From assembly GCA_009917445.1 (NCBI GenBank), contig QZEE01000004.1, forward strand, positions 1-64,000: 64,000 nt of DNA, in the 5' to 3' direction. The notes below the pieces were generated by a model. It was given only the letters and a program-made list of their open reading frames with translations, was not told the DNA's origin and did no database searches. Of the stretch, positions 1-64,000 are shown piece by piece. The stretch is from a bacterium D16-76. GTDB taxonomy: Bacteria; Bacillota; Clostridia; Oscillospirales; Acutalibacteraceae. Made by a program: the position numbers and the translations under genes. Position 1 is the stretch's first letter; each line of letters starts with the position of its first letter.

Positions 1-1
1 T

Positions 2-958
2 GGCTTACTCAGTACCAGTTCTGAACTTGGCAGTCAGCTTTGCTTTTGTGGGGGAATTGTGCGGGGTTGCCTTAATAATGACGGTGATGGAGGAGCTGGA
101 TTAGCATATTATCAGCCTATGGATTTTGCTTTGGATACACATGTTACTGCACTACATCCCAAAGAAAATATTCCTCCAGATGCTTTGCTTTATATGACTA
201 CAAGCATTTCAAAACAGCATGCTATATTTGGACATGGAAGATCCATTTCTTTATCTCGTGCAAAACGGCTTAGAAATATGTTGCCTGTTAGTGGACAAGG
301 TGGTCTCGACTATGCTTATATGTCAGAATATGTAAACAAAAAACGCACAATCATGCAGAAACGTTACCGGGAATACATAGCATCAAGAATAGCAGAATTA
401 GGTCAAACTACTGCAGTTGCATCGCTCGCAGAGAAGGAATGGAGAACATTTGTAATTCAAGATATTGCTGAAGTTTATTCTGGACACGATATTTATGCCC
501 AAGAGCGCACTGATGGATCAACCCCGCTAATCACAGCGGTTGGCACAAATAACGGAATTGGTTATTTTGTAGGAAATGAAAATGATTCCAGAGCCGAAAG
601 ATCTATATCTGTTGTGCGAAATGGTGCCAGTGTTGCAAAAGCGTTTTATCATAAATATTCTGCCTTATACGGGAATGATTGTCGTAGGATGCAGCTAAAG
701 TACTCTGAGTCTGAATTTGTGAATCTTTTCATCACACAGGTAATAGGAATGCAAAACAAGGCATTTAGCTATAGCCGCAAACTTGGCACTGAACGATTAC
801 TGAACTTGAGAATCATGCTTCCTATTACCGATGATGGCGCTCCTGATTATAAATATATGGAGCAGTACACCAAAAATCTAATGCTCAGGAAGTATAAACA
901 GTATTTGGCGTATCTGGATTCAAAAGAAAACACTTCTCCTGTAGTTGCAAACGATTAA
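2..958 (+). CDS. Type I restriction-modification specificity subunit (HsdS-like), 5' truncated by window edge
   Basis: The reading frame is open to the left edge, so only the C-terminal part (about 318 residues) is visible. Two similar segments each end in a helix with the pattern L-D/P-Y-x-Y-M-x-x-Y (LDYAYMSEY near residue 100, PDYKYMEQY near 287), the repeat that closes each target-recognition domain in Firmicutes HsdS proteins. This subunit gives DNA sequence specificity to the HsdR/HsdM complex; those genes would lie to the left, outside the window. The gene is AT-rich compared with the chromosome after 5.4 kb and sits 33 bases before the Gabija-like pair, which fits a defence cargo on an acquired element. 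The family call is firm; the length and partners are not visible. Confidence 0.85.
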   Translation, partial: GLLSTSSELGSQLCFCGGIVRGCLNNDGDGGAGLAYYQPMDFALDTHVTALHPKENIPPDALLYMTTSISKQHAIFGHGRSISLSRAKRLRNMLPVSGQGGLDYAYMSEYVNKKRTIMQKRYREYIASRIAELGQTTAVASLAEKEWRTFVIQDIAEVYSGHDIYAQERTDGSTPLITAVGTNNGIGYFVGNENDSRAERSISVVRNGASVAKAFYHKYSALYGNDCRRMQLKYSESEFVNLFITQVIGMQNKAFSYSRKLGTERLLNLRIMLPITDDGAPDYKYMEQYTKNLMLRKYKQYLAYLDSKENTSPVVAND

Positions 959-991
959 CCGCATTACTACAGATAAAAAATGGAGGCATAT

Positions 992-2980
992 ATGCAATTA
1001 ACAAAAATTAGAATTAGAAATTATAGATTGCTTATTGATGCCGAGGTGGAAGTCGATCCCAAGACAACCTTAATTGTGGGTAGAAACAATACAGGCAAAA
1101 CAACTTGTTTTGCCTGTATTGGAAATGTGCTGGATGGAGAGACGGTATCTTTCGACGACTATCCACTATTAAGGCGAGACGATTTCTACACTAAAATTGC
1201 GCTGTTTATGGAGAAAAAGCTCTCTTATGAGGAGCTTTGCAAGCAGATCAAAGTTATCACCATAGACTTCCTAGTAGACTATTCGTTAGATGACCCGGAT
1301 GATAATTTGGGGGCTTTGTCACCTTTCATTATCGATGTCGATGTGGATACAACAACAGCGCTGATTCGTGCAGAGTATCGACTAAAAACCGACGAAAAAA
1401 CCTTGTGGTCACTATTGGAAAGCAGCTATTATAAGGATGGCATTTTCTCTCCGAGTGAAGAAGCGCACAAGGTGCTTGCAGATAATTTTGGTAAATTGTT
1501 TGGATTAACCGTATATGCCATCAACCCAAATAACCAGGACGACAAACAGGTAAAAAGCCACAAGGAATTACTTGATCTTTTCCCATTCCATGCAATTCCT
1601 GCTGAACGAGTTCTTGGTGAAGATGACACACATAAAAGTTCTCTTGGATCGTTAATATCCGGATTCTTTGATACGAGCGAAGCAGAACTGGATCCAGATG
1701 TTGCCGAAGAAATAAAACGGTTACGCTCAATAGTGGAAAAAGCCAATAACGATGTTCAAAAGCAGAGTGATGAAATTCTAAGTTCTGTTGTGAACAATTC
1801 TATTGGCTTTGGTTATCCCAACATAGAGGAATTAAAGCTCGGGGTTACAACGCAGCTCAGCATCGACGATCAGATCAAGAATCAGACCAAGCTATCTTAT
1901 ATATCCGGCACAGCAAACGAAAGTTTGCCGAGTTCCCACAATGGCCTTGGTTATAAAAATCTGATCAAAATGGAGTTCCTCCTTGCTGCATTTGCCAAGG
2001 ATATTAAGAAACGTGGTGTTGCGTGTGTTCCGTTGCTCTTTATTGAGGAGCCAGAATCACATATGCATCCACAAATGCAGACCGCTTTTGCGGCATATTT
2101 GGAAAAGTTTCTTAGCAATCTATCCACTGTCAAAATACAAACTTTTCTGACCTCGCATTCCGCTCATATAGCTAATACTATGGAGTTTGCAAAAGTTCGG
2201 TATGCACAAAAGTCTATCGCCGGTGTGATTTACAAGAATTTGAACACCTTTGCTCAGGCCAACCCCGATAATGTAGATTTTATCCGGAAGTATTTAACTT
2301 TGACTAAATGTGATTTGTTTTTTGCGGATAAAGCCATTTTCGTCGAAGGTGCTTCTGAACGGTTGCTATTGCCCGACATGATTGAGAAATGCGAAACAGC
2401 TGGGGTGTTTGGTTCTTGTAAATATCCTTTATCTGCACAGTATTATGCTTTAATTGAAATCGGCGGGGCCTATGCACATAAATTCATTCCGTTTATTGAA
2501 TTTTTAGGAGTTCCATGCCTGATCCTTACCGACTTAGATTCTGTAGCAGATCGAAAAGGAAGAGGCGGAAAGACCGTAAAAAAGTCGGTAGTGGTTAGCG
2601 AAGGCGAGACGACATCTAACGAAACAATTAAATGGTGGATTCGTAGAAATAAGGGGATTCCTGAGGATGATACCTCAAAAATCGACCTTTCGGAAATTAT
2701 TGCTATGACAGCAGATGACAAAACCAGAGAAAAATGCCATATCGAGTTCCAAACTACTGAAAATGGATTATGTGGACATTCTTTGGAAGAAGCCATCCGC
2801 AATGTCAATCGAAAGCATTACAATTTAGGTAATAGAATAAGCGAGAAGAAGCTTGAATTTACGGGTAAGAGTAAAACAGATTTTGCACTCGATTTGATTT
2901 ACAAATATTCCGATTATTGCGTTCCTGATTACATAAAATCCGGATTAAAATGGTTAAATGACCAAAGAGTTCTTGAGTAA
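992..2980 (+). CDS. gajA: Gabija-like GajA: OLD-family ATPase with TOPRIM nuclease domain
   Basis: The 662-residue protein has an N-terminal ABC-type ATPase: Walker A GRNNTGKT at residues 30-37, a signature-like segment near 325, Walker B followed by EEPESHMHP near 348, and a switch region TSHSAH near 386. A TOPRIM domain follows, with the acidic FVEGASER motif near 450 and LTDLD near 512. OLD nucleases next to a UvrD-like helicase (class 2 OLD) correspond to the Gabija anti-phage system, where GajA nicks DNA when nucleotides are depleted. ATG 992 is preferred over ATG 980 because GGAGG lies 5 bases before it. The helicase gene begins 14 bases after the stop. At 662 residues it is longer than the founding GajA (about 580), so a divergent subtype is likely. 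Confidence 0.82.
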   Translation: MQLTKIRIRNYRLLIDAEVEVDPKTTLIVGRNNTGKTTCFACIGNVLDGETVSFDDYPLLRRDDFYTKIALFMEKKLSYEELCKQIKVITIDFLVDYSLDDPDDNLGALSPFIIDVDVDTTTALIRAEYRLKTDEKTLWSLLESSYYKDGIFSPSEEAHKVLADNFGKLFGLTVYAINPNNQDDKQVKSHKELLDLFPFHAIPAERVLGEDDTHKSSLGSLISGFFDTSEAELDPDVAEEIKRLRSIVEKANNDVQKQSDEILSSVVNNSIGFGYPNIEELKLGVTTQLSIDDQIKNQTKLSYISGTANESLPSSHNGLGYKNLIKMEFLLAAFAKDIKKRGVACVPLLFIEEPESHMHPQMQTAFAAYLEKFLSNLSTVKIQTFLTSHSAHIANTMEFAKVRYAQKSIAGVIYKNLNTFAQANPDNVDFIRKYLTLTKCDLFFADKAIFVEGASERLLLPDMIEKCETAGVFGSCKYPLSAQYYALIEIGGAYAHKFIPFIEFLGVPCLILTDLDSVADRKGRGGKTVKKSVVVSEGETTSNETIKWWIRRNKGIPEDDTSKIDLSEIIAMTADDKTREKCHIEFQTTENGLCGHSLEEAIRNVNRKHYNLGNRISEKKLEFTGKSKTDFALDLIYKYSDYCVPDYIKSGLKWLNDQRVLE

Positions 2981-2994
2981 GGAGGTGCCGGTTC

Positions 2995-4737
2995 ATGGGT
3001 GGAGAGTATATTGGTGCAAATTACGATCTTGCAAAAGCTGAAGCTGATAAGATTGATGCACAGATTATCGAAACACTTAAGTCTGGACACAGTTTCCGTG
3101 TTGAAGCCGGTGCGGGTTCTGGCAAGACTTACTCTCTGAATCGAGCTATTGAGTGGATACAGGAACATAAATGGTCTGATTACAGCCGAAAAAAACAGAA
3201 TGTAGTCTGTATCACCTATACAAATGCAGCAGTAGATGTCATTGCAGAACGGCTTGCAAAAGACTCGTTTATTATTCCTTCCACAATCCACTCTTTTGCA
3301 TGGAATGCCATCAAACAATATCAAAGCGTCTTGATTGATGCTGTCACAACAAATCCTGATTATCTGCCAGACGAAGGTGATTTTAATCAAGTCACCGAAG
3401 TTGCATATACTTTGGGACATCGTTACAAGGAAAATGGAATTCAGTACCTTTATCATGACGACGTTCTAAAGCTCTTCTGCCTGCTTCTTGATAACGCTAA
3501 ATTTCGCCGGGTATTTGCGGATAAATACCCTTTGATTCTGATTGATGAATACCAAGACTCCTATAAACCGATTATTGATCGCTTTATTGAGTTTTTTATA
3601 GCAAAAGGTGTTGGACCTCAGTTCGGCTTTTTCGGCGATGCCTGGCAAACCATCTATCAGTCAAACAAAGCCTGTGGGGAAATTGAACACGAAAAAATCG
3701 AGATAATAAAGAAGGGATCGAATTTCCGATCTGCGCCAAGGATTGTTCAACTTTTAAATGATATCCGCCCTGAGTTGCCGCAAAAATCAGCCATTGATGG
3801 ATTTGACGGTGAAGTTTTAGTGATTACGTGTGATGATTATTCAGGAGTTCGTCGCACAGAACGCAATTTCAAAAATGAATTGCCTGCGGCCGAGTTAAGG
3901 ACAAGACTGAACACTATCAGAGCAAAAATTGAACAGAATACACCCCCTGACGAGAATCTTAAAGTTCTGATGATTACGCACAAAGTTCTTGCTTCCCAAC
4001 AAGGTTACGAGCAACTTTTGGATATACTGGATGATGGGTTGCGCAACAAGGAAGATCCTTTTCTTATTTTCTTTGCTGATACGATAGAACCGATATATCA
4101 TGCGCTTGATACTTCGAACACCCAGTTGCTTTTTGACACGCTCGGAATAAAGCGATATCCAATTACAATGAAATCTGAAAAAACCAAATGGAAAACGCTG
4201 TATAACCAGCTAACAGAAGTTCGCACCCAAAAAGTTATAGATGTTTTGGAGATAATCATTCATAGTCAACTGATACCCATTCCGCCTAAAGTGGATGGAT
4301 GGTACCGACTTTATAAGGATGCTCCAGAAACAATGTATGCATCAGAAGCTACAATTCAACAGTTTTTACAGCTGGATTATGCACAATTTATTGCTGTTAG
4401 GGATTTTCTATATCCAGACGCACAATTTTCAACGGAACATGGCGTAAAAGGCGAAGAATACGACAATGTTGTTTTTGTTATCAGCAAGGGATGGAATCAG
4501 TACCAATTTGAAACCTATGCACCCATGATAACGGGTCATGCTACTATTCCTAAAGGCAAAGAAGCATCGTATGAACGAAACCGGAATCTTTTCTATGTTT
4601 GTTGCTCAAGACCCAAGAAGCGGCTGTTCTTTTTTATTACTGTGCCAATGGATGCCGCATTCAAAGCTTTTTTGAAAACCTTGGTAGGTGAAGACAATAT
4701 TCTTACTTATCAGCAATTTATGGAAATGACTCATTAA
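2995..4737 (+). CDS. gajB: Gabija-like GajB: UvrD/Rep-family superfamily 1 helicase
   Basis: This 580-residue superfamily 1 helicase has Walker A GAGSGKT at residues 39-45, a Q-like/motif Ia segment ITYTNAAVDVI, Walker B LILIDEYQDS near 180, a GDAWQTIY motif near 220, and a C-terminal motif VI FYVCCSRPKKRL near 545. The RBS AAGGAGG overlaps the stop of the preceding OLD gene and is 9 bases from ATG 2995, so the two are translationally linked. In Gabija the helicase senses DNA intermediates or termini and stimulates the GajA nuclease. It carries the same low-GC bias as its neighbour, and a perfect 14-bp hairpin follows its stop. General DNA repair as the only function is less likely given the OLD partner. 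Confidence 0.82.
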   Translation: MGGEYIGANYDLAKAEADKIDAQIIETLKSGHSFRVEAGAGSGKTYSLNRAIEWIQEHKWSDYSRKKQNVVCITYTNAAVDVIAERLAKDSFIIPSTIHSFAWNAIKQYQSVLIDAVTTNPDYLPDEGDFNQVTEVAYTLGHRYKENGIQYLYHDDVLKLFCLLLDNAKFRRVFADKYPLILIDEYQDSYKPIIDRFIEFFIAKGVGPQFGFFGDAWQTIYQSNKACGEIEHEKIEIIKKGSNFRSAPRIVQLLNDIRPELPQKSAIDGFDGEVLVITCDDYSGVRRTERNFKNELPAAELRTRLNTIRAKIEQNTPPDENLKVLMITHKVLASQQGYEQLLDILDDGLRNKEDPFLIFFADTIEPIYHALDTSNTQLLFDTLGIKRYPITMKSEKTKWKTLYNQLTEVRTQKVIDVLEIIIHSQLIPIPPKVDGWYRLYKDAPETMYASEATIQQFLQLDYAQFIAVRDFLYPDAQFSTEHGVKGEEYDNVVFVISKGWNQYQFETYAPMITGHATIPKGKEASYERNRNLFYVCCSRPKKRLFFFITVPMDAAFKAFLKTLVGEDNILTYQQFMEMTH

Positions 4738-4747
4738 GCAACAATGA

Positions 4748-4786
4748 AACACAGTCCACTGATCATCTGAACCAGTGGACTGTGTT
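4748..4786 (+). terminator. Terminator-like hairpin after the Gabija-like pair
   Basis: A perfect 14-bp inverted repeat (4748-4761 with 4773-4786) with an 11-base loop starts 11 bases after the helicase stop. It is followed by a T-rich stretch but not a clean T run. It also lies between convergent genes and could serve the minus-strand DUF6061 gene. Confidence 0.65.
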
Positions 4787-4799
4787 ATGTTTATATAGT

Positions 4800-5045
4800 T
4801 TAATCAATCAATTGATGTTCCGGCGTTCCATGTATATACTGTTCCAAATTACCACCAAGTACAAGCTGTGCATATTCCAACGGCTTATTGTAGATCAGCC
4901 AGTCCAACTCCGAACGCTGATACATATTGTCGGCAACTTCGTTCTCCACCGCAATCGTATCAATAGCAAGCATACTGCCATCAAAGAATTTCAATTCCAC
5001 ACAAGCGGTATCCATATTAAACTCACAAGAAATCAATCTATCCAT
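4800..5045 (-). CDS. DUF6061 family protein
   Basis: This is an 81-residue protein of unknown function. I recognise it from the conserved N-terminal pattern SCEFNMDT-x-CVEL, the central run AIDTIAVENEVADNMYQRS and the DWLIYN-x-PLEYA motif of the DUF6061 family, which is common in Clostridia and frequent on mobile elements. It has no membrane segment or known catalytic motif. GGAGG lies 6 bases before ATG 5045. It is downstream of and co-directional with rlmD, 24 bases after that stop, and shares the AT-rich composition of the left 5.3 kb. It therefore belongs to the acquired element rather than to the native chromosome. Confidence 0.75.
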   Translation of the reverse strand: MDRLISCEFNMDTACVELKFFDGSMLAIDTIAVENEVADNMYQRSELDWLIYNKPLEYAQLVLGGNLEQYIHGTPEHQLID

Positions 5046-5069
5046 AAGAAACCTCCATTTTGCGGGATG

Positions 5070-6704
5070 TTAGATCATCCCAAAATATTTGAATGCTTCT
5101 CGGATTGCTTCCTCTTTTTCCGGCGGACACTGGGGTTGTCTGGAATCATCTGATTTCGGCAGATTGTAATTCTTTCCTACCTCAATCCCGCATTTCCGTT
5201 TAATCTGCGAAATATATAGGTTGGATACCTTTAATCCACTATGTTCCAGTACATACTCCTTTATCTGCGTGTATGTTGCCCCATCCTGAAATTCGGACAT
5301 ATCCATATCTTCCAAAGAGAACTCAACCCGAATCTTTTTTGAGTCGACCTCGCCCTTGGAAAGCAAGACAACCGTCTCCACATGTGCTGTCCCGGGGAAC
5401 ATATCCACCGGCTGCACCGCCCCCAGCCCATACCCCAGCCCAGCCAAAACATTCAAATCCCTAGCCAGCGTAGCCGGGTCACAGGAGACATACACCACCC
5501 GCTCCGGCCCCATGCTGGCCAAAGTGTGCAGCAGCCCAGGGGTGCAGCCCTTGCGGGGCGGATCCAGTATGACGGTATCCGGCCGCACGCCTTCCCGGGC
5601 CAGGCTTTCCGCAGCCTGGCCGGCGTCGGCGCACAGGAAGCGCGCATTGTCAACTGCGTTGCGCCGGGCGTTTTCCCAAGCATCCTCCACCGCCTGGGGG
5701 ACCACCTCTACCCCTATGACCTCCCGGGCCCTGCGGGCCATAGAAAGCCCAATAGTGCCCGTACCGCAGTACAAATCCAGTACCGTTTCGCCGCCGGTAG
5801 GTGCGGCAAACCGGGCGGCCGTCTCATACAAGCGCTGGGCCTGGGCCGGGTTCACCTGGTAAAAGGAGAGGGGCGAAATCGCAAAAGTCAGCCCGCACAA
5901 GGTGTCCCGGATATATCCCGGGCCCCAAAGGGTGCGCAGCTGAGGGCCCAAGGCCACGTTCGTCCGATCCTGGTTTACGTTTATCAGCACCGTGGTAAGG
6001 CTGGGCACAGCCGCCCGCAGGGCGTCCACCAATTCCCCCTCATGGCGCAGGCCCCGCCCATTTACGACTACACAAGCCATCAGTTCCCCCGTATTCGTCC
6101 CGCGCCGCAGATAAAGCCGCCGCATTTTCCCCGTATGGGTGGCCTCATCGTAGACGCTGTCGCCCCACCGGGCCGCCCAAGCCCGGAAAGCCCCCATCAG
6201 CTGGTTAAATTCCGGCGGATGCAGCCTGCACCCCCCGCCGTCCACAATGCGGTGGGAGTTCACCGCGTAAAACCCCATTTGCAGCGACCCATCCGGCCCC
6301 TTCCCCAAAGGCAGCAAAGCCTTGTTGCGGTAGCCGTCCCGGGAAGAAGCCCCCAGCACCGGCGCCACGTCCAACCCCAAAAAGCCCCCAATGCGCTCCA
6401 AAGCGTCCACCACCCGCTGGTGCTTTACCCGCAGTTCCTCTTCATAGGTGATGTGCCGGTAGCAGCACCCCCCGCACTGGGCAAAAACCGGGCATCCCGC
6501 CTCCACCCGGCAGGGGGCAGGCCGCAAAATTTCTTCCAGCCTGCCATAGCAAAACCGCTTTTCCACCTTGACAATCCGTACCCGCGCCCGTTCCCCCGGC
6601 GCGCCCAAAGGCACAAAAACCGCCATGCCCTCGTGCCGCCCCAAAGCCGACCCCTGGGCCGTCATGCCGGTAAAATCCATCTCGATCACATCGTTCTTTT
6701 TCAC
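5070..6704 (-). CDS. rlmD: 23S rRNA (uracil-1939 C5) methyltransferase with an extra, acquired C-terminal tail
   Basis: An N-terminal TRAM domain (about residues 1-60) is followed by Fe-S cysteines at 71, 77 and 80 (C-x5-C-x2-C), a SAM-binding LDLYCGTGTIG motif, and the catalytic motif VSCDPATLARDL. It methylates U1939 of 23S rRNA. GTG 6704 is chosen (GGGAGG 7 bases upstream; GTG 6707 is the alternative); a promoter lies just upstream at 6735-6763. The core ends near HVETVVLLS, where family members normally stop at about 455 residues. Here some 95 more residues follow (from VDSKK to YFGMI), encoded by AT-rich DNA from about 5345 leftward. This tail is one seen in Firmicutes where mobile elements have integrated into the 3' end of this gene. 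Confidence 0.9.
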   Translation of the reverse strand: MKKNDVIEMDFTGMTAQGSALGRHEGMAVFVPLGAPGERARVRIVKVEKRFCYGRLEEILRPAPCRVEAGCPVFAQCGGCCYRHITYEEELRVKHQRVVDALERIGGFLGLDVAPVLGASSRDGYRNKALLPLGKGPDGSLQMGFYAVNSHRIVDGGGCRLHPPEFNQLMGAFRAWAARWGDSVYDEATHTGKMRRLYLRRGTNTGELMACVVVNGRGLRHEGELVDALRAAVPSLTTVLINVNQDRTNVALGPQLRTLWGPGYIRDTLCGLTFAISPLSFYQVNPAQAQRLYETAARFAAPTGGETVLDLYCGTGTIGLSMARRAREVIGVEVVPQAVEDAWENARRNAVDNARFLCADAGQAAESLAREGVRPDTVILDPPRKGCTPGLLHTLASMGPERVVYVSCDPATLARDLNVLAGLGYGLGAVQPVDMFPGTAHVETVVLLSKGEVDSKKIRVEFSLEDMDMSEFQDGATYTQIKEYVLEHSGLKVSNLYISQIKRKCGIEVGKNYNLPKSDDSRQPQCPPEKEEAIREAFKYFGMI

Positions 6705-6734
6705 CACTCCGCCTCCCACAAGTTCTTTCCTGGC

Positions 6735-6763
6735 ATTATACCAGATTCCCCCCGGCTTCGCAA
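6735..6763 (-). promoter_or_regulatory. Promoter of rlmD
   Basis: On the minus strand TTGCGA (6763-6758) and TATAAT (6740-6735) are separated by 17 bases, placing transcription start about 20 bases before the GTG start of rlmD. Confidence 0.7.
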
Positions 6764-6958
6764 GCACCCCCAGCCCCGCCGCGACACAAAAGAAAAAGGG
6801 AAAACAGCGCCCCGCCCAGCCCGCCCATCCCCCCGCAAAACCCAAGAAAACCCAGTCTCTAGGCGGCTTTGCGGGCCGTTTCTTTGTGCCAGTTGGATAA
6901 AAAGGGGGAAAGGGCAGGGGGGCGATTTAATGGAAAACGCAGATTCTTTGCAAAACCG

Positions 6959-6987
6959 TTGACATCCGCAGGATTAGACATTATAAT
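6959..6987 (+). promoter_or_regulatory. Consensus sigma-A promoter of the candidate small RNA
   Basis: TTGACA (6959-6964) and TATAAT (6982-6987) are both perfect matches with an ideal 17-base spacer. No convincing coding sequence starts nearby; the predicted transcript runs into a terminator at 7062-7095. Confidence 0.85.
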
Positions 6988-6993
6988 AAGCAC

Positions 6994-7095
6994 ATAAAGT
7001 TGAGTACAAGGTACGCGGCATTAAGCCGCACTTTTCAATACAACTCCTCCCCAAAAGAAGGAAAAGGACCGGGTCTTCCGGTCCTTTTCCTTTTC
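6994..7095 (+). ncRNA. Candidate ~100-nt small RNA with CU-rich loop
   Basis: A perfect promoter ends at 6987 and an intrinsic terminator closes at about 7095 (stem 7062-7072 with 7078-7088, 5-base loop, followed by CCTTTTCC). Between them is a 5-bp hairpin (7015-7019 with 7025-7029) and a single-stranded CTCCTCCCC stretch at 7044-7052, complementary to Shine-Dalgarno sequences. This layout (hairpin, C-rich seed, terminator) is typical of Firmicutes trans-acting regulatory RNAs. I do not recognise it as 6S RNA, SRP RNA, tmRNA or a known riboswitch. A 66-codon frame crosses it but has no RBS and reads through the terminator. It could instead be a terminated leader of ireB. Confidence 0.55.
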
Positions 7096-7157
7096 CCGCA
7101 GCCTCACCCCGCCGGCCCGGCCGCGCAAGAAAGCCGCGCCCCACCTGCAAATAGGGC

Positions 7158-7186
7158 TTGCAAATTGCCGGGAAATCCTGTACAAT
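7158..7186 (+). promoter_or_regulatory. Promoter of ireB
   Basis: TTGCAA (7158-7163) and TACAAT (7181-7186) with a 17-base spacer, 43 bases before the ireB ATG. Confidence 0.7.
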
Positions 7187-7229
7187 ATAAAGAAGTATGA
7201 ACAGAGCTTTTGATTTGGAGGTGCTTTCT

Positions 7230-7487
7230 ATGCCGGAGGATTTCGCAAACCATACTATTACGTTCTCCCTGGACCCTGTGCGGGAAGCGGACATGAAGCG
7301 CATTTTGCTTACGGTCTACGATGCCCTTAAAGAAAAGGGCTACAACCCTGTCAGCCAGATCGTGGGCTACCTGCTGTCAGAAGACCCTACCTATATCACC
7401 ACCCACAACAACGCCCGCAGCCTGGTGCGCCGCATTGACCGCGACGAGCTTCTAAAGGCTATGGTGCGCTCTTACCTGGGCGAATGA
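7230..7487 (+). CDS. ireB: IreB family regulatory phosphoprotein (UPF0297)
   Basis: This 85-residue protein matches IreB/YrzL: an N-terminal strand ITFSLD, then [26 protein letters not shown]-x-YIT and a C-terminal RRIDRDELL segment, which are the family's diagnostic blocks. In Enterococcus IreB is phosphorylated by the PASTA Ser/Thr kinase IreK and affects cell-wall stress and cephalosporin resistance. GGAGG lies 8 bases before ATG 7230; the upstream in-frame ATG at 7197 has no RBS. In many Firmicutes it precedes a Holliday-junction resolvase gene and a DUF1292 gene; here it is followed by an uncharacterised basic protein instead. Confidence 0.9.
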
Positions 7488-7550
7488 CCCGGCCCAGCCC
7501 TTTTTGTTTTGCCTGTTATAAACCCAACTCCCAAAGAAAGCGGTGATTAT

Positions 7551-7841
7551 TTGAGCGGAAAGAAACCTTCCTTCCCTACCTATAAGGGGAAACCTTTGGT
7601 GCGCAGCGGCGATACCATCTACTATGGCAGCATGCGGGATAAATACGTGATTAAAATGGATGTAAAGTCCAAGAAAAAGGTGGGCGATTTAGAAGTCGCC
7701 GACAAAGTGCTAGTGCAGCTGATGTATACAGACCCGGAGATCCGCAGCCGGAAGCAGATCGTCAAGACCAGCGAAAAGGACGGCCTGTACCTGGCCCTGG
7801 ACATTGCCGACGCCTGGCTTACCCGGGCCCTGGCCGAGTGA
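7551..7841 (+). CDS. Conserved hypothetical protein downstream of ireB
   Basis: This is a 96-residue, lysine-rich soluble protein. It has a Y-x-G-K-P-L-V-R-x-G-D-x-I-Y-Y-G block at the start and ends in an alpha-helical segment (LALDIADAWL). I know similar proteins only as uncharacterised Oscillospiraceae entries and cannot assign a function. The start is set at TTG 7551, where the conserved sequence begins and a weak AGCGGTGA lies upstream; no ATG fits until residue 25. It lies 63 bases after ireB, is probably in the same transcript, and is closed by the hairpin at 7880-7918. Confidence 0.6.
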   Translation: MSGKKPSFPTYKGKPLVRSGDTIYYGSMRDKYVIKMDVKSKKKVGDLEVADKVLVQLMYTDPEIRSRKQIVKTSEKDGLYLALDIADAWLTRALAE

Positions 7842-7879
7842 GGCACACCCCCTATGCAACGGAATATTTGCCCTGTAAA

Positions 7880-7918
7880 AACGGCGTTTCAGCCCTTGCC
7901 CTTTGCTGAAACGCCGTT
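7880..7918. terminator. Bidirectional terminator between convergent genes
   Basis: A perfect 14-bp stem (7880-7893 with 7905-7918) with an 11-base loop between the ireB operon and the convergent surface-protein gene. A runs flank it on the left, T residues on the right. Confidence 0.75.
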
Positions 7919-7929
7919 CCATTTTGCCT

Positions 7930-9918
7930 TTACCGTTCTTTGTGGTCCGGCCTGTCCGATTTACTGTCCCGCAGTGCGCGCCATTTCTCCAGCCATTTCG
8001 CCGCTGGCCCCGAAAGAAGCGCCGCCGCGCCCAAAACAGCGGCAGACACCCCATACACCCAAGTCTCCTCCCGCGAAGCCTCTTTGCCTGGTGGCAGTTC
8101 CTCCACCGGCAGTTCAAAGGGCGGCGCGTCTGCTTCGCCCAGGGCCCCGCTCTCTACCTCCACGGGCACAGGCACGCCCCCAGCTACAGGGCTGCTCGAA
8201 GGCTTGGGGCTGCTCGAGGTTCTAGGGCTGGGGCTGGCTGTTGGGGATTTTTCCGGGCCCGGCGTCTTAACCGCAGCGGCAGCGTTCCCAGCCTTGCTGG
8301 AGGTATTTCCCTGCACCTCCTGGCCCCGATGTACCATTACCCGGTAGGTCTGCTTGGTTTTCCCGTCCGCCGCGGTTACAGTAAAAATAAACTCCGTGTC
8401 GCTGCCCCCGGCCCCCAGGTTTTTCCGGTTTACCCGGCAGGTAGCCCCAGGCGCGGGCTCCGTCTGAAAGGTAAGGGATTTCACCGAAAAAGGCACGCTC
8501 ATAGTATATTCCAGCTGCCCAGGTGAAAAAGCCTGATCCAAGCTCCCCGTGTCCGGTACCAAAGCCAGCAGCGACGCGTCCCCGCTGGCCGCCTCCTTTT
8601 CCTCCCGGTATACATCGACCTGATAAACCTGCTTAGTCTTACCGTCCGCAGCCGTCACCGTAATAGCAAACCCGGTCGTGCTGCCGCCAGCCCCCAAATT
8701 CTTGCGGTCCACCCGGAAGGACGCGCCCTGGGCAGGGACAGCGGTAAATGTCACAGCCGTGGTGCTATAAGGCACACGCATGGTGTAATGCAGGCGCTCC
8801 GCAGAAAAATCCTGCTCAAAAGCCCCCGCATCCGGCCGCAAGTCCAGCAGGGAAGCATCGCTTTCCAGGGCGTCCGGCAGTTCCCGGTATACATCCACCC
8901 GGTAGACCTGCCGGGTCTTCCCGTCCGCCGCCGTCACCGTGATCTGGAACCCCGTCTCACTCCCCGCCGCCTCCAAGGTCTTGCGGTTGACCCGGCACAC
9001 GGCCCCTTCCGCCGGGGTAGCCGTAAAGTGCAGCTCTTTGGTGCCATAAGGCACAGACATGGTATACGCAAGCCTCTCCGGCAAAAAAACCTGATCCAGC
9101 TGCCCAATATCCGGCACAAGTTCCTGCAAAGAGGCGTCGCCGCTCAAAGCCTCTTTCTCCTCACGGTGCACACTTACCACGTAGACCTGCTGGGTCTTCC
9201 CGTCCGCCGCCGTCACCGTAATCTTAAATTCCGTGTCGCTGCCGCCAGCCCCCAGATTTTTGCGGTTCACCCGGCAGGTAGCCCCCTGTGCCGGCACCGC
9301 CGTAAAGGTAAGGGATTTAACCGAGTAAGGCACGCTCATCGTATAAAACAGCTGATCCGGCGAAAAATCCTGATCCAGCTGCCCCTGGTCCGGGGTAAGG
9401 CTGTACAGGGACGCTTCGCGGCTAACCGGGGCCAGCACCTCATAAGGCAATAGCCGTTCCATGTCTGGGCACAGCTCATCCCCCAGGGGCGACAAAGCCT
9501 GGCCCAAGCGCACCTGTATGCCGCAAGGCCCCTCCGGCGCATCCTCCCGCACTGAAAAGCGGTATGTAAGGGCCGTACCCGGCCCGCGGTAAGCCAAAGC
9601 AGTGCTTTTCTGGGTGTAAGCCACAGCCGCCTTCCCCTCTTCCAGCGTCACGGCGGTGGTGTAATTTTCCCGCAGCCCGCCTGCCAGGCGCACCGGCTGG
9701 CAGGTGAAAACATCGGGGTCAAAGCTCACCCAAAAGGCAAAAGCACCCACGGGCCCCTGGCTCCCAGAGTAGTCCAGGGTAAGGTCAAAGGCGCTGCCCC
9801 CACGGCCCTCACAGGCGCTTAGGGCAACAGAAAAAGACGGCGTCTCTGCCGCCACAGCCCGCAGCGGGGCTGGCATCAGGAGCAGCGCCAAAAGCAGGCC
9901 GGCCAGCAGGCGCCTCAT
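7930..9918 (-). CDS. Cell-surface protein: cohesin-like domain plus four cadherin-like beta-sandwich repeats
   Basis: The 662-residue protein has a signal peptide (residues 1-24, Leu-rich core then AVAA), then a domain resembling the cohesin fold (GAFAFWVSFDPDVF near 60). Four tandem repeats of about 93 residues follow (from about 165 to 540), each with a D/EASL start, YTM-x-VP, RVNRKNLGAGGS and TVTAADGKT-x-QVY signatures of the cadherin-like beta-sandwich family. A Ser/Pro/Lys linker leads to one membrane segment (about 612-632) with a basic tail. This suggests an anchored surface protein for adhesion or carbohydrate contact. ATG 9918 (GGGAG upstream) is preferred over ATG 9939 because the signal peptide starts there. 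It is monocistronic. Confidence 0.8.
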   Translation of the reverse strand: MRRLLAGLLLALLLMPAPLRAVAAETPSFSVALSACEGRGGSAFDLTLDYSGSQGPVGAFAFWVSFDPDVFTCQPVRLAGGLRENYTTAVTLEEGKAAVAYTQKSTALAYRGPGTALTYRFSVREDAPEGPCGIQVRLGQALSPLGDELCPDMERLLPYEVLAPVSREASLYSLTPDQGQLDQDFSPDQLFYTMSVPYSVKSLTFTAVPAQGATCRVNRKNLGAGGSDTEFKITVTAADGKTQQVYVVSVHREEKEALSGDASLQELVPDIGQLDQVFLPERLAYTMSVPYGTKELHFTATPAEGAVCRVNRKTLEAAGSETGFQITVTAADGKTRQVYRVDVYRELPDALESDASLLDLRPDAGAFEQDFSAERLHYTMRVPYSTTAVTFTAVPAQGASFRVDRKNLGAGGSTTGFAITVTAADGKTKQVYQVDVYREEKEAASGDASLLALVPDTGSLDQAFSPGQLEYTMSVPFSVKSLTFQTEPAPGATCRVNRKNLGAGGSDTEFIFTVTAADGKTKQTYRVMVHRGQEVQGNTSSKAGNAAAAVKTPGPEKSPTASPSPRTSSSPKPSSSPVAGGVPVPVEVESGALGEADAPPFELPVEELPPGKEASREETWVYGVSAAVLGAAALLSGPAAKWLEKWRALRDSKSDRPDHKER
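8299..9425 (-). repeat. Four tandem ~279-bp coding repeats
   Basis: The four cadherin-like domains are encoded by direct repeats with a period of about 279 bases; for example, the segment encoding TVTAADGKT recurs near 8360, 8640, 8920 and 9200. High nucleotide identity between units suggests recent duplication or gene conversion. Confidence 0.75.
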
Positions 9919-10016
9919 GGTACCGTGCTCCCTTCCCATTGGTTTTTGTAAATACCCAATAATCTATAAACAAAATTTTTCATAAAAATTATATAACATG
10001 CTTATAGATAAAAGGC

Positions 10017-10075
10017 AATGGCTTTTCCAGAGAAAAGCCCAAAAGTGAAATTATCTCACTTTAAACAAAGCCATT
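10017..10075. promoter_or_regulatory. Nested inverted repeats between surface-protein gene and dinB
   Basis: An outer 9-bp repeat (10017-10025 with 10067-10075) encloses two hairpins: 10021-10038 (GCTTTTC/GAAAAGC) and a 7-bp stem with 7-base loop, 10042-10048 with 10056-10062. The RNA could form a three-way junction. The segment is part of the divergent control region; on the minus strand it precedes a TATAAT at about 9990. Confidence 0.45.
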
Positions 10076-10143
10076 TCCCCAAAAGCCCTTCCAAAAGCGT
10101 CGAAATCCCCCGAAAAAATCAGAACAAAAATTCGGAAAACCCC

Positions 10144-10172
10144 TTGCATTTTTAGAACGTATGTTTTATAAT
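10144..10172 (+). promoter_or_regulatory. dinB promoter with LexA (SOS) box
   Basis: TTGCAT (10144-10149) and TATAAT (10167-10172) are 17 bases apart. The spacer contains GAACGTATGTTT (10155-10166), matching the Gram-positive LexA/DinR box GAAC-N4-GTTC in 7 of 8 fixed positions. LexA bound here would block RNA polymerase, so the dinB operon should be DNA-damage inducible. Confidence 0.75.
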
Positions 10173-10207
10173 AAGGGAAACCACCGCCAGGCAAAGGGGG
10201 CGCTCTC

Positions 10208-11416
10208 ATGGAAAACGGCATCCTGCATGTAGATATGAATAACTTCTACGCCTCCGTAGAGTGCCTTTTCGCCCCCCAGTATAAAGACGTGCCCATGGCC
10301 GTAGCCGGGGACGAAAAAAGCCGCCACGGCATCATCCTGGCCAAGAACATGCTGGCCAAAGAGAAAGGCGTCAAAACAGCCGAGCCCATCTGGCAGGCCA
10401 AGCGCAAGTGCCCGGGCCTGCAGATTCTGCCGCCCCACCACCCCTGGTACGCCCACTACTCCCAGCTTGCCAAAGAGATTTACAGCCGCTACACCGACCG
10501 CGTAGAGAGCTTCAGCCTGGACGAGTGCTGGCTGGACGTCTATGGCAGCGGCAGCCTTTTCGGCGATGGGGAAGAGATCGCCCACAAGATACGCCGCCAG
10601 GTAAAAGAGGAGCTGGGCCTCACCGTGTCCATTGGCGTCTCCTTCAATAAAGTCTTTGCCAAGCTGGGCAGCGACTATAAAAAGCCCGACGCCGTCACAG
10701 TCTTCGGCCGGGAAGCCATGGAAAAGGTCATATGGGAAATGCCCTGCACCGCCCTGCTGTTTGTAGGGCCCCAAACCGCCAGGACCCTGGAAAAATTCGG
10801 CCTGCACACCATTGGCGACATTGCCCGCATGCCGCCCCAGGCCATGGGGCAGATGCTGGGCAAAATGGGCGATACCCTGTGGAAATACGCCAACGGCCTG
10901 GATAATTCCCCCGTAGCCGCCATAGGGGAGGAGGCCCCGGTGAAATCCATTGGCAGCAGCACCACCCTGCCCCATGACATCACCACAGAAGCCGAGGTGC
11001 GCCGGGCCCTGCTGGACCTGTCGGAGACCGTAGCCGCCCGCCTGCGCCGGCATGGCCTGAAGGCAGGGGAGGTGCAGGTCACCGTGCGCAGCGCCGATTT
11101 TGAAGAGTACCAGCGCCAGCGCCGCCTGCCCGCGCCCGTGTGCGATTCCCAGTCCCTATACCAAGCGGCCCTGTCCCTGTACCGGGCGGAAAACAAGCGC
11201 TGGGCCATCCGCCTGCTGGGCGTGCGGGCCGGGCATCTGGTAGGGGCCGGTGAACAGCAGCTAAGCTTCTTTTCCCAAGAGGACGGCGCCGAGCGCCGGG
11301 AAAAGCTGGAAACCGCCGTAGACGCCCTGCGCAGCCGTTTCGGCAAAGAGAGCGTAAGCCGGGCCCTGGGCCTTGCGGGGCCCGAAAAGAAAAGCCAAAA
11401 GGGGGAAAAACCGTGA
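10208..11416 (+). CDS. dinB: DNA polymerase IV (Y-family translesion polymerase)
   Basis: The 402-residue protein starts with the Y-family palm motif HVDMNNFYASVE and has the catalytic pair SLDECWLDV near residue 104, then a fingers/thumb region with a helix-hairpin-helix (LEKFGLHTIGDIARMP) and a C-terminal little-finger domain. It performs error-prone bypass of damaged templates. The usual beta-clamp motif is probably QLSFF near the end (about 357-361). It is the first gene of a three-gene operon: its stop overlaps the GTG of the radical SAM gene by 4 bases, and a LexA box lies in its promoter. Confidence 0.95.
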   Translation: MENGILHVDMNNFYASVECLFAPQYKDVPMAVAGDEKSRHGIILAKNMLAKEKGVKTAEPIWQAKRKCPGLQILPPHHPWYAHYSQLAKEIYSRYTDRVESFSLDECWLDVYGSGSLFGDGEEIAHKIRRQVKEELGLTVSIGVSFNKVFAKLGSDYKKPDAVTVFGREAMEKVIWEMPCTALLFVGPQTARTLEKFGLHTIGDIARMPPQAMGQMLGKMGDTLWKYANGLDNSPVAAIGEEAPVKSIGSSTTLPHDITTEAEVRRALLDLSETVAARLRRHGLKAGEVQVTVRSADFEEYQRQRRLPAPVCDSQSLYQAALSLYRAENKRWAIRLLGVRAGHLVGAGEQQLSFFSQEDGAERREKLETAVDALRSRFGKESVSRALGLAGPEKKSQKGEKP

Positions 11417-12741
11417 ACATCATGGAAAAGCTGGAGGTGCTCACCGACGCCGCCAAATACGACGTAGCCTGCACATCCAGCGGGGTAGACCGCCCCGCCA
11501 TACCCGGGGCCCTGGGCAGCGCGGTAAAGGCCGGCATCTGCCACAGCTTCGCGGCAGACGGCCGGTGCATCTCCCTCCTAAAAGTGCTTTTAAGCAACGA
11601 CTGCGCCTTTGACTGTTCCTACTGTGTCAACCGCCGCAGCCAGGACACCCCCCGGGCCAGCTTCACCCCCGAAGAGCTCTGCCGCCTGACCATCGAGTTT
11701 TACCGCCGCAACTATATCGAGGGCCTGTTCCTAAGCTCAGCCGTGGTAAAAAACCCCGACTATACCTGCGAACTGATGTTAAAAACCCTGCGTATGCTGC
11801 GGGAAAAGGAGAAGTTCTGGGGCTATGTCCATGTGAAGGCCATACCTGGGGCCGACCCGGCCCTAACAGAAAAGCTCGGCTTCTACGCCGACCGCATGAG
11901 CGTAAACATCGAGCTGCCCTCGCAAAAAAGCCTGACCCTGCTGGCCCCCCAGAAAAGCAAGGAAAAGATCCTGGCCCCCATGGGCCAGATCCGGGACGGC
12001 ATACGGGAAAACGCCACAGACCTTGTGCGCTACAAGGCCGCCCCCCGGTTCGTCCCGGCAGGGCAGTCTACCCAAATGATCATTGGGGCCACGCCGGAAA
12101 GCGACCGGCAGATTTTGAACCTGACAGAAGGGCTCTATAAAAAATACAGCTTAAAGCGGGTGTTCTTTTCCGCCTATATGCCGGTGGTAGAGCACCGCAA
12201 CCTGCCCGCCCCCACCACGCCGCCGCCCCTTCTGCGGGAGCACCGGCTTTACCAGGCCGACTGGCTCCTGCGCTTCTACGGCTTCCAGGCCGGGGAGATC
12301 TTAGACGACGAGCACCCAGACTTTGACCCCCTGCTGGACCCCAAGTGCAACTGGGCCGTACACCATATCAGCCAGTTCCCCATCGAGGTAAACCGCGCCC
12401 CCTATGAAATGCTGCTGCGGGTGCCGGGCATCGGGGTAAAAAGCGCCATGCGCATCCGTTCAGCCCGCCGCTGGGCCAAGCTGGACTTTGAAGGCCTGAA
12501 AAAGCTGGGGGTAGTCCTAAAGCGGGCCCGCTATTTCATTACCTGCCAGGGCAAAAGCATTTCCCCCCTGCCCATGGACAACCCGGCGGTAATCGCCGGG
12601 GCCATACGGGAAAGGGGCTTTGCCCAAAACGGCGGGGCCCTGCAGTCCTGGCAAGGGGAGGCCCTGCCCGCCTTAGAGCAGCTTTCCCTGTTCACCCCCA
12701 CGCCCAAAGACAAGGTACAGTGCCTTACCGGGCAGATCTAA
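11413..12741 (+). CDS. Putative DNA modification/repair radical SAM protein (SplB-like, UDG-linked family)
   Basis: The 442-residue radical SAM enzyme has the CxxxCxxC cluster motif at Cys 64, 68 and 71 (CAFDCSYC), preceded by the conserved segment around Cys 43 and Cys 52. Near residues 325-350 is a helix-hairpin-helix (LRVPGIGVKSAMRI), a DNA-binding element. It matches the family named putative DNA modification/repair radical SAM protein, related to spore photoproduct lyase and often found with uracil-DNA glycosylase. GTG 11413 overlaps the dinB stop and has GGGGGA 6 bases upstream, so it is translationally coupled to an SOS-controlled polymerase. The substrate is not known. Confidence 0.88.
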   Translation: MNIMEKLEVLTDAAKYDVACTSSGVDRPAIPGALGSAVKAGICHSFAADGRCISLLKVLLSNDCAFDCSYCVNRRSQDTPRASFTPEELCRLTIEFYRRNYIEGLFLSSAVVKNPDYTCELMLKTLRMLREKEKFWGYVHVKAIPGADPALTEKLGFYADRMSVNIELPSQKSLTLLAPQKSKEKILAPMGQIRDGIRENATDLVRYKAAPRFVPAGQSTQMIIGATPESDRQILNLTEGLYKKYSLKRVFFSAYMPVVEHRNLPAPTTPPPLLREHRLYQADWLLRFYGFQAGEILDDEHPDFDPLLDPKCNWAVHHISQFPIEVNRAPYEMLLRVPGIGVKSAMRIRSARRWAKLDFEGLKKLGVVLKRARYFITCQGKSISPLPMDNPAVIAGAIRERGFAQNGGALQSWQGEALPALEQLSLFTPTPKDKVQCLTGQI

Positions 12742-12752
12742 AGGCGCAAAAA

Positions 12753-12779
12753 GGCCGGCGCCCCAGACGGACGCCGGCC
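12753..12779 (+). other. Intra-operon hairpin between radical SAM and DUF4130 genes
   Basis: GGCCGGCG (12753-12760) pairs with CGCCGGCC (12772-12779) across an 11-base loop. There is no T run, so it is more likely an mRNA processing or stability structure than a terminator. Confidence 0.5.
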
Positions 12780-12810
12780 AGCAGAACCAAGCGGGAAAGG
12801 AGGCGCCAGC

Positions 12811-13560
12811 ATGGCCGCAAACCTGGTCTACCGGTACGACGGCAGCTTACAGGGCTTTTTGTGCTGCGTGGCGCAAAGCTTTTTTGATAAGGCCGTCCCA
12901 GCCGGCATCGGCGCCTGGGACGACCCCCAGGCCACGCTGTTCCCCATAAAAGAGGTGGAAACCGACTGGCAGCTGGCCAAGCGGCTGGAACGCTCCATCA
13001 CCAGCCGCATTTCCCCAGAAGCCTGGGACATGGTGCAGCGGGGCTTCCTTACCTGCATGGAGGAAAAGGAGCTTCGGCTGCTGCGTTTCATCCTTTTGGG
13101 CTATAAGATGGGCCCCCGGGTAGCGCGCCTTTCCACCAACGAAGACGTACACGCCCTGGACAAAGCCCTGCTGTACCTGAAAAACGAGGCCCACTACCAC
13201 GTAGAGTTTCTGCGCTTTACAGACTTCGGCGGCTTTTTGGGGGCTGTCATCACCCCCAACAACACCATATTGCCGCTGATCGTCCACCACTTTTGCAGCC
13301 GCCTCAATACCGAAGACTTTATGATCTACGAAAAGACTCATCAAATGGGCTTCCTCCACCGCAAAGGCGGGGCCCACCAGTTTTTCCAGGCCGACCACAT
13401 CCAGTTCCCGGAAAAGACCGACATGGAAAAGCGCTGCCAGGCCCTATGGCGCATTTACTACGACGCCGCAGCAGTAGAGGGCCGGGAAAACCCCAAGCTG
13501 CGCCGGGGCCACATGCCCATGCGCTACTGGGTAAACATGACAGAATTCCAAAGGGGCTAG
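12811..13560 (+). CDS. DUF4130 DNA-metabolism protein, partner of the radical SAM enzyme
   Basis: The 249-residue protein matches the DUF4130 family described as a probable DNA metabolism protein that is genetically linked to the upstream radical SAM family and sometimes fused to uracil-DNA glycosylase. Visible family blocks are YRYDGSLQGFLCCVAQSF at the start, FLRFTDFGGFL in the middle, and the C-terminal H-R-K-G-G and R-x-GH-MPMRYW motifs. AAAGGAGG lies 8 bases before ATG 12811. No uracil-DNA glycosylase domain is attached. It is the third gene of the SOS operon; the stop codon abuts the inverted repeat at 13560. Confidence 0.85.
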   Translation: MAANLVYRYDGSLQGFLCCVAQSFFDKAVPAGIGAWDDPQATLFPIKEVETDWQLAKRLERSITSRISPEAWDMVQRGFLTCMEEKELRLLRFILLGYKMGPRVARLSTNEDVHALDKALLYLKNEAHYHVEFLRFTDFGGFLGAVITPNNTILPLIVHHFCSRLNTEDFMIYEKTHQMGFLHRKGGAHQFFQADHIQFPEKTDMEKRCQALWRIYYDAAAVEGRENPKLRRGHMPMRYWVNMTEFQRG

Positions 13561-13722
13561 AGTCTGTTTTCAAATTCCGCAACGCCGTCTTTACGTCTAA
13601 AATGGACGGCTCCTGCGTCAAAAATCCTCGGAAGGCCACACAGCCTTTCCCGCGGTTTTTTCCGTGAATCCGTTCCATTTTAGACAAAAACCCCGGCATT
13701 CCTCCGGTTTTAAAACAGACTC
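13560..13722. repeat. MITE-like 163-bp imperfect inverted repeat
   Basis: The ends GAGTCTGTTTT (13560-13570) and AAAACAGACTC (13712-13722) are perfect inverted repeats. A second pair, TCTAAAATGGA and TCCATTTTAGA, lies about 35 bases inside. The whole 163-bp block can fold into one long imperfect hairpin. It lies between the convergent DUF4130 and deoB genes and carries no open frame of note. It resembles a miniature inverted-repeat element; as RNA it would also act as a terminator for both genes. No clear target duplication is visible. Confidence 0.55.
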
Positions 13723-13744
13723 CAGCATAAACCCGCGCCCCGTT

Positions 13745-14920
13745 TCAGGCCAGCTCAGGAATGGGCTGGCCTATGCAGTTTTCAGGGTAAGGTACGGAGA
13801 AAGCCCGGCAGACCGTAGCCCCCAGGTCCGCAAAAGCAGGGCGGTCCGGCAGGCAGGCAGAGCCCCACCCCAGGGCGTAAGCCAAAAGCGGCACCATTTC
13901 CCGGGTGTGGTCGGTGCCGGTGTGGGTAGGGTCGTTGCCGTGGTCGGCGGTGATAAAAAGCCGGTCCCCTTCCCGCATAAGGGGCAGCAGGCGCCCCAAC
14001 CCCTCATCAAAGCGTTCCAACTCCCGGGCATAGCCCACAGGGTCCCGGCGGTGGCCCCACAGGGCGTCAAAGTCCACCAGGTTGACAAAGCACAGGCCGT
14101 TAAAATCCCGCCCCGCGACCTCCACGGCCTGCTGCATGCCGTGCACGCTGCTTTCCGAATGGTAAGATTCCGTAAGCCCCTGCCCGGCAAAAATGTCGCT
14201 TATTTTCCCCACGCCGATCACATCGTACCCCGCCCCCTTCAAGGCGTCCAGCGCAGTAGGGCCCGGAGGCGGCACCGCGTAGTCCCGGCGGTTGTGGGTG
14301 CGTTTAAAAGCCCCAGGGGCCCGCCCCACATAAGGCCGGGCAATGACCCGCCCCACCCGCCAGGGCCCATCCAGGGTAAGCCCCCGGGCGATCTCGCAGC
14401 AGCGGTACAGCTCTTCCAGGCCCATGGCCTCTTCGCTGCCGCAAATCTGCAGGACCGAATCCGCCGAGGTGTATACAATCAGTTCCCCTGTCTCCAGCTG
14501 CCGGGGGGCCAGCTCATCCAAAATAGCCGTACCGCTGGCCGCCTTGTTGCCAATAACACCCCGCCCCGTGCGCCGGGACAATTCGTCCAAAAGCGCCTGG
14601 GGGAATCCCGTCTCGGTAAAGGTCTGGAAAGGCTCGGCAGTGCGCAGCCCCATCATTTCCCAGTGGCCGGTCATGGTGTCCTTGCCGGCGCTGCTTTCAT
14701 GCATGCGGGTGACCCGCCCGGTAAAAGCCTCCGGTACCGGGGTGCCGGGCAGGGGGCACAGGGCTCCTAACCCCAGCCCCAGCAGGTTCGGTATGGCCAG
14801 TGGCCCCGCGGCCCCGCTGATATGGGCCAGGGTGTTGGCCCCCCCGTCACCGTAGGCCTGGGCGTCGGCCATAGCGCCAACCCCCAGGGAATCCAGTACG
14901 ATCACAAAAATACGCGGCAT
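13745..14920 (-). CDS. deoB: Phosphopentomutase
   Basis: The 391-residue enzyme of the alkaline-phosphatase superfamily interconverts ribose-1-phosphate and ribose-5-phosphate (and deoxy forms) in nucleoside salvage. Metal and active-site motifs are visible: [15 protein letters not shown] at the start, [15 protein letters not shown] near 85 with the phospho-accepting Thr, and [28 protein letters not shown] and TDHTRE in the C-terminal half. AAAGGAGG lies 8 bases before ATG 14920; upstream in-frame codons lack a RBS. No other deo gene is adjacent, so it is probably monocistronic. Confidence 0.95.
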
Positions 14921-14992
14921 GCAGCCAGCCTCCTTTGCTTTTTCTTTGATTATACCCCAAAACCGTCCAATGGGCAATACGCTTTATTCCGT

Positions 14993-15038
14993 TTGACGGC
15001 AAGCCCTCCACCATGCTATAATGTGTTCTAGCGAACAC
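14993..15038 (+). promoter_or_regulatory. Promoter with palindromic operator upstream of GNAT gene
   Basis: TTGACG (14993-14998) and TATAAT (15017-15022) with an 18-base spacer. Immediately after the -10 box is the palindrome GTGTTC-TAGC-GAACAC (15023-15038), placed where a repressor would block initiation. The arm order is the reverse of a LexA box, so the regulator is unknown. Confidence 0.55.
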
Positions 15039-15145
15039 TTGGGAGTATCCCTCTCGCGCGAAGCGCTCGCCCCCTGCTGCGCAGGGGTACCGGGAACTCC
15101 GGCGGGGTTTTAGGGTTATAATGTGTTCTAGCAACCACTTGAGAG
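15017..15145 (+). repeat. Direct repeat pair of a -10/operator segment, exactly 100 bp apart
   Basis: The 29-base segment 15017-15045 recurs at 15117-15145 with three mismatches, two of which break the palindrome. The first copy has a good -35 box; the second has none. The intervening 71 bases contain a hairpin (CCCCTGC/GCAGGGG near 15071-15087). Confidence 0.6.
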
Positions 15146-15180
15146 CCCCCTCCCGCCCAAATCCCCAGAAAGGAGCCCCC

Positions 15181-15615
15181 ATGCCTTACACCATCCAAAG
15201 CGAACGCCTTACGCCGGAAGACTACATAGCCTTCCTCAAAACCACAGACTTAGGCTCCCAATACCCCCAAGAGCGTTTCGAGGAACGCATTGCCCGCCTG
15301 GTGCGAAACGCCCCCATCAGCCTTACCGCCCGGGACGGGGAAGGGGTGCTGGCAGGCGTATGCTTCGGCATAACGGACTTTGCCTACTGGCTGTTCCTCA
15401 CCGACCTTGGCGTGGCCCGCGGCTGTACCGGCCAGGGCCTGGGCAGGCGGCTGGTGCGGGCCGCCCTGGAAGAAGCCGGGGGCGAAAAGGACATCCTCAT
15501 GTACACCCTGCCCAACGGTCGGGCCGTCCCCTTTTACGAAAAGCTGGGGATGGTAAAATCCAAGGAAGTCATGGAATATAACCACGTAGAATGGACGGCC
15601 TTTACCGTAACATAA
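15181..15615 (+). CDS. GNAT family N-acetyltransferase
   Basis: The 144-residue protein has the GNAT fold signature: a strand LTDLGVARGCTGQGLGRRLV carrying the acetyl-CoA-binding R/Q-x-x-G-x-G/A pattern (GQGLGRR near residues 84-90), and a C-terminal NGRAVPFYEKLGM segment. The acceptor cannot be inferred. AAAGGAG lies 6 bases before ATG 15181; the ATG at 15121 lies within the duplicated promoter segment and lacks a RBS. It begins a rightward run of genes reaching 18.6 kb. Confidence 0.85.
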   Translation: MPYTIQSERLTPEDYIAFLKTTDLGSQYPQERFEERIARLVRNAPISLTARDGEGVLAGVCFGITDFAYWLFLTDLGVARGCTGQGLGRRLVRAALEEAGGEKDILMYTLPNGRAVPFYEKLGMVKSKEVMEYNHVEWTAFTVT

Positions 15616-15661
15616 AAAGCGGCCAAGGCCCTGGCATAAAACCCCAAAGGAGGAAAAACGT

Positions 15662-16426
15662 ATGAAAATAGGAGCCCAGCTCTTTACCCTGCGCACGTAT
15701 ACCCAAACCCCCGAGGACCTGGACTACACCTTGTCCCAGGTGGCCAAAATGGGCTATGAGACCGTGCAGGTTTCCGCCATCGGCCCCATGCCCCCCGAGA
15801 CCGTGCGGGCCCTGTGCGACAAGCACGGCCTGCCCATTGTGCTCACCCATACAGACCCCCTGCGCATCCTGCGGGACACCGAGGCCGTCATCCGGGAGCA
15901 CGACATCCTGGGCTGCCCGTACATCGGCATGGGCATGATGCCCGAAAAGTACCGCCACCCCGAGTGGTTCCACCGTTTTATAGAGGATTATAAAGAGCCT
16001 GCCAAAAAGATAGCTGCCGCCGGCAAGCTCTTCATGTACCACAACCACAACCTGGAATTCCAGAAATTCGGCGGCAAGCTGGTCATGGAAAGGCTCATGG
16101 AAGCCTTCGCGCCAGAAGAGCTGGGCTTTACCCTGGACACCTATTGGGTGCAGATGGGCGGGGCGGATGTGTGCGCCTGGCTGGAAAAATTAAAAGGCCG
16201 CATCCCCTGCGTACACTTGAAAGACATGGCCGTAGAAGGCATGCAGCCCATTATGGCCCCCGTGGGGGAGGGCAACCTGCCCTGGAAAAAAACCCTGGAC
16301 ACCATAGCGGCCCAAGGCGGCACCCAGCACCTGCTGGTAGAGCAGGACACCTGCCAGGGCAGCCCCTTTGACTGCCTGGACGCCAGCCTGCAAAACCTGC
16401 GGGCCATGGGCGCCTGCCAGCTGTAG
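15662..16426 (+). CDS. Sugar phosphate isomerase/epimerase family TIM-barrel protein
   Basis: The 254-residue protein matches the xylose-isomerase-like TIM-barrel (AP endonuclease 2) superfamily. It starts with the typical IGAQLFTLRTYTQTPEDLD strand and has the metal-site blocks MYHNHNLEF near residue 125, FTLDTYWVQMGGAD near 158, VHLKDM near 185 and LLVEQDT near 228. Such enzymes isomerise or epimerise sugars, inositol derivatives or their phosphates. AAAGGAGG lies upstream of ATG 15662. No transport or kinase gene is next to it, so the substrate is unknown. Confidence 0.85.
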   Translation: MKIGAQLFTLRTYTQTPEDLDYTLSQVAKMGYETVQVSAIGPMPPETVRALCDKHGLPIVLTHTDPLRILRDTEAVIREHDILGCPYIGMGMMPEKYRHPEWFHRFIEDYKEPAKKIAAAGKLFMYHNHNLEFQKFGGKLVMERLMEAFAPEELGFTLDTYWVQMGGADVCAWLEKLKGRIPCVHLKDMAVEGMQPIMAPVGEGNLPWKKTLDTIAAQGGTQHLLVEQDTCQGSPFDCLDASLQNLRAMGACQL

Positions 16427-16466
16427 CGGCGGCCCGCGCAACCCGGAAAAGAAAGGACGGAGGAAC

Positions 16467-16748
16467 ATGGAAAAAACAGAAAAAGCAGTCATCACGGTCA
16501 TAGGCAAAGATATGGTGGGGATTCTGGCAAAGGTGTCGGCCCTGTGCGCGGAAAAGGGCGTCAACGTGCTGGAAGTCACCCAGTCGGTCCTGCAGGACCT
16601 ATTTGTCATGGTGATGCTGGTAGACATTACCAAAGCCACCGTGCGGGTGGCAGACCTGGCGGATATTTTCGACAAGCTGGGGGAGGAGATGGACTTGAAA
16701 ATCCACATTATGCACGAGGACATCTTCAACTCCATGCACAAAATCTAA
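16467..16748 (+). CDS. ACT domain protein (UPF0237)
   Basis: This 93-residue protein consists of one ACT domain of the UPF0237 type, with the GKDMVGILAKVSALCAEKGVNVLEV strand-helix and a second half ending in a predicted helix-strand pair. Family members bind small ligands, usually amino acids, and are almost always encoded directly before a PFL/DUF711 protein. Here that partner starts at 17274, with a GNAT gene between them. AGGAAC gives a RBS 7 bases before ATG 16467. Confidence 0.88.
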   Translation: MEKTEKAVITVIGKDMVGILAKVSALCAEKGVNVLEVTQSVLQDLFVMVMLVDITKATVRVADLADIFDKLGEEMDLKIHIMHEDIFNSMHKI

Positions 16749-16758
16749 CGGGGCGCGT

Positions 16759-17241
16759 ATGGAGGTGCGAAAAGCATCCCCGGCGGATTTGCAGGCTGTA
16801 GGCGATGTTACCCGCAGTACCATAGCGGCCATATACCCGCACTATTACCCACAAGGCTCGGTAGATTTCTTCCTGGATTGGCACAGGGATGAAACAATTC
16901 TGGAAGACATAGAGGCCGGGCGGGTCTACCTTCTGACAGTTCAGAAAGGGCGGGCTGTGGGAACGGTGACGCTCCATGAAGGGGAAATAACGCGGCTTTA
17001 TGTATTGCCGGGGTGCCAGGGCAAGGGATACGGCAGCATGCTGCTGGATTTTGCCGAAAAAGCGGTAGGGGAGGCTTACGGGAAAATCCGGGTAGAGGCT
17101 TCCCTGCCCGCCCAGGCCATGTATTGGAAGCGGGGGTACAGAGTAGTTGATTTCCTGACGGAAGCAGAAGGGCAGGGCGACGTGCTTTGCTGGGCCGTGA
17201 TGGAGAAGCCGTGGGGAGCGGGCAAATCCAAAACAAAATAG
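16759..17241 (+). CDS. GNAT family N-acetyltransferase inserted between ACT and PFL genes
   Basis: The 160-residue GNAT has the acetyl-CoA site in [21 protein letters not shown] (GCQGKGYGS near residues 91-99) and a C-terminal strand [12 protein letters not shown]. It starts 10 bases after the ACT gene stop with GGGGCG as a weak RBS and ends 32 bases before the PFL start, so it is in the same transcript. In most Clostridia the ACT and PFL genes are neighbours, which makes this a local insertion. The codon usage is slightly less GC-biased than the flanking genes. The substrate is unknown. Confidence 0.83.
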
Positions 17242-17273
17242 AAACGCCATTTACGGGCAAAGGGGGAATTTAT

Positions 17274-18632
17274 TTGAACACAAGCGAAATTTTAGAAACC
17301 ATAAACATGATCGACAACGAAGACCTGGACGTGCGCACCATTACCATGGGCATCTCGCTTTTAGACTGCATCCACCCAGATGGGGAAAAGGCGGCGGTGC
17401 AAATCTACGATAAAATCTGCCGCTACGCCGAAAAGCTGGTGCGCACCGGCGAGGACATCAGCCGCCAGTACGGCATACCCATTATCAACAAGCGCATTTC
17501 CGTAACGCCCATTGCCATGGTGGCCGGGGCCTGCCCCAGCATGTCGCCGGTGCGCTTTGCCAGGGCCCTGGACAACGCCGCCCGGACCGTAGGCGTCAAC
17601 TTCATCGGGGGCTACTCGGCCCTGGTGCACAAGGGCTTTGGCCCCGGGGACTACGCCCTGATCGAAAGCATCCCCCAGGCCCTTTCCGAAACCGAGCTGG
17701 TGTGCTCTTCGGTAAACGTGGGCACCACCAAGGCGGGCATTAATATGGACGCCGTAAAGAAAATGGGCCGGGTAGTTAAAGAGGTGGCCCAGCTCACCGC
17801 AGACCGGGAGTGCATAGGCGCCGCCAAGCTGGTGGTGTTCTGCAACGCGCCAGAGGACAACCCCTTCATGGCCGGGGCGTTCCATGGCCCAGGGGAGCCA
17901 GACTGTGTAATCAACGTAGGGGTATCCGGGCCGGGGGTAGTGCGGGCCGTCTTGAAAAAAGAGGGGCAGGGCAAGGACTTAACCGCCATTGCCGAGCTCA
18001 TCAAGCGGACGGCCTTTAAAATCACCCGCATGGGCCAGCTGGTGGCCCAGGAAGCCTCGCGGCGGCTTTGCGTGCCCTTTGGCATTGTAGACCTGTCCCT
18101 GGCCCCCACCCCGGCCATTGGCGACAGCGTGGCCTATATCCTGGAGGCCATGGGCCTGGAGCAGTGCGGGGCCCACGGCACCACAGCGGCGCTGGCCCTC
18201 TTAAACGACGCAGTAAAAAAAGGCGGCGTCATGGCCTCGTCCAGCGTAGGGGGGCTGTCGGGGGCCTTCATCCCGGTAACCGAGGACGCGGGGATGATCG
18301 AGGCGGCCCGCAGCGGCTGCTTAACGCTCAATAAGCTGGAAGCCATGACGGCGGTGTGCTCGGTAGGGCTTGATATGATCTGTATCCCCGGGGATGTAAG
18401 CCCAGAGATCATTTCCGGCATCATTGCAGATGAAGCCGCTATTGGCATGGTCAATTCGAAAACAACCGCCGTGCGGGTAATCCCGGCCGTAGGCAAACAG
18501 GCTGGGGAAGAGCTGGACTTTGGGGGCCTTTTGGGCATGGGGCCCATCATGGCGGTAAACCCGGCGTCGCCCCGTGAATTTATTGACCGCGGCGGCAGAA
18601 TCCCCGCCCCCCTGCAGAGCCTGAAAAATTAG
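17274..18632 (+). CDS. PFL family protein (UPF0210/DUF711)
   Basis: The 452-residue protein matches the UPF0210 (DUF711) family: N-terminal [11 protein letters not shown], then [17 protein letters not shown], and a conserved [18 protein letters not shown] block near 145. The family is structurally related to pyruvate formate-lyase-like barrels but lacks the glycyl radical motif, and its reaction is not established. It works with the ACT partner at 16467, probably as a ligand-controlled enzyme. The start is TTG 17274 with AGGGGG 7 bases upstream; family members begin at this N-T-x-E-I-L-E-T-I segment. Confidence 0.88.
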
Positions 18633-18662
18633 CAGCCGCCCCTCATAGACCGCCAGAGAAAC

Positions 18663-18950
18663 GGGAGTCCAGAGGGGTTGCTGCGTGCCGGTGGCAAAAC
18701 GTTTCGCTGCGCGAACCGTTTGCGTCCAGCAACCGACCGAGCCGGCAGGCGAGACCCCTGGCCCTTTGGCGGGTTCTTAGGGCGGCGCCCTAAGTGGGGT
18801 GGGGGGTGAGCGTCTGCCTGCGGCAGACAAGCTGCGAACCGACCGAGCCGGCAGGCGAGACCAAAGCCCCACGACCTTGCCGCAGGGTGCGCCCTTTGCA
18901 CCCGGAGGCTCCAAAAAGCGTCAGCGGGGTGTTAGGGGCAAGGCCCCTAA
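18663..18950. repeat. Modular intergenic hairpin repeat cluster
   Basis: This 470-bp gap (18633-19102) holds no gene. It contains: module 1 at 18663-18756 (GGGAGTCC, a stem GGTTGCTG/CAGCAACC, then CCGACCGAGCCGGCAG); a hairpin CTTAGGGC-ggc-GCCCTAAG at 18776-18794 preceded by CCCTTTGGCGGG; a second copy of the CCGACCGAGCCGGCAG box at 18839-18862; and hairpins at 18885-18903 and 18932-18950. Module 1 recurs at 26883-26952, and the CCCTTTGGCGGG hairpin recurs at 63471-63504, with compensating changes in the stems. Confidence 0.65.
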
Positions 18951-19102
18951 GGTCTTAAAAGCCCAGCCCAATAAGCATCCTGCGCCACAATATTATTACT
19001 TCTGAACAAAATAGCAGGAAATAGGGGAACATACGGCAAATCTTTCCCATTATTCCTTTCAGAAATAATACCCACAGAAATTCTTTTGAGGAGCATGAAA
19101 TT

Positions 19103-20305
19103 ATGGAATCATTGCGAGAGCTATACAGGATCGGCCGCGGGCCCTCCAGCTCGCACACCATGGGGCCGGGGCACGCGGCCCAAATGTTTCAAGAGGCGTT
19201 CCCCCAGGCAGACAGGTTCCAGGTGACGCTGTACGGCTCCCTTGCCAAAACAGGCAAGGGCCATTTGACCGACACAGCGGTAATCGAGGCCCTGGCCCCG
19301 CTGCCGGCCCAGGTGGTCTTTGACAAAGAAACGTCCGGCCTGCCCCACCCAAACACCATGGACCTTGTAGCCCTAAAGGAAGGCAAGCCCCTGGGCAAGT
19401 GGCGGGTGTTCAGCGTAGGGGGCGGCAAGGTCACCATAGAAGGCCAGCCCGCCGCCGACCCGCCCCAGGTGTACCCCATCCGCAGCTTTGGGGGCATTAA
19501 GGATTATTGCCGGGAAAAGGATATGTTTTTGTGGCAGTACGTGGAGGAGTGCGAAGGCCCGGAAATCTGGGCCTACCTTTCCGAAGTATGGGAGGTCATG
19601 AAAGAGGCCGTCTACCGGGGCATCCGCAAAGACGGGGAGCTAAAAGGCGGCCTGGGCGTGCAGCGCAAGGCCATGTACCTAAACCGCCAGCGCCACATGG
19701 ACGAAAGCAAGCAGACCCGTGAAAACCGCAAGGTGTGTGCCTACGCCTTTGCGGTCAGCGAGGAAAACGCCGGAGGCGGCACCATCGTCACAGCCCCCAC
19801 CTGCGGGGCCTGCGGGGTGCTGCCCGCGGTGCTGGTGTATAAGCAGGAGGAAATGGGCTTTTCCGACCGGGCCATGCTCAAAGGCCTGGCAGCGGCGGGT
19901 GTGGTTGGCAACGTCATTAAAACCAACGCCTCTATCAGCGGCGCCGAGTGCGGGTGCCAGGCGGAAATCGGCAGCGCGTGCAGCATGGCCGCCGCCGGGC
20001 TGGCCGAGCTGTACCATATGGACCTGGACCAGATCGAGTACGCCGCCGAGGTAGCCATGGAGCACCACCTGGGCCTTACCTGCGACCCCATCGGCGGCCT
20101 GGTGCAAATCCCCTGCATCGAGCGCAACGCCGTAGCGGCCATGCGTGCCATCAACGCCCTAAGCCTGGCAAACTTCCTAACCTACACCCGCAAAATCTCC
20201 TTCGACGTGGTGGTAAAGACTATGTACGAGACCGGCCGGGACCTGTTCAGCAAGTACCGGGAAACCAGCGAAGGCGGCCTGGCCAAAATGTACCGCCCCA
20301 GTTAA
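19103..20305 (+). CDS. sdaA: L-serine ammonia-lyase, iron-sulfur dependent
   Basis: The 400-residue single-chain enzyme deaminates L-serine to pyruvate and ammonia. The N-terminal half has the beta-domain motif GPSSSHTMGP (residues 13-22); the C-terminal half has the catalytic alpha domain with cysteines of the 4Fe-4S cluster in APTCGACGVLP, GAECGCQAEIGSACSMAA and LTCDPIGG. Fused forms are the rule in some Clostridia, where two subunits are used in others. GAGGAG lies 9 bases before ATG 19103. It feeds pyruvate to the oxidoreductase at 27127. The cluster is oxygen sensitive, which fits an anaerobe. Confidence 0.93.
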   Translation: MESLRELYRIGRGPSSSHTMGPGHAAQMFQEAFPQADRFQVTLYGSLAKTGKGHLTDTAVIEALAPLPAQVVFDKETSGLPHPNTMDLVALKEGKPLGKWRVFSVGGGKVTIEGQPAADPPQVYPIRSFGGIKDYCREKDMFLWQYVEECEGPEIWAYLSEVWEVMKEAVYRGIRKDGELKGGLGVQRKAMYLNRQRHMDESKQTRENRKVCAYAFAVSEENAGGGTIVTAPTCGACGVLPAVLVYKQEEMGFSDRAMLKGLAAAGVVGNVIKTNASISGAECGCQAEIGSACSMAAAGLAELYHMDLDQIEYAAEVAMEHHLGLTCDPIGGLVQIPCIERNAVAAMRAINALSLANFLTYTRKISFDVVVKTMYETGRDLFSKYRETSEGGLAKMYRPS

Positions 20306-20367
20306 AGAAAACAACGCAAAGAAAAAATAAGAAAAAAATAAAAATTTTCCCGAAAAACCCCTAACCA

Positions 20368-20431
20368 AAATTGCCTCCCAACCGTCTATGTATTGGTACC
20401 GTGTACCAAAATCATTTTAGGGAGGCAATTT
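20368..20431 (+). promoter_or_regulatory. Hairpin over the RBS with internal palindromic operator
   Basis: A perfect 12-bp inverted repeat, AAATTGCCTCCC (20368-20379) and GGGAGGCAATTT (20420-20431), traps the Shine-Dalgarno GGGAGG of the lipoprotein gene. Inside it is a second perfect palindrome, TTGGTAC-cgt-GTACCAA (20393-20409), like a GntR- or LacI-type operator. TTGCCT at 20371 could serve as a -35 box, but no clear -10 box is seen. Confidence 0.55.
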
Positions 20432-20433
20432 GT

Positions 20434-21966
20434 ATGAAAAAAAGGAAAACCACCGCTGTGTGCCTGGCCCTGTGCCTGCTGCTAAACCTGCCCGCCTGCG
20501 CCCACCCCCAGCAGGCCGCCCACCCAGACGAAAGCCCCAAAACCGCCCCCTCCTCCCAAACACAGCCCGAAAGCCAACCGCCCCCCGCGCCAGACATCCC
20601 AGACCTAAGCGACACAGACCTCAGCGGGGAACTCACCATCCGGGACTGCATCGCCCCCTCAGAGAGCCTGCCTACACAGCTGGAATCCTTTGCGGCGGAA
20701 TTTATGGCGCTGCACCCGGACGTGACGATAAACGTGGAATACTATACCGAAAGCGCCTCAGGCCGCGCCCAGGTCAACGAAGCCTACGAAGCGTTCAGCA
20801 CCGAAGTGCGCATGGAGATGGTAAGCGGCGAAGCAGACTACCTCCTTTTCTTCCCCTCATCCCGGATGAACCTCTACGAGCTTTCCGAAAGCGGCGTGCT
20901 GATGGACATGCGCCCCTATTTTGACAACGACCCCACCGTAGACCCCCAGGACTATTTCACCCAGGTCTTCGACGCGGTCTCCGTAAACGGGAAGCTGACC
21001 GCCGTGCCCATCTCCTTTAGCTTGGAAGGCCTGTACCTGAACCGCAACCTGATGGAAGCCCTAAAAGTCGACCTGGATGGGATAAAAGAGGTAGATTGGC
21101 AGGCCCTGCTGGACTGGCACCAGCAAGGCCTTGCCCTCCAAAAAGACCTGGATGTCCTGGCCGGCGGGGAGATGCACGAGCAGCTTTTTGCCCTGGAAAA
21201 GCCGGCCTACATAGACTGGGAGACCCGTACCGCGTCCTTCCAGTCCCCAGGGTTTATAGACTACCTAACCCGCACCGGGGCCATTACAGAAAAGAACGCC
21301 GAGCTCAACGAGATCAGCCGCGCCATTTCCACCGAGGTAGGCATCGCAGACCTGGCCATGCAAAGCTGGGCCGCAGGCAAAAACCTCTTTGACCCCGCAG
21401 ATACCGCCAGATCCGATATTGTAGACAAAGGGGTGCCCAGCGTCGCGGTGCTGTCCGGCATAGGCCTGCCAGACCTGGCCTATGCCAGCGAGCCCCTGAA
21501 CGGCCTGGCAGGGCCGTACCCAGCCGTCACCTCAGACGGGAAGCTGGGGGTTTTCTCAAAAGAAGATTTCGCCGTGCCTTCCAGCATAAAAGACCCCAGG
21601 CTGGCGTGGAAATTCATAGCCTTTTGCATGCAGGAGCGGGAAGAGCTTCTATTTGAACCCGGCTTCTATTTCACCGGCTACATCCCTGTAAACCGGAAAA
21701 ACCTGGTGGCCCTGCTGGAAGACGGGAAAGGGAAAAAAGAGCTCTTCTACACCGTGCTGCAGGCAGGCTACGCCATGGAAAGCTACGACGCGGCCGCAGG
21801 GGCGGAAAAGCTGGAAGAATGCCTCTCTTTGCCGCTGATAAACGGCAAAAACTATGGCGTAAATGTAGACGAATACCTGGAAGAATATTACACCCACAAC
21901 CTCACCACCCCCGAGCAGTGCGCTAAAAAACTGCAAGACCGGGCATATATCTGGCTAAACGAATAA
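20434..21966 (+). CDS. Extracellular solute-binding lipoprotein (ABC sugar-type family 1)
   Basis: This 510-residue lipoprotein has a basic N-terminus, hydrophobic core and lipobox LPAC (Cys about residue 21), then a Pro/Ser/Gln linker to about residue 60. The body resembles family 1 extracellular binding proteins (ESFAAEFMALHPDVTINVEYY near 85). ATG 20434 is preferred over the upstream in-frame ATG because GGGAGG is 8 bases before it and the signal peptide starts there. No ABC permease or ATPase gene adjoins it, so it is an orphan whose partner permease is elsewhere. The leader hairpin and palindrome suggest tight control. Confidence 0.83.
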   Translation: MKKRKTTAVCLALCLLLNLPACAHPQQAAHPDESPKTAPSSQTQPESQPPPAPDIPDLSDTDLSGELTIRDCIAPSESLPTQLESFAAEFMALHPDVTINVEYYTESASGRAQVNEAYEAFSTEVRMEMVSGEADYLLFFPSSRMNLYELSESGVLMDMRPYFDNDPTVDPQDYFTQVFDAVSVNGKLTAVPISFSLEGLYLNRNLMEALKVDLDGIKEVDWQALLDWHQQGLALQKDLDVLAGGEMHEQLFALEKPAYIDWETRTASFQSPGFIDYLTRTGAITEKNAELNEISRAISTEVGIADLAMQSWAAGKNLFDPADTARSDIVDKGVPSVAVLSGIGLPDLAYASEPLNGLAGPYPAVTSDGKLGVFSKEDFAVPSSIKDPRLAWKFIAFCMQEREELLFEPGFYFTGYIPVNRKNLVALLEDGKGKKELFYTVLQAGYAMESYDAAAGAEKLEECLSLPLINGKNYGVNVDEYLEEYYTHNLTTPEQCAKKLQDRAYIWLNE

Positions 21967-21989
21967 ACCCAAAACAGGAGGGACCGACC

Positions 21990-23198
21990 ATGGAAAAGAA
22001 AACAGTGGTATTAGGCGTAACCGGGGGCATAGCCTGCTATAAAGCGGCGGCGCTGGCCTCAAAGCTTACCCAGCGGGGGTACAACGTAGAGGTGGTGCTC
22101 ACCAAAAACGCCACCGAATTTATTGGGCCCCACACCTTCGAATCCCTCACCCACAACCGTGCCATGGTCGATACCTTCGACCGCAATTTCCAAAGCCATG
22201 TGGAGCACGTGGCCCTGGCCGACAAAGCCAGCCTGCTTATTGTGGCCCCGGCCACGGCCAATATCATCGCCAAAGCAGCCCACGGCCTGGCCGACGACAT
22301 GCTCTCCACCACCATCCTGGCCTGCGACTGCCCTAAGCTCATAGCCCCGGCCATGAATACCCGCATGTACGAAAACCCCGTTACCCAAGAAAACCTCAAT
22401 ACCCTGCGCCGCTACGGCTGGGAAATCATCGAGCCCGCCACAGGCCGCCTGGCCTGCGGCGCCACCGGCAAGGGCAAAATGCCCGAGCCCGAAGCCCTGT
22501 TAGAAGCCGTTGACCACGCCATCCGCCACGAAAAGGACTTAAAGGGCGTAAACGTGCTGGTCACCGCCGGCCCCACCCAAGAGGCCCTGGACCCCGTGCG
22601 CTTCCTCACCAACCACTCCACCGGCAGAATGGGCTACGCCATCGCCCGGGCCGCAGCGGCCCGCGGGGCCCAGGTCACCCTGGTTTCCGGCCCTGTGGAT
22701 TTGCCCCCCCCAGCCTACGTAGAAACCGTGCATGTAGTAAGCGCCCTGGAGATGTTTGAAGCCGTCAAATCCCGGGCCGCCGGGCAGGATATCTTCATAA
22801 AAACCGCGGCCGTAGCCGATTACCGCCCCGCGGAAGCCAGCCCCGAAAAGATGAAAAAGGGCGCGGGCCCCCTGTCCCTGCCCTTAGAGCGTACCGACGA
22901 TATTTTAGGCTGGCTGGGCCAGAACCGCCAGCCCGGGCAGTTCCTCTGCGGATTTAGCATGGAGACCGAAAACCTGGTGGAGAACAGCCGCCAAAAGCTT
23001 ACAAAAAAGGGTATAGACATGGTCTGTGCCAACAGCCTGCGGCAAGCGGGCGCGGGCTTTGGGGGTGAAACCAACGTCCTCACCCTCATCACCCAGGCCG
23101 GGGAAGAGCCCCTGCCCCTCCTAAGCAAAGAGGACGCCGCCCACCGCGTGCTGGACGCCATCCTCCGTGCCAAAAAAGAATTCCCCAGGAAAAAATAA
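21990..23198 (+). CDS. coaBC: Bifunctional phosphopantothenoylcysteine decarboxylase / phosphopantothenate-cysteine ligase
   Basis: The 402-residue protein catalyses two steps of coenzyme A synthesis. The N-terminal flavoprotein domain (1-185) has GVTGGIACYKAAALASKL, the catalytic His in the SHVEH segment and the PAMNTRMY substrate-clamp motif with catalytic context. The C-terminal ligase domain (from about 190) has VTAGPTQEALDPVRFLTNHSTGRMG and KTAAVADYRP. AGGAGGG lies 8 bases before ATG 21990. It follows the solute-binding gene by 23 bases and may share its transcript; a terminator hairpin follows at 23208. Confidence 0.95.
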   Translation: MEKKTVVLGVTGGIACYKAAALASKLTQRGYNVEVVLTKNATEFIGPHTFESLTHNRAMVDTFDRNFQSHVEHVALADKASLLIVAPATANIIAKAAHGLADDMLSTTILACDCPKLIAPAMNTRMYENPVTQENLNTLRRYGWEIIEPATGRLACGATGKGKMPEPEALLEAVDHAIRHEKDLKGVNVLVTAGPTQEALDPVRFLTNHSTGRMGYAIARAAAARGAQVTLVSGPVDLPPPAYVETVHVVSALEMFEAVKSRAAGQDIFIKTAAVADYRPAEASPEKMKKGAGPLSLPLERTDDILGWLGQNRQPGQFLCGFSMETENLVENSRQKLTKKGIDMVCANSLRQAGAGFGGETNVLTLITQAGEEPLPLLSKEDAAHRVLDAILRAKKEFPRKK

Positions 23199-23207
23199 CC
23201 CCCCTTC

Positions 23208-23241
23208 AAGGCGCGGCCTGCCCAAGCAGGCTGCGCCTTTC
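23208..23241 (+). terminator. Terminator of coaBC
   Basis: A 13-bp stem with one mismatch (23208-23220 with 23227-23239), a 6-base loop and trailing TTT, 9 bases after the coaBC stop. The rest of the 350-bp gap to the next gene is AT-rich and holds only the promoter at 23421. Confidence 0.65.
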
Positions 23242-23420
23242 CTGTATCCCCACCCCGGACATTTTGTCCTGTTGCGCTGCTAAAGCAGTGCAATATCTGC
23301 AACTTTCACAAAGGCGTTTTGCACCCCGCGCACCCCTTTCCCCATAAAACCAGCAAGGCAGCAGAAAAAATGAAATTTCCCATGTTGAAAAAATTATTTT
23401 GTAAAAATGGCACAAAGATG

Positions 23421-23449
23421 TTGAAAATCTTGAACGCATATGCTATAAT
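23421..23449 (+). promoter_or_regulatory. Promoter of the orphan 62-residue gene
   Basis: TTGAAA (23421-23426) and TATAAT (23444-23449) with a 17-base spacer. The ~95-base leader contains a GCCCCC/GGGGGC hairpin near 23503-23522 without a T run. Confidence 0.7.
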
Positions 23450-23549
23450 ATGGGCAAGAAAACCGGGAGGAAGAAACCCCTCCCAACCGCTTACAACAGC
23501 AAAAGCCCCCAAAGCCTGGGGGCGTCTATAAGGAGAGGAAGGTTTGGTT

Positions 23550-23738
23550 ATGTATAATTTCGTTGAAAACCGTATGAACATCCCCAAAAGCGAATTCCCC
23601 ATGCTCCGCCGTAATCCAAGCCGCTTGGTGGTCCAAACGGGCATCCAGCCTGTGGCGTATATCCAAGAGGATTTGTGCGCCGGCGAGCGCCCCCAGTCCC
23701 TTCTGCAATCCCTTTTCGCGTTTAAGAAGCGGGGCTGA
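23550..23738 (+). CDS. Small orphan protein, 62 residues, unknown function
   Basis: I do not recognise this protein. It is 62 residues, basic at the C-terminus (FAFKKRG), with no signal peptide or membrane helix; the middle reads RLVVQTGIQPVAYIQEDL. It has a near-consensus promoter, AGGAAGG 7 bases before ATG 23550, and a strong terminator at 23761, so it is an independent transcription unit and very likely expressed. It is convergent with sigE. Coding is supported by these signals and by GC-rich third positions, not by a known family; a regulatory RNA with a fortuitous frame is the alternative. Confidence 0.6.
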   Translation: MYNFVENRMNIPKSEFPMLRRNPSRLVVQTGIQPVAYIQEDLCAGERPQSLLQSLFAFKKRG

Positions 23739-23760
23739 TTCCCCCTTCTATCAGCCCTTG

Positions 23761-23790
23761 GCCCCCAGTCTTCCCAGGCTGGGGGCTTTT
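23761..23790 (+). terminator. Terminator of the 62-residue gene
   Basis: GCCCCCAG (23761-23768) pairs with CTGGGGGC (23779-23786), followed by TTTTG. Confidence 0.8.
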
Positions 23791-23795
23791 GTTCT

Positions 23796-23860
23796 GCCTC
23801 CGGCGGCCAGGGGGGACTTTTTTTGATAAAAAAGTCCCCCCTGGACCCCTTCAAAAAAAC
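23796..23860 (-). repeat. Dispersed hairpin element, type GTTTTTTGAAG...CCGCCGGAGGC (copy 1)
   Basis: Read on the minus strand: GTTTTTTTGAAG at one end, a perfect 17-bp stem (23807-23823 with 23828-23844, arms GGGGGGAC/GTCCCCCC) with a 4-base loop, and GGCCGCCGGAGGC at the other end (23808-23796). The same plan occurs at 51824-51883 with different but still complementary arms. It can act as a bidirectional terminator between the orphan gene and sigE. Confidence 0.65.
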
Positions 23861-23870
23861 CGTCCTTGGG

Positions 23871-24587
23871 TCAGCTGGCTTTTTCCAGGTCACGGCGCAG
23901 GCGGGTGATGATGCGCTTTTCCAGCCTGGATATGTAGGATTGGGAAATACCCAGTTCGTCGGCGACCTCCTTTTGGGTGTGCTCCTTTTTCGAGTCCAGC
24001 CCGAACCGCAGCTGCATAATGGTTTTTTCGCGCTCAGGCAGGCGGCTTACGGCAGAAAGCAGCAGCTCCCGTTCGGCTTCCTGTTCCACGCCCCGGTTTA
24101 CCGCGTCCGGGTCGCTGCCCAGCAGGTCGGAGAGAAGCAGCTCGTTGCCGTCCCAATCCACGTTCAGCGGGTCGTCAATGGAGATTTCGTTGCGCAGCTG
24201 GGAGCTTTTCCGCAGGTACATCAAAATTTCGTTTTCGATGCACCGGGAGGCATACGTGGCCAGCTTGATGTTTTTTTCCACCCGGAAGGTGTTCACCGCC
24301 TTAATAAGCCCTATGGTGCCAATAGAGATCAAATCCTCCACCCCAGCCCCCGGGCTCTCAAATTTTTTGGCTATGTACACCACCAGCCGCAGGTTGTGGG
24401 TGATCAAGGGCTCCCGTGCCCCCGGCAGCCCCTGGCGCACCTGTTCCAGCACTTGGGCTTCCTGGGCTTTGGTCAGCGGTGGGGGCAGGGTGTCAGGGCC
24501 GTTGATGTAGTGCAGGTATTGGGGTGCCCCTCCCAGCCAGACTTTACCCAGCCAACGGCGGACAGCAGAGAAAAAAGAATCAAACAT
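23871..24587 (-). CDS. sigE: Sporulation sigma factor sigma-E
   Basis: The 238-residue sigma-70 family factor of the early mother cell carries a hydrophobic/basic N-terminal pro-sequence (about residues 1-28) ahead of the conserved [11 protein letters not shown] segment, so it is made inactive and processed. Region 2 has [17 protein letters not shown] and [16 protein letters not shown]; region 4 has the helix-turn-helix [27 protein letters not shown] is 9 bases before ATG 24587. The upstream gene spoIIGA encodes its processing protease. The usual downstream neighbour sigG is absent; a terminator element follows. Confidence 0.96.
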
Positions 24588-24634
24588 AACGAATTACCTC
24601 CGGTTTGTAAAATGTATAGACGGAAGCTCCCCGC

Positions 24635-25477
24635 CTACCCCTCAAAGGCATGGGGGTTAAAAAGCGCGGCAAACTGCCCGCTGGAAAGGGGCCGGCTGCT
24701 AAGGGCTACATAGCAGTCCAGCACCTGGCCGCTTTCCTTCAGGGTGACTTTATCCGCCCGGAAAGCCGGCATCAGCCCCCCGGCCCCCACAGTCGAGAAG
24801 GGCACCAGCCGCAGCATAGGGGAGGGCCCAGCCGGGGCCGTGCCGTCAGCCAGGAAATCCAGGGCCCCGTCCGGGGCGGTGTTTTTCAAGGCGTGGGCTT
24901 CGCATACCACCACAGGCAGGCCAGAAAAAGGCTCACGCAGATCGTTGCCCGTGTCGGCCCGGGCGGGCAGCTCCACAGCGGCCCCTTGGTTTTCTATCCG
25001 CAGGGTGCACAGGCGCAGGGGCGAAGTCCCCCGGGGGAAAAGCCGCTGGAAGGCCCAAAACACCCCATAAGCCAGGCAGGTGAACAGAAACAGCAGGGGC
25101 AGCGACAAATCAAAGTACACAGCATGCCCCACCACCGCCACCCGGGCCGGGGCCAAAAAGCGGGTCAGGAACAAAAACACCCCAGCCAGTAAAAAGGAGA
25201 AAATCCACAGGCATAACCACGCCCGCGCCAGCTGCCGCCACCCCAAAGGGCAAAAAGCCGCGGCCGAGGCAGCCAGCGCTACCGCCCCCCCAGCCAGCAG
25301 CGAAGCCCACCCCGCCATAGGGAAGAGGCTTACCAGCCCGCACAGCGCCCCGCATAACCCCCCGGCCACCAGCCGCCACCCCTTAGCCTGCAGCCGCAGG
25401 AACCGGCGCACGCACCACAGCAGGAAAAAGTCTATGTACAGGTTGACGATCACGAACACGTCCGCGTAAACAGTCAC
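24635..25477 (-). CDS. spoIIGA: Sigma-E processing peptidase SpoIIGA
   Basis: The 280-residue membrane aspartic protease has five hydrophobic segments in residues 1-150, beginning VYADVFVIVNLYIDFFLLW, and a cytoplasmic C-terminal domain with the catalytic Asp in ADTGNDLREP near residue 176. It cleaves pro-sigma-E after a forespore signal. It lies 47 bases upstream of sigE, the canonical operon. The start is GTG 25477, matching the family N-terminus; the GTG at 25495 is less likely. Minus-strand TATAAT (25506-25501) precedes it, with a Spo0A-box-like AACGACA (5 of 7 matches) at 25535-25529. Confidence 0.93.
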   Translation of the reverse strand: MTVYADVFVIVNLYIDFFLLWCVRRFLRLQAKGWRLVAGGLCGALCGLVSLFPMAGWASLLAGGAVALAASAAAFCPLGWRQLARAWLCLWIFSFLLAGVFLFLTRFLAPARVAVVGHAVYFDLSLPLLFLFTCLAYGVFWAFQRLFPRGTSPLRLCTLRIENQGAAVELPARADTGNDLREPFSGLPVVVCEAHALKNTAPDGALDFLADGTAPAGPSPMLRLVPFSTVGAGGLMPAFRADKVTLKESGQVLDCYVALSSRPLSSGQFAALFNPHAFEG

Positions 25478-25550
25478 AGCCCCACCCCCGTCCACCTGTT
25501 ATTATAAGAGGGCCGATAGGCCCAAACGTGTCGTTTTTAGAGCCCTGCGC

Positions 25551-25581
25551 AAAAAAATAAGCCCCGCTCCGCAAGCGGGGC
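25551..25581 (-). terminator. Terminator of the cyclophilin gene
   Basis: On the minus strand an 8-bp stem GCCCCGCT/AGCGGGGC with a 5-base loop is followed by TTATTTTTTT. Confidence 0.85.
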
Positions 25582-25594
25582 AGGGCTCAAGAAA

Positions 25595-26110
25595 TTATAA
25601 AGTTTCAGGCTCCGGGTATTCCACACCAAAGGTCTCCACCGTGACCTTCTCCATCACCTGGTCCTCGTGGGGCCGGTCCGCCCGGTCCCGCGGGGCCGAG
25701 ACAATAGCCAGCGCCGCCTCCATGCCCTCGGTGACTTTGCCAAAGGCCGCGTACTGCCCATCCAGATAAGGCGCGTCGTCCACCATAATAAAGAACTGGG
25801 ACCCCGCGCTGTCCGGCATAGTGGCCCGCGCCATCGACAGGACGCCAGCCGTATGGGCCAAATCATTCTTCACGCCGTTCGAAGAAAATTCCCCCTTAAT
25901 AGAGTACCCCGGCCCGCCCATGCCGGTGCCCTCCGGGTCGCCGCCCTGGATCATAAAGCCCGGGATGACCCGGTGGAAGATCGTGCCGTCATAAAAGCCC
26001 TTTTGAATCAGGGAAATAAAATTGTTCACCGTGTTGGGCGCAAGGTCCGGGTACAGCTCAGCCTTGATAGTACCCTGGGTGGTCTCAAAGGTGACGATAG
26101 GGTTTTGCAT
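25595..26110 (-). CDS. Peptidyl-prolyl cis-trans isomerase, cyclophilin type
   Basis: The 171-residue cytoplasmic cyclophilin has the active-site segments FHRVIPGFMIQGGDPEGTG (residues 40-60), LSMARATMPDSAGSQFFIM with the catalytic Gln and Phe, and YAAFGKVTEGME. It lacks a signal peptide or lipobox, so it acts inside the cell on proline bonds during folding. GAGGAGG is 8 bases before ATG 26110. It has its own promoter at 26147-26175 and terminator at 25551, hence monocistronic. Confidence 0.95.
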   Translation of the reverse strand: MQNPIVTFETTQGTIKAELYPDLAPNTVNNFISLIQKGFYDGTIFHRVIPGFMIQGGDPEGTGMGGPGYSIKGEFSSNGVKNDLAHTAGVLSMARATMPDSAGSQFFIMVDDAPYLDGQYAAFGKVTEGMEAALAIVSAPRDRADRPHEDQVMEKVTVETFGVEYPEPETL

Positions 26111-26146
26111 AATGGAGCCTCCTCATTTTATTCTCATGTATACAGT

Positions 26147-26175
26147 AGTATAATAGGGGAGAGGGCTTTTGTCAA
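26147..26175 (-). promoter_or_regulatory. Promoter of the cyclophilin gene
   Basis: Minus strand TTGACA (26175-26170) and TATACT (26152-26147), spacer 17. The -35 box overlaps the last codons of the XRE gene. Confidence 0.8.
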
Positions 26176-26408
26176 TCGCCCAGCGGGCGTTTCCGCCGAG
26201 GGTAAGGCTTCATCTCATCTGTCAGCCCCAGCAGATAGTCCACGCTGGTGTCGTAAAACTGGCTAAGCTTGATAAGCACATCCGTAGGGATATCATGATA
26301 ACCCAACTCGTAGTGGGAATAGCAGGTCTGTGTGCAATGCAGATAACGTGCCAGGGTCTGCTGCTTCAAATCCATATCTTCGCGTAGGTCTCGAATCCTT
26401 TGATACAT
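26172..26408 (-). CDS. Small XRE-family transcriptional regulator
   Basis: The 78-residue protein is almost entirely one Cro/CI helix-turn-helix: IRDLREDMDLKQQTLARYLHCTQTCYSHYELG then IPTDVLIKLSQFYDTSVDYLLGLTD. Such proteins bind short operators, often their own promoter. AAAGGAG is 8 bases before ATG 26408; the longer frame from 26462 has no RBS. It is divergent from the small membrane protein at 26543, and the shared gap contains two copies of an A-T-T-G-T-A-C-T-A-like motif (near 26464 and 26488) that are candidate operators. Confidence 0.85.
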   Translation of the reverse strand: MYQRIRDLREDMDLKQQTLARYLHCTQTCYSHYELGYHDIPTDVLIKLSQFYDTSVDYLLGLTDEMKPYPRRKRPLGD

Positions 26409-26471
26409 GGTGACGCTCCTTTTATGTAGCGGCTGATAACACAAATAGTATGCGTACCACAAAATGTACTA

Positions 26472-26500
26472 TTGATTTTTAGCACGAATTGTACTAAAAT
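26472..26500 (+). promoter_or_regulatory. Promoter of the small membrane protein, with candidate XRE operators
   Basis: TTGATT (26472-26477) and TAAAAT (26495-26500), spacer 17. TGTACTA motifs at about 26464 and 26490 flank and overlap it and could bind the divergent XRE regulator. Confidence 0.55.
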
Positions 26501-26542
26501 AAAAAGTATGGACCCATATTTTGAAAAAAGGCGGCAAAAGAA

Positions 26543-26836
26543 ATGGTCATAAAAGTCAACGTCCCCCTGTTCCTTGCATCGTCCGTGACCGCGCTCATAC
26601 TACTCCACACCCTGGTTGCCATACACATGCACATGTCCATGGAGTGGAAAGGCTATGCCCGGGGAAAAATCCACACAATCGGCCTAATCATCTGTATATT
26701 CTTTGGCCTATTCGGCTGCCTATACGTAGCCTTTCTGCCAGACAAGCTCAAGGAAGCCCGGGAAGAACAAGTGCGGAATCTCCTAGAAATGCTGGAAAAA
26801 CAAAGACGGGAACCCACCGACAGCCACAACGATTAA
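26543..26836 (+). CDS. Small two-helix membrane protein, unknown function
   Basis: The 97-residue protein has two predicted membrane helices (about residues 7-29 and 47-67) joined by a His/Met-rich loop (HMHMSMEW) and a charged cytoplasmic tail of about 30 residues. I do not recognise a family. Its promoter is divergent from that of the XRE regulator, suggesting it is the regulator's target. The RBS is weak (AAAGAA), and the local composition is less GC-rich than its neighbours. Confidence 0.6.
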   Translation: MVIKVNVPLFLASSVTALILLHTLVAIHMHMSMEWKGYARGKIHTIGLIICIFFGLFGCLYVAFLPDKLKEAREEQVRNLLEMLEKQRREPTDSHND

Positions 26837-26866
26837 CCACCCCGCCCCCCATTACAGCAAACGCCC

Positions 26867-26952
26867 AAAAGAAGCGAAGCGTGGGAGTCCAGCGGGGCTG
26901 CTGCGTGCCAGTGGCACGCGTCCAGCAGCCGACCGAGCCGGCAGACGAGACC
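26867..26952 (+). repeat. Modular intergenic repeat, copy of the 18663 element
   Basis: AAGCGAAGCG then GGGAGTCCAGCGGGG, a stem GGCTGCTG/CAGCAGCC containing an inner CGTGCC/GGCACG hairpin, then CCGACCGAGCCGGCAG and GAGACC. Compared with 18663-18756, the outer stem changed from T-A to C-G on both sides, keeping pairing, and the apical part lacks a ~25-base insertion. The rest of the 290-bp gap holds the nifJ promoter. Confidence 0.7.
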
Positions 26953-27007
26953 GGGCCCCAAGACCTTCAGGAGTGCGAAAAATTTTCACAAAAGGCTGTT
27001 TTTTGCC

Positions 27008-27036
27008 TTTACATGCCCCGAAAAAAATGGTAGAAT
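27008..27036 (+). promoter_or_regulatory. Promoter of nifJ
   Basis: TTTACA (27008-27013) and TAGAAT (27031-27036), spacer 17, about 90 bases before the ATG. Confidence 0.65.
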
Positions 27037-27126
27037 AAAACAACACGGGCATGTCCTGGTGCTTTGCCGCGCCCGTTGTGCCCGCCCAAGCAGTTCCGAT
27101 CATCCTAAAAGGAGGAAATCGTTATT

Positions 27127-30100
27127 ATGGCAAGAAAAATGAAAACCATGGATGGCAACAACGCCGCCGCGCATGTTTCCTATGCGTTTACCGACGTTGC
27201 GGCCATCTACCCCATCACGCCCTCTTCCGTGATGGCAGACGAGACCGACAAGTACGCCGCCGCCGGGCGGAAGAACCTGTTCGGCCGGGAAGTACGGGTG
27301 ACTGAAATGCAGTCCGAGGCCGGCGCCGCCGGCGCAGTCCACGGCTCTTTGGCCGCCGGGGCGCTGACCACCACCTACACCGCATCCCAGGGCCTGCTGC
27401 TGATGATCCCCAACATGTACAAAATCGCCGGCGAGCTGCTGCCCAGCGTCATCCACGTTTCGGCCCGTACCGTGGCCACCCACGCCCTGAACATCTTCGG
27501 CGACCACTCCGACGTGTATGCCTGCCGCCAGACCGGCTATGCCATGCTGTGCGCCAACTCCCCCCAGGAAGTCATGGACCTGGGCGCTGTGGCCCATCTG
27601 TCCGCCATTAAGGGCAAGGTGCCTTTCCTCCATTTCTTCGACGGCTTCCGTACCTCCCACGAAGTACAGAAGATCGAGACCTGGGACTATGAAGACCTGG
27701 GCGAGATGCTGGACTGGGAAGCCGTAGATAGCTTCCGCCGCAACGCCCTGAACCCCGAGCACCCCGTGCTGCGCGGCCAGGCCCAGAACGGCGACATCTT
27801 CTTCCAGGCCCGCGAGGCTTGCAACAAGTATTATGACGCCGTGCCCCAGGTGGTCGTGGACTACATGGACAAGGTCAACGAGAAGATCGGCACAAACTAC
27901 AAGCCCTTCAATTACTACGGCGCCCCCGATGCCGACAAGGTCATCATCGCTATGGGCTCTGCCTGCGAGACCATCGAGGAAGTCATCGACTATATGCTGG
28001 CCGCCGGCGAGAAGGTAGGCCTGGTAAAAGTCCACCTGTACCGCCCCTTTGTGGCCAAGTACCTGCTGGACGTGCTGCCGGAGACCGTCAAGACCATCTC
28101 CGTGCTGGACCGCACCAAGGAGCCCGGCTCCATCGGCGAGCCCCTGTATCTGGACGTGCTGGCCGCCATCAACGGCACCCCCTTCGGCGCCTGCCCCGTT
28201 CTCTCCGGCCGCTACGGCCTGGGCAGCAAGGACACCAAGCCCAGCGACATCATCGCCGTGTACCGCAACATGGAGGCTGCCCAGCCCAAGAAGCGCTTCA
28301 CCATCGGCATTGTGGACGATGTGACCCACCTGTCCCTGGAAGTCAAGGAAGACCCGGATACCGCCCCCGCCGGCACCACCAGCTGCAAGTTCTGGGGCCT
28401 GGGCTCCGACGGCACCGTAGGCGCCAACAAGAACTCCATCAAGATCATCGGCGACCACACCGACATGTATGCCCAGGGCTACTTTGACTATGACTCCAAG
28501 AAGTCCGGCGGCTTGACCATTTCCCACCTGCGCTTCGGCCATACGCCCATCAAGTCCACCTACTACATTTCCAAGGCGGACTTTGTGGCCTGCTCCAACC
28601 CTGCCTACCTGGAGACCTACGACATGGTGCAGGATTTGAAGAAGGGCGGCAGCTTCCTTCTCAACTGCGCCTGGAACGCCGAAGAGCTTAACGACCGCCT
28701 GCCCGGCAAGGTGAAGAAGTTCATCGCTGACAATGAGATCAACTTCTACACCATCGACGCCTTTGCCATCGGCAAAGAGCTGGGCCTGGGCACCCGCACC
28801 AACACGGTGCTCCAGTCCGCTTTCTTCTCCATTGCCAAGATTATCCCCGCTGAGGATGCCATCCAGTATATGAAGGACGCCGCCCAGAAGTCTTACGGCC
28901 GCAAGGGCGAGGCTGTCGTCAAGATGAACCACGACGCTATCGATCGGGGCGCCACTGGCTATGTGAAGGTAGACGTGCCTGCTTCCTGGAAGGACGCTGT
29001 AGATGACAGCCAGAAGAAGGTTGCCACCGGCGGCCGTCCCGAGCTGGTTGACTACGTGAACAATGTTGTGTTCCCCGTCAACTCCTTCCACGGCAAGGAC
29101 CTGCCCGTTTCCACCTTCGAGAAGTACGCCGACGGCACCAGCCCCCAGGGCACCGCTGCTTATGAGAAGCGCGGCGTGGCTGTAGACGTACCCCAGTGGA
29201 TCCCCGAGAACTGCATCCAGTGCAACCAGTGCTCTTATGTTTGCCCCCATGCGGTTATCCGCCCCATCGCTATGACCGATGAGGAATTGAAGAACGCCCC
29301 CGAAGGCGTCCTGAGCAAGCCCATGACCGGCGTGCCCGGCATGAACTTTGCCATGGTCATCTCTACCCTGGACTGCACCGGCTGCGGCAGCTGCGTAACT
29401 ACCTGCCCCGCCAAGACCAAGGCCCTGCAGATGGCCCCCATCGACTCCCAGCGCCCCCAGCAGGCGGTGTTCAACTATGCCATCGACCTGCCTGTTAAGG
29501 AAGCGGTTGCCGAGAAGTTCAAGGAGACCAGCGTCAAGGGCAGCCAGTTCAAGCAGCCCCTGCTGGAGTTCTCCGGCGCTTGCGGCGGCTGCGGCGAGAC
29601 CCCCTATGCGAAGCTGGCCACCCAGCTGTTCGGCGACAAGATGTTCATCGCCAACGCTACCGGCTGTTCCTCCATCTGGGGCGGTTCCGCGCCTGCCACT
29701 CCCTACACCGTCAACAAGAAGGGCCACGGCCCCGCTTGGGAAAACTCCCTGTTCGAAGACAACGCCGAGTTCGGCCTGGGCATGACCCTGGCCCAGAACG
29801 CCGTGCGCGGCCGCCTCAAGGAGCTTACCGAGAAGCTGTGCGCCATTGAATACTGCGTACCCGAGATCAAAGAAGCCGCCAAGGCCTGGATGGACACCAT
29901 GTGGGACAGCAAGTCCAACGGCCCTGCCGCCGAGGCTTATATCAAGGCCCTGGAGAACGGCGTGATGACCGTGGACGAGAACATTGAGTTCTGCGGCTCT
30001 CCCAAGGCAGCTGAGGTGTTCGGCAGCAAGGAAGAAGCCGACAAGATGCTGGAACTGGCTAAGACCCGCAAGGCCGCTGGCGAGAAGTACTGTGCCTGCG

Positions 30101-30798
30101 AAGCCTGCACCCTGGCCCTGGAGATTTTGAAGGATAAGGATTACCTTGCCAAGAAGTCCATGTGGATTTTGGGCGGCGACGGCTGGGCCTATGACATCGG
30201 CTTCGGCGGCGTTGACCATGCCCTGGCTTCCGGCGAGAACATCAACATCCTGGTGTTCGATACCGAGGTGTACTCCAACACCGGCGGGCAGGCCTCCAAG
30301 TCCACCCCCTGCGGCTCCGTGGCCCAGTTCGCTGCCACCGGCAAGGCCCAGAAGAAGAAGGACCTGGCTGCCATCGCCATGAGCTACGGCTACGTCTATG
30401 TGGCCCAGGTTGCCATGGGCGCCGACATGAACCAGTGCATCAAGGCTTTCTCCGAGGCCGAAAGCTACAACGGCCCCTCCATCATCCTGGCTTACGCCCC
30501 CTGTATCAACCATGGTATCAAGGGCGGCATGGGCGTCTCCATGGTGGAAGAGAAGAAGGCTGTGGCCGCTGGCTACTGGCACAACTTCCGCTTCGACCCC
30601 CGCCGGGCCGACGCCGGGGAGAACCCCTTCCAGCTGGACAGCAAAGAGCCTTCCGCTTCCTACCGCGACTTCATCATGGGCGAAGTGCGCTACAACAGCT
30701 TGACCCGTTCCTTCCCGGAGCGCGCCGAAACCCTGTTCGCCAACGCCGAGAAGTACGCTGCCGAGAAGTACGAAAAGCTCAAGAAGATGGCGGAGTAA
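27127..30798 (+). CDS. nifJ: Pyruvate:ferredoxin (flavodoxin) oxidoreductase
   Basis: The 1223-residue single-chain enzyme oxidises pyruvate to acetyl-CoA and CO2 and reduces ferredoxin, the central step of anaerobic energy metabolism. Domains in order: pyruvate-binding domain I with YPITPSSVMAD (residue 29 on), domains II-III, a two-cluster ferredoxin domain with CIQCNQCSYVCPH (about 698) and CTGCGSCVTTCPA (about 751), and a thiamine diphosphate domain with GACGGCGETPYAK (about 818) and GGDGWAYDIG (about 1017). AAAGGAGG precedes ATG 27127. Codons are extremely biased (AAG, GAG, C-ending), as in very highly expressed genes. It stands alone between its promoter and terminator. Confidence 0.97.
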   Translation: MARKMKTMDGNNAAAHVSYAFTDVAAIYPITPSSVMADETDKYAAAGRKNLFGREVRVTEMQSEAGAAGAVHGSLAAGALTTTYTASQGLLLMIPNMYKIAGELLPSVIHVSARTVATHALNIFGDHSDVYACRQTGYAMLCANSPQEVMDLGAVAHLSAIKGKVPFLHFFDGFRTSHEVQKIETWDYEDLGEMLDWEAVDSFRRNALNPEHPVLRGQAQNGDIFFQAREACNKYYDAVPQVVVDYMDKVNEKIGTNYKPFNYYGAPDADKVIIAMGSACETIEEVIDYMLAAGEKVGLVKVHLYRPFVAKYLLDVLPETVKTISVLDRTKEPGSIGEPLYLDVLAAINGTPFGACPVLSGRYGLGSKDTKPSDIIAVYRNMEAAQPKKRFTIGIVDDVTHLSLEVKEDPDTAPAGTTSCKFWGLGSDGTVGANKNSIKIIGDHTDMYAQGYFDYDSKKSGGLTISHLRFGHTPIKSTYYISKADFVACSNPAYLETYDMVQDLKKGGSFLLNCAWNAEELNDRLPGKVKKFIADNEINFYTIDAFAIGKELGLGTRTNTVLQSAFFSIAKIIPAEDAIQYMKDAAQKSYGRKGEAVVKMNHDAIDRGATGYVKVDVPASWKDAVDDSQKKVATGGRPELVDYVNNVVFPVNSFHGKDLPVSTFEKYADGTSPQGTAAYEKRGVAVDVPQWIPENCIQCNQCSYVCPHAVIRPIAMTDEELKNAPEGVLSKPMTGVPGMNFAMVISTLDCTGCGSCVTTCPAKTKALQMAPIDSQRPQQAVFNYAIDLPVKEAVAEKFKETSVKGSQFKQPLLEFSGACGGCGETPYAKLATQLFGDKMFIANATGCSSIWGGSAPATPYTVNKKGHGPAWENSLFEDNAEFGLGMTLAQNAVRGRLKELTEKLCAIEYCVPEIKEAAKAWMDTMWDSKSNGPAAEAYIKALENGVMTVDENIEFCGSPKAAEVFGSKEEADKMLELAKTRKAAGEKYCACEACTLALEILKDKDYLAKKSMWILGGDGWAYDIGFGGVDHALASGENINILVFDTEVYSNTGGQASKSTPCGSVAQFAATGKAQKKKDLAAIAMSYGYVYVAQVAMGADMNQCIKAFSEAESYNGPSIILAYAPCINHGIKGGMGVSMVEEKKAVAAGYWHNFRFDPRRADAGENPFQLDSKEPSASYRDFIMGEVRYNSLTRSFPERAETLFANAEKYAAEKYEKLKKMAE

Positions 30799-30830
30799 GG
30801 ATAACCCCCATCCCTAAAACCGCATAACCG

Positions 30831-30866
30831 GCAGGGCCTGCCCCACGTTGGGCAGGCCCTGCTTTT
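30831..30866 (+). terminator. Terminator of nifJ
   Basis: A perfect 13-bp stem (30831-30843 with 30850-30862), 6-base loop, followed by TTTT. Confidence 0.9.
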
Positions 30867-30949
30867 GCTTTGCCAAAAAATACGGCCAGATGGGAGCCCC
30901 CCACCTGGCCGTCCTCTTCTTCTCAACCCTGCAACCGGGGCAACGCCTA

Positions 30950-31639
30950 TCAGCCCCGGCCCCGCTGCTGCCGCTGGGCCGTAAAAATCTGCTGGGTGAT
31001 CTTGTCCTGGTCCTCGTTTGTCATCCCCAAAAATTTGAAGCCATAGTCAAATTGCCCGTCCTCTTTTTTAATAATGCGCAGCACCTGGCAGTACAACACC
31101 GACTCCGGCACGTCTTCCAGCAGGCGGGTTTTCAGCAGCAGCTTGTCCCCCTCCTGGTATTCCTCCCTGCACCGCACCCCGGCCCCGCCTACGCTGACGT
31201 TCAAAAGCCTCGCCGGCTTTTCCCCCCCGTTAAAGGAGCCAAAGGAAGTCAAGGTAGCTTCCAAATCCGTAGCCAGCCGGAAAAAGGCCCGGTCGTTTTT
31301 AATCTGTTCCACGACCATTTCCGTCACATCCCATATCTTCTCCGATATAGGCATAATAGCGCCCTTCAAATAGACGGCCTTGCGCTCCTGGTCGTTGTAG
31401 CCCCGTATTTGGGCCTGTATAGGCTCTTCCGGCGCAATCGGCGGCTTTGAGTACAGCCGCAGCTCAGCCCCATCCTTCCGGGGGGCCTCCAGCATGGCAA
31501 TAAAAAGGAACCGCCCGTCCAGGGTGGAGACCTCCACCCGCATCCCGGCATAGGGCCCCAGGTCTGGTTCCTGGGGCGGGGCCTCAGCCTGTACCGGCTC
31601 CGGCGCCGCCTTTTTCCCAAACAGATTGAATAGTTTCAC
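30950..31639 (-). CDS. PilZ-domain c-di-GMP receptor protein
   Basis: The 229-residue protein has an N-terminal YcgR-like beta domain and a C-terminal PilZ domain. The c-di-GMP motifs are RAFFR (R-x3-R, about residue 118) and NVSVGGAG (N-x-S-x2-G, about 147). Such proteins convert c-di-GMP levels into changes in motility, adhesion or secretion. AGGGAACC gives the RBS before ATG 31639. It lies 30 bases downstream of and co-directional with a GGDEF response regulator, so sensor, synthase and receptor are probably co-transcribed. No flagellar gene is visible, so the output is unknown. Confidence 0.85.
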   Translation of the reverse strand: MKLFNLFGKKAAPEPVQAEAPPQEPDLGPYAGMRVEVSTLDGRFLFIAMLEAPRKDGAELRLYSKPPIAPEEPIQAQIRGYNDQERKAVYLKGAIMPISEKIWDVTEMVVEQIKNDRAFFRLATDLEATLTSFGSFNGGEKPARLLNVSVGGAGVRCREEYQEGDKLLLKTRLLEDVPESVLYCQVLRIIKKEDGQFDYGFKFLGMTNEDQDKITQQIFTAQRQQRGRG

Positions 31640-31669
31640 AGGTTCCCTCCCTATATAGGCAGCACGGGC

Positions 31670-32587
31670 TTATTTCTCCCGCAGCTGTTTCATGTTTTCC
31701 GTTACCCACACCACCCGGTTGCGGCCCTCCTTTTTCGCGTCGTATAGCATGGTGTCCGCCATTTTCAGCACCGAGTCATAATGCAGGTCCTCATTGGGCA
31801 CCACCGTTACGCCGCCGACGCTTACCGTTACCCACGGGGCCACAGAGGGGTCATGGGGGATATGTAAATCTTCCACTGCCTGGCGCACGGCCTTAAAGTG
31901 GTTAAAAGACTTGTCCGACCCATCGCCTACCAGCAGCGCCACAAATTCCTCGCCCCCATACCGGGCAAAAAAGTCCGTGCTGCGCCGCAGATGGGAAGAC
32001 ACGCACTTCGCCACCGAAGCTATCACCTTGTCCCCAGCCGGGTGCCCAAAGGTGTCGTTATACAACTTAAACCGGTCAATATCAAACATGCACACCGAAA
32101 AGGGCAGCTTCAGCCGCAGGCATTCCTTCCATTTCTGGGCGCTGTGCAGGTCATACTGCCGCCGGTTGGCCACGCCTGTCAGCTGGTCGGTCATAGACTG
32201 GTACTCGATCTGCTTGCGGTAGCTGTAAAGCTTCACATGGGTGTTGACCCTGGCCTTGACAATCAAGGGGTTAAAGGGCTTGATGATGTAGTCTACCGCC
32301 CCCAAAATAAGGCCGGTCTGCTCATTCTGCACGTCTGCCAGGCTGGTAATCAGGATCACCGGCACGTTCTGGGTAATAATCTCCTCCTGCAGCTTTTTCA
32401 GCAGGGTAAACCCATCCATGCCCGGCATGACCACGTCCAGCAGGATCAGGGAAAAGTGCCCTTCCCTGGCCAGGTTCAGCCCCGCCTCCGGCGAATGGGC
32501 GACCGTGATATCGTATTCCTCCTCCAAAATAGACTTTAGCTTTGACGCCTGCAAGATGCTGTCATCTACTATCAGGATCTTTTCCAT
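31670..32587 (-). CDS. Response regulator with GGDEF diguanylate cyclase domain
   Basis: The 305-residue protein has a receiver domain (residues 1-120: ILIVDDS, phospho-acceptor Asp in LILLDVVMPGMDG, DYIIKPF) and a GGDEF domain with active-site GGEEF near 235. RSTD lies five residues before it, forming the R-x2-D inhibitory I-site. It should make c-di-GMP from two GTP when phosphorylated, with product inhibition. AAGGAG is 8 bases before ATG 32587. No histidine kinase gene is adjacent, so the input kinase is elsewhere. The PilZ protein downstream is a likely receptor of its product. Confidence 0.92.
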   Translation of the reverse strand: MEKILIVDDSILQASKLKSILEEEYDITVAHSPEAGLNLAREGHFSLILLDVVMPGMDGFTLLKKLQEEIITQNVPVILITSLADVQNEQTGLILGAVDYIIKPFNPLIVKARVNTHVKLYSYRKQIEYQSMTDQLTGVANRRQYDLHSAQKWKECLRLKLPFSVCMFDIDRFKLYNDTFGHPAGDKVIASVAKCVSSHLRRSTDFFARYGGEEFVALLVGDGSDKSFNHFKAVRQAVEDLHIPHDPSVAPWVTVSVGGVTVVPNEDLHYDSVLKMADTMLYDAKKEGRNRVVWVTENMKQLREK

Positions 32588-32735
32588 GTCTACACTCCTT
32601 ATATTAGTCCAAAACGCTTTCTCGTGCCGCCCGGCGGGGGGATAAATGAATACTTCCTTATCCTTTCCGCAAGGCTTCCTGCCAGAGAAAAATGGCGCTT
32701 GCAAAAGGGGCGGCACCCTATACCGCTTTATTCTG

Positions 32736-32764
32736 ATTATACACCATTGGGGTGCGCTTGGCAA
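32736..32764 (-). promoter_or_regulatory. Promoter of the GGDEF-PilZ operon
   Basis: Minus strand TTGCCA (32764-32759) and TATAAT (32741-32736), spacer 17. It leaves a leader of about 140 bases in which I see no c-di-GMP riboswitch. Confidence 0.7.
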
Positions 32765-32884
32765 TAGCTTTTTGCAAGCTTGCGGTGGTTTTCCTCCCTT
32801 TCGCGGCCTCTAAAAAACCGGCAAAGCAAAAGGCCCCCCAGAATCAGGAAAGCCCCTTGCTAAAGCCTGCTGGGCAGGCCCTTA

Positions 32885-33150
32885 CTGTATTGCCACGGCA
32901 ATTAAAAAGCCGTCCTCGGTCCTATCCCGGTAGCTTACCTCAACGTATGTACCCAGCAGGCTTTCCACCGGGCAGCCCGGCGAAAAGCAAGGCGGCCAGG
33001 GCCCATATCCGTTTCCTATTCATAAAACTCCTAACCTTTCCTTTTTCATTTTCCATGAAGGCCTCAGCCCTCCTGCGTGGGGGCAGAGGCTCCCATAACC
33101 CAGGCTCTCCGGTGCAGGCTGGCCGTCTTAGACCGCATCCGCAATTTCAT
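32885..33150 (-). other. Possible small or decayed coding sequences in the 639-bp gap 32588-33226
   Basis: Two short minus-strand frames have good RBSs. One starts near 33150 (GGAGGGATGCCAT then ATG, 28 codons, basic). The other starts near 33023 (TTAGGAG, 27 codons beginning MNRKRIWALAALLFAG, like a signal peptide) and ends early; the next frame continues for about 28 codons (SLLGTYVEVSYRDRTEDG) to a stop near 32885, which looks like a frameshifted secreted-protein gene. Both lie downstream of the membrane-protein gene at 33227. Either tiny genes or a pseudogene. Confidence 0.3.
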
Positions 33151-33226
33151 ATGGCATCCCTCCTGGTTTTCCCGGCAAAGGCCGGCCCCGTCAATCCTGG
33201 GCTGGCCTTTGCCTGATTTTTCCCCT

Positions 33227-33637
33227 TTACCGTACCTTGCGGGCATCTATAGCCGCCAGCAGGAAAAGGACAGGCACAACAGCCGAGCATACCGCCGTAA
33301 CAGCCCGGTCCAGGGTAAAGTCGCCAAACAGCATCATTACCCCAGAAGCTGCCGCGGCCGCCAGGCCGATCCAGCCCAGGGTTACAGCCACAGAGAGCAT
33401 CTTCCGGCTACCGCCGGCGCCTTTCAGGCCGGTGAACCCGCAGCCCAGGTCAAACACCCCAGCGCAAAGGCCCAGCACCGTAGACACCCGCATAGCGGCC
33501 AAAGCGGTGCCCACAGGCGCCTGGCCTGCCGCGCCCTCCAGGGCGTTTGCCAGCACCAGGGACATAATGCCCACAATGACGGCCAGCACGCCCACCACCA
33601 GCTGTAGGATGGACAGGGGCTTCAACATCTTTTTCAT
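33227..33637 (-). CDS. Four-helix membrane protein, unknown function
   Basis: The 136-residue protein has four predicted membrane helices (about residues 8-30, 48-70, 79-103, 112-132) rich in Ala, Val and Leu, with a basic start (MKKMLKP) and end (DARKVR). I do not recognise a family; the pattern resembles small DUF4064-like or stress-related integral proteins but no signature is decisive. AGGAGGG lies upstream of ATG 33637. On the minus strand TTGACA occurs near 33740 with a poor -10 box, so the promoter is uncertain. Confidence 0.6.
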   Translation of the reverse strand: MKKMLKPLSILQLVVGVLAVIVGIMSLVLANALEGAAGQAPVGTALAAMRVSTVLGLCAGVFDLGCGFTGLKGAGGSRKMLSVAVTLGWIGLAAAAASGVMMLFGDFTLDRAVTAVCSAVVPVLFLLAAIDARKVR

Positions 33638-33968
33638 TCCATACCCTCCTTTCTGTTGGGGGATTCGTTATGATAAGCCCCGGCATGGCCAGGGCGTACC
33701 AGCAAAGCTAAGGGGCCCAAAAATGACAAAAAGATTACAAAGATGTCAAACCGTTTACAAAACAGCAGAAAGTGCCCATTTCTGGCCAAAAAATAGCCCA
33801 AAAACGCGGGCTGTAACAATTCTGTAACCGGCGGTTTTGCAAGATGACGCACCCCATCCTGCATTCCTACCGGCAAAGCCACCCCAGCAAATTGGGCTGG
33901 CCCCGCTTCTTACAGGCTCTTCTGCCTGCCTCAAAACCCGATAAAGGAAACATTCGTTTACCCTGTAT

Positions 33969-33992
33969 CAAAAATAAAGCGCCGCTTGGCGC
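33969..33992 (-). terminator. Terminator of the TetR-family gene
   Basis: On the minus strand GCGCC-aagc-GGCGC followed by TTTATTTTTG, about 95 bases after the tetR-like stop. The remaining gap 33638-33968 shows no other feature. Confidence 0.7.
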
Positions 33993-34085
33993 AGGTGAGG
34001 CAGAGAGAACAGTCTATAAAATAAATGTTTATTTTTTTCATATCGGAAAACGGCTCCTTACCCAGTAAGTGCGTTTCCCTATTAT

Positions 34086-34718
34086 CTATGGATTCCCGTG
34101 GCCCGCCCGCTTTTTCTTCCTTTCCGGCTGTTCCGGCAGCAAATACCCGCTAAGCCCCACCGTTAAAAACTGGAAAACCGTCTCTTCGGTTTCCTCGTTG
34201 TCCGGCAGATACCCTTCCACTACGTACTTGGCGTACATCACTGTGGTGGTGAGCACATGCAGCCATAGCATGTCGTACTTAATCTTATCCAGCTTGGGGA
34301 ACAGCCGCAAAAACAGCCGTACTATATCCGCAAAGGCGGAAAAATAATTCAAATCCCGCTGCTCGTAAAACTCCGGGAAAGCGGCGCTGTCCCGGAACCG
34401 ATGGTAGAAAACCGTCTCGTCCGGCCTGGCCAGCCAAAAGCGGAAGTAAGGCTGCCACAAGGTCTTCACCGCGCCCATGGGGTCTCTCAGCATGGTCAAG
34501 GGGTTCAGCCGTATGCCGTCAAAAATAGCGGCGGCCTGCTTGTCCACCAGGATGAAGCACTCTTCCATCAGCTGGTCTTTGCTGTCAAAGTACCGGTACA
34601 GCGCCCCAGGGGACAGGCCTGCCAGCTCGCTTATGTTCTGGATCCGCGCGCCCTCCAGGCCATACAGGCGCACAGCCCTTATAGCAGCCATAAGGATCCG
34701 GGTTTTTGTGTCATCCAA
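34086..34718 (-). CDS. TetR/AcrR family transcriptional regulator
   Basis: The 210-residue protein has an N-terminal TetR helix-turn-helix (RILMAAIRAVRLYGLEGARIQNISELAGLSPGALYRYFDSKDQLMEE, residues 5-51 approximately, given here as separate helices around GLEGARIQNIS and GALYRYFDSK) and a ligand-binding helical C-terminal half. The start is set at TTG 34718 because GGAGGG lies 7 bases before it; the upstream ATG at 34754 has no RBS. It has its own promoter and terminator. No transporter gene adjoins it directly, so the target could be distant or the gene may regulate itself. Confidence 0.85.
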   Translation of the reverse strand: MDDTKTRILMAAIRAVRLYGLEGARIQNISELAGLSPGALYRYFDSKDQLMEECFILVDKQAAAIFDGIRLNPLTMLRDPMGAVKTLWQPYFRFWLARPDETVFYHRFRDSAAFPEFYEQRDLNYFSAFADIVRLFLRLFPKLDKIKYDMLWLHVLTTTVMYAKYVVEGYLPDNEETEETVFQFLTVGLSGYLLPEQPERKKKRAGHGNP

Positions 34719-34766
34719 TAGCAGCCCTCCTTTGAAAAAATAAGGGTTTCCCAATTATTCCGATTC

Positions 34767-34795
34767 ATTATACACGATAACGCCGCCCTTTGCAA
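34767..34795 (-). promoter_or_regulatory. Promoter of the TetR-family gene
   Basis: Minus strand TTGCAA (34795-34790) and TATAAT (34772-34767), spacer 17. Confidence 0.75.
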
Positions 34796-34852
34796 CCATT
34801 TTAAAAAAAATAGGGGAGGGGCCGCCGCCGGCCCCAAGCCCCCCTGCTGCAA

Positions 34853-34886
34853 CAAAAAAGGCCGCCCCAGCCGGGCCGCCCTTTTT
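34853..34886 (-). terminator. Terminator of the ECF sigma operon
   Basis: An imperfect GC stem (GGC-x-GCCC with GGGC-x-GCC) flanked by an A run on one side and a T run on the other, about 20 bases after the anti-sigma gene stop on the minus strand. Confidence 0.6.
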
Positions 34887-34906
34887 GCAAAGTAGATTCC
34901 CTTGTT

Positions 34907-35641
34907 TTAAGAGCACCCCTGCCCGCCGTGGTGTGCCCCATGGCCTTTTCCGTGGCCCTGCCCGGGGGTGGGGGCGGGCTCGCCCGAAAGGGCCGCGATC
35001 TTCTCCCGTATCTCCCGCATGGTAAGCCCCTGCACGTCTTCCGGGGTGGCGTCCGGGTCCAGGGCCTGCAGCTCTAAAAACGCCCGGTACTTCCCGCAGG
35101 AGAGCCCGGCTTCCCGGGCGGCAGAGCCCTCGGCCCAGCCCCCCGACTGGCAGTGGACGTTGCGCCCCCCGCCCGCGCAGGACTCCACGTTGGCCAGGAT
35201 TTCCTGGCTGCGCTGCTCGTCGTCGCAGGCCACGAAGATAGACAGGGCCTCCCCGCGCTCCAAGCAGTCCTGCACGGCGGCGCTGGCCAGCAAAGCGGTT
35301 AGGGCCTGGGAGTAATCGGCAAAGAGCACCGGGGTGCTGCGGGCCAGCTCCCGGCCGCCGTCGTTGTAGCCCTCAATGCCAATGACCCGGTCAAAGCGGT
35401 TGACCGTAAGCATGACCGAAGGGTTGATGTCCAGGCTGATAGCCGACACCGGGGTAAAGAACAGCCCCCCGCCCAGCCCCAAAACCAGCAGCAGGCACGC
35501 CGCGGCGCAGGCCAGGGCCCGCATACGGCGGCGGCGCGCCCTCTGCCGCCCGGCCCGCCGGGCAACGGCGTCCAGGGTTTTCGACTTCAGGTCCTCTTCC
35601 GCCCGCAGGGCCGAAAAAGCGTTGTGCAGCCTGTCATGCAT
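34907..35641 (-). CDS. Membrane anti-sigma factor with RsgI-like extracellular domain and Gly/His tail
   Basis: The 244-residue protein has a basic cytoplasmic N-terminus of about 40 residues, one membrane helix (about 42-63), and an outer domain starting SAISLDINPSVMLTVNRFDRVIGIEGYN-type sequence near 68, the hallmark of the RsgI-like anti-sigma middle domain. It ends in a Gly/His run ([15 protein letters not shown]). It overlaps the ECF sigma gene by 8 bases, so it should hold that sigma factor at the membrane until an outer signal releases it. No zinc-binding ZAS motif is present at the N-terminus. The tail closely resembles that of the secreted protein encoded first in the operon, suggesting a shared metal ligand. 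Confidence 0.82.
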   Translation of the reverse strand: MHDRLHNAFSALRAEEDLKSKTLDAVARRAGRQRARRRRMRALACAAACLLLVLGLGGGLFFTPVSAISLDINPSVMLTVNRFDRVIGIEGYNDGGRELARSTPVLFADYSQALTALLASAAVQDCLERGEALSIFVACDDEQRSQEILANVESCAGGGRNVHCQSGGWAEGSAAREAGLSCGKYRAFLELQALDPDATPEDVQGLTMREIREKIAALSGEPAPTPGQGHGKGHGAHHGGQGCS

Positions 35642-36116
35642 CTCCGTCACCTCCCAGGCTTTCCCGCAGCAGTTTTTTTGCCCGGGCCAGCAGCGAATAC
35701 ACCGTGTTTGCATTTTTATGTAGGATGCGCCCGATATCCGGGGCCGTGTACCCCTCATAGTAATGCAGGTACACTGGGTCCCGGTATTTTTCGGGCAGGG
35801 CCAGCACCGCATCCAGCACCTCCCGGGTGTCCGGGGGGGCCTGGGCGGGCAGGTCGATCAGGTCATCCAAAGGCACCGTGCGGGACCGGAAGAAGCTGCG
35901 CAGCAGGTCCCGGCAGGCGTTGATGGTCACGCGGATAAACCATGCCTTCTCATGTTCCTCATTTTCAAACACAGCAGAGCTGAGGGCGTACTTCAAAAAC
36001 ACATTTTGAAAGACGTCCTCGGAATCAGCCTGGTTTTTCAGGTGGATCAGGCAGAGCCTGCGCACCGTGTCGGCGTGCAGCTCTATGGCCCGGGCTGTTT
36101 CCTGCTCGCTGCGCAT
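35634..36116 (-). CDS. ECF-type RNA polymerase sigma factor
   Basis: The 160-residue sigma factor has region 2 (ELHADTVRRLCLIHLKNQADSEDVFQNVFLKYA, about residues 12-45, shown by the ADSEDVFQNVFLK helix) and region 4 (LPEKYRDPVYLHYYEGYTAPDIG and NTVYSLLARAKKLL, 108-150), with no region 3, the ECF pattern. It is the middle gene of a three-gene unit, starting 11 bases after the His-rich secreted protein and overlapping its anti-sigma factor by 8 bases. It is therefore expected to direct transcription of its own operon in response to an envelope signal. The regulon beyond that is unknown. Confidence 0.92.
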   Translation of the reverse strand: MRSEQETARAIELHADTVRRLCLIHLKNQADSEDVFQNVFLKYALSSAVFENEEHEKAWFIRVTINACRDLLRSFFRSRTVPLDDLIDLPAQAPPDTREVLDAVLALPEKYRDPVYLHYYEGYTAPDIGRILHKNANTVYSLLARAKKLLRESLGGDGDA

Positions 36117-36127
36117 AGGGGTCAGGT

Positions 36128-36445
36128 TTAGCAGTGCCCGCCGTGGTGGCCGCCGCCGTGGTGGCCGCCGTTGCCCCAGCCATTGCCCTGGCCGCCGTTA
36201 CCCCAGCAGCCGCCATTGTTCCAGCCCTGGCCGTTGCCGGGGCACAGGGAGGGGTCGTAGTTGTCGCATACGCCGTCGCCGTTGGTATCTACCCAGCCGC
36301 CAAAGCCGTGGCATGTGCGGCCCATAGAGATACCGCTGGTAATACGGTCTATGGCCCAAGCGTGATGGCCACCGGCCAAAGCGCTGGTAGACGCCACGCT
36401 GATCACCAATGCGGCGGAAACGATACCTGCTAATACTTTCTTCAT
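36128..36445 (-). CDS. Small secreted Gly/His/Asn-rich protein with EF-hand-like motif
   Basis: The 105-residue protein has a signal peptide (1-24, ending SALA), a DTNGDGVCD calcium-loop-like motif (about 53-61) and a low-complexity tail of Gly, Asn, Trp and His ending GGHHGGGHHGGHC. His clusters and three Cys suggest binding of divalent metals. Its TAGGAGG RBS is strong. It is the first gene of the ECF sigma/anti-sigma unit, so it is either the sensor ligand or the main output. I know similar short secreted proteins with D-x-D-G-D-G-V-C-D repeats in Clostridia but no function for them. Confidence 0.7.
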   Translation of the reverse strand: MKKVLAGIVSAALVISVASTSALAGGHHAWAIDRITSGISMGRTCHGFGGWVDTNGDGVCDNYDPSLCPGNGQGWNNGGCWGNGGQGNGWGNGGHHGGGHHGGHC

Positions 36446-36562
36446 GACAAATTCCTCCTAAATATTTTTCCCACCGTTTTACCGGTTCTGCCATAAATAC
36501 GTTTGGAGAAGGCAAATCCGTGCACGGTTTTCCAAATTTTTTTAAAAAATTTCAAAAAAGCC

Positions 36563-38332
36563 TCAATCCTCAATCTGGGCGGTGTACAGGTGGTAGTATT
36601 TGCCCTGCTTTTCCAAAAGCTCTTCATGGGTGCCCATCTCGGCAATGCCCTTGTCGGCAATGTAAAGGATGCGGTCGCAGTTCTTGATAGTAGAAAGCCG
36701 GTGGGCAATGATAAAGGAGGTGCGGCCCTGCAGCAGCGCCTGCAGGCCCTGCTGCACCAGCTTTTCGGTTTTGGCGTCGATGGAAGAGGTGGCCTCGTCC
36801 AGCACTAAGATCTTAGGGTCTGAAAGCAGGGTGCGGGCAAAGGCCACCAGCTGCCTCTGGCCCTGGCTCAGCCGTGAGCCCCGCTCGTTTACCTGGGTGT
36901 CGTAGCCGTCCTCCATCTGGCTGATAAACTCGTGGGCGCAGACCGTCTTGGCAGCGGCAATGACCTCTTCGTCCGTGGCGTCCAGCCGGCCATAGCGGAT
37001 GTTGTCCATAATAGTGCCGGAGAAAATAAAGCTGTCCTGCAGCATAATGCCCATCTGGCTGCGCAGGGAGTGCAGGGTCACCCCGGCAATGTCCGTGCCG
37101 TCCAAAAGCACCTGGCCCCCGTTTATATTATAGAAACGGGACAAAAGGTTTACCACCGTGGTCTTGCCCGCGCCGGTGGGCCCCACCAGGGCAACGGATT
37201 CCCCAGGGCTTACCTGGAGGTTAAAATGCTCCAGCACGTTTACCGTGCCGTCGTAAGAGAAGGTCACGTCCTGGAACTCCACCCGCCCTTTTATAGGCGG
37301 CAGCTCCGTGGCGCCGGGGGCGTCGTCTACGGTGACGGGTTCGTCCATCATCTCAAAAATGCGTTCCAGGTAGGCCACGGCATTGATAAAGGTGTTGTAA
37401 AGGTTTGAAAGGTTCAGCATGGGCTGCCAGAACCGCCAGGCGTAAGAGGACAGGGCGATAATGGTGCCGATCTGCATGGCGGGCCCCAAAAAGGCCAGGC
37501 CCACCAAGTACATGGCCCCCACCACCCAGGTAGAGATGTTGTCCACCGACACCCAGATCAGCTGGGAGGTGTACTGGGCCCGCATCCAGGACCGGCGGTA
37601 GTTGGTGTTCAGCCGGTCGTAAATGCCGGCGTTTTCCTCTTCGCGGGTAAAGGCCTGGGTGATCTTCATACCGTCCAGGCTCTCATGCAGGTAGGCGTTC
37701 AGGTTGGAGCTTTTGTTGGAAACATCCTGCCAGGCCCGGCGCTGGGCGGGCTTTACCAGGAAGATCACAATAAGCAGCAGGGGCACGCCCGCCATCACCA
37801 CCAGGGACAGCCGCACATCGCAGATAAGCATGAAAATGGCAATGAGCACCAGGTTGAAGATTTCCAGCACAAAGTTGATAATGCCGTTGGACAGCGCGTC
37901 AGACACGCTGTTGATGTAGTTGATGACCCGGGTCAGAATTTTCCCGTGGGGCCGGTCGTCGTAAAACTGGAAGGGCAGCTTTTGCAGGTGGGCAAACAGG
38001 TCCTTGCGGATGTCGTAAATGATCTCCTGGCCCACGGCAATCATATACTGGCTGCGGGCCTTGGCAAACAGCACCGAGACGATAATGGCCGCCAGCATGC
38101 CCAAAGAGAGCAGCGCCAGCTCCCCATAATCCCGGTTGGGCACCGAGACGTTGATGCCCCGCTGCACCAACAGGGGCCCCAAAAGGGCCGCCGCGGCGGA
38201 AAGGGCCGAGTACAGCAGGGACAGCACCATTTTCTTTTTGTGCCGGCCAATGTAGGTGCCGGCCCGCAGCAGGTGCTTTATACTAAACGGGGTCTCCAGG
38301 TTTTCGTCCACGTCAAAGCGGTTGCGCGCCAT
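36563..38332 (-). CDS. ABC multidrug exporter subunit (catalytic-site half), BmrD/YheH-like
   Basis: The 589-residue protein has six membrane helices in residues 30-330 fused to an ATPase domain. Walker A GPTGAGKTT (about 383), Walker B LVLDEATSSID with the catalytic Glu, and IIAHRLST with the switch His are canonical, but the signature is LSQGQ instead of LSGGQ. It begins immediately after the stop of the partner half-transporter. Pairing with the partner's degenerate site gives one active and one inactive ATP site, the heterodimeric exporter type of BmrCD and LmrCD. The exported substrate is probably a lipophilic drug or metabolite. Confidence 0.9.
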   Translation of the reverse strand: MARNRFDVDENLETPFSIKHLLRAGTYIGRHKKKMVLSLLYSALSAAAALLGPLLVQRGINVSVPNRDYGELALLSLGMLAAIIVSVLFAKARSQYMIAVGQEIIYDIRKDLFAHLQKLPFQFYDDRPHGKILTRVINYINSVSDALSNGIINFVLEIFNLVLIAIFMLICDVRLSLVVMAGVPLLLIVIFLVKPAQRRAWQDVSNKSSNLNAYLHESLDGMKITQAFTREEENAGIYDRLNTNYRRSWMRAQYTSQLIWVSVDNISTWVVGAMYLVGLAFLGPAMQIGTIIALSSYAWRFWQPMLNLSNLYNTFINAVAYLERIFEMMDEPVTVDDAPGATELPPIKGRVEFQDVTFSYDGTVNVLEHFNLQVSPGESVALVGPTGAGKTTVVNLLSRFYNINGGQVLLDGTDIAGVTLHSLRSQMGIMLQDSFIFSGTIMDNIRYGRLDATDEEVIAAAKTVCAHEFISQMEDGYDTQVNERGSRLSQGQRQLVAFARTLLSDPKILVLDEATSSIDAKTEKLVQQGLQALLQGRTSFIIAHRLSTIKNCDRILYIADKGIAEMGTHEELLEKQGKYYHLYTAQIED

Positions 38333-40105
38333 TTAAACCACCTCCCTTTCGCTGCTGTCCCCGCCGTTTTGCAGCAGGAAGACTTCCCGGTAATAGCCGG
38401 GCTTTTGGGAGAGCTCTTCGTGGGTGCCCACGGCCGTGACCCGGCCGTTTTCCAGCACCACCACCTTGTCGGCCCGCTTGGTGGTAGAGATGCGCTGGGC
38501 CACAATGATCTTGGTGCAGGGGAAGGGCAGGGACGCCAGCTGCCCCTGGATGTACTTTTCGGTTTCCAGGTCTACGGCGCTGGTGGTGTCGTCCAGTATA
38601 AGCACCGAGGGCTTTACCGCCAGGGCCCGGGCCAGGGCAATGCGCTGCTTCTGCCCGCCGGAAAGGCCGGTGCCCCGCTCGCCTATAACGGTGTCAAAGC
38701 CTTGGGGCAGCTTTTCGGCAAAGCCGGCCACGTCGGCCATAAGGGCAAAGCGCTTGGCCTCTTCTTCGGACATCGAGCTGTCCCCGTAGGCAATGTTGCC
38801 GTCTACGGTGTCGGAGAAGAGGAACACGTCCTGTGTAGCCATGCCGATGGAGGACCGCAGGGACTTTACATCATACCGGCGTATGGGCACGCCGTCCAAA
38901 AGCACCTGGCCGCCGGTGGCGTCGGCAAAGCGGGGGATGAGCCCCACCAGGGAGGTCTTGCCCGCGCCGGTGGGGCCCATAATGGCCACCGTCTCCCCGG
39001 GCTCTACCTTCAGGTCGATGTGGGAGAGCACCTGGGCGCCGTGGAGCTTAAGGCTTACGTCCTGGAACTCCACCTGCCCCTGCACGCGGCCCTGGGGCTT
39101 TACGGCGTCGGGACGGGAGACAATGGTGGACTTGGAGTAGTACAGCTCAATGATCTTGCCGGCGCTGGCAAAGAACCGCTGCAAGTCGTTTAAGTGCATG
39201 CCCAGGCTGCGCATGGGCTCGCTGAGGGTCCAGGTAAGGCCGTTGAACATGGTAAAGGTGCCAATGGAGATGCGCCCGTTAATCAGGAAGATGCCCCCCA
39301 CCAGCAGCACCGCAATGGAAAGGGACTGGGACAGGGTCTCCACATAAGGGCTGAATTTCAGCCACAAAAGGGAGGCGGTCTTGTTGGCCTCCTTATAGGC
39401 CTGGTTCTTTTCATCGAACCGGGCGGTCTCGTAGCCCTCCCGGGCAAAGGCCCGCACCACCCGGTTGCCGGAGATGTTTTCCTGGGCGGCGGTGTTCAGC
39501 TGGGAGAGCTTCTCCCGCAGCTCTACATACAAGGGGTGCACCCGGCGGGAGAACAGGAAGGTAAGCAGGAAAATGAAGGGGGTGACCGCCAGCATGGACA
39601 GGGCCAGCAGCCAGTCCGCGGCCAGGAAGGTGACGGCCGTGGTGGTAAACAGCACAATGCAGTGGATCAGCTGCCGCACCGTAAAGCACACCGCGTGTCG
39701 GATCATGTCCATGTCGCCGGTCAGGCGGGTCATCAGGTCGCCGGTGCGGTAGGCGCTGTAAAAGGCCTGGTCCTGCTCCTGCATGTTCTGGTACAGGTCC
39801 CGGCGCAGCTCGTAGATGAGCTTTTGGGAGATGCTCTCATAGCTCATGTTGGTAAAGTAGCCGAACCCGGTGCGCACAAGGGTAAAGCCGATGAGCACCG
39901 CCACCAGCATCCCCAAGCGCTGCATGGATCCCGGGGCGGTTTCACCGGACTGCTGCAGGGGCTTGAAGACGGTGTCCATAATGTTGGCGGAGATCAGGGA
40001 ATTTCCCAGGGCCATAACGGCCAGCAGGGCGGCGGAGAACAGGGCGAAAACATAGCGCTTCCGGCTGCCGGCCAGCCGCGCCCACACCCATCTCAACTGG
40101 AACAT
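38333..40105 (-). CDS. ABC multidrug exporter subunit (degenerate-site half), BmrC/YheI-like
   Basis: The 590-residue half-transporter has six membrane helices and an ATPase domain with Walker A GPTGAGKTS and the consensus signature LSGGQKQR, but Walker B is followed by Asp (LILDDTTSAVD, normally Glu) and the switch His is Gln (VAQRIST). These are the marks of the non-catalytic nucleotide site in heterodimeric exporters. AGGAGG-like sequence precedes ATG 40105. It is the upstream gene of the pair, with a stop directly abutting the next ATG, so the two subunits are made in equal amounts. Confidence 0.9.
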   Translation of the reverse strand: MFQLRWVWARLAGSRKRYVFALFSAALLAVMALGNSLISANIMDTVFKPLQQSGETAPGSMQRLGMLVAVLIGFTLVRTGFGYFTNMSYESISQKLIYELRRDLYQNMQEQDQAFYSAYRTGDLMTRLTGDMDMIRHAVCFTVRQLIHCIVLFTTTAVTFLAADWLLALSMLAVTPFIFLLTFLFSRRVHPLYVELREKLSQLNTAAQENISGNRVVRAFAREGYETARFDEKNQAYKEANKTASLLWLKFSPYVETLSQSLSIAVLLVGGIFLINGRISIGTFTMFNGLTWTLSEPMRSLGMHLNDLQRFFASAGKIIELYYSKSTIVSRPDAVKPQGRVQGQVEFQDVSLKLHGAQVLSHIDLKVEPGETVAIMGPTGAGKTSLVGLIPRFADATGGQVLLDGVPIRRYDVKSLRSSIGMATQDVFLFSDTVDGNIAYGDSSMSEEEAKRFALMADVAGFAEKLPQGFDTVIGERGTGLSGGQKQRIALARALAVKPSVLILDDTTSAVDLETEKYIQGQLASLPFPCTKIIVAQRISTTKRADKVVVLENGRVTAVGTHEELSQKPGYYREVFLLQNGGDSSEREVV

Positions 40106-40297
40106 AGGGGTATCCTCCTTGCTGCCTGAGGCAGCGGCCCCCCGTAGGGCGGGGGGAGGGTTTGTTCGAAAAGCTCCCCCTATTATAGCGGACAGGGAGA
40201 AAAAAGGAAGGTCTTTTCTACAAAAAAGAAAATTTCGGCGTTCTAACGGATATCCCTCCGCTTTTGCGCGCTGATATGGAAAAGTTGGCCAAGGGGC

Positions 40298-40325
40298 ACC
40301 AAATCCCCCTGGCCGTCATAGTATG
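40298..40325 (+). promoter_or_regulatory. Sigma-K-like promoter of dpaAB
   Basis: AC (40298-40299), 17 bases, then CATAGTATG (40317-40325), fitting the late mother-cell consensus AC-N16/17-CATANNNTA except for the last base. Dipicolinate synthase is sigma-K controlled in Bacillus. Confidence 0.55.
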
Positions 40326-40381
40326 AGAGTGCCCGGCCTGTTTGCAAGGGCGGGCCATGGGGAGGAAGGGGTGCAAACCAC

Positions 40382-41251
40382 ATGGACGGACAAGGGAAAA
40401 ACAGCGCCTGCCACACCTTTGGGGTGGTGGGCGGCGATGAGCGCCAGGTATACCTGGCCCGGGCTATAGCGGCAGACGGCTGCCCGGTGTTGACCAGCTG
40501 CCTGGAAAAAGCGGAGGGCCTGCCAGGGCCCGTGCCGCTTGAAACACTGTGCGCCCAGGCAGACGTGGTCGTGCTGCCGCTGCCGGCCAGCCGGGACGGG
40601 AAGACCCTGTACGCGCCCCTAGCCGCCGGGCCCGTGCCGCTGGACGAGGGCTTTGCCGCCCATTTTGTGGGCAAGCGGGTGCTGGGCGGCATGGCCGGCC
40701 CGCTTTTGGCCAGCGCCGCCGGCTGGGGGCAGGTGGATTTTAAGGACTATTACCAGCGGGAAGAGCTGCTGGTAGGCAACGCCGTCCTCACGGCCGAGGG
40801 GGCCATTGGGGCGGCCATTGCCGGGCACCCGGGGTCTATAAACGGCGGGCGGTGCCTGGTGACGGGCTTTGGGCGCATCGGCAAGGCCCTGTGCGTCATG
40901 CTGCGGGGCATGGGGGCCCAGGTAGACTGCGCCGCCCGCAAGCCCCGGGACCTTACCGCCATAAAGGCCCTGGGCTGCGGCCCCGTGGGCTATGGGGGGA
41001 TCGGCGGGGGGTACCGGTTCATCTTTAACACCGTGCCCCATTTGGTGCTGGCAGCCCCGGCCCTTTCCAAGCAAAGCCGGGACTGCCTGCTTATCGAGCT
41101 GGCCTCCGCCCCCGGCGGCATCGACCTGGGCGCCGCCGGGCGCTTAGGCCTTACGGTGCGGCAAGAGCCCTCCCTGCCCGGCAGGGCGTCGCCCCAGGCG
41201 GCGGGGGAGCTGATCAAGGAGGCCGTCTGCCATATTCTGGAAGAGGGGTAG
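40382..41251 (+). CDS. dpaA: Dipicolinate synthase subunit A
   Basis: The 289-residue dehydrogenase subunit has a first nucleotide-fold segment FGVVGGDERQVYLARAIA and a central NAD(P)-binding motif LVTGFGRIGKALC (about residues 157-169), matching SpoVFA/DpaA. With DpaB it converts dihydrodipicolinate-pathway intermediate to dipicolinic acid, the spore-core calcium chelator. It is preceded by a sigma-K-like promoter and followed after 110 bases by dpaB. The start ATG 40382 has GGAAGGGG upstream. With spoIIGA-sigE and yunB it shows that the organism is a spore former. Confidence 0.94.
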   Translation: MDGQGKNSACHTFGVVGGDERQVYLARAIAADGCPVLTSCLEKAEGLPGPVPLETLCAQADVVVLPLPASRDGKTLYAPLAAGPVPLDEGFAAHFVGKRVLGGMAGPLLASAAGWGQVDFKDYYQREELLVGNAVLTAEGAIGAAIAGHPGSINGGRCLVTGFGRIGKALCVMLRGMGAQVDCAARKPRDLTAIKALGCGPVGYGGIGGGYRFIFNTVPHLVLAAPALSKQSRDCLLIELASAPGGIDLGAAGRLGLTVRQEPSLPGRASPQAAGELIKEAVCHILEEG

Positions 41252-41361
41252 GGCACGCGCCCAGGGCCGGGGGATTCTATGCCGCTTTGCCCCCAGCCCC
41301 CGGGCGGCGCCCTGCGCCGGGATCAAGGAGAACCTTATGGAAAGGAAGCTGGTAAAGCATT

Positions 41362-41925
41362 ATGATAACTGTGGGTTTTGCCATGTGCGGCTCGTTCTGC
41401 ACATTATCAAAAGCCATTGAGCAGATGGAGGGGCTTTCGGGCCAGTATGAGATCCTGCCCATTATGAGCCGCAACACCTACGAGACCGATACCCGCTTCG
41501 GCACGGCCAAAAGCTTTATTGAAAAAGCCCAGGCCATCAGCGGGCGGCCCGTGGTGCACACCATCCCCCAGGCCGAGCCCATTGGCCCCAAGGGCCTGGT
41601 GGACGTGCTGGCCGTGTGCCCCTGCACCGGGAACACCCTCTCCAAGCTGGCCCTGGGCATTACGGACACGCCGGTGACCATGGCGGTAAAGTCCGCCCTG
41701 CGCATTGGCTTGCCGGTGGTGCTGTGCCTGGCCAGCAACGACGCCCTGGGGGCGTCGGGGCAGAACGCGGCCCGGCTGCTCAATACGAAGAACGTCTACT
41801 TTGTGCCCATGGGCCAGGACGACCCCGTGAAAAAGCCCTTTTCCCTGGTGGCCGATTTCTCCCTGCTGGGCCAGACCATTGAAAGCGCCCTGAAAGGCAG
41901 GCAGCTGCAGCCGGTCTTTCGCTGA
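41362..41925 (+). CDS. dpaB: Dipicolinate synthase subunit B (flavoprotein)
   Basis: The 187-residue flavoprotein-fold subunit has VGFAMCGSFCTLSKAIE at the start, the CPCTGNTLSKLALGITDTPVT loop in the middle and a LASNDALGASGQNA segment, matching SpoVFB/DpaB. It is the second subunit of dipicolinate synthase. ATG 41362 has AAGGAAG 13 bases upstream, which is distant. A better-placed AAGGAG serves ATG 41337 in a different frame that overlaps the dpaB start; either a short upstream peptide or a frameshift near the start is possible. A terminator follows at 41943. Confidence 0.93.
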   Translation: MITVGFAMCGSFCTLSKAIEQMEGLSGQYEILPIMSRNTYETDTRFGTAKSFIEKAQAISGRPVVHTIPQAEPIGPKGLVDVLAVCPCTGNTLSKLALGITDTPVTMAVKSALRIGLPVVLCLASNDALGASGQNAARLLNTKNVYFVPMGQDDPVKKPFSLVADFSLLGQTIESALKGRQLQPVFR

Positions 41926-41942
41926 GGGCACGGCGCGGGAAG

Positions 41943-41990
41943 GCCCCCAGCCCTGGACCTGGCAAAAGGTCCCAGGCTGGGGGCTTTTGG
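41943..41990 (+). terminator. Terminator of dpaAB
   Basis: An 18-bp stem with two mismatches (41943-41960 with 41967-41984) followed by TTTTGGTTTTT. Confidence 0.85.
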
Positions 41991-42028
41991 TTTTTCGGGG
42001 GGGCCGGGCCGGCCTGCAAAGAAAACCA

Positions 42029-42057
42029 TTTACAAACCGGCCCATTTGGTTTATCAT
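42029..42057 (+). promoter_or_regulatory. Promoter of the zinc-ribbon membrane protein gene
   Basis: TTTACA (42029-42034) and TATCAT (42052-42057), spacer 17. Confidence 0.55.
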
Positions 42058-42087
42058 TAGTAAGATACCAGAAAGGGGGACAAGCAC

Positions 42088-42567
42088 ATGCAATACTGCA
42101 AAAGGTGCCGGTCGGCCTGCGAGGACTACGAGCACCGCTGCCCCAATTGTAAAAGCAACAAGCTGCGCAGGGTGCTGGAGGAGGACTATGTCTACCTGCA
42201 GCGGGCCGACCTGTACACCGCCGGCCGTTTGGAAGGGCTTTTGAGGGAAAACGGCATCGACTGCCAGGTAGAGCCTTACGGCAAGGGCCGGCCCTCGCCC
42301 CTTTACGACAGCGAGGTCATGCCCACGGACAAGGAGCTGTATGTGCCCTTTAAGGACCTGCCCGCCGCCCGCGGGCTTTCGGCGGCGCTGTACCAGGAGC
42401 TGGAAGCGGACCGGGCCCCAGAGGAAGAGTTTGAGGACATGCCCCGGCGCAAGCGCATCGTGGTGCAGGCGGTCTCTGCCATAGGGTTTATCCTGCTGGT
42501 GGTCTTGGCGGTGTTTGCCGCCGACGCGGCCGCCAACGGGCTGAAGTCCCTTTTGGGCCTGGGCTGA
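42088..42567 (+). CDS. Zinc-ribbon, DUF2007-like membrane-anchored protein
   Basis: The 159-residue protein begins with a four-Cys zinc ribbon (CKRC at 4-7, CPNC near 18-21), followed by a domain with a YLQRADLYTAGRLEGLLRENGI segment like DUF2007 putative signal-transducing proteins, and ends in a single membrane helix (about 129-150). The likely topology is cytoplasmic domain with C-terminal anchor. No specific function can be given. AAAGGGGG is the RBS. It is followed 41 bases later by metY and may be co-transcribed with it. Confidence 0.7.
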   Translation: MQYCKRCRSACEDYEHRCPNCKSNKLRRVLEEDYVYLQRADLYTAGRLEGLLRENGIDCQVEPYGKGRPSPLYDSEVMPTDKELYVPFKDLPAARGLSAALYQELEADRAPEEEFEDMPRRKRIVVQAVSAIGFILLVVLAVFAADAAANGLKSLLGLG

Positions 42568-42608
42568 AAGCAAAAACAATATAAGGAAAAAGAAAGGAAG
42601 AACACCCC

Positions 42609-43889
42609 ATGAAAAATTACGAGCGCGATACCCTGTGCATCCACGCGGGCTACACCCCCAAAAACGGCCAGCCCCGTGTGCTGCCCATTGTCCAAAGCAC
42701 CACCTATACGTATGAAAGCTCCCAGGAAATGGGCGACCTTTTTGACCTGCAGGCCGAGGGCTTCTTTTACACCCGCCTGGGCAACCCCACTATCGACGCG
42801 GTAGAGAAAAAGATCGCGGCCCTGGAAGGGGGCGTGGGGGCCATGTGCACCTCCTCCGGCCAGGCGGCGTCTTTGATGTCGGTGCTGAACATCTGCACAG
42901 CCGGGCAGCACATGGTGTGTTCCAGCGCCATCTACGGGGGCACCTTCAACTTATTTTATAAGACCCTGAAGGAAATGGGCATAGAGGTCACCTTTGTGCC
43001 CCCCACCAGCACCCTGGAAGAGCTGCGGGCCGCCATGCGGGAAAACACCCGCTGCGTCTTTGCCGAGACCCTGTCAAACCCTTCCCTGGTGGTGACAGAC
43101 CTGGAAACCTTTGCCCAGGCCGCCCACGGCCAGGGCGTGCCGCTGATTGTGGACAACACCTTCCCCACGCCCATCAACTGCCGGCCCATCGAGTTTGGGG
43201 CCGACATTGTGGTGCACTCCACCACCAAGTACCTGGACGGCCACGCCGTACAGGTGGGGGGCGTTATTGTGGATTCCGGGAAATTCAACTGGGACAACGG
43301 CAAGTTCCCGGCCCTTACCCAGCCGGACGAATCCTACCACGGGGTGGTCTACACCCAGCAGTTCGGCCCGGCGGCCTATATCGCCAAGGCCCGCTGCCAC
43401 TTAATGCGGGACTTGGGCGCCCAGGCCGCCCCCATGAACGCCTTCCTTTTGAACCTGGGCCTGGAAACCCTGGCCCTGCGCATGGAACGCCACTGTGAAA
43501 ACGCCCAGAAAGTAGCCGGGTATCTGGAAAACGACCCCCGCATTTCCTGGGTCAACTACCCGGGCCTGCCCAGCAGCCCGTACCACGCCCTAGCCCAGAA
43601 GTACCTGCCCCGTGGTTCCAGCGGCGTGGTGGCCTTTGGCATGAAAGGCGGGCGGGAAGCGGCCCGGAAGTTTATGGACAGCCTGGAAATGGCCTCGGTC
43701 GTCACCCATGTAGCGGACCTGCGCACCTGCGTGCTGCACCCGGCCAGCACCACCCACCGGCAGCTTTCCGAGCAGCAATTGCAGGAGGCCGGCGTGCCTG
43801 CCGACCTGATCCGCCTTTCGGTAGGCATTGAAAACCCGGGGGATATTTTGGCGGATTTAAAGCAGGCTATTGACAAGGCGGCCCAATAA
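42609..43889 (+). CDS. metY: O-acetylhomoserine sulfhydrylase (aminocarboxypropyltransferase)
   Basis: The 426-residue enzyme of the Cys/Met-metabolism PLP family has CIHAGYTP at the start, YTRLGNPT near 56, and the PLP lysine in VVHSTTKYLDGHAVQVGG near 206. The length and the HAGYxP/NPT blocks separate MetY from the shorter cystathionine gamma-synthase/lyase. It makes homocysteine from O-acetylhomoserine and sulfide. AAAGGAAG precedes ATG 42609. No other methionine gene or S-box riboswitch is visible upstream. Confidence 0.92.
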   Translation: MKNYERDTLCIHAGYTPKNGQPRVLPIVQSTTYTYESSQEMGDLFDLQAEGFFYTRLGNPTIDAVEKKIAALEGGVGAMCTSSGQAASLMSVLNICTAGQHMVCSSAIYGGTFNLFYKTLKEMGIEVTFVPPTSTLEELRAAMRENTRCVFAETLSNPSLVVTDLETFAQAAHGQGVPLIVDNTFPTPINCRPIEFGADIVVHSTTKYLDGHAVQVGGVIVDSGKFNWDNGKFPALTQPDESYHGVVYTQQFGPAAYIAKARCHLMRDLGAQAAPMNAFLLNLGLETLALRMERHCENAQKVAGYLENDPRISWVNYPGLPSSPYHALAQKYLPRGSSGVVAFGMKGGREAARKFMDSLEMASVVTHVADLRTCVLHPASTTHRQLSEQQLQEAGVPADLIRLSVGIENPGDILADLKQAIDKAAQ

Positions 43890-43920
43890 ATCAGAAAAAG
43901 AAAGGCGCGGCGGCAAGATT

Positions 43921-44697
43921 ATGGAAAAAGGACCCAACCAAGATTTTAACGAGGTAAGTCTCCCCGAAGAATACCTGAACCTGGACGACCCCCAGCGCTA
44001 CATCAAGGACGACAGCCCCGACACCCCCAAAAAGCGGCGCACCCAGTGGCTAAACCGCAACAAGCAGTATTTGCTGGGCTTTTTGGCGCTGGTCCTGGTG
44101 GTGGGCAGCCTGCTGTACACCCTGGTGCTGCAGACCGGGCCCGACTATATCGTGGCCCTGGCCACGTCCTACTCTATGCCAGAGGCGGGCCGCAAGCAGC
44201 TGGAAGGGCTGCTTGGCGCCTATGCCGACGACCGCAATGGCGACGGCCGGGTGCGGGTGCAGGTGCAGGCCTTTGCCTTTGTGCCCGGCACCACCGACCA
44301 GGCCCAGCGCGCCGATGCTTTCCAGGACCTGGAAGTGGCGCTGCTTACCGGCGAGTGCATGCTCTTCCTCCACGACGACGCCTCCTTTGAGGAGGCCGGC
44401 GAAGCCCTGGACGGGGTATTCCAGTATAACGACGGCAGCCCTATGCCCGCCGGGGCCCGGGACTTTAAAAACGCTTCCATCCCCTGGACAGACTGTAAGG
44501 CCCTCACCTCCTTCCAGCCAGACCCGGAACGGCTGAACCTGTGGGACCCCCAGGTCTTTTTAGGCCTGTGCGAAAACCTGCGGGTGTCCCTGCGGGCCCC
44601 CAGCGGGGCGATAAAGGCCGACGAAGAGGTGCTGGCCTATTACGAGGCAAACGCCGCCTTTATGAAGCGCCTGCAAAGCGGGGAGAAGGCGGACTAA
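43921..44697 (+). CDS. Membrane-anchored hypothetical protein with EF-hand-like loop
   Basis: The 258-residue protein has an acidic cytoplasmic N-terminus (1-45), one membrane helix (about 48-70) and an outer domain that contains DDRNGDGRVRVQVQ, a D-x-N-x-D-G calcium-loop pattern (near 101), followed by a region with two Cys. Similar proteins are common and uncharacterised in Oscillospiraceae. The start is ATG 43921; GGCGCGG upstream is a poor RBS. It lies 31 bases after metY. No enzymatic motif is visible. Confidence 0.65.
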   Translation: MEKGPNQDFNEVSLPEEYLNLDDPQRYIKDDSPDTPKKRRTQWLNRNKQYLLGFLALVLVVGSLLYTLVLQTGPDYIVALATSYSMPEAGRKQLEGLLGAYADDRNGDGRVRVQVQAFAFVPGTTDQAQRADAFQDLEVALLTGECMLFLHDDASFEEAGEALDGVFQYNDGSPMPAGARDFKNASIPWTDCKALTSFQPDPERLNLWDPQVFLGLCENLRVSLRAPSGAIKADEEVLAYYEANAAFMKRLQSGEKAD

Positions 44698-44731
44698 AGC
44701 CCCCAAAGGGCCCGCCCGGCCCCGCCGCCGC

Positions 44732-44758
44732 ACAAAAAGCATCTGACCGCATACTATA
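44732..44758 (+). promoter_or_regulatory. Mother-cell sporulation promoter of yunB (sigma-E or sigma-K type)
   Basis: CATACTATA (44750-44758) fits the sigma-K -10 CATANNNTA exactly and the sigma-E -10 CATACAAT in 7 of 8; AC lies 16 bases upstream (44732-44733). YunB is sigma-E dependent in Bacillus. Confidence 0.6.
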
Positions 44759-44786
44759 GCGGGAAGCCTTTTTGTGGAGGTGGCAT

Positions 44787-47440
<2,654 letters not shown>

Positions 47441-47481
47441 GCCGGGGCTTGGGCGGATGAAAAAAGAAAGGCGGAAAAAAC

Positions 47482-48720
47482 ATGAAAGCAAGCGCGCAGC
47501 ATTTGTTGTACGGCGGGGCCTGGGGGCAGGAAAAGGCCCGCTACGAGGAAATCCAGGAAGGCTTTAAGTCCTTTTTCGGCGATACGGGCGGGGCCCGGTT
47601 TTTCAGCGCCCCCGGCCGCACGGAGATTGGCGGCAACCACACCGACCACAACCACGGCCGGGTGGTGGCGGCGTCTATCAACCTGGACATTGTGGGCCTG
47701 GCAAAGCCCAACGGCACGGACACCATCCGGTTAAAGTCCGTGGAGTACGAACGGGTAGACCAGCTGGACCTTTCTTCTTTAGAGCCGAACCCGGAGGACT
47801 ACGGCTCCCGGTCCCTGATACGGGGCATATGCGCCCGGTGTAAGGCGCTGGGCTATGAAATCGGCGGCTTTGACTGCTTTACCAAGACAAAGGTGCTCAA
47901 GGGCTCGGGGCTTTCCAGCTCGGCGGCCTTTGAGATTTTGGTGGTCACCATCGTCAGCGGCCTCTTTAACGGGGGCAAAATCGACCCCGTTGCCGCCGCC
48001 ATGATTGCCCAGTACGCGGAAAACGTATACTTTGGCAAGCCCTGCGGCCTTCTGGACCAGATGGCAAGCTCCATGGGCGGGGTGACGGCCATGGATTTCC
48101 ACGACCCGGAAAACCCGGTCATCCAGCGGCGGCAGCTGGACCTTTCCGCCCACGGCTACGCCTTGTGCGTAGTAGATACCGGCGGCAACCACGCCGACTT
48201 GACCGAGGAGTACGCGGCCATACCCGCGGAGATGAAAAAGGTGGCCGCCTACTTTGGCAAGGCGTTCCTGCGGGACGTGGACGAAGGGGAGTTCTACGAA
48301 AACCTGCAGCCCCTGCGCGCCGCCGCCGGAGACCGGGCCATCCTGCGGGCCATGCATTTCTTTGACGACGACCGCCTGGCCGCCGAAGAGGCCAAAGCCC
48401 TAGAGGAAGGCCGCTTCGAAGACTTCCTGGGCATGGTGCGCCGGTCCGGGGCTTCCTCGCTGATGCGGCTGCAAAACGTGTTCGCCAGCTCGGCCCCGGC
48501 CCAGCAGGGCATCACCTTGGCCCTGGCGGTGTCCCAGCGGCTTTTGGGGGGCAAGGGCGCCAGCCGGGTGCACGGCGGCGGCTTTGCGGGCACCATGCAG
48601 GCCTATGTGCCCCTGGATCTGCTTCCTACATACCGGGCGGGCATGGAGAAGGTCTTTGGCCCCGGGGCCTGCCACGTGCTGTCTGTGCGGGACGTAGGGG
48701 GCGTGGAAGTCGAGCTGTAA
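47482..48720 (+). CDS. galK: Galactokinase
   Basis: The 412-residue GHMP-family kinase has the galactokinase signature GRTEIGGNHTDHNHG (about 46-60), the ATP-binding LKGSGLSSSAAFE loop (about 139) and the third motif GGGFAGTMQA (about 368). It phosphorylates galactose at C1 in the Leloir pathway. AAAGGCGG is the RBS before ATG 47482. No galT or galE lies next to it, and substitution at some signature positions relative to the enterobacterial enzyme leaves a related sugar as an alternative substrate. Confidence 0.9.
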   Translation: MKASAQHLLYGGAWGQEKARYEEIQEGFKSFFGDTGGARFFSAPGRTEIGGNHTDHNHGRVVAASINLDIVGLAKPNGTDTIRLKSVEYERVDQLDLSSLEPNPEDYGSRSLIRGICARCKALGYEIGGFDCFTKTKVLKGSGLSSSAAFEILVVTIVSGLFNGGKIDPVAAAMIAQYAENVYFGKPCGLLDQMASSMGGVTAMDFHDPENPVIQRRQLDLSAHGYALCVVDTGGNHADLTEEYAAIPAEMKKVAAYFGKAFLRDVDEGEFYENLQPLRAAAGDRAILRAMHFFDDDRLAAEEAKALEEGRFEDFLGMVRRSGASSLMRLQNVFASSAPAQQGITLALAVSQRLLGGKGASRVHGGGFAGTMQAYVPLDLLPTYRAGMEKVFGPGACHVLSVRDVGGVEVEL

Positions 48721-48723
48721 AAC

Positions 48724-48752
48724 TTGCAGTTTTCCACAAAGTATGCTACAAT
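48724..48752 (+). promoter_or_regulatory. Promoter of the miaB-mutS operon
   Basis: TTGCAG (48724-48729) and TACAAT (48747-48752), spacer 17, 30 bases before the miaB start. Confidence 0.75.
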
Positions 48753-48782
48753 AGCTAAAATTGCGCAAAGGAGCGTGAGCGT

Positions 48783-50168
48783 GTGGACCAGACTTTGGCC
48801 GGCCCCTTGGGGCAGGCGGGGCAGGCCGTCCGGGACAGGTGGGGCGAAAGGCCCCTGGCCTTTGTGCGCACCTACGGCTGCCAGCAGAACGTGGCGGACG
48901 GGGAAAAGATCAAAGGCCTTTTAGAGCAGATGGGCTTTGGCTTTACGGAAAGCCCCGAGGATGCCAGCTTTGTGCTGTTTAACACCTGCGCCGTGCGGGA
49001 GCACGCGGAGGACCGGGTCTTTGGCAACGTAGGGGCCCTGAAAAACCAGAAACGGCGCCGGCCGGACATGGTCATAGCCGTGTGCGGCTGCATGACCGAG
49101 CAGGCCCAGGCGGCGGACAGGCTGCGCAAAAGCTTCCCCTTTGTGGATATGGTCTTTGGCACCGGGGCCATACACCGGCTGCCAGAGCTGATGCTGGACG
49201 TGCTTACCCAGTCGAAACGGGCCTTTTTGCAGGGCTGCCAGGAGGAAGCCCGCTTAGAGGGCCTGCCCATACGCCGGGACGGCAAAAGCCGCGCTTGGGT
49301 TACGGCCATGTATGGCTGCGACAATTTCTGCTCCTACTGCATTGTGCCCTATGTGCGGGGCCGCGAAAAAAGCCGGGAGCCCGGGGCGGTGCTGGCCGAG
49401 TGCCAGGGGCTGGTAGAGGCGGGGTACAAGGAAATCACCCTGCTGGGCCAGAACGTGAACTCCTACGGCAAGGGGCTTTCTTCCCCCACAAATTTCGCGG
49501 GCCTTTTGCGGGACCTGGACAAGATCCCCGGGGACTACCGCATCCGCTTTATGACCTCCCACCCCAAGGACGCGTCGGAAGAGCTTTTCCAGGTGATGGC
49601 GGAAAGCCGCCATATCCCCCGCCACATCCACCTGCCCTTCCAGTCTGGCAATGACCGGGTGCTTTCGGAGATGAACCGCCGGTACACCCGGGAGAAATAC
49701 CTGTCGCTGATCCAGGCCGCCCGGCGGCTGATGCCGGACATTACCTTTACGTCCGATGTGATCGTGGGCTTCCCCGGCGAGACCTATCAGGAGTTCCAGG
49801 ACACCCTAAGCCTTATCCGGGAGGTGGAGTTTGTCAACCTGTTTACGTTTATCTACTCCCCCCGGGCTGGCACCAAAGCCGCCGGTATGCCCGACCCCAT
49901 AAGCCACAAGGAGAAGACGGAGTGGTTCGCAGAGCTTTTGCGGGTGCAGGAGGAAATCGCCGCCCGCAACTGCCAAAAGCTGGTGGGCAGCCGCCAGCGG
50001 GTGCTGGTCGAGAGCCGAAACGAAAAAACCGGCCTGCTGCAAGGCCGCACCCCCGGCAGCCTAACGGTAGACTTCCCCGGGGGCCCGGAGAAGGTGGGGG
50101 GCTTTGCCCAGGTAGAAGTCACCGAGGCCAGGGGCTGGGCCCTGCGGGGCGTGGAGATCAAGGCATAA
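48783..50168 (+). CDS. miaB: tRNA-2-methylthio-N6-dimethylallyladenosine synthase
   Basis: The 461-residue methylthiotransferase has an N-terminal UPF0004 domain with three cluster cysteines (TYGCQQN, NTCAVRE, VCGCMTE), a radical SAM domain with CDNFCSYC (about 180-187), and a C-terminal TRAM domain. It adds the methylthio group to i6A37 of tRNAs; MiaA, which makes i6A, is encoded at 57846. The start is GTG 48783 with AAAGGAG about 9 bases upstream. It leads a long operon through mutS. Confidence 0.96.
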   Translation: MDQTLAGPLGQAGQAVRDRWGERPLAFVRTYGCQQNVADGEKIKGLLEQMGFGFTESPEDASFVLFNTCAVREHAEDRVFGNVGALKNQKRRRPDMVIAVCGCMTEQAQAADRLRKSFPFVDMVFGTGAIHRLPELMLDVLTQSKRAFLQGCQEEARLEGLPIRRDGKSRAWVTAMYGCDNFCSYCIVPYVRGREKSREPGAVLAECQGLVEAGYKEITLLGQNVNSYGKGLSSPTNFAGLLRDLDKIPGDYRIRFMTSHPKDASEELFQVMAESRHIPRHIHLPFQSGNDRVLSEMNRRYTREKYLSLIQAARRLMPDITFTSDVIVGFPGETYQEFQDTLSLIREVEFVNLFTFIYSPRAGTKAAGMPDPISHKEKTEWFAELLRVQEEIAARNCQKLVGSRQRVLVESRNEKTGLLQGRTPGSLTVDFPGGPEKVGGFAQVEVTEARGWALRGVEIKA

Positions 50169-50183
50169 AAAGGAGGGCGGCCA

Positions 50184-50366
50184 GTGTTTGGACAACCGAA
50201 ACGCTTTGTAGAAGTACACAGGGAAGGCTACGCGGGGGGCGACCTGCGCATCCTAATGGACGCGGAGACCGGGGTCCACTACCTGTGCGTGGTGGGCATG
50301 GGGCCTATGAGCATCACCCCGCTGCTGGACGATAAAGGGCAACCGGTAATCAGCCGGGAAGAATAA
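50184..50366 (+). CDS. DUF6440 family protein
   Basis: This 60-residue protein matches DUF6440: the start RFVEVHREGY, the middle MDAETGVHYLCV and the ending ITPLLD-x-x-G-x-PVIS are diagnostic. The family is small, soluble and without known function. The start is GTG 50184 with AGGAGGG 8 bases upstream. It lies 15 bases after miaB, in the same transcript. Confidence 0.8.
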   Translation: MFGQPKRFVEVHREGYAGGDLRILMDAETGVHYLCVVGMGPMSITPLLDDKGQPVISREE

Positions 50367-50379
50367 AGGGAGGATAGAC

Positions 50380-50934
50380 ATGCGGATTCTGCTTATGAAC
50401 ATGAGCCCGAAAAACTACGGCGCCACCCAAGAAATCTTAAAGACCATGCAGGAGGCCGCGCCAAAGGGCGCAAGCACAGAGCTGGTGTGCCTGGGCGACT
50501 GGGAAATCGGCTACTGCAAAGGGTGCAAAGCCTGCTACCAGACCCGGGCCTGCGTGATAAAAGACGGCATGGAGCCCCTGCTCCATAAGCTGGGGCAGGC
50601 CGACGTGCTGGTGCTGGCCGCGCCCTCCTACTGGGCGGACGTGCCGGGGGTGTGCAAATCCTTCATAGACCGCTGCACCGCCTACAGCGACACCAACCCC
50701 GACCCAGAGGCCCCCCGCCTAGCGGCGGGCAAAAGGTGCTACGGCATTGCCCTGCGCACCGGCACACGGCCCGTGGAGTGCGAGCACATACTCCAAACCA
50801 TCGAGCACTGGTGCGGGCACATGGGCGTAGCCTACGCAGAAGGGCTGTATTTCTGCCAAATCGAAGATAAAAAGGACATAGGCCCCCACAAGGCGCTGCT
50901 GCGGGAAAAAGCCGCGGCTTGGTTTGCAGAATAG
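50380..50934 (+). CDS. Flavodoxin-fold NAD(P)H-dependent oxidoreductase
   Basis: The 184-residue protein has a flavodoxin fold with the FMN phosphate loop MNMSPKNYGATQEIL, the cysteine motif CKGCKACYQTRAC (about 47-59) typical of iron-sulfur flavoproteins, and an APSYWADVPG segment near 90. It could carry FMN and possibly a cluster and act in electron transfer or quinone/disulfide reduction. GGAGG is 7 bases before ATG 50380. It is 13 bases after the DUF6440 gene. Confidence 0.85.
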   Translation: MRILLMNMSPKNYGATQEILKTMQEAAPKGASTELVCLGDWEIGYCKGCKACYQTRACVIKDGMEPLLHKLGQADVLVLAAPSYWADVPGVCKSFIDRCTAYSDTNPDPEAPRLAAGKRCYGIALRTGTRPVECEHILQTIEHWCGHMGVAYAEGLYFCQIEDKKDIGPHKALLREKAAAWFAE

Positions 50935-50950
50935 AGAGGGGTGGTACAAT

Positions 50951-51268
50951 ATGGTGGGGAACACAACAGTTAAATACCTGCAGGAGTATATCAAAGCCAA
51001 AGACTTCAACCCCGAGCTGAAAAAAGAATATTTTTTAAAACTGTCCGAAGAGTTTGGGGAGCTGGCAGTAGCCATCCGGAAAAAACAGGTAAGGGCGGAA
51101 GGGGAGACAGTGAAGGGCACAATAGACGAAGAGGTCTGGGACGTCATCTACTACGCCATAGCCCTTGCCAATTGTTATGGCATTGACCTTGAAAGGACCA
51201 TAGCGGAAAAAGAAGAGCTGAACCGGATCAAATACAACCGCAAGACCGGCTTTGAAACCGGGAAATAA
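50951..51268 (+). CDS. MazG-like nucleotide pyrophosphohydrolase
   Basis: The 105-residue protein is a single all-alpha MazG-like domain. The metal-binding pattern is present: KLSEEFGELAVAIRK (E-E-x2-E, about 29-43) and TIDEEVWDVIYY (E-x2-D, about 58-70). Such enzymes hydrolyse non-canonical or excess NTPs. The start ATG 50951 has GAGGGG upstream; the in-frame ATG at 50924 lies inside the previous gene. It is part of the miaB operon and its AT content is higher than that of its neighbours. Confidence 0.8.
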   Translation: MVGNTTVKYLQEYIKAKDFNPELKKEYFLKLSEEFGELAVAIRKKQVRAEGETVKGTIDEEVWDVIYYAIALANCYGIDLERTIAEKEELNRIKYNRKTGFETGK

Positions 51269-51304
51269 AACAAAAACAAAAAATTCACAGGGAGGACACA
51301 AAAC

Positions 51305-51712
51305 ATGGATATCATTGAAATCACCCGGGAGCTGGGCAAAAAGCTGCAGGAGGAAAGCTGCTATATCACCATGCGCGCAGCCCAGCAGGCGTGCGACGAG
51401 GACCAGGGCTTGCAGCAGGCCATTGGGGAATTTAACCTGAAGCGCATGGCCATCAACAACGAGGCCCAAAAGGATGACCGCAACGAAGAGACCCTAAAGC
51501 GCTTAAACGAGGAATTCCGGGCGGCCTACGCGCTGATTATGGAAAACGAGAACATGCAGAAATACAACGACTCCAAGGTAGAGTTTGACGCCCTGCTGCA
51601 GCGCATTACGGGCATCATCGGCCTGTGCGCCGACGGCGAGGACCCGGCCACCTGCGAGTACGAAGCCTCCTGCGGCGGGGACTGTTCCGCCTGCGGCGGC
51701 AGCTGCCACTAA
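51305..51712 (+). CDS. ylbF: YlbF family regulator with Cys-rich C-terminal tail
   Basis: The 135-residue helical protein matches YlbF/YmcA (residues 1-105), partners of YaaT in a complex that affects RNase Y activity and development in Bacillus. The last 30 residues add seven cysteines in C-x8-C and CGGDCSACGGSC patterns, fitting the reported binding of 4Fe-4S clusters by this complex. GGGAGGAC precedes ATG 51305. In many Clostridia ylbF lies just before mutS, as here. Confidence 0.85.
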   Translation: MDIIEITRELGKKLQEESCYITMRAAQQACDEDQGLQQAIGEFNLKRMAINNEAQKDDRNEETLKRLNEEFRAAYALIMENENMQKYNDSKVEFDALLQRITGIIGLCADGEDPATCEYEASCGGDCSACGGSCH

Positions 51713-51823
51713 AAATAAGAGGACGCAAAAAAGCAAAAGGATATAAAAAATCCCCAAAAAAGCGCAGGCAGAAAGGGACCGTGCCCAAAACGCCGGCCCC
51801 CAGCCCACGCAGGGACGGGAGAA

Positions 51824-51883
51824 GTTTTTTGAAGATCCTTAAGAAACTTTTTTTCCAAAAAAGTTTCTTAAGCCGCCGGAGGC
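51824..51883 (+). repeat. Dispersed hairpin element, type GTTTTTTGAAG...CCGCCGGAGGC (copy 2)
   Basis: GTTTTTTGAAG (51824-51834), a perfect 15-bp stem (51838-51852 with 51858-51872, arms CTTAAGAAAC/GTTTCTTAAG) with 5-base loop, then CCGCCGGAGGC (51873-51883). Its plan equals that of 23796-23860 on the other strand, with arms replaced but still complementary. It lies inside the operon between ylbF and mutS and could attenuate transcription of mutS. Confidence 0.65.
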
Positions 51884-51901
51884 AGGAAGGGGCGTGGGGG
51901 C

Positions 51902-54523
51902 GTGACGAATTACTCACCCATGATGCAGCAATATTTTGAGACGAAGCAAAAGTATCCTAACACGATACTTTTCTTTCGCCTTGGGGACTTTTATGAAATG
52001 TTTTTCAGCGACGCGGTTACGGTGTCCCAAGAGCTGGAATTGGTGTTAACCAGCCGGGCCTGCGGCGGCGAGGACAAGGCCCCCATGTGCGGGGTGCCCT
52101 ACCACAGCGCCGAGGGCTACATTGCCCGGCTGGTGGAAAAGGGCTATAAGGTGGCCATCTGCGAGCAGATGGAAGACCCCAAGGAGGTAAAAGGCCTGGT
52201 AAAGCGGGAGATCGTGCGGGTGGTCACCCCGGGCACGGTGCTGGAAAGCAGTATGCTGGATGAGTCCCGCAATAACTTCATCTGTTCCCTGTGCCGCGGG
52301 GAAGAGGGCCTGGGCCTGTGCCTGGGGGATGTGTCTACGGGCCAGCTGCTGGCCACCCAGGTAAACCTGGCTAAAGACGCCGACCTGGCCCACGCCGCCA
52401 TGAACGCCCTGAGCCGCTACTCCCCCCGGGAAATCCTGCTGGACCCCCAGGCCGCTTCTTTTACTGAGCTGGAAGGTTTTCTGCGCGAGCGCACCGGCGC
52501 GGCCCTGGAACCCCTGGACAGCACCTTCTATGCAGATGAGGAAGCGGCCCGGCGGGGCGTATGCGCCCAGCTGGGGGGCAAAACCCTGCCGGAGCTGGGC
52601 CTAAAAGGCAAGCCCCTGGCGGTGCTGGCTTTGTGGGCGCTGTTCCAGTACCTGGGCCAGACCCAGATGCGGGGCCGGGAGCGCATGACCACCCTGGAGC
52701 TGTTAGAGGACGAATCCTACATGGCCCTGGGGCTGGACGCCCGGCGGAACCTGGAGATCACCGAGACCATGCGGGGCAAGGAGCGGAAGGGCTCCCTTCT
52801 GTGGGTGCTGGACCGCACCAAGACCGCCATGGGCAAACGCTTGATCCGCTCTTGGCTGAACCAGCCCCTGTTAAGCCCCGCCAAAATCACCCTGCGGCAA
52901 AACGCCGTAGAAGAGCTGGTGCAAAGCCCACCCTTACTGGATTCCCTGGTAGAGCAGCTTACCGGCATCTTTGACCTGGAACGCATTATAAGCCGGGTAG
53001 TCTACGGCTCGGCCAACGCCCGGGAGCTGCGGTCCCTGGGGGCGGCCATTGCCCGCCTGCCGGGGCTGAAAGCGCTGCTGGCCCCGTGCCAGGCCACCCT
53101 TTTCAAGACGTTAGACACCCAGATCGAGGGTTTGGAGGACATCCCCGACCTGATCGACCGGGCCTTTGTAGACGAGCCCCCCTTCTCCACCCGGGAGGGC
53201 GGCATGATACGCCCCGGCTACGACCCCGGGCTGGACGAGGTCCGGCAGGACCGGGACGGCGGCAAGGGGCTCATTGCCAGCCTGGAAGCCCGTGAGCGGG
53301 AGCGCACCGGCATACCCAAGCTGAAAACAGGCTACAACAAAGTCTTTGGGTATTACATAGAGGTGTCCAATTCCTATAAAAGCCAGGTGCCCGCCGACTA
53401 CATCCGTAAGCAGACCCTGGCAAACGGCGAGCGCTTTATCACCCCAGAGCTGAAAACCCTGGAAGACCGCATCGTAGGGGCAAGCGGCCGGGCGGTGGCC
53501 ATGGAATCCCGGCTTTTTGAGCAGGTGCGGCAGTACGCGGCCTCAGCCCTGCCCCGCATCCAGTCTGCGGCCCGGGCGGTGGCCGTGCTGGACGTGCTGT
53601 GTTCCTTTGCCCTGGTGTCGGTGCAGAACGACTACACCCGCCCGGTGGTGAACCTAAGCGGCAAGCTCCACCTGAAAGACAGCCGCCACCCGGTGGTAGA
53701 GGCCCTCTTAAAAGACGCCCCCTTTGTGCCCAACGATATCGACATGGACATGTCCGGCAGCCGGGTGCAGATTATTACCGGGCCCAACATGGCGGGCAAG
53801 TCTACCTATATGCGGCAGGCGGCCCTTATCGCCATTATGGCCCAAACCGGCTGCTTTGTGCCCGCCCAGCGGGCCGAGGTAGGGATCATCGACGGCATCT
53901 ACACCCGGGTAGGGGCCTCTGACGACCTGTCGGCCGGGCAGTCCACCTTTATGCTGGAAATGACAGAAGTGGCGGAAATCCTGAAAAGCGCCGGCCCCCA
54001 TTCCCTGGTGATTTTTGACGAGATCGGCCGGGGCACCTCCACCTTTGACGGCATGAGCATCGCCCGGGCCGTGCTGGAATATGTACACGACAAAAAACAC
54101 GTAGGGGCCAAGACCCTTTTCGCCACCCACTACCACGAGCTGACCTCCCTGGAAGACAGCCTGCCCGGGGTGCGGAACCTGAACGTAGCCGTGAAAAAGC
54201 ACGGGGACGACATCACCTTTTTGCGGCGCATCATCCCCGGCGGGGCGGACGACAGCTTTGGGATTGAGGTGGCCAAGCTGGCCGGGGTGCCGGAAAAGGT
54301 GCTCAAGCGGGCCAAAGAGGTCCTGGCCGAGCTGGAAAGCGGCAGCGCCCCCGCCGCCCCCAAAGCCGGGAAAACCCCGCCCCCCCAGGAAGAGCCCGTG
54401 CAGCTAACCATGGATTCCCCGGAAAACCGGGTGCTGGGCAGGCTGCGCGGCCTGGACGTAAACGCCATGACGCCCATCCAGTGCATGAATACCCTTTTCG
54501 AGCTGCGGAAAATGCTGGGCTGA
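51902..54523 (+). CDS. mutS: DNA mismatch repair protein MutS
   Basis: The 873-residue mismatch sensor starts with the mismatch-binding motif FFRLGDFYEMFF (Phe-x-Glu, about 25-36) and has the ATPase domain with Walker A GPNMAGKST (about 622), FDEIGRGTSTFDG Walker B/D-loop and ATHYHEL. The C-terminal segment after a Pro/Ala-rich linker (about 805-835) is the dimer/tetramer helix region. The start is GTG 51902 with GGAAGGGG upstream. It acts with MutL, encoded 1.3 kb downstream; two unrelated small genes lie between them. Confidence 0.97.
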   Translation: MTNYSPMMQQYFETKQKYPNTILFFRLGDFYEMFFSDAVTVSQELELVLTSRACGGEDKAPMCGVPYHSAEGYIARLVEKGYKVAICEQMEDPKEVKGLVKREIVRVVTPGTVLESSMLDESRNNFICSLCRGEEGLGLCLGDVSTGQLLATQVNLAKDADLAHAAMNALSRYSPREILLDPQAASFTELEGFLRERTGAALEPLDSTFYADEEAARRGVCAQLGGKTLPELGLKGKPLAVLALWALFQYLGQTQMRGRERMTTLELLEDESYMALGLDARRNLEITETMRGKERKGSLLWVLDRTKTAMGKRLIRSWLNQPLLSPAKITLRQNAVEELVQSPPLLDSLVEQLTGIFDLERIISRVVYGSANARELRSLGAAIARLPGLKALLAPCQATLFKTLDTQIEGLEDIPDLIDRAFVDEPPFSTREGGMIRPGYDPGLDEVRQDRDGGKGLIASLEARERERTGIPKLKTGYNKVFGYYIEVSNSYKSQVPADYIRKQTLANGERFITPELKTLEDRIVGASGRAVAMESRLFEQVRQYAASALPRIQSAARAVAVLDVLCSFALVSVQNDYTRPVVNLSGKLHLKDSRHPVVEALLKDAPFVPNDIDMDMSGSRVQIITGPNMAGKSTYMRQAALIAIMAQTGCFVPAQRAEVGIIDGIYTRVGASDDLSAGQSTFMLEMTEVAEILKSAGPHSLVIFDEIGRGTSTFDGMSIARAVLEYVHDKKHVGAKTLFATHYHELTSLEDSLPGVRNLNVAVKKHGDDITFLRRIIPGGADDSFGIEVAKLAGVPEKVLKRAKEVLAELESGSAPAAPKAGKTPPPQEEPVQLTMDSPENRVLGRLRGLDVNAMTPIQCMNTLFELRKMLG

Positions 54524-54543
54524 GCCTTAAACAGGAGGACAAA

Positions 54544-55305
54544 ATGGAAAATTATCAAGACATAAACGCCCGCACCATTGACAGCTGGGTAGAGGAAGGC
54601 TGGGAGTGGGGGAGGCCCATCACCCACGAAGATTATGTAAATGCGCAGCAAGGCAAATGGGGCGTGCTCCTCACCCCCACAAAGCCGGTGCCCCACGCTT
54701 GGTTTGGGGACCTAAAGGGTAAAAAGGTGCTGGGCCTTGCCAGCGGCGGGGGCCAGCAGATGCCCATCTTCGCCGCCCTGGGGGCAGACTGCACGGTGCT
54801 GGACTACTCCCCCAAGCAGATCGAGGCCGAGCACAGGGTAGCCCAGCGGGAGGGCTACCCCATCCGCGCCATCCGGGGCGACATGACAGAGCCCCTGCCC
54901 TTTGCAGACGGCGAATTTGACCTGATCTTCCACCCGGTCTCCAACTGCTATGTGCGGGAGGTAAAGCCCATTTTCAAGGAGTGCTTCCGTGTTTTAGCCC
55001 CTGGCGGGGTGCTGCTTTCGGGCCTTGACAACGGGATAAACTTCCTGTTTGCCGACGAAAACAAGCGGGACCAGCTGTGCACCTTCCCCTTTGACCCCGT
55101 AGCCAATGCGGGCCAGCGGGCCCAGCTGGAAGCGGAAAACGGCGGCATGCAGTTTTCCCACACCTTAGAAGAGCAGATCGGCGGCCAGCTGGAAGCAGGC
55201 TTCACGCTCACCCACGTGTATGAGGATACCAACGGGGAAGGGGTGCTCCATGAGCACAATATCCCCACCTTTTGGGCTACCCGGGCTGTAAGGGGATTAC
55301 GGTAA
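54544..55305 (+). CDS. Class I SAM-dependent methyltransferase
   Basis: The 253-residue methyltransferase has the SAM-binding motif I VLGLASGGGQQMPIFAALG (near 60), motif II CTVLDYSPKQIE and post-motif PFADGEFDLIFHPVSNCYVREV. It resembles the UbiE/methyltransferase 11 type; the substrate is unknown. AGGAGG is 7 bases before ATG 54544. It sits between mutS and mutL and is probably carried along in the operon rather than part of mismatch repair. Confidence 0.87.
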   Translation: MENYQDINARTIDSWVEEGWEWGRPITHEDYVNAQQGKWGVLLTPTKPVPHAWFGDLKGKKVLGLASGGGQQMPIFAALGADCTVLDYSPKQIEAEHRVAQREGYPIRAIRGDMTEPLPFADGEFDLIFHPVSNCYVREVKPIFKECFRVLAPGGVLLSGLDNGINFLFADENKRDQLCTFPFDPVANAGQRAQLEAENGGMQFSHTLEEQIGGQLEAGFTLTHVYEDTNGEGVLHEHNIPTFWATRAVRGLR

Positions 55306-55320
55306 ATCAGGAGTAAAATT

Positions 55321-55776
55321 ATGTACACGATTGTAAAACTAAGGGAAGCGCCGGCCTGGCTGGACGAAGCCGCCCGGTGGTTCCATGAAAAGTGGGGCAT
55401 AGACGAAGCCGCCTACCGGGAGAGCCTGGAAGCCTGCGTAAAAGGCGGCGCCCCAGTGCCCCAGTGGTATGTAGCCCTGGAAGGCGGGGCAATCCTGGGC
55501 GGGCTGGGCGTCATTGAAAACGACTTCCACGACCGGAAGGACCTGGCCCCCAACGCCTGCGCCGTCTACACCGAAGAGGCCCACCGGGGCAAAGGCATCG
55601 CCGGGGCCCTGCTGGAAACCGTCTGCCAGGACATGGCCGCCTTGGGCGTGCGCACCCTCTACCTTTTAACAGACCACGACCGCTTTTACGAGCGCTATGG
55701 CTGGGAGTTTTTCTGCATGGCCCAGGGGGACGGGGAAGAGGGCCCCGCGCGGCTGTACCGGAAAATCACCGGGTAG
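55321..55776 (+). CDS. GNAT family N-acetyltransferase
   Basis: The 151-residue acetyltransferase has AVYTEEAHRGKGIAGALLE (about 81-99) with the R-G-K-G-I-A acetyl-CoA loop, and a C-terminal LYLLTDHDRFYERYGWEF segment. The acceptor is unknown. It starts 15 bases after the methyltransferase gene with a poor RBS (CAGGAG, 9 bases). It is the third rightward GNAT in the window and overlaps no other gene. Confidence 0.85.
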   Translation: MYTIVKLREAPAWLDEAARWFHEKWGIDEAAYRESLEACVKGGAPVPQWYVALEGGAILGGLGVIENDFHDRKDLAPNACAVYTEEAHRGKGIAGALLETVCQDMAALGVRTLYLLTDHDRFYERYGWEFFCMAQGDGEEGPARLYRKITG

Positions 55777-55813
55777 TTTTACAGGATTTGCGGATAGGAA
55801 GGCAGGTGGGGGC

Positions 55814-57808
55814 ATGCCCCGGATACAGGTGTTGGAAAAGCAGGTGGCCGAGCTCATTGCCGCCGGGGAGGTGGTAGAGCGGCCCTCTTCGGTAATCAAA
55901 GAGCTGGTGGAAAACGCCGTGGACGCGGGCTCTACCGTGGTGACGGTGGAGATACGCCGGGGCGGCGCGCCCTATATGCGGGTGACAGACAACGGCTGCG
56001 GCATCGACCCCCAGGAGGTGCCCACGGCCTTTTTGCGCCATGCCACCAGCAAAATCGTAACCCAGGGGGACTTGGACGCCATCGGCACCCTGGGCTTCCG
56101 GGGCGAGGCATTAGCGGCCATTTCCGCGGTAGGCCGGGTGGAGATGCTCACCAAGACCGCCGGCCAGGAAACCGGCCTGCGCTACACCTGCGCAGGGGAC
56201 GAGCCCCCCGCCCAGGAAGAGGCCGGCTGCCCCCAGGGCACCACCATTGTGGTGCGGGACCTGTTTTTCAATACCCCCGCCCGCATGAAATTTTTAAAGA
56301 AGGACGTGACCGAGGGCAATGCCGTAGCCGGCATCCTGGATAAAATCGCCCTGTCCCACCCCGAGGTGTCCCTGCGCCTGGTGCGGGACGGCAAAGAGGT
56401 GCTGCATACCCCCGGCGACGGCCAGCTGGCCTCGGCCTTGTACGCGGTCTATGGCCGCGAATTCTTCCAGACCCTCCTTCCCGTAGACTACACCCTGGGG
56501 GGCATCCGGGTAGAGGGCTTTGTCAGCAAGCCCTCCGGCAGCCGGGCCAACCGCTCCATGCAGAATTTTTTCTTAAACGGCCGCACCGTCCGCAGCCGCA
56601 CCGCCTGCGCCGCCTTAGAGGAAGCCTGCAAGGGCGCCGTTATGGCAGGCAAGTTCCCGGCCTGCGCCCTGCACCTGCATCTCCCGCCCGAGGCCGTAGA
56701 CGTAAACGTCCACCCCTCGAAAATGGAGGTGCGCTTTGTCAACGAGCGCCCGGTCTTTGACGCCGTGTACCACGGGGTCAAGTCCGCCCTGCAGCGGGGG
56801 GATTCGCCCAAAACCATGGGCCTCATAGGGCATAAGCCCATCCTGCCTACGGCCCCCCCGCCGGAAAAGGCCCCGCAGCTCACCATGGCCAGCCCGCCCC
56901 CGGAAGAGGCGGAACCGGAAATCAGCATCCCCCGCCTTTCCCTGCGGGACAGCGGAGCCCCGGCCCTGCATCCCCAGCCCTTTGACCGGGACATGCTCCA
57001 CCTGCTGGACGACGCCATGGAGAACCGCCCCCAGCCCGCCCCCCTAAAGCAGCGCCCCGCCCTCCATGTGGTCGAGGCCCCGCCGGCTCCCCAAAAGCAG
57101 CCGTCCCATAAGGCGGAAGCCACCCCCCAGCCCCCCGCCCCAGCGCCCCAGCCCCCCGCCCCAGCGCCCCAGCCCCCCGCCCCAGCGCCCCAGCCGGAAA
57201 TCCCCCCCTTCCTTTCCCTTTCCGGCAAAGGGGACGGCTTCCACGGCAAAATCATCGGCGAAGCCTTTGGCACCTACATCCTGGTAGAGTACAGCCCCCG
57301 TGAGCTCATGCTCATCGACAAGCACGCCGCCCACGAGCGCCTTCTCTACGAAAAGCTAAAGGCCCAAGAGCTGGGGGGCGCGGCCCAGGCCCTGCTTGCC
57401 CCTGTGCCGGTGCAGCTGGACCAGGAGGAATATTCCGCGGTGCTGGCCCACTTAGGCGAGCTGGAAAAGGCGGGCTTTGTGGTAGAGGACTTTGGCCCCG
57501 GCACCGTGCTGGTCCGGGCCGCGCCCCTGCTGCTGGACGGCGCCGACGCCGCCCAGGCTGTCATGGAAACAGCAGGCCACCTGTGCGCCCATAAAACCGA
57601 CTTGACTACCGCCCACCTGGATTGGGTATACCATAATGTAGCCTGCCGCGCCGCCATGAAGGCCGGGGACACCACCCATCCGGAAGAGCTTATAGCCCTG
57701 TGCCGCCAGCTGGAGCAAAACCCCCAGGTGCGCTACTGCCCCCATGGCCGGCCGGTGTATATCCTGCTGCCCAGGCGGGAGATCGAAAAGCAGTTTGGCC
57801 GGGCCTGA
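55814..57808 (+). CDS. mutL: DNA mismatch repair protein MutL
   Basis: The 664-residue protein has the N-terminal GHKL ATPase (ELVENAVDAGS, VTDNGCGI, GFRGEALAAIS), a transducer domain and, after a long Pro/Ala linker, the C-terminal endonuclease/dimer domain. The endonuclease motif D-x-HA-x2-E-x4-E is present (DKHAAHERLLYE, about 502) together with CPHGRPV near the end, so it nicks DNA itself as expected for bacteria lacking MutH. ATG 55814 is used (AGGTGGGGG upstream). The linker holds three and a half copies of a QPPAPA repeat. Confidence 0.96.
   Translation: MPRIQVLEKQVAELIAAGEVVERPSSVIKELVENAVDAGSTVVTVEIRRGGAPYMRVTDNGCGIDPQEVPTAFLRHATSKIVTQGDLDAIGTLGFRGEALAAISAVGRVEMLTKTAGQETGLRYTCAGDEPPAQEEAGCPQGTTIVVRDLFFNTPARMKFLKKDVTEGNAVAGILDKIALSHPEVSLRLVRDGKEVLHTPGDGQLASALYAVYGREFFQTLLPVDYTLGGIRVEGFVSKPSGSRANRSMQNFFLNGRTVRSRTACAALEEACKGAVMAGKFPACALHLHLPPEAVDVNVHPSKMEVRFVNERPVFDAVYHGVKSALQRGDSPKTMGLIGHKPILPTAPPPEKAPQLTMASPPPEEAEPEISIPRLSLRDSGAPALHPQPFDRDMLHLLDDAMENRPQPAPLKQRPALHVVEAPPAPQKQPSHKAEATPQPPAPAPQPPAPAPQPPAPAPQPEIPPFLSLSGKGDGFHGKIIGEAFGTYILVEYSPRELMLIDKHAAHERLLYEKLKAQELGGAAQALLAPVPVQLDQEEYSAVLAHLGELEKAGFVVEDFGPGTVLVRAAPLLLDGADAAQAVMETAGHLCAHKTDLTTAHLDWVYHNVACRAAMKAGDTTHPEELIALCRQLEQNPQVRYCPHGRPVYILLPRREIEKQFGRA
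57120..57195 (+). repeat. 18-bp tandem repeat in the MutL linker
   Basis: Repeats of an 18-base unit encoding Q-P-P-A-P-A, about 3.5 copies, in the unstructured linker. Confidence 0.75.
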
Positions 57809-57845
57809 TTTTCCCGGCAACGCCATTTGAAAGGAGGACGCCCCC

Positions 57846-58820
57846 GTGAAAAAACCCCTTGTCCTGGCCATATTAGGCCCAACCGCCACCGGCAAGACGG
57901 CCCTGGGCATCGGCCTGGCCCAGCGCCTGGGGGGCGAGGTGGTCTCCTGCGACTCCATGCAGATCTATAAAGGCCTGCCCATCGGCACCGCCCAGCCCAC
58001 CCCCCAGGAGCTCTCCCAAGCCCCCCACCACCTCATCGGCTTTTTGGGCGTAGACGAGCCCTTCAGCGCTTCTGACTACGTTTCCTTAGCCGCCAAGACC
58101 ATCGGGGAAATCACCGCCCGGGGCCGCCTGCCGGTTTTGGTAGGGGGCACAGGGCTTTATGCCCGGTCCCTTTTGCGGGGGTTTGCCTTTGACGAAGGCG
58201 CAAAAGATGAAGCCCTGCGTGCCCAGCTTTTCGCCCAGGCAGAGGAACAGGGCCCCCAGGCCCTTTACGCCCGCCTGCAAGCCCTGGACCCCCAGGGCGC
58301 CGGGGCCATACACCCCCACAACGTAAAGCGGGTGGTGCGGGCCCTGGAAGTCTGCCTGCTTACCGGCGGGCCCTTTTCCCAGCAGGCGGCGCGTTCCCGG
58401 CAGGCAGAAGCGCCTTACCGCCCTTTTATGCTCTGCCCCACCTTTGCCGACCGCCAGCTGCTTTACGGGCGCATCAACAAAAGGGTAGACCTCATGCTGG
58501 AAGAAGGCCTGCTGCAAGAGGCCGAAGGCTTCTACCGCCATTGCCAGCGCGCAGGCACGCCGCCTACAGCGGCCCAGGCCATTGGGTATAAAGAGCTGTT
58601 CCCCTATTTCCAAGGGGAAACCACCCTGGAAGAAGCCGTAGAAAAAATCAAACAGGAAAGCCGCCGCTATGCCAAGCGCCAGCTCACTTGGTTTTCCCGC
58701 GAGCCAGACGCCCATTTCCTCTGCCTGGACGGCCTCACCCCCGCCCAGGCCCTGGACCAAGGGGCCGCTATGGCGCGGGCCTGGCTTGCAGGCGGGGAAG
58801 GGAAGGGGGACCAGGGATGA
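57846..58820 (+). CDS. miaA: tRNA dimethylallyltransferase
   Basis: The 324-residue enzyme transfers the dimethylallyl group to A37 of tRNAs that read UNN codons. It has the P-loop GPTATGKTALG (about 10-20), the substrate loop DSMQIYKGLPIGTAQP, and LVGGTGLYARSLLRG near 98. MiaB at 48783 finishes the modification. The start is GTG 57846 with AAAGGAGG 9 bases upstream. Its stop overlaps the start of the next gene (ATGA), showing coupling. Confidence 0.95.
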   Translation: MKKPLVLAILGPTATGKTALGIGLAQRLGGEVVSCDSMQIYKGLPIGTAQPTPQELSQAPHHLIGFLGVDEPFSASDYVSLAAKTIGEITARGRLPVLVGGTGLYARSLLRGFAFDEGAKDEALRAQLFAQAEEQGPQALYARLQALDPQGAGAIHPHNVKRVVRALEVCLLTGGPFSQQAARSRQAEAPYRPFMLCPTFADRQLLYGRINKRVDLMLEEGLLQEAEGFYRHCQRAGTPPTAAQAIGYKELFPYFQGETTLEEAVEKIKQESRRYAKRQLTWFSREPDAHFLCLDGLTPAQALDQGAAMARAWLAGGEGKGDQG

Positions 58821-60142
58821 ACCAGTCAAAAGTGCGTTCTATGGCGGCCGTGGCCATTGCGGTGCTGATCCTTTTGTATATCGGCTTCAACCTGGTAAAC
58901 CGCCAGGCCACGGAGTTCACTCAAAACGGCATCACCACCGAGACCGCCATCCGGGGCCGCATTGCCGATACCCTGCAGGCCAAAGGCTTTGCCATCCGGG
59001 ACGAAACCGTCTTAGACGGCCAGTACGGCGGGGTGCTCAGCTACCGGGTGGCCAGCGGCACCCGGGTGTCCCAGGGGGGCGTGGTGGCCGATGTCTTCCC
59101 AAGCGAAAACGACGCCGCGGCCCAGAACATGGCCGACTCCCTGCGCCGGGAGATCGACAACCTGAAAAAGCTTTCCAAGCCCTCCGACCTTTTCGTGTCC
59201 AACCCCTCTGTCATCGGCACCCAAATCTACAACGCCCTGGTCGACATCTCCCAAGAGGTGCGGGCCCATAACTTCCCAGAGGCCGCCAGCCTGAAAGACA
59301 CCCTGCGCAACGCCCTAAGCCGCAAGCAGGTCATTGCCGGGGAGGAAAGCGCCGAAGACTATGCCCAGCGCATAGAAGACCTGGAAGACCAGCTGGACAC
59401 CCTGGAGGCCCGGGGGGCCCAGGCCACAGGCCACATTACCGCCCCCCAGGCCGGCTTTTTTATTGACAGTGTAGACGGCTTTGAAAACGTGCTGGACCCC
59501 AACCAGGCCAAAAACCTTACCGTCACCGAAGCCAAAGCGCTTTTAGAGGAAGCCAAGCCCGCCGCCGTGCCCTCCGGGGCCATTGGCAAAATCTGTTCCG
59601 ACTTTGCCTGGAAGCTGGTGTGCGTCATACCCGACGACGAAATGGTGAAGTTTGAAAACATCACCCAGGTCACCCTGGACATCCCCTTTGCCAGCGCCGA
59701 GACCATACCGGCCCGTATCCTGGCCAAAAACCGGGACGCAAACGCCGGGGCAACGGCGGTTGTCTTTGAGTGCGGCTACCTGGACGCCGACCTGGCGGCG
59801 GTGCGCAACGAAACGGTGCACATCACCGTCGACACCTACGAAGGCGTGCTGGTCAACGAAAAAGCCCTGCGCTTTGAAGATGTAGAATATACCACCACCG
59901 ACGAAGACGGCAACCCCGTGACAAAGGTAAAGGAAAACGTCAAGGGCGTCTACGTGCAGTACGCGGGGCGGCTGCGGTTTGTACAGGTGTTCACCGAAAA
60001 AGAGGTGAACGGCTACGCCGTGTGCCGCACCAACTTAACCGACGCCGAACGGGAAAGCATGGTCACCAGCCAAACCGTGCAGCTTTACGACGAGGTAGTC
60101 GTAAGCGGCACCGACCTGTACGACGGCAAGGTCGTGCAGTAG
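58817..60142 (+). CDS. HlyD-like membrane protein of the sepF-divIVA cluster
   Basis: The 441-residue protein has one N-terminal membrane helix (about 11-29), an outer region with a lipoyl/barrel-sandwich-like half (VLSYRVASGTRVSQGGVVADV), a coiled-coil (about 110-200) and a beta-rich C-terminal part, the layout of HlyD-type adaptor proteins. In Clostridia it is often annotated as a HlyD family periplasmic adaptor and is found just before yggS-sepF, which suggests a cell-envelope or division role rather than export. ATG 58817 overlaps the miaA stop. Confidence 0.78.
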   Translation: MNQSKVRSMAAVAIAVLILLYIGFNLVNRQATEFTQNGITTETAIRGRIADTLQAKGFAIRDETVLDGQYGGVLSYRVASGTRVSQGGVVADVFPSENDAAAQNMADSLRREIDNLKKLSKPSDLFVSNPSVIGTQIYNALVDISQEVRAHNFPEAASLKDTLRNALSRKQVIAGEESAEDYAQRIEDLEDQLDTLEARGAQATGHITAPQAGFFIDSVDGFENVLDPNQAKNLTVTEAKALLEEAKPAAVPSGAIGKICSDFAWKLVCVIPDDEMVKFENITQVTLDIPFASAETIPARILAKNRDANAGATAVVFECGYLDADLAAVRNETVHITVDTYEGVLVNEKALRFEDVEYTTTDEDGNPVTKVKENVKGVYVQYAGRLRFVQVFTEKEVNGYAVCRTNLTDAERESMVTSQTVQLYDEVVVSGTDLYDGKVVQ

Positions 60143-60173
60143 CGCCAGCAAAAAGAAGGGAAGGTACTCAAAA

Positions 60174-60893
60174 ATGGAAGGGAACATAACGCCCCAGGCC
60201 ATGGCGGCCTTTGACGAAAACTACAAGCGGGTCCGGGAAGAGATCGCCCAGGCAGCCCAAAAGGCCGGGCGGGACCCCAACGAGGTGACGCTCCTGGCGG
60301 CCACCAAAACCGTGCCGGTAGAGCTGGTCAACTATGCCATCTCCCAGGGCCTCGCCTGCCTGGGGGAGAACCGGGTGCAGGAGCTTCTGGAAAAATACGG
60401 TGCCCTAAATAAAGCAGGCTGCGACCTGCAATTCATAGGCCGGCTGCAAACCAACAAGGTAAAGCCCTTAATCGGCAAGGTAAGCTGCATCCAGTCGGTA
60501 GACAGCCAGCGGCTTGCCGGGGAAATCTCCCGCCAAAGCACAGCGGCGGGCCTTACCACCGGGGTGCTGGTGCAGGTAAACATTGGCCGCGAGCCCCAAA
60601 AGGGCGGCGTAGACCCCGACGCCCTCCTGGAATTTGTAGAAGAGGTCCGCACCCTGCCCGGCATCCGGGTCGAAGGGCTCATGGCCGTACCGCCGGTTTG
60701 CGACAACAAATCTGTATTATCCCGGTATTTTTTGGATATGCACAAATATTATGTTGACATAGCGGCGAAAAAATCGGATAATGGTAATATGCACAGCCTT
60801 TCCATGGGGATGTCTTCGGACTTCCCTTTGGCCATCCAGTGCGGGGCCACCATGGTGCGGGTGGGCTCGTCCCTGTTTGGGGCACGGCAATAG
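60174..60893 (+). CDS. yggS: YggS family PLP-binding homeostasis protein
   Basis: The 239-residue alanine-racemase-fold protein has the PLP lysine in LLAATKTVPVE (about 42), GENRVQELLEKY, and HSLSMGMSSDF near the end. It controls free PLP and influences amino-acid metabolism rather than catalysing a fixed reaction. AGGGAAGG precedes ATG 60174. It is the first classical member of the ylm cluster. The final third of the gene is locally AT-richer (about 60700-60800). Confidence 0.93.
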   Translation: MEGNITPQAMAAFDENYKRVREEIAQAAQKAGRDPNEVTLLAATKTVPVELVNYAISQGLACLGENRVQELLEKYGALNKAGCDLQFIGRLQTNKVKPLIGKVSCIQSVDSQRLAGEISRQSTAAGLTTGVLVQVNIGREPQKGGVDPDALLEFVEEVRTLPGIRVEGLMAVPPVCDNKSVLSRYFLDMHKYYVDIAAKKSDNGNMHSLSMGMSSDFPLAIQCGATMVRVGSSLFGARQ

Positions 60894-60932
60894 GCTTGGG
60901 AGAAGTAAGCACCGGGAGGTCAAGACGAAAAA

Positions 60933-61448
60933 ATGGCAGGACTGAGAGAAAAGCTGCAGCGGATGTGGAACCCGCCGGACGACGAATACGATTACGACGA
61001 GAACTACTACGAAGAAGAGGAAGAGGAGGATGTCCCAGCCGGGAACTATGAAGAGCCCCGGCGCAGCGGCGTAGACTATGGCTTTGACACCTTCACCTCC
61101 CGTTCCTCCTGGTCCACCGGGCGGGGCGGCAGCACAAACCTGGTAGATATCCGCAGCACCCAGAAAAGCCGGCCCCAGGTGGTGGTGTTCCAGCCCGTGT
61201 CCTTTGGGGAAGAGGCCAAAGAGATCGCCGACGAGCTTTTGCGCCGGCACACGGTGCTGCTGAATCTGGAAAAGACAGAGAAGGACGTGGCCCGCCGCAT
61301 TGTAGACTTTTTAAGCGGCGTGGCCTATGCCAACAACGGTAAAATACAAAAAGTCGCCACCCGCACGTTCATCGTCACGCCCTATGATGTTGAAATCTCC
61401 GGCGACGAGGTCCTGGACGAGCTGGAAAGCAGCGGCCTCTATTTTTAA
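60933..61448 (+). CDS. sepF: Cell division protein SepF
   Basis: The 171-residue protein has a membrane-binding amphipathic N-terminal helix (MAGLREKLQRMW), a very acidic linker with Tyr/Glu/Asp (18-45) and the C-terminal SepF domain (about 85-165, with LNLEKTEKDVARRIVDFLSG). It links FtsZ to the membrane. Its spacing is 39 bases after yggS and 3 bases before ylmH. The YggT/YlmG gene that usually follows is missing here. Confidence 0.94.
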   Translation: MAGLREKLQRMWNPPDDEYDYDENYYEEEEEEDVPAGNYEEPRRSGVDYGFDTFTSRSSWSTGRGGSTNLVDIRSTQKSRPQVVVFQPVSFGEEAKEIADELLRRHTVLLNLEKTEKDVARRIVDFLSGVAYANNGKIQKVATRTFIVTPYDVEISGDEVLDELESSGLYF

Positions 61449-61451
61449 GCC

Positions 61452-62198
61452 ATGGCAGGGGGAAAAGACGAACTGCTGCTGCGCAAGCTGGAAGACGGGC
61501 TGCGCAAGGCCCGGGGCCGCCCGGCCTTTTTAGGGTTTTTAGACGAAAGCCAGCAAGCCACGCTAAAAGAGGCCCTCACCTACCGGCGCGAGGCGGCGCC
61601 CCTGTTCTGGGGCGGCTTCCCTGGGGCCCAGCGGGCCATGCTGGGCCTCTTCCCAGACTACCAGGACCCAGACCCCAGCGCTTTCCCCATAGGGGCGGTA
61701 ACCTTCACCTACCGCCCCGAGGACAAGCCCGGCCACCGGGATTTCCTGGGGGCCATGCTGGCCCTGGGGGTAGAGCGCAGCGTAATCGGGGACATCCTGG
61801 TTGGCGAGGGGCGCAGCGTGGCTTTTGTCAAGGAAGAAATGGCGGCCTACTTTGCCGACAATCTAAAGAAAATAGGCCGCATAGGGGTAAAAACGGCCCT
61901 GGGCGCAGAAGAGCCGCTGCCCGGGGGCCCTACCTTCCTGGAAATCAAAGGCGTGGCGGCGTCCAGCCGCCTAGACTGCCTAACGGCCGTTATGGCCCGC
62001 ACCAGCCGGGAGAAAGCCAGCGCTATGGTGCAGGCAGGCCTGGTGCAGCTAAACCATAAGGAAACACTGAGCCCATCGGCCCGGGTAGAAGCGGGGGACA
62101 CCCTTTCCATACGGGGCCAGGGCAAGTTCATCCTGGACCGGTTGGGGCCAAAGACCCAAAAAGGCCGGCTTTCGGTGCAAGGCAGGAAATATCAATAA
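61452..62198 (+). CDS. ylmH: YlmH family RNA-binding S4-domain protein
   Basis: The 248-residue protein has a YlmH N-terminal domain and a C-terminal S4 RNA-binding domain (about 175-235: SSRLDCLTAVMARTSREKASAMVQAGLVQLN). In Bacillus YlmH helps rescue stalled ribosomes and is encoded in the division cluster. It starts 3 bases after the sepF stop, so it is coupled, and divIVA follows after 16 bases. Confidence 0.93.
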   Translation: MAGGKDELLLRKLEDGLRKARGRPAFLGFLDESQQATLKEALTYRREAAPLFWGGFPGAQRAMLGLFPDYQDPDPSAFPIGAVTFTYRPEDKPGHRDFLGAMLALGVERSVIGDILVGEGRSVAFVKEEMAAYFADNLKKIGRIGVKTALGAEEPLPGGPTFLEIKGVAASSRLDCLTAVMARTSREKASAMVQAGLVQLNHKETLSPSARVEAGDTLSIRGQGKFILDRLGPKTQKGRLSVQGRKYQ

Positions 62199-62214
62199 GG
62201 GGGATACCGAACCA

Positions 62215-63342
62215 ATGCTGACGGTAAAGGAAATAAACGAGGTAAGCTTTGGCAAGGCCGGCTTTTCCGGCTATAAGCCGGAGGACGTGGACAATTTCAT
62301 CGATGAGGTGGCCGCGTCCTTTGAGCAGCTGGAAAAAGAGCGGGACGCCGCCCAGTCGCAGCTGCAGGAGCTGGCACAGAAAAATGCCGCCCTGCAGGCC
62401 AAGGCGGAAGACTTGGCCGCCAAAAACGCCGACCTGCAAAAAAAGCTTTCCATTTTGGCGCAAAAGATCGAATCCTACCGGGAGGACGAGGACGGTATCA
62501 AAGAGGCCATAATCAGCGCCCAGCGCATGGGCAAGCAAGAGGTGCAGCAGGCCAAGGACAAATCGGCCATTATGCTGGCCGACGCCAAGGACGAAGCCCA
62601 GAAGATCCTAGACGAAGCCAAAACCGAAGCCGCCAAAATGGCCGGTGAGTACGCCACCCAGGCCGAGGCCAAAAAGTCGGAGCTGGAAGAGATCAAGCGG
62701 CAGGTGTCCACCTTCCGGGTGTCCCTTTTAGAAATGTACAAAAAGCACCTGGAGTGCATCGACCACATCCCCTCCTTCCGGGCCAAAGACGAAAGCCGGC
62801 CCGCAGAGGAGTCGGCCACAGATATCGAAAGGGAGCAAAAGCTTTTAGAGGAGCGCCAGGCCCAGCAGAAGCGCCAAATGGAAGAAGAGCGTGAAGCCGA
62901 GCGCCAAAGGCAGATCCAGCGCCAGCGGGAGATTGAGCAGCAGCGGGAGGCGGAGCGCCAGCGCCAAATCGAGCAGCAGCGGGAGGCGGAGCGCCAGCGC
63001 CAAATCGAGCAGCAGCGGGAAGCCGAGCGCCAGCGCCAAATCGAGCAGCAGCGGGAAGCGGAGCGCCAGCGCCAAATCGAGCAACAGCGGGAAGCGGAAC
63101 GCCAACGCCGCCAGCAGGCCGTGGAAGAACCAGGCCTTGAGGACCGGGTCAGCTATGTGCAGGAGCAGCTGCAGCCCTCGGTGCCAGAAGGGGACTATGG
63201 CGACCTGTCGGACGTAGGCATCAAAACCTACAGCAACATCCCCGAGACCCTGCGCCGTGAAAAGAGCAGCCATTTCAGCAACATCCAGTTTGGCGACGAC
63301 GTAGAGCTGGACCCCCGGGAGTCCCGCAAGCGCAAGCGCTAA
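62215..63342 (+). CDS. divIVA: Cell-pole/septum protein DivIVA with repeat-expanded tail
   Basis: The 375-residue protein has the DivIVA N-terminal domain (FGKAGFSGYKPEDVDNFIDEV, residues 12-32), which binds curved membrane, then long coiled coils to about residue 190. A tail of nearly identical 12-residue units (Q-Q-R-E-A-E-R-Q-R-Q-I-E, about residues 241-298) follows, then an acidic C-terminal part ending in RKRKR. Bacillus DivIVA has about 164 residues, so this form is more than twice as long. GGGGGATACCGA is the RBS. It is last but one in the division cluster. Confidence 0.94.
   Translation: MLTVKEINEVSFGKAGFSGYKPEDVDNFIDEVAASFEQLEKERDAAQSQLQELAQKNAALQAKAEDLAAKNADLQKKLSILAQKIESYREDEDGIKEAIISAQRMGKQEVQQAKDKSAIMLADAKDEAQKILDEAKTEAAKMAGEYATQAEAKKSELEEIKRQVSTFRVSLLEMYKKHLECIDHIPSFRAKDESRPAEESATDIEREQKLLEERQAQQKRQMEEEREAERQRQIQRQREIEQQREAERQRQIEQQREAERQRQIEQQREAERQRQIEQQREAERQRQIEQQREAERQRRQQAVEEPGLEDRVSYVQEQLQPSVPEGDYGDLSDVGIKTYSNIPETLRREKSSHFSNIQFGDDVELDPRESRKRKR
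62937..63112 (+). repeat. 36-bp tandem repeat (minisatellite) in divIVA
   Basis: About 4.8 copies of a 36-base unit encoding 12 residues, from 62937; copies differ by only a few silent changes (GAGGCG/GAAGCC/GAAGCG). Copy-number change keeps the frame. Confidence 0.9.
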
Positions 63343-63440
63343 AAAATAAATAAAGTAAAAAGCTAGAAAGCAGTAAAATCAAGAAGCCATAAAAAACCGG
63401 CAGAGGGACCGCCCCCCAAACGCAGCCCCTCTGCCCAAAA

Positions 63441-63515
63441 AAGCGAAGCGCGGGATTCCAAAGGGCCCCGGCCCTTTGGCGGGGTGCAGGGGCGGGGCCC
63501 CTGCCCGCCGGAGGC
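63441..63515 (+). repeat. Modular intergenic hairpin repeat between divIVA and lspA
   Basis: AAGCGAAGCGCGGGATTCC (shared with 26872-26890), CCCTTTGGCGGGG, a hairpin GCAGGGGC-ggg-GCCCCTGC (63486-63504), and CCGCCGGAGGC (shared with 51873-51883). Compared with 18764-18794, the hairpin arms differ but remain perfectly paired. Confidence 0.7.
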
Positions 63516-63540
63516 CATCCCGTGGCAGAAAGGGGCAATC

Positions 63541-64000
63541 GTGAAGGAAAAAAGGTGGATGTGGCTGTGGGCCGTGCTCGTAGGGGCCGCGGCGCTGATC
63601 GGGGCGGACCAGTGGACGAAAGCGCTGGCCGTAGAAGCTAACCGTCAAGGGGGCCTGCCGGTGCCGGTGATACCGGGGCTGCTGGAGTTCTGCTACGTGG
63701 AAAACTACGCGGCGGCTATGGGCTTTTTTGCAGGCATGATCTGGCTGGTGGTGGCCTGTACGCTTCTAGTCAGCGGGGCGATCGTGGCGGCCCTGTTCCT
63801 CTATAAAAACCATACTGTTTTCAGCTACCTTACCTGCATGCTGCTGCTGGCCGGGGGGCTGGGCAACCTGTGGGACCGCTTCCACTACGGCTTTGTGGTG
63901 GACTTTATCCACGTGCTGTTTTTCCCCTACGTCTTCAATGTGGCCGATTGCTGCGTCACCATCGGCGTGGTGTGCTTTGCCCTGCACTATATCCTGGAAG
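63541..64000 (+). CDS. lspA: Lipoprotein signal peptidase, 3' end beyond the window
   Basis: The frame from GTG 63541 is open to the window edge (153 residues visible). It has four membrane segments and the signal-peptidase II motifs DQWTK (about 23-27), VENYAAAMG (about 52-60), GNLWDRFHYGFVVDF with one catalytic Asp (about 109-123), and FNVADCCVTIG with the second. It removes signal peptides from lipoproteins such as the one at 20434. AAAGGGG is the RBS. Only the last few residues are likely missing. It belongs to the division cluster, usually followed by rluD. Confidence 0.92.
   Translation, partial: MKEKRWMWLWAVLVGAAALIGADQWTKALAVEANRQGGLPVPVIPGLLEFCYVENYAAAMGFFAGMIWLVVACTLLVSGAIVAALFLYKNHTVFSYLTCMLLLAGGLGNLWDRFHYGFVVDFIHVLFFPYVFNVADCCVTIGVVCFALHYILE

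Follow-up and report, generated by a model that had tools for sequence, protein, structure and literature searches.

What does a small operon sense when its secreted protein and its membrane-bound anti-sigma factor end in tails of the same unusual make-up? The question is raised by the window analyzed here, a stretch of 64,000 nucleotides from bacterium D16-76 (Acutalibacteraceae; contig QZEE01000004.1 of assembly GCA_009917445.1). A preliminary description had read the operon as a possible metal-sensing system. The reading that we prefer, with a probability of about 0.6, is that it constitutes a stand-alone, self-amplifying envelope-signaling cassette, in which a SEAL-type anti-sigma factor is combined with a tail partner shared by two proteins and with feedback from the product.

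Organization of the Operon

The operon consists of three real genes on the minus strand, of which the first encodes a secreted repeat protein, the second a canonical ECF sigma factor and the third an RsgI-like anti-sigma factor. Their tight spacing, described earlier, was borne out: 11 nt lie between the secreted-protein gene and the sigma gene, and the third gene overlaps the second. The features of the locus are as follows, with the basis of each in brackets.

36496–36524, minus strand: ECF-type promoter, with −35 TGCACGG at 36524–36518, a 16-bp spacer and −10 CGTATT at 36501–36496 (conservation and genome scan)
36473–36486, minus strand: small inverted repeat ACCG GTAAAA CGGT near the presumed 5′ end of the transcript (leader hairpin score)
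36454–36459, minus strand: Shine-Dalgarno sequence AGGAGG of the secreted-protein gene (sequence reading)
36128–36445, minus strand: secreted repeat protein, 105 aa (ORF and gene-order conservation)
36260–36289, minus strand: calcium-loop-like DTNGDGVCDN of the secreted protein (sequence)
36131–36175, minus strand: Gly/His tail of the secreted protein, ending in Cys and variable among relatives (sequence)
35634–36116, minus strand: canonical ECF sigma factor with sigma2 and sigma4, 160 aa (Pfam, NCBIfam)
34907–35641, minus strand: RsgI-like anti-sigma factor of 244 aa, the start of which overlaps the stop of the sigma gene (ORF, Pfam)
35456–35521, minus strand: single membrane helix of the anti-sigma factor, about aa 41–62 (by eye and model helix)
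35078–35446, minus strand: SEAL/RsgI_M outer domain of the anti-sigma factor, aa 66–188 (Pfam RsgI_M; Foldseek)
35420–35425, minus strand: predicted autocleavage site Asn73-Pro74 (alignment to solved RsgI chains)
34910–34969, minus strand: disordered Gly/His tail of the anti-sigma factor, aa 225–244 (pLDDT below 50)

The identities first given to the three proteins also held. The secreted protein has a signal-peptide-like start (by eye), one DTNGDGVCDN loop and the Gly/His tail ending in Cys. The sigma factor contains the sigma2 and sigma4 domains only, as is typical of ECF factors (Sigma70_r2, PF04542, 2e-8; Sigma70_r4_2, PF08281, 4.8e-15; TIGR02937, 62.2 bits over a cut-off of 42.9). The third protein is a one-helix anti-sigma factor in which Pfam finds RsgI_M (64.8 bits over a cut-off of 25.3, E = 1.6e-17); RsgI_N is absent, the only other Pfam match at E ≤ 1 being an insignificant one to DUF4179 (0.028).

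Conservation and Spread of the Cassette

The preliminary description had suggested a search for the three-gene arrangement in relatives, and it proved to be a kept unit in the genus, in the family and in further families of Clostridia. The gene order is found in 18 of 29 genus genomes. An anti-sigma match occurs in 20 of these 29, strongly in 18 (E ≤ 1e-30) and weakly in G014, where it is another RsgI_M protein, and G004; in all 18 strong genomes an ECF gene and a small secreted gene lie directly upstream of the anti-sigma gene, the secreted gene being cut by a contig end at L007. A single-sequence search with the secreted protein gave matches in nine of the 29 genomes, in each only at this operon. 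The genes behind these and the following operon counts were recognized by eye in ORF listings.

At family level, 56 of 250 genomes have an anti-sigma match at 1e-10. Among 20 regions examined (the 19 strongest new ones and that of G268), 14 contain a readable secreted gene and one (L050) begins inside it; L062 and L063 are without it, and L064–L066 are different RsgI-like genes. The operon is present in Ruminococcaceae bacterium UBA1417 (L069). At class level 47 of 291 genomes match at 1e-20, and the ten loci examined there include seven with a sigma/anti-sigma pair of this type, six with a secreted gene. Only two of 398 phylum-level genomes, besides the window's own, match at 1e-40; both carry the operon. 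The three parts are separable, since the divergent G053 and G260 show promoter, sigma gene and anti-sigma gene with the secreted gene absent, and G059 has secreted and anti-sigma genes with the sigma gene between them absent.

Judging from its flanks, the cassette seems to stand alone: a comparison of flanking frames at 32 loci, mostly with about 1.5–3 kb of flank each, found no gene common to at least three loci, bar a Na+/Ca2+ exchanger gene (PF01699, E = 6.6e-31, tested in L011). This gene lies just upstream in four related genomes, which form one clade of the sigma tree, and it is located upstream of the promoter. A second cluster of three in the flank comparison is an antisense frame of the exchanger, and a few gene pairs also recur.

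The Promoter and Its Regulon

A promoter of consensus YGMANGG-N16-CGTATT, with its last part in this or a near form, occurs in all 32 upstream regions of the operon, in 31 of them by best-match scoring within 200 nt and in L009 by eye, more than 200 nt upstream. All regions but L004 score at least 13, a value reached in 1.0% of shuffled regions; a score of 11.5 is reached in 12.6% of shuffle trials and also in 6 of 32 windows of 200 nt taken inside genes, where the maximum is 12.5. The earlier proposal of an autoregulated-looking ECF promoter stood in its type and its −10 element and failed in its −35 element: GGAAAACC, the −35 first proposed, is not conserved among relatives and was rejected in favor of the conserved TGCACGG. 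The promoter that precedes the window's operon, with its TGAA-like −35, a spacer within the 16–17 bp range and its CGT-type −10, is of the ECF kind and would, as we infer from sequence, be used by the cassette's own sigma factor.

A sequence-only model, R1, was built from the 32 promoter windows, so that the training promoters match by construction; in most genomes it scored about 145–150 first-look candidates per genome, and weak sites can therefore be missed. In the window's own genome R1 gave one strong site (E = 6e-11; the next, E = 0.16), and the operon promoter is the only convincing copy found there. A larger regulon in this genome was considered and rejected, as the exact pattern has four sites and a reversed control pattern two; the other three exact sites lie in or against coding sequence, judging from the surrounding ORFs. 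In the genus, R1 sites at E ≤ 1e-7 were found in 17 of 18 operon genomes, all 17 belonging to the training set; in the remaining one, G019, the contig ends inside the operon. The 11 genus genomes without the operon gave no site below 0.01. Across 33 family genomes a site stood at the anti-sigma cluster in 17 of the 19 with an anti-sigma match (E from 1.9e-14 to 5.9e-4), with G260, G134 and G053 lying outside the training set; the exceptions are G236, where the contig begins inside the operon, and G245. The best site in the 14 family genomes with no anti-sigma match was 4.5e-4, in the control genome G032. By pattern, and again outside the training set, the promoter was found in six of seven class-level and both phylum-level operons, L146 being the one that is without it.

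Sites in two genomes suggest a regulon that sometimes reaches beyond the operon. In G026 (E = 1.5e-6) and G018 (E = 0.003) an extra site precedes the same gene, whose product is a membrane protein containing FMN_bind; only the G026 protein also has a match to Ferric_reduct, below cut-off. These two are the only genus genomes that match the whole FMN_bind protein, which has no match at 1e-8 in the window's own genome. G018 has a further weak site (E = 0.004) before a lipoprotein gene with an SH3_3 match below cut-off (E = 0.0076). Neither of the G018 sites is better than the best site of control genome G032, and the first is favored only by its place before a gene shared with G026. The sites hint that in some species there is a redox link outside the cytoplasm. 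Of five weak extra sites examined in the family, four (L139, L141, L142, L143) lie inside other genes and were rejected as regulon members, and L140 precedes another ECF gene; the weak sites L092 and L075 yielded nothing of interest. No metal-transport or metal-resistance gene follows any of the extra promoter-like sites examined.

Proposed Release of the Sigma Factor

By its sequence and its predicted fold, the outer part of the anti-sigma factor is a SEAL/RsgI domain. The model is confident over this domain (pLDDT about 90) and falls below 50 over the last 20 residues, and the ten best Foldseek matches are all RsgI outer domains (E from 5.7e-7 to 1.1e-3; TM by target 0.57–0.73), the closest SEAL folds being those of the B. 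subtilis and C. thermocellum RsgI proteins. In the model, N73-P74 falls between the first two strands (64–71 and 75–81). When 16 anti-sigma homologues were combined in a profile, it matched the B chains of C. thermocellum RsgI outer domains of solved structure. In 8hep_B, 8her_B, 8u9o_B, 8heq_B and 8hdj_B, residue 1 aligns with the Pro of the profile's Asn-Pro, as would be the case if cleavage between these two residues had produced the chains. Of the 16 aligned homologues 15 have NP, as do all 11 further family members. It is absent from the anti-sigma relatives L018, L067, L069 and L152, so autocleavage would not be universal. The window's own genome also has an RseP-type Peptidase_M50 gene (E = 6.3e-61). 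Since Asn73-Pro74 sits where the solved RsgI chains begin, autocleavage at this site plus intramembrane proteolysis is likely.

The two halves of a cut RsgI remain bound until they are pulled apart, and B. subtilis RsgI has been proposed to watch the cell wall by means of a disordered tail. By one published account, RsgI signaling proceeds by autocleavage, then RseP, then ClpXP (PMC12203970). Applied to the cassette, this would mean that the single-helix anti-sigma factor tethers the ECF sigma factor to the membrane at rest. Its outer domain, of the SEAL type, would have cut itself at Asn73-Pro74, as the solved RsgI proteins lead one to expect, with the halves held together by a shared beta-sheet. 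A pull or a ligand acting on the exposed, disordered, mostly basic, Gly-rich tail would part the halves, whereupon the site-2 protease and a Clp protease would destroy the anti-sigma factor. The freed sigma factor would then transcribe the cassette from its own YGMANGG-N16-CGTATT promoter, and the secreted repeat protein, with its Cys and acidic loops, would be made in a burst. Because the secreted tail resembles that of the sensor, the two probably bind one common partner on the wall or surface, or bind each other, which would let the secreted product feed back on the sensor. The gene order, the promoter conservation, the SEAL fold, the NP site, the site-2 protease gene and the tail statistics were obtained by computation, and we infer actual cleavage, the signal, the shared tail partner and the feedback.

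The Secreted Protein

On the account best supported, that of a self-regulated ECF cassette whose SEAL-type anti-sigma factor probably cuts itself, the main product is the secreted repeat protein. That of the window belongs to no Pfam or NCBIfam family, and those of its relatives show no known domain over cut-off, DUF6802 (E = 1.6e-4, below cut-off) being seen in L008 only. Excalibur (PF05901) matched one of seven relatives insignificantly (E = 0.66) and had no listed match in the remaining six relatives or in the protein of the window. Between one and five DxDGDGxCD-type loops are present in 22 of the 31 secreted proteins counted, and the other nine (L019, L054, L056–L061 and L069) have none. 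Other motifs are found among relatives: NCPNxGxPAQDGTGxQYG-like repeats in L054, L056, L060 and L069, CPTCGLQHC knuckles in L019, HxHDG-type motifs in L061 and L153, and both DGDG loops and a DGSG end in L146. The bodies are acidic in 30 of 31 proteins (L057 is basic), and all 31 have at least three Cys there. The secreted protein is probably disordered, and the acidic DxDGDGxCDN loops and Cys make binding of a metal or Ca2+ by its body plausible.

The Two Tails

In the window the tails have a Gly/His/Cys composition in common and an identical stretch of 14 nt; an identical stretch that long arose in 0.4% of 500 codon-shuffled tail pairs. The His contents of the last 25 residues of the secreted and anti-sigma proteins are correlated among operons (Spearman 0.71, n = 30, with L022, L051 and L055 dropped). 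After phylogenetic contrasts, r was 0.40 for His (permutation p = 0.017) and 0.32 for Gly (p = 0.043), and Asn, Arg, Cys and Gln showed no significant tail correlation. The His correlation between the two proteins is largely by descent. The earlier claim that the likeness of the tails is no accident thus receives some support, with matching His tails a trait of a clade.

Tails with at least three His in the last 20 residues were then counted in 38 operons (L022, L147 and L050 are not included, and L161 and L162 stand outside the count): both proteins have one in 14, neither in 18, the secreted protein alone in 3 and the anti-sigma factor alone in 3 (Fisher p = 4.5e-5, descent ignored). At L017 the promoter is present and the last 25 residues of either protein contain no His. 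Over their last 20 residues, 33 of the 38 secreted proteins carry a positive net charge (4 are at zero and 1 is negative), as do 29 of the 38 anti-sigma factors (5 at zero, 4 negative). The Gly-rich tail is absent from the secreted protein of L149. The resemblance of the tails is probably real, and the property held in common is a Gly-rich and basic character, of which His-richness is a local version. We favor a wall- or surface-bound partner common to both tails over a metal bridged by His.

What the Cassette May Sense

Among explanations that share parts of this scheme, one is that the secreted protein is itself the ligand of the anti-sigma outer part and triggers or damps release. The near-constant linkage of the two genes, the confinement of secreted-protein matches to the operon in the nine genus genomes that have any, and the similarity of the tails fit such autocrine feedback, which we regard as possible; the operons of G053 and G260, being without a secreted gene, stand against it. 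With a comparable, minor chance of being right, the system may only survey the wall, its disordered tail sensing wall state and the secreted protein serving as a wall-binding repair or coating product. The kinship of the fold with the B. subtilis and C. thermocellum RsgI domains, an anti-sigma tail that is disordered in the model, tails that are mostly basic and hence suited to anionic wall polymers, and the G018 site before the lipoprotein with the sub-cut-off SH3_3 match point this way, whereas no known wall-repair gene was seen under the promoter and the window's tail is very short. At about 20–25 residues, that tail is too short to cross a Gram-positive wall, which also weighs against the preferred account. 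Counted against the latter as well are L149, the kinship of the tails by descent, the lack of a promoter in L146, the incomplete sets of G053, G260 and G059, the extra promoter sites of G018 and G026, and the Asn-Pro missing from four relatives.

The resemblance of the tails could also be without function, if Gly-rich ends of low complexity had drifted in composition or undergone gene conversion. The 14-nt identity in the window and the modest correlations that the contrasts leave for His and Gly agree with this, but across families both proteins repeatedly end in a net basic stretch, and we think it rather unlikely. Handling of calcium, with the secreted protein as a Ca2+ buffer or a Ca2+-dependent matrix protein and the system reporting extracellular Ca2+, is doubtful: the acidic loops and the neighboring exchanger gene suggest it, yet 9 of the 31 secreted partners are loop-free, the Excalibur match is insignificant and the exchanger genomes are a single clade with the gene upstream of the promoter. 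Similarly speculative is a coat switch, in which the secreted protein would coat the wall and the anti-sigma tail, being of like material to the secreted tail, would insert into the coat or compete with it, so gauging the cell's own amount of coat and causing more to be made by way of the self-cutting SEAL anti-sigma factor; if this were true, the tails would vary together (Gly/His, Gly/Asn, Gly/Gln, Arg-ending) under the need to match.

The least probable reading is the original one, that sigma activity is set by Ni, Zn, Cu or Co acting as a bridge between the secreted protein and the anti-sigma tail: although both window tails are rich in His, Gly and Cys, the His contents correlate and 14 of 38 operons have the pair, 24 of the 38, with the same gene order and, where checked, the same promoter, are His-rich on neither protein or on one, and the extra promoter copies precede the FMN_bind and lipoprotein genes, not known metal genes. 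Homologous operons with such tails lacking on one or both proteins are what the preliminary description had named as speaking against its model, and we reject a His-tail metal sensor as the general mechanism or defining trait of the system.

Relation to Known Systems

The envelope-signaling cassette that we prefer resembles SigI/RsgI of Bacillus subtilis and Clostridium thermocellum in its single-pass anti-sigma factor with a SEAL/RsgI_M outer domain and an NP site in register, in its sigma/anti-sigma gene pair, in the presence of an RseP-type protease gene and in the CGTA of its −10; one study gives the SigI −10 as CGWA and describes SigI as being without sigma4 (PMC10575876). Unlike SigI/RsgI, the cassette has a canonical ECF sigma factor with sigma4, an anti-sigma factor with neither an RsgI_N match nor a carbohydrate-binding or enzyme sensor domain, and a secreted repeat protein as its first gene. 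The outer part of anti-sigma factors of the RsiV/RsiP type is a DUF3298-type sensor, in contrast to the SEAL domain with a Gly-rich tail found here. One helix, overlapping genes and a TGAA..-N16-CGTA promoter are shared with that type, and so, by expectation, is regulated intramembrane proteolysis (compare PMC9044953, PMC8844934).

The acidic DxDGDG loop of the secreted protein is like that of Excalibur. Thrombospondin type 3 and dockerin calcium loops have this acidic loop in common. The secreted protein differs from all three in that no Pfam match passes the cut-off and its loop carries Cys-Asp-Asn, and other members use DGTG, HxHDG or CPTCG motifs instead.

The three-gene unit is not described among the matches listed from the RsgI, SEAL and ECF literature, some of them the best 8–12 of many more. 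For SigI, anti-sigma factors with a SEAL domain are known to act as switches released by force or ligand; here such an outer domain is wired to a canonical ECF sigma factor and a secreted repeat protein, in a cassette that gut Clostridia carry as a portable unit. The promoter varies so little that genomes can be searched for candidate regulon members, and the natural variants, with no His, no NP, no secreted gene or no sigma gene, are ready controls for what the tails sense.

A minor feature of the locus is the inverted repeat in the leader. RNAalifold gave no consensus fold for the leader, and the window's hairpin alone has p = 0.09; summed over 32 loci, the hairpin score was 309.5, compared with 247.2 ± 11.0 and a maximum of 279.5 in 200 mononucleotide shuffles.

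Promoter copies, leader and flanking genes

The cassette promoter (YGMANGG-N16-CGTATT) also lies ahead of a gene whose product is a membrane protein carrying FMN_bind, and does so in both genomes of the genus in which a whole-length match to this protein was found (L107, G026:C27:17500-22100; L106, G018:C9:14300-19500). This placement raises the possibility of a link to extracytoplasmic electron transfer. Another weak copy lies upstream of a lipoprotein gene (L105, G018:C11:77100-80200), the product of which gave an SH3_3 match under the cut-off. Right after the presumed transcript start, the leaders of the window (36473-36486) and of its relatives hold a small, variable inverted repeat, which is overall stronger than in shuffled leaders.

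In the window, the cassette is flanked by the following genes:

36563-40105, two ABC transporter genes, upstream of the cassette
34086-34754, a TetR-family gene, downstream of the cassette

When flanks were compared, an ABC transporter match was found at one other locus, on the opposite side of the cassette. In four related genomes, a Na+/Ca2+ exchanger gene lies directly upstream of the cassette promoter (upstream ends of L011, L014, L015, and L016).

Altered cassettes and other sigma systems

At L055 (G059:C65), the secreted and anti-sigma genes and the promoter are retained with no sigma gene in between, and at one further locus neither the sigma gene nor the front part of the anti-sigma factor was seen, as if by deletion. 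A single 399-residue frame spans the sigma and anti-sigma factors at L003:1027-2226, representing either a fusion or an assembly error. Within the window, the ends of the sequences coding for the Gly/His-rich tails of the secreted protein (36131-36175) and the anti-sigma factor (34910-34969) have an identical 14-nt stretch in common.

Other sigma systems were also met in relatives. At L140 (G053:C3:179977 region), a CAATCGTATTGTAACTGAAGG element lies immediately upstream of a different ECF gene, which is followed by an anti-sigma-like gene encoding a serpin domain on the outer side (Pfam Serpin, 3.1e-50). Proteins with tandem DTDYGPNNDGVTDY repeats at L021 (G014:C36) and L024 (G017:C37) belong to a different sigma system, and RsgI_M, the SEAL-type outer domain, was detected in the L021 protein.
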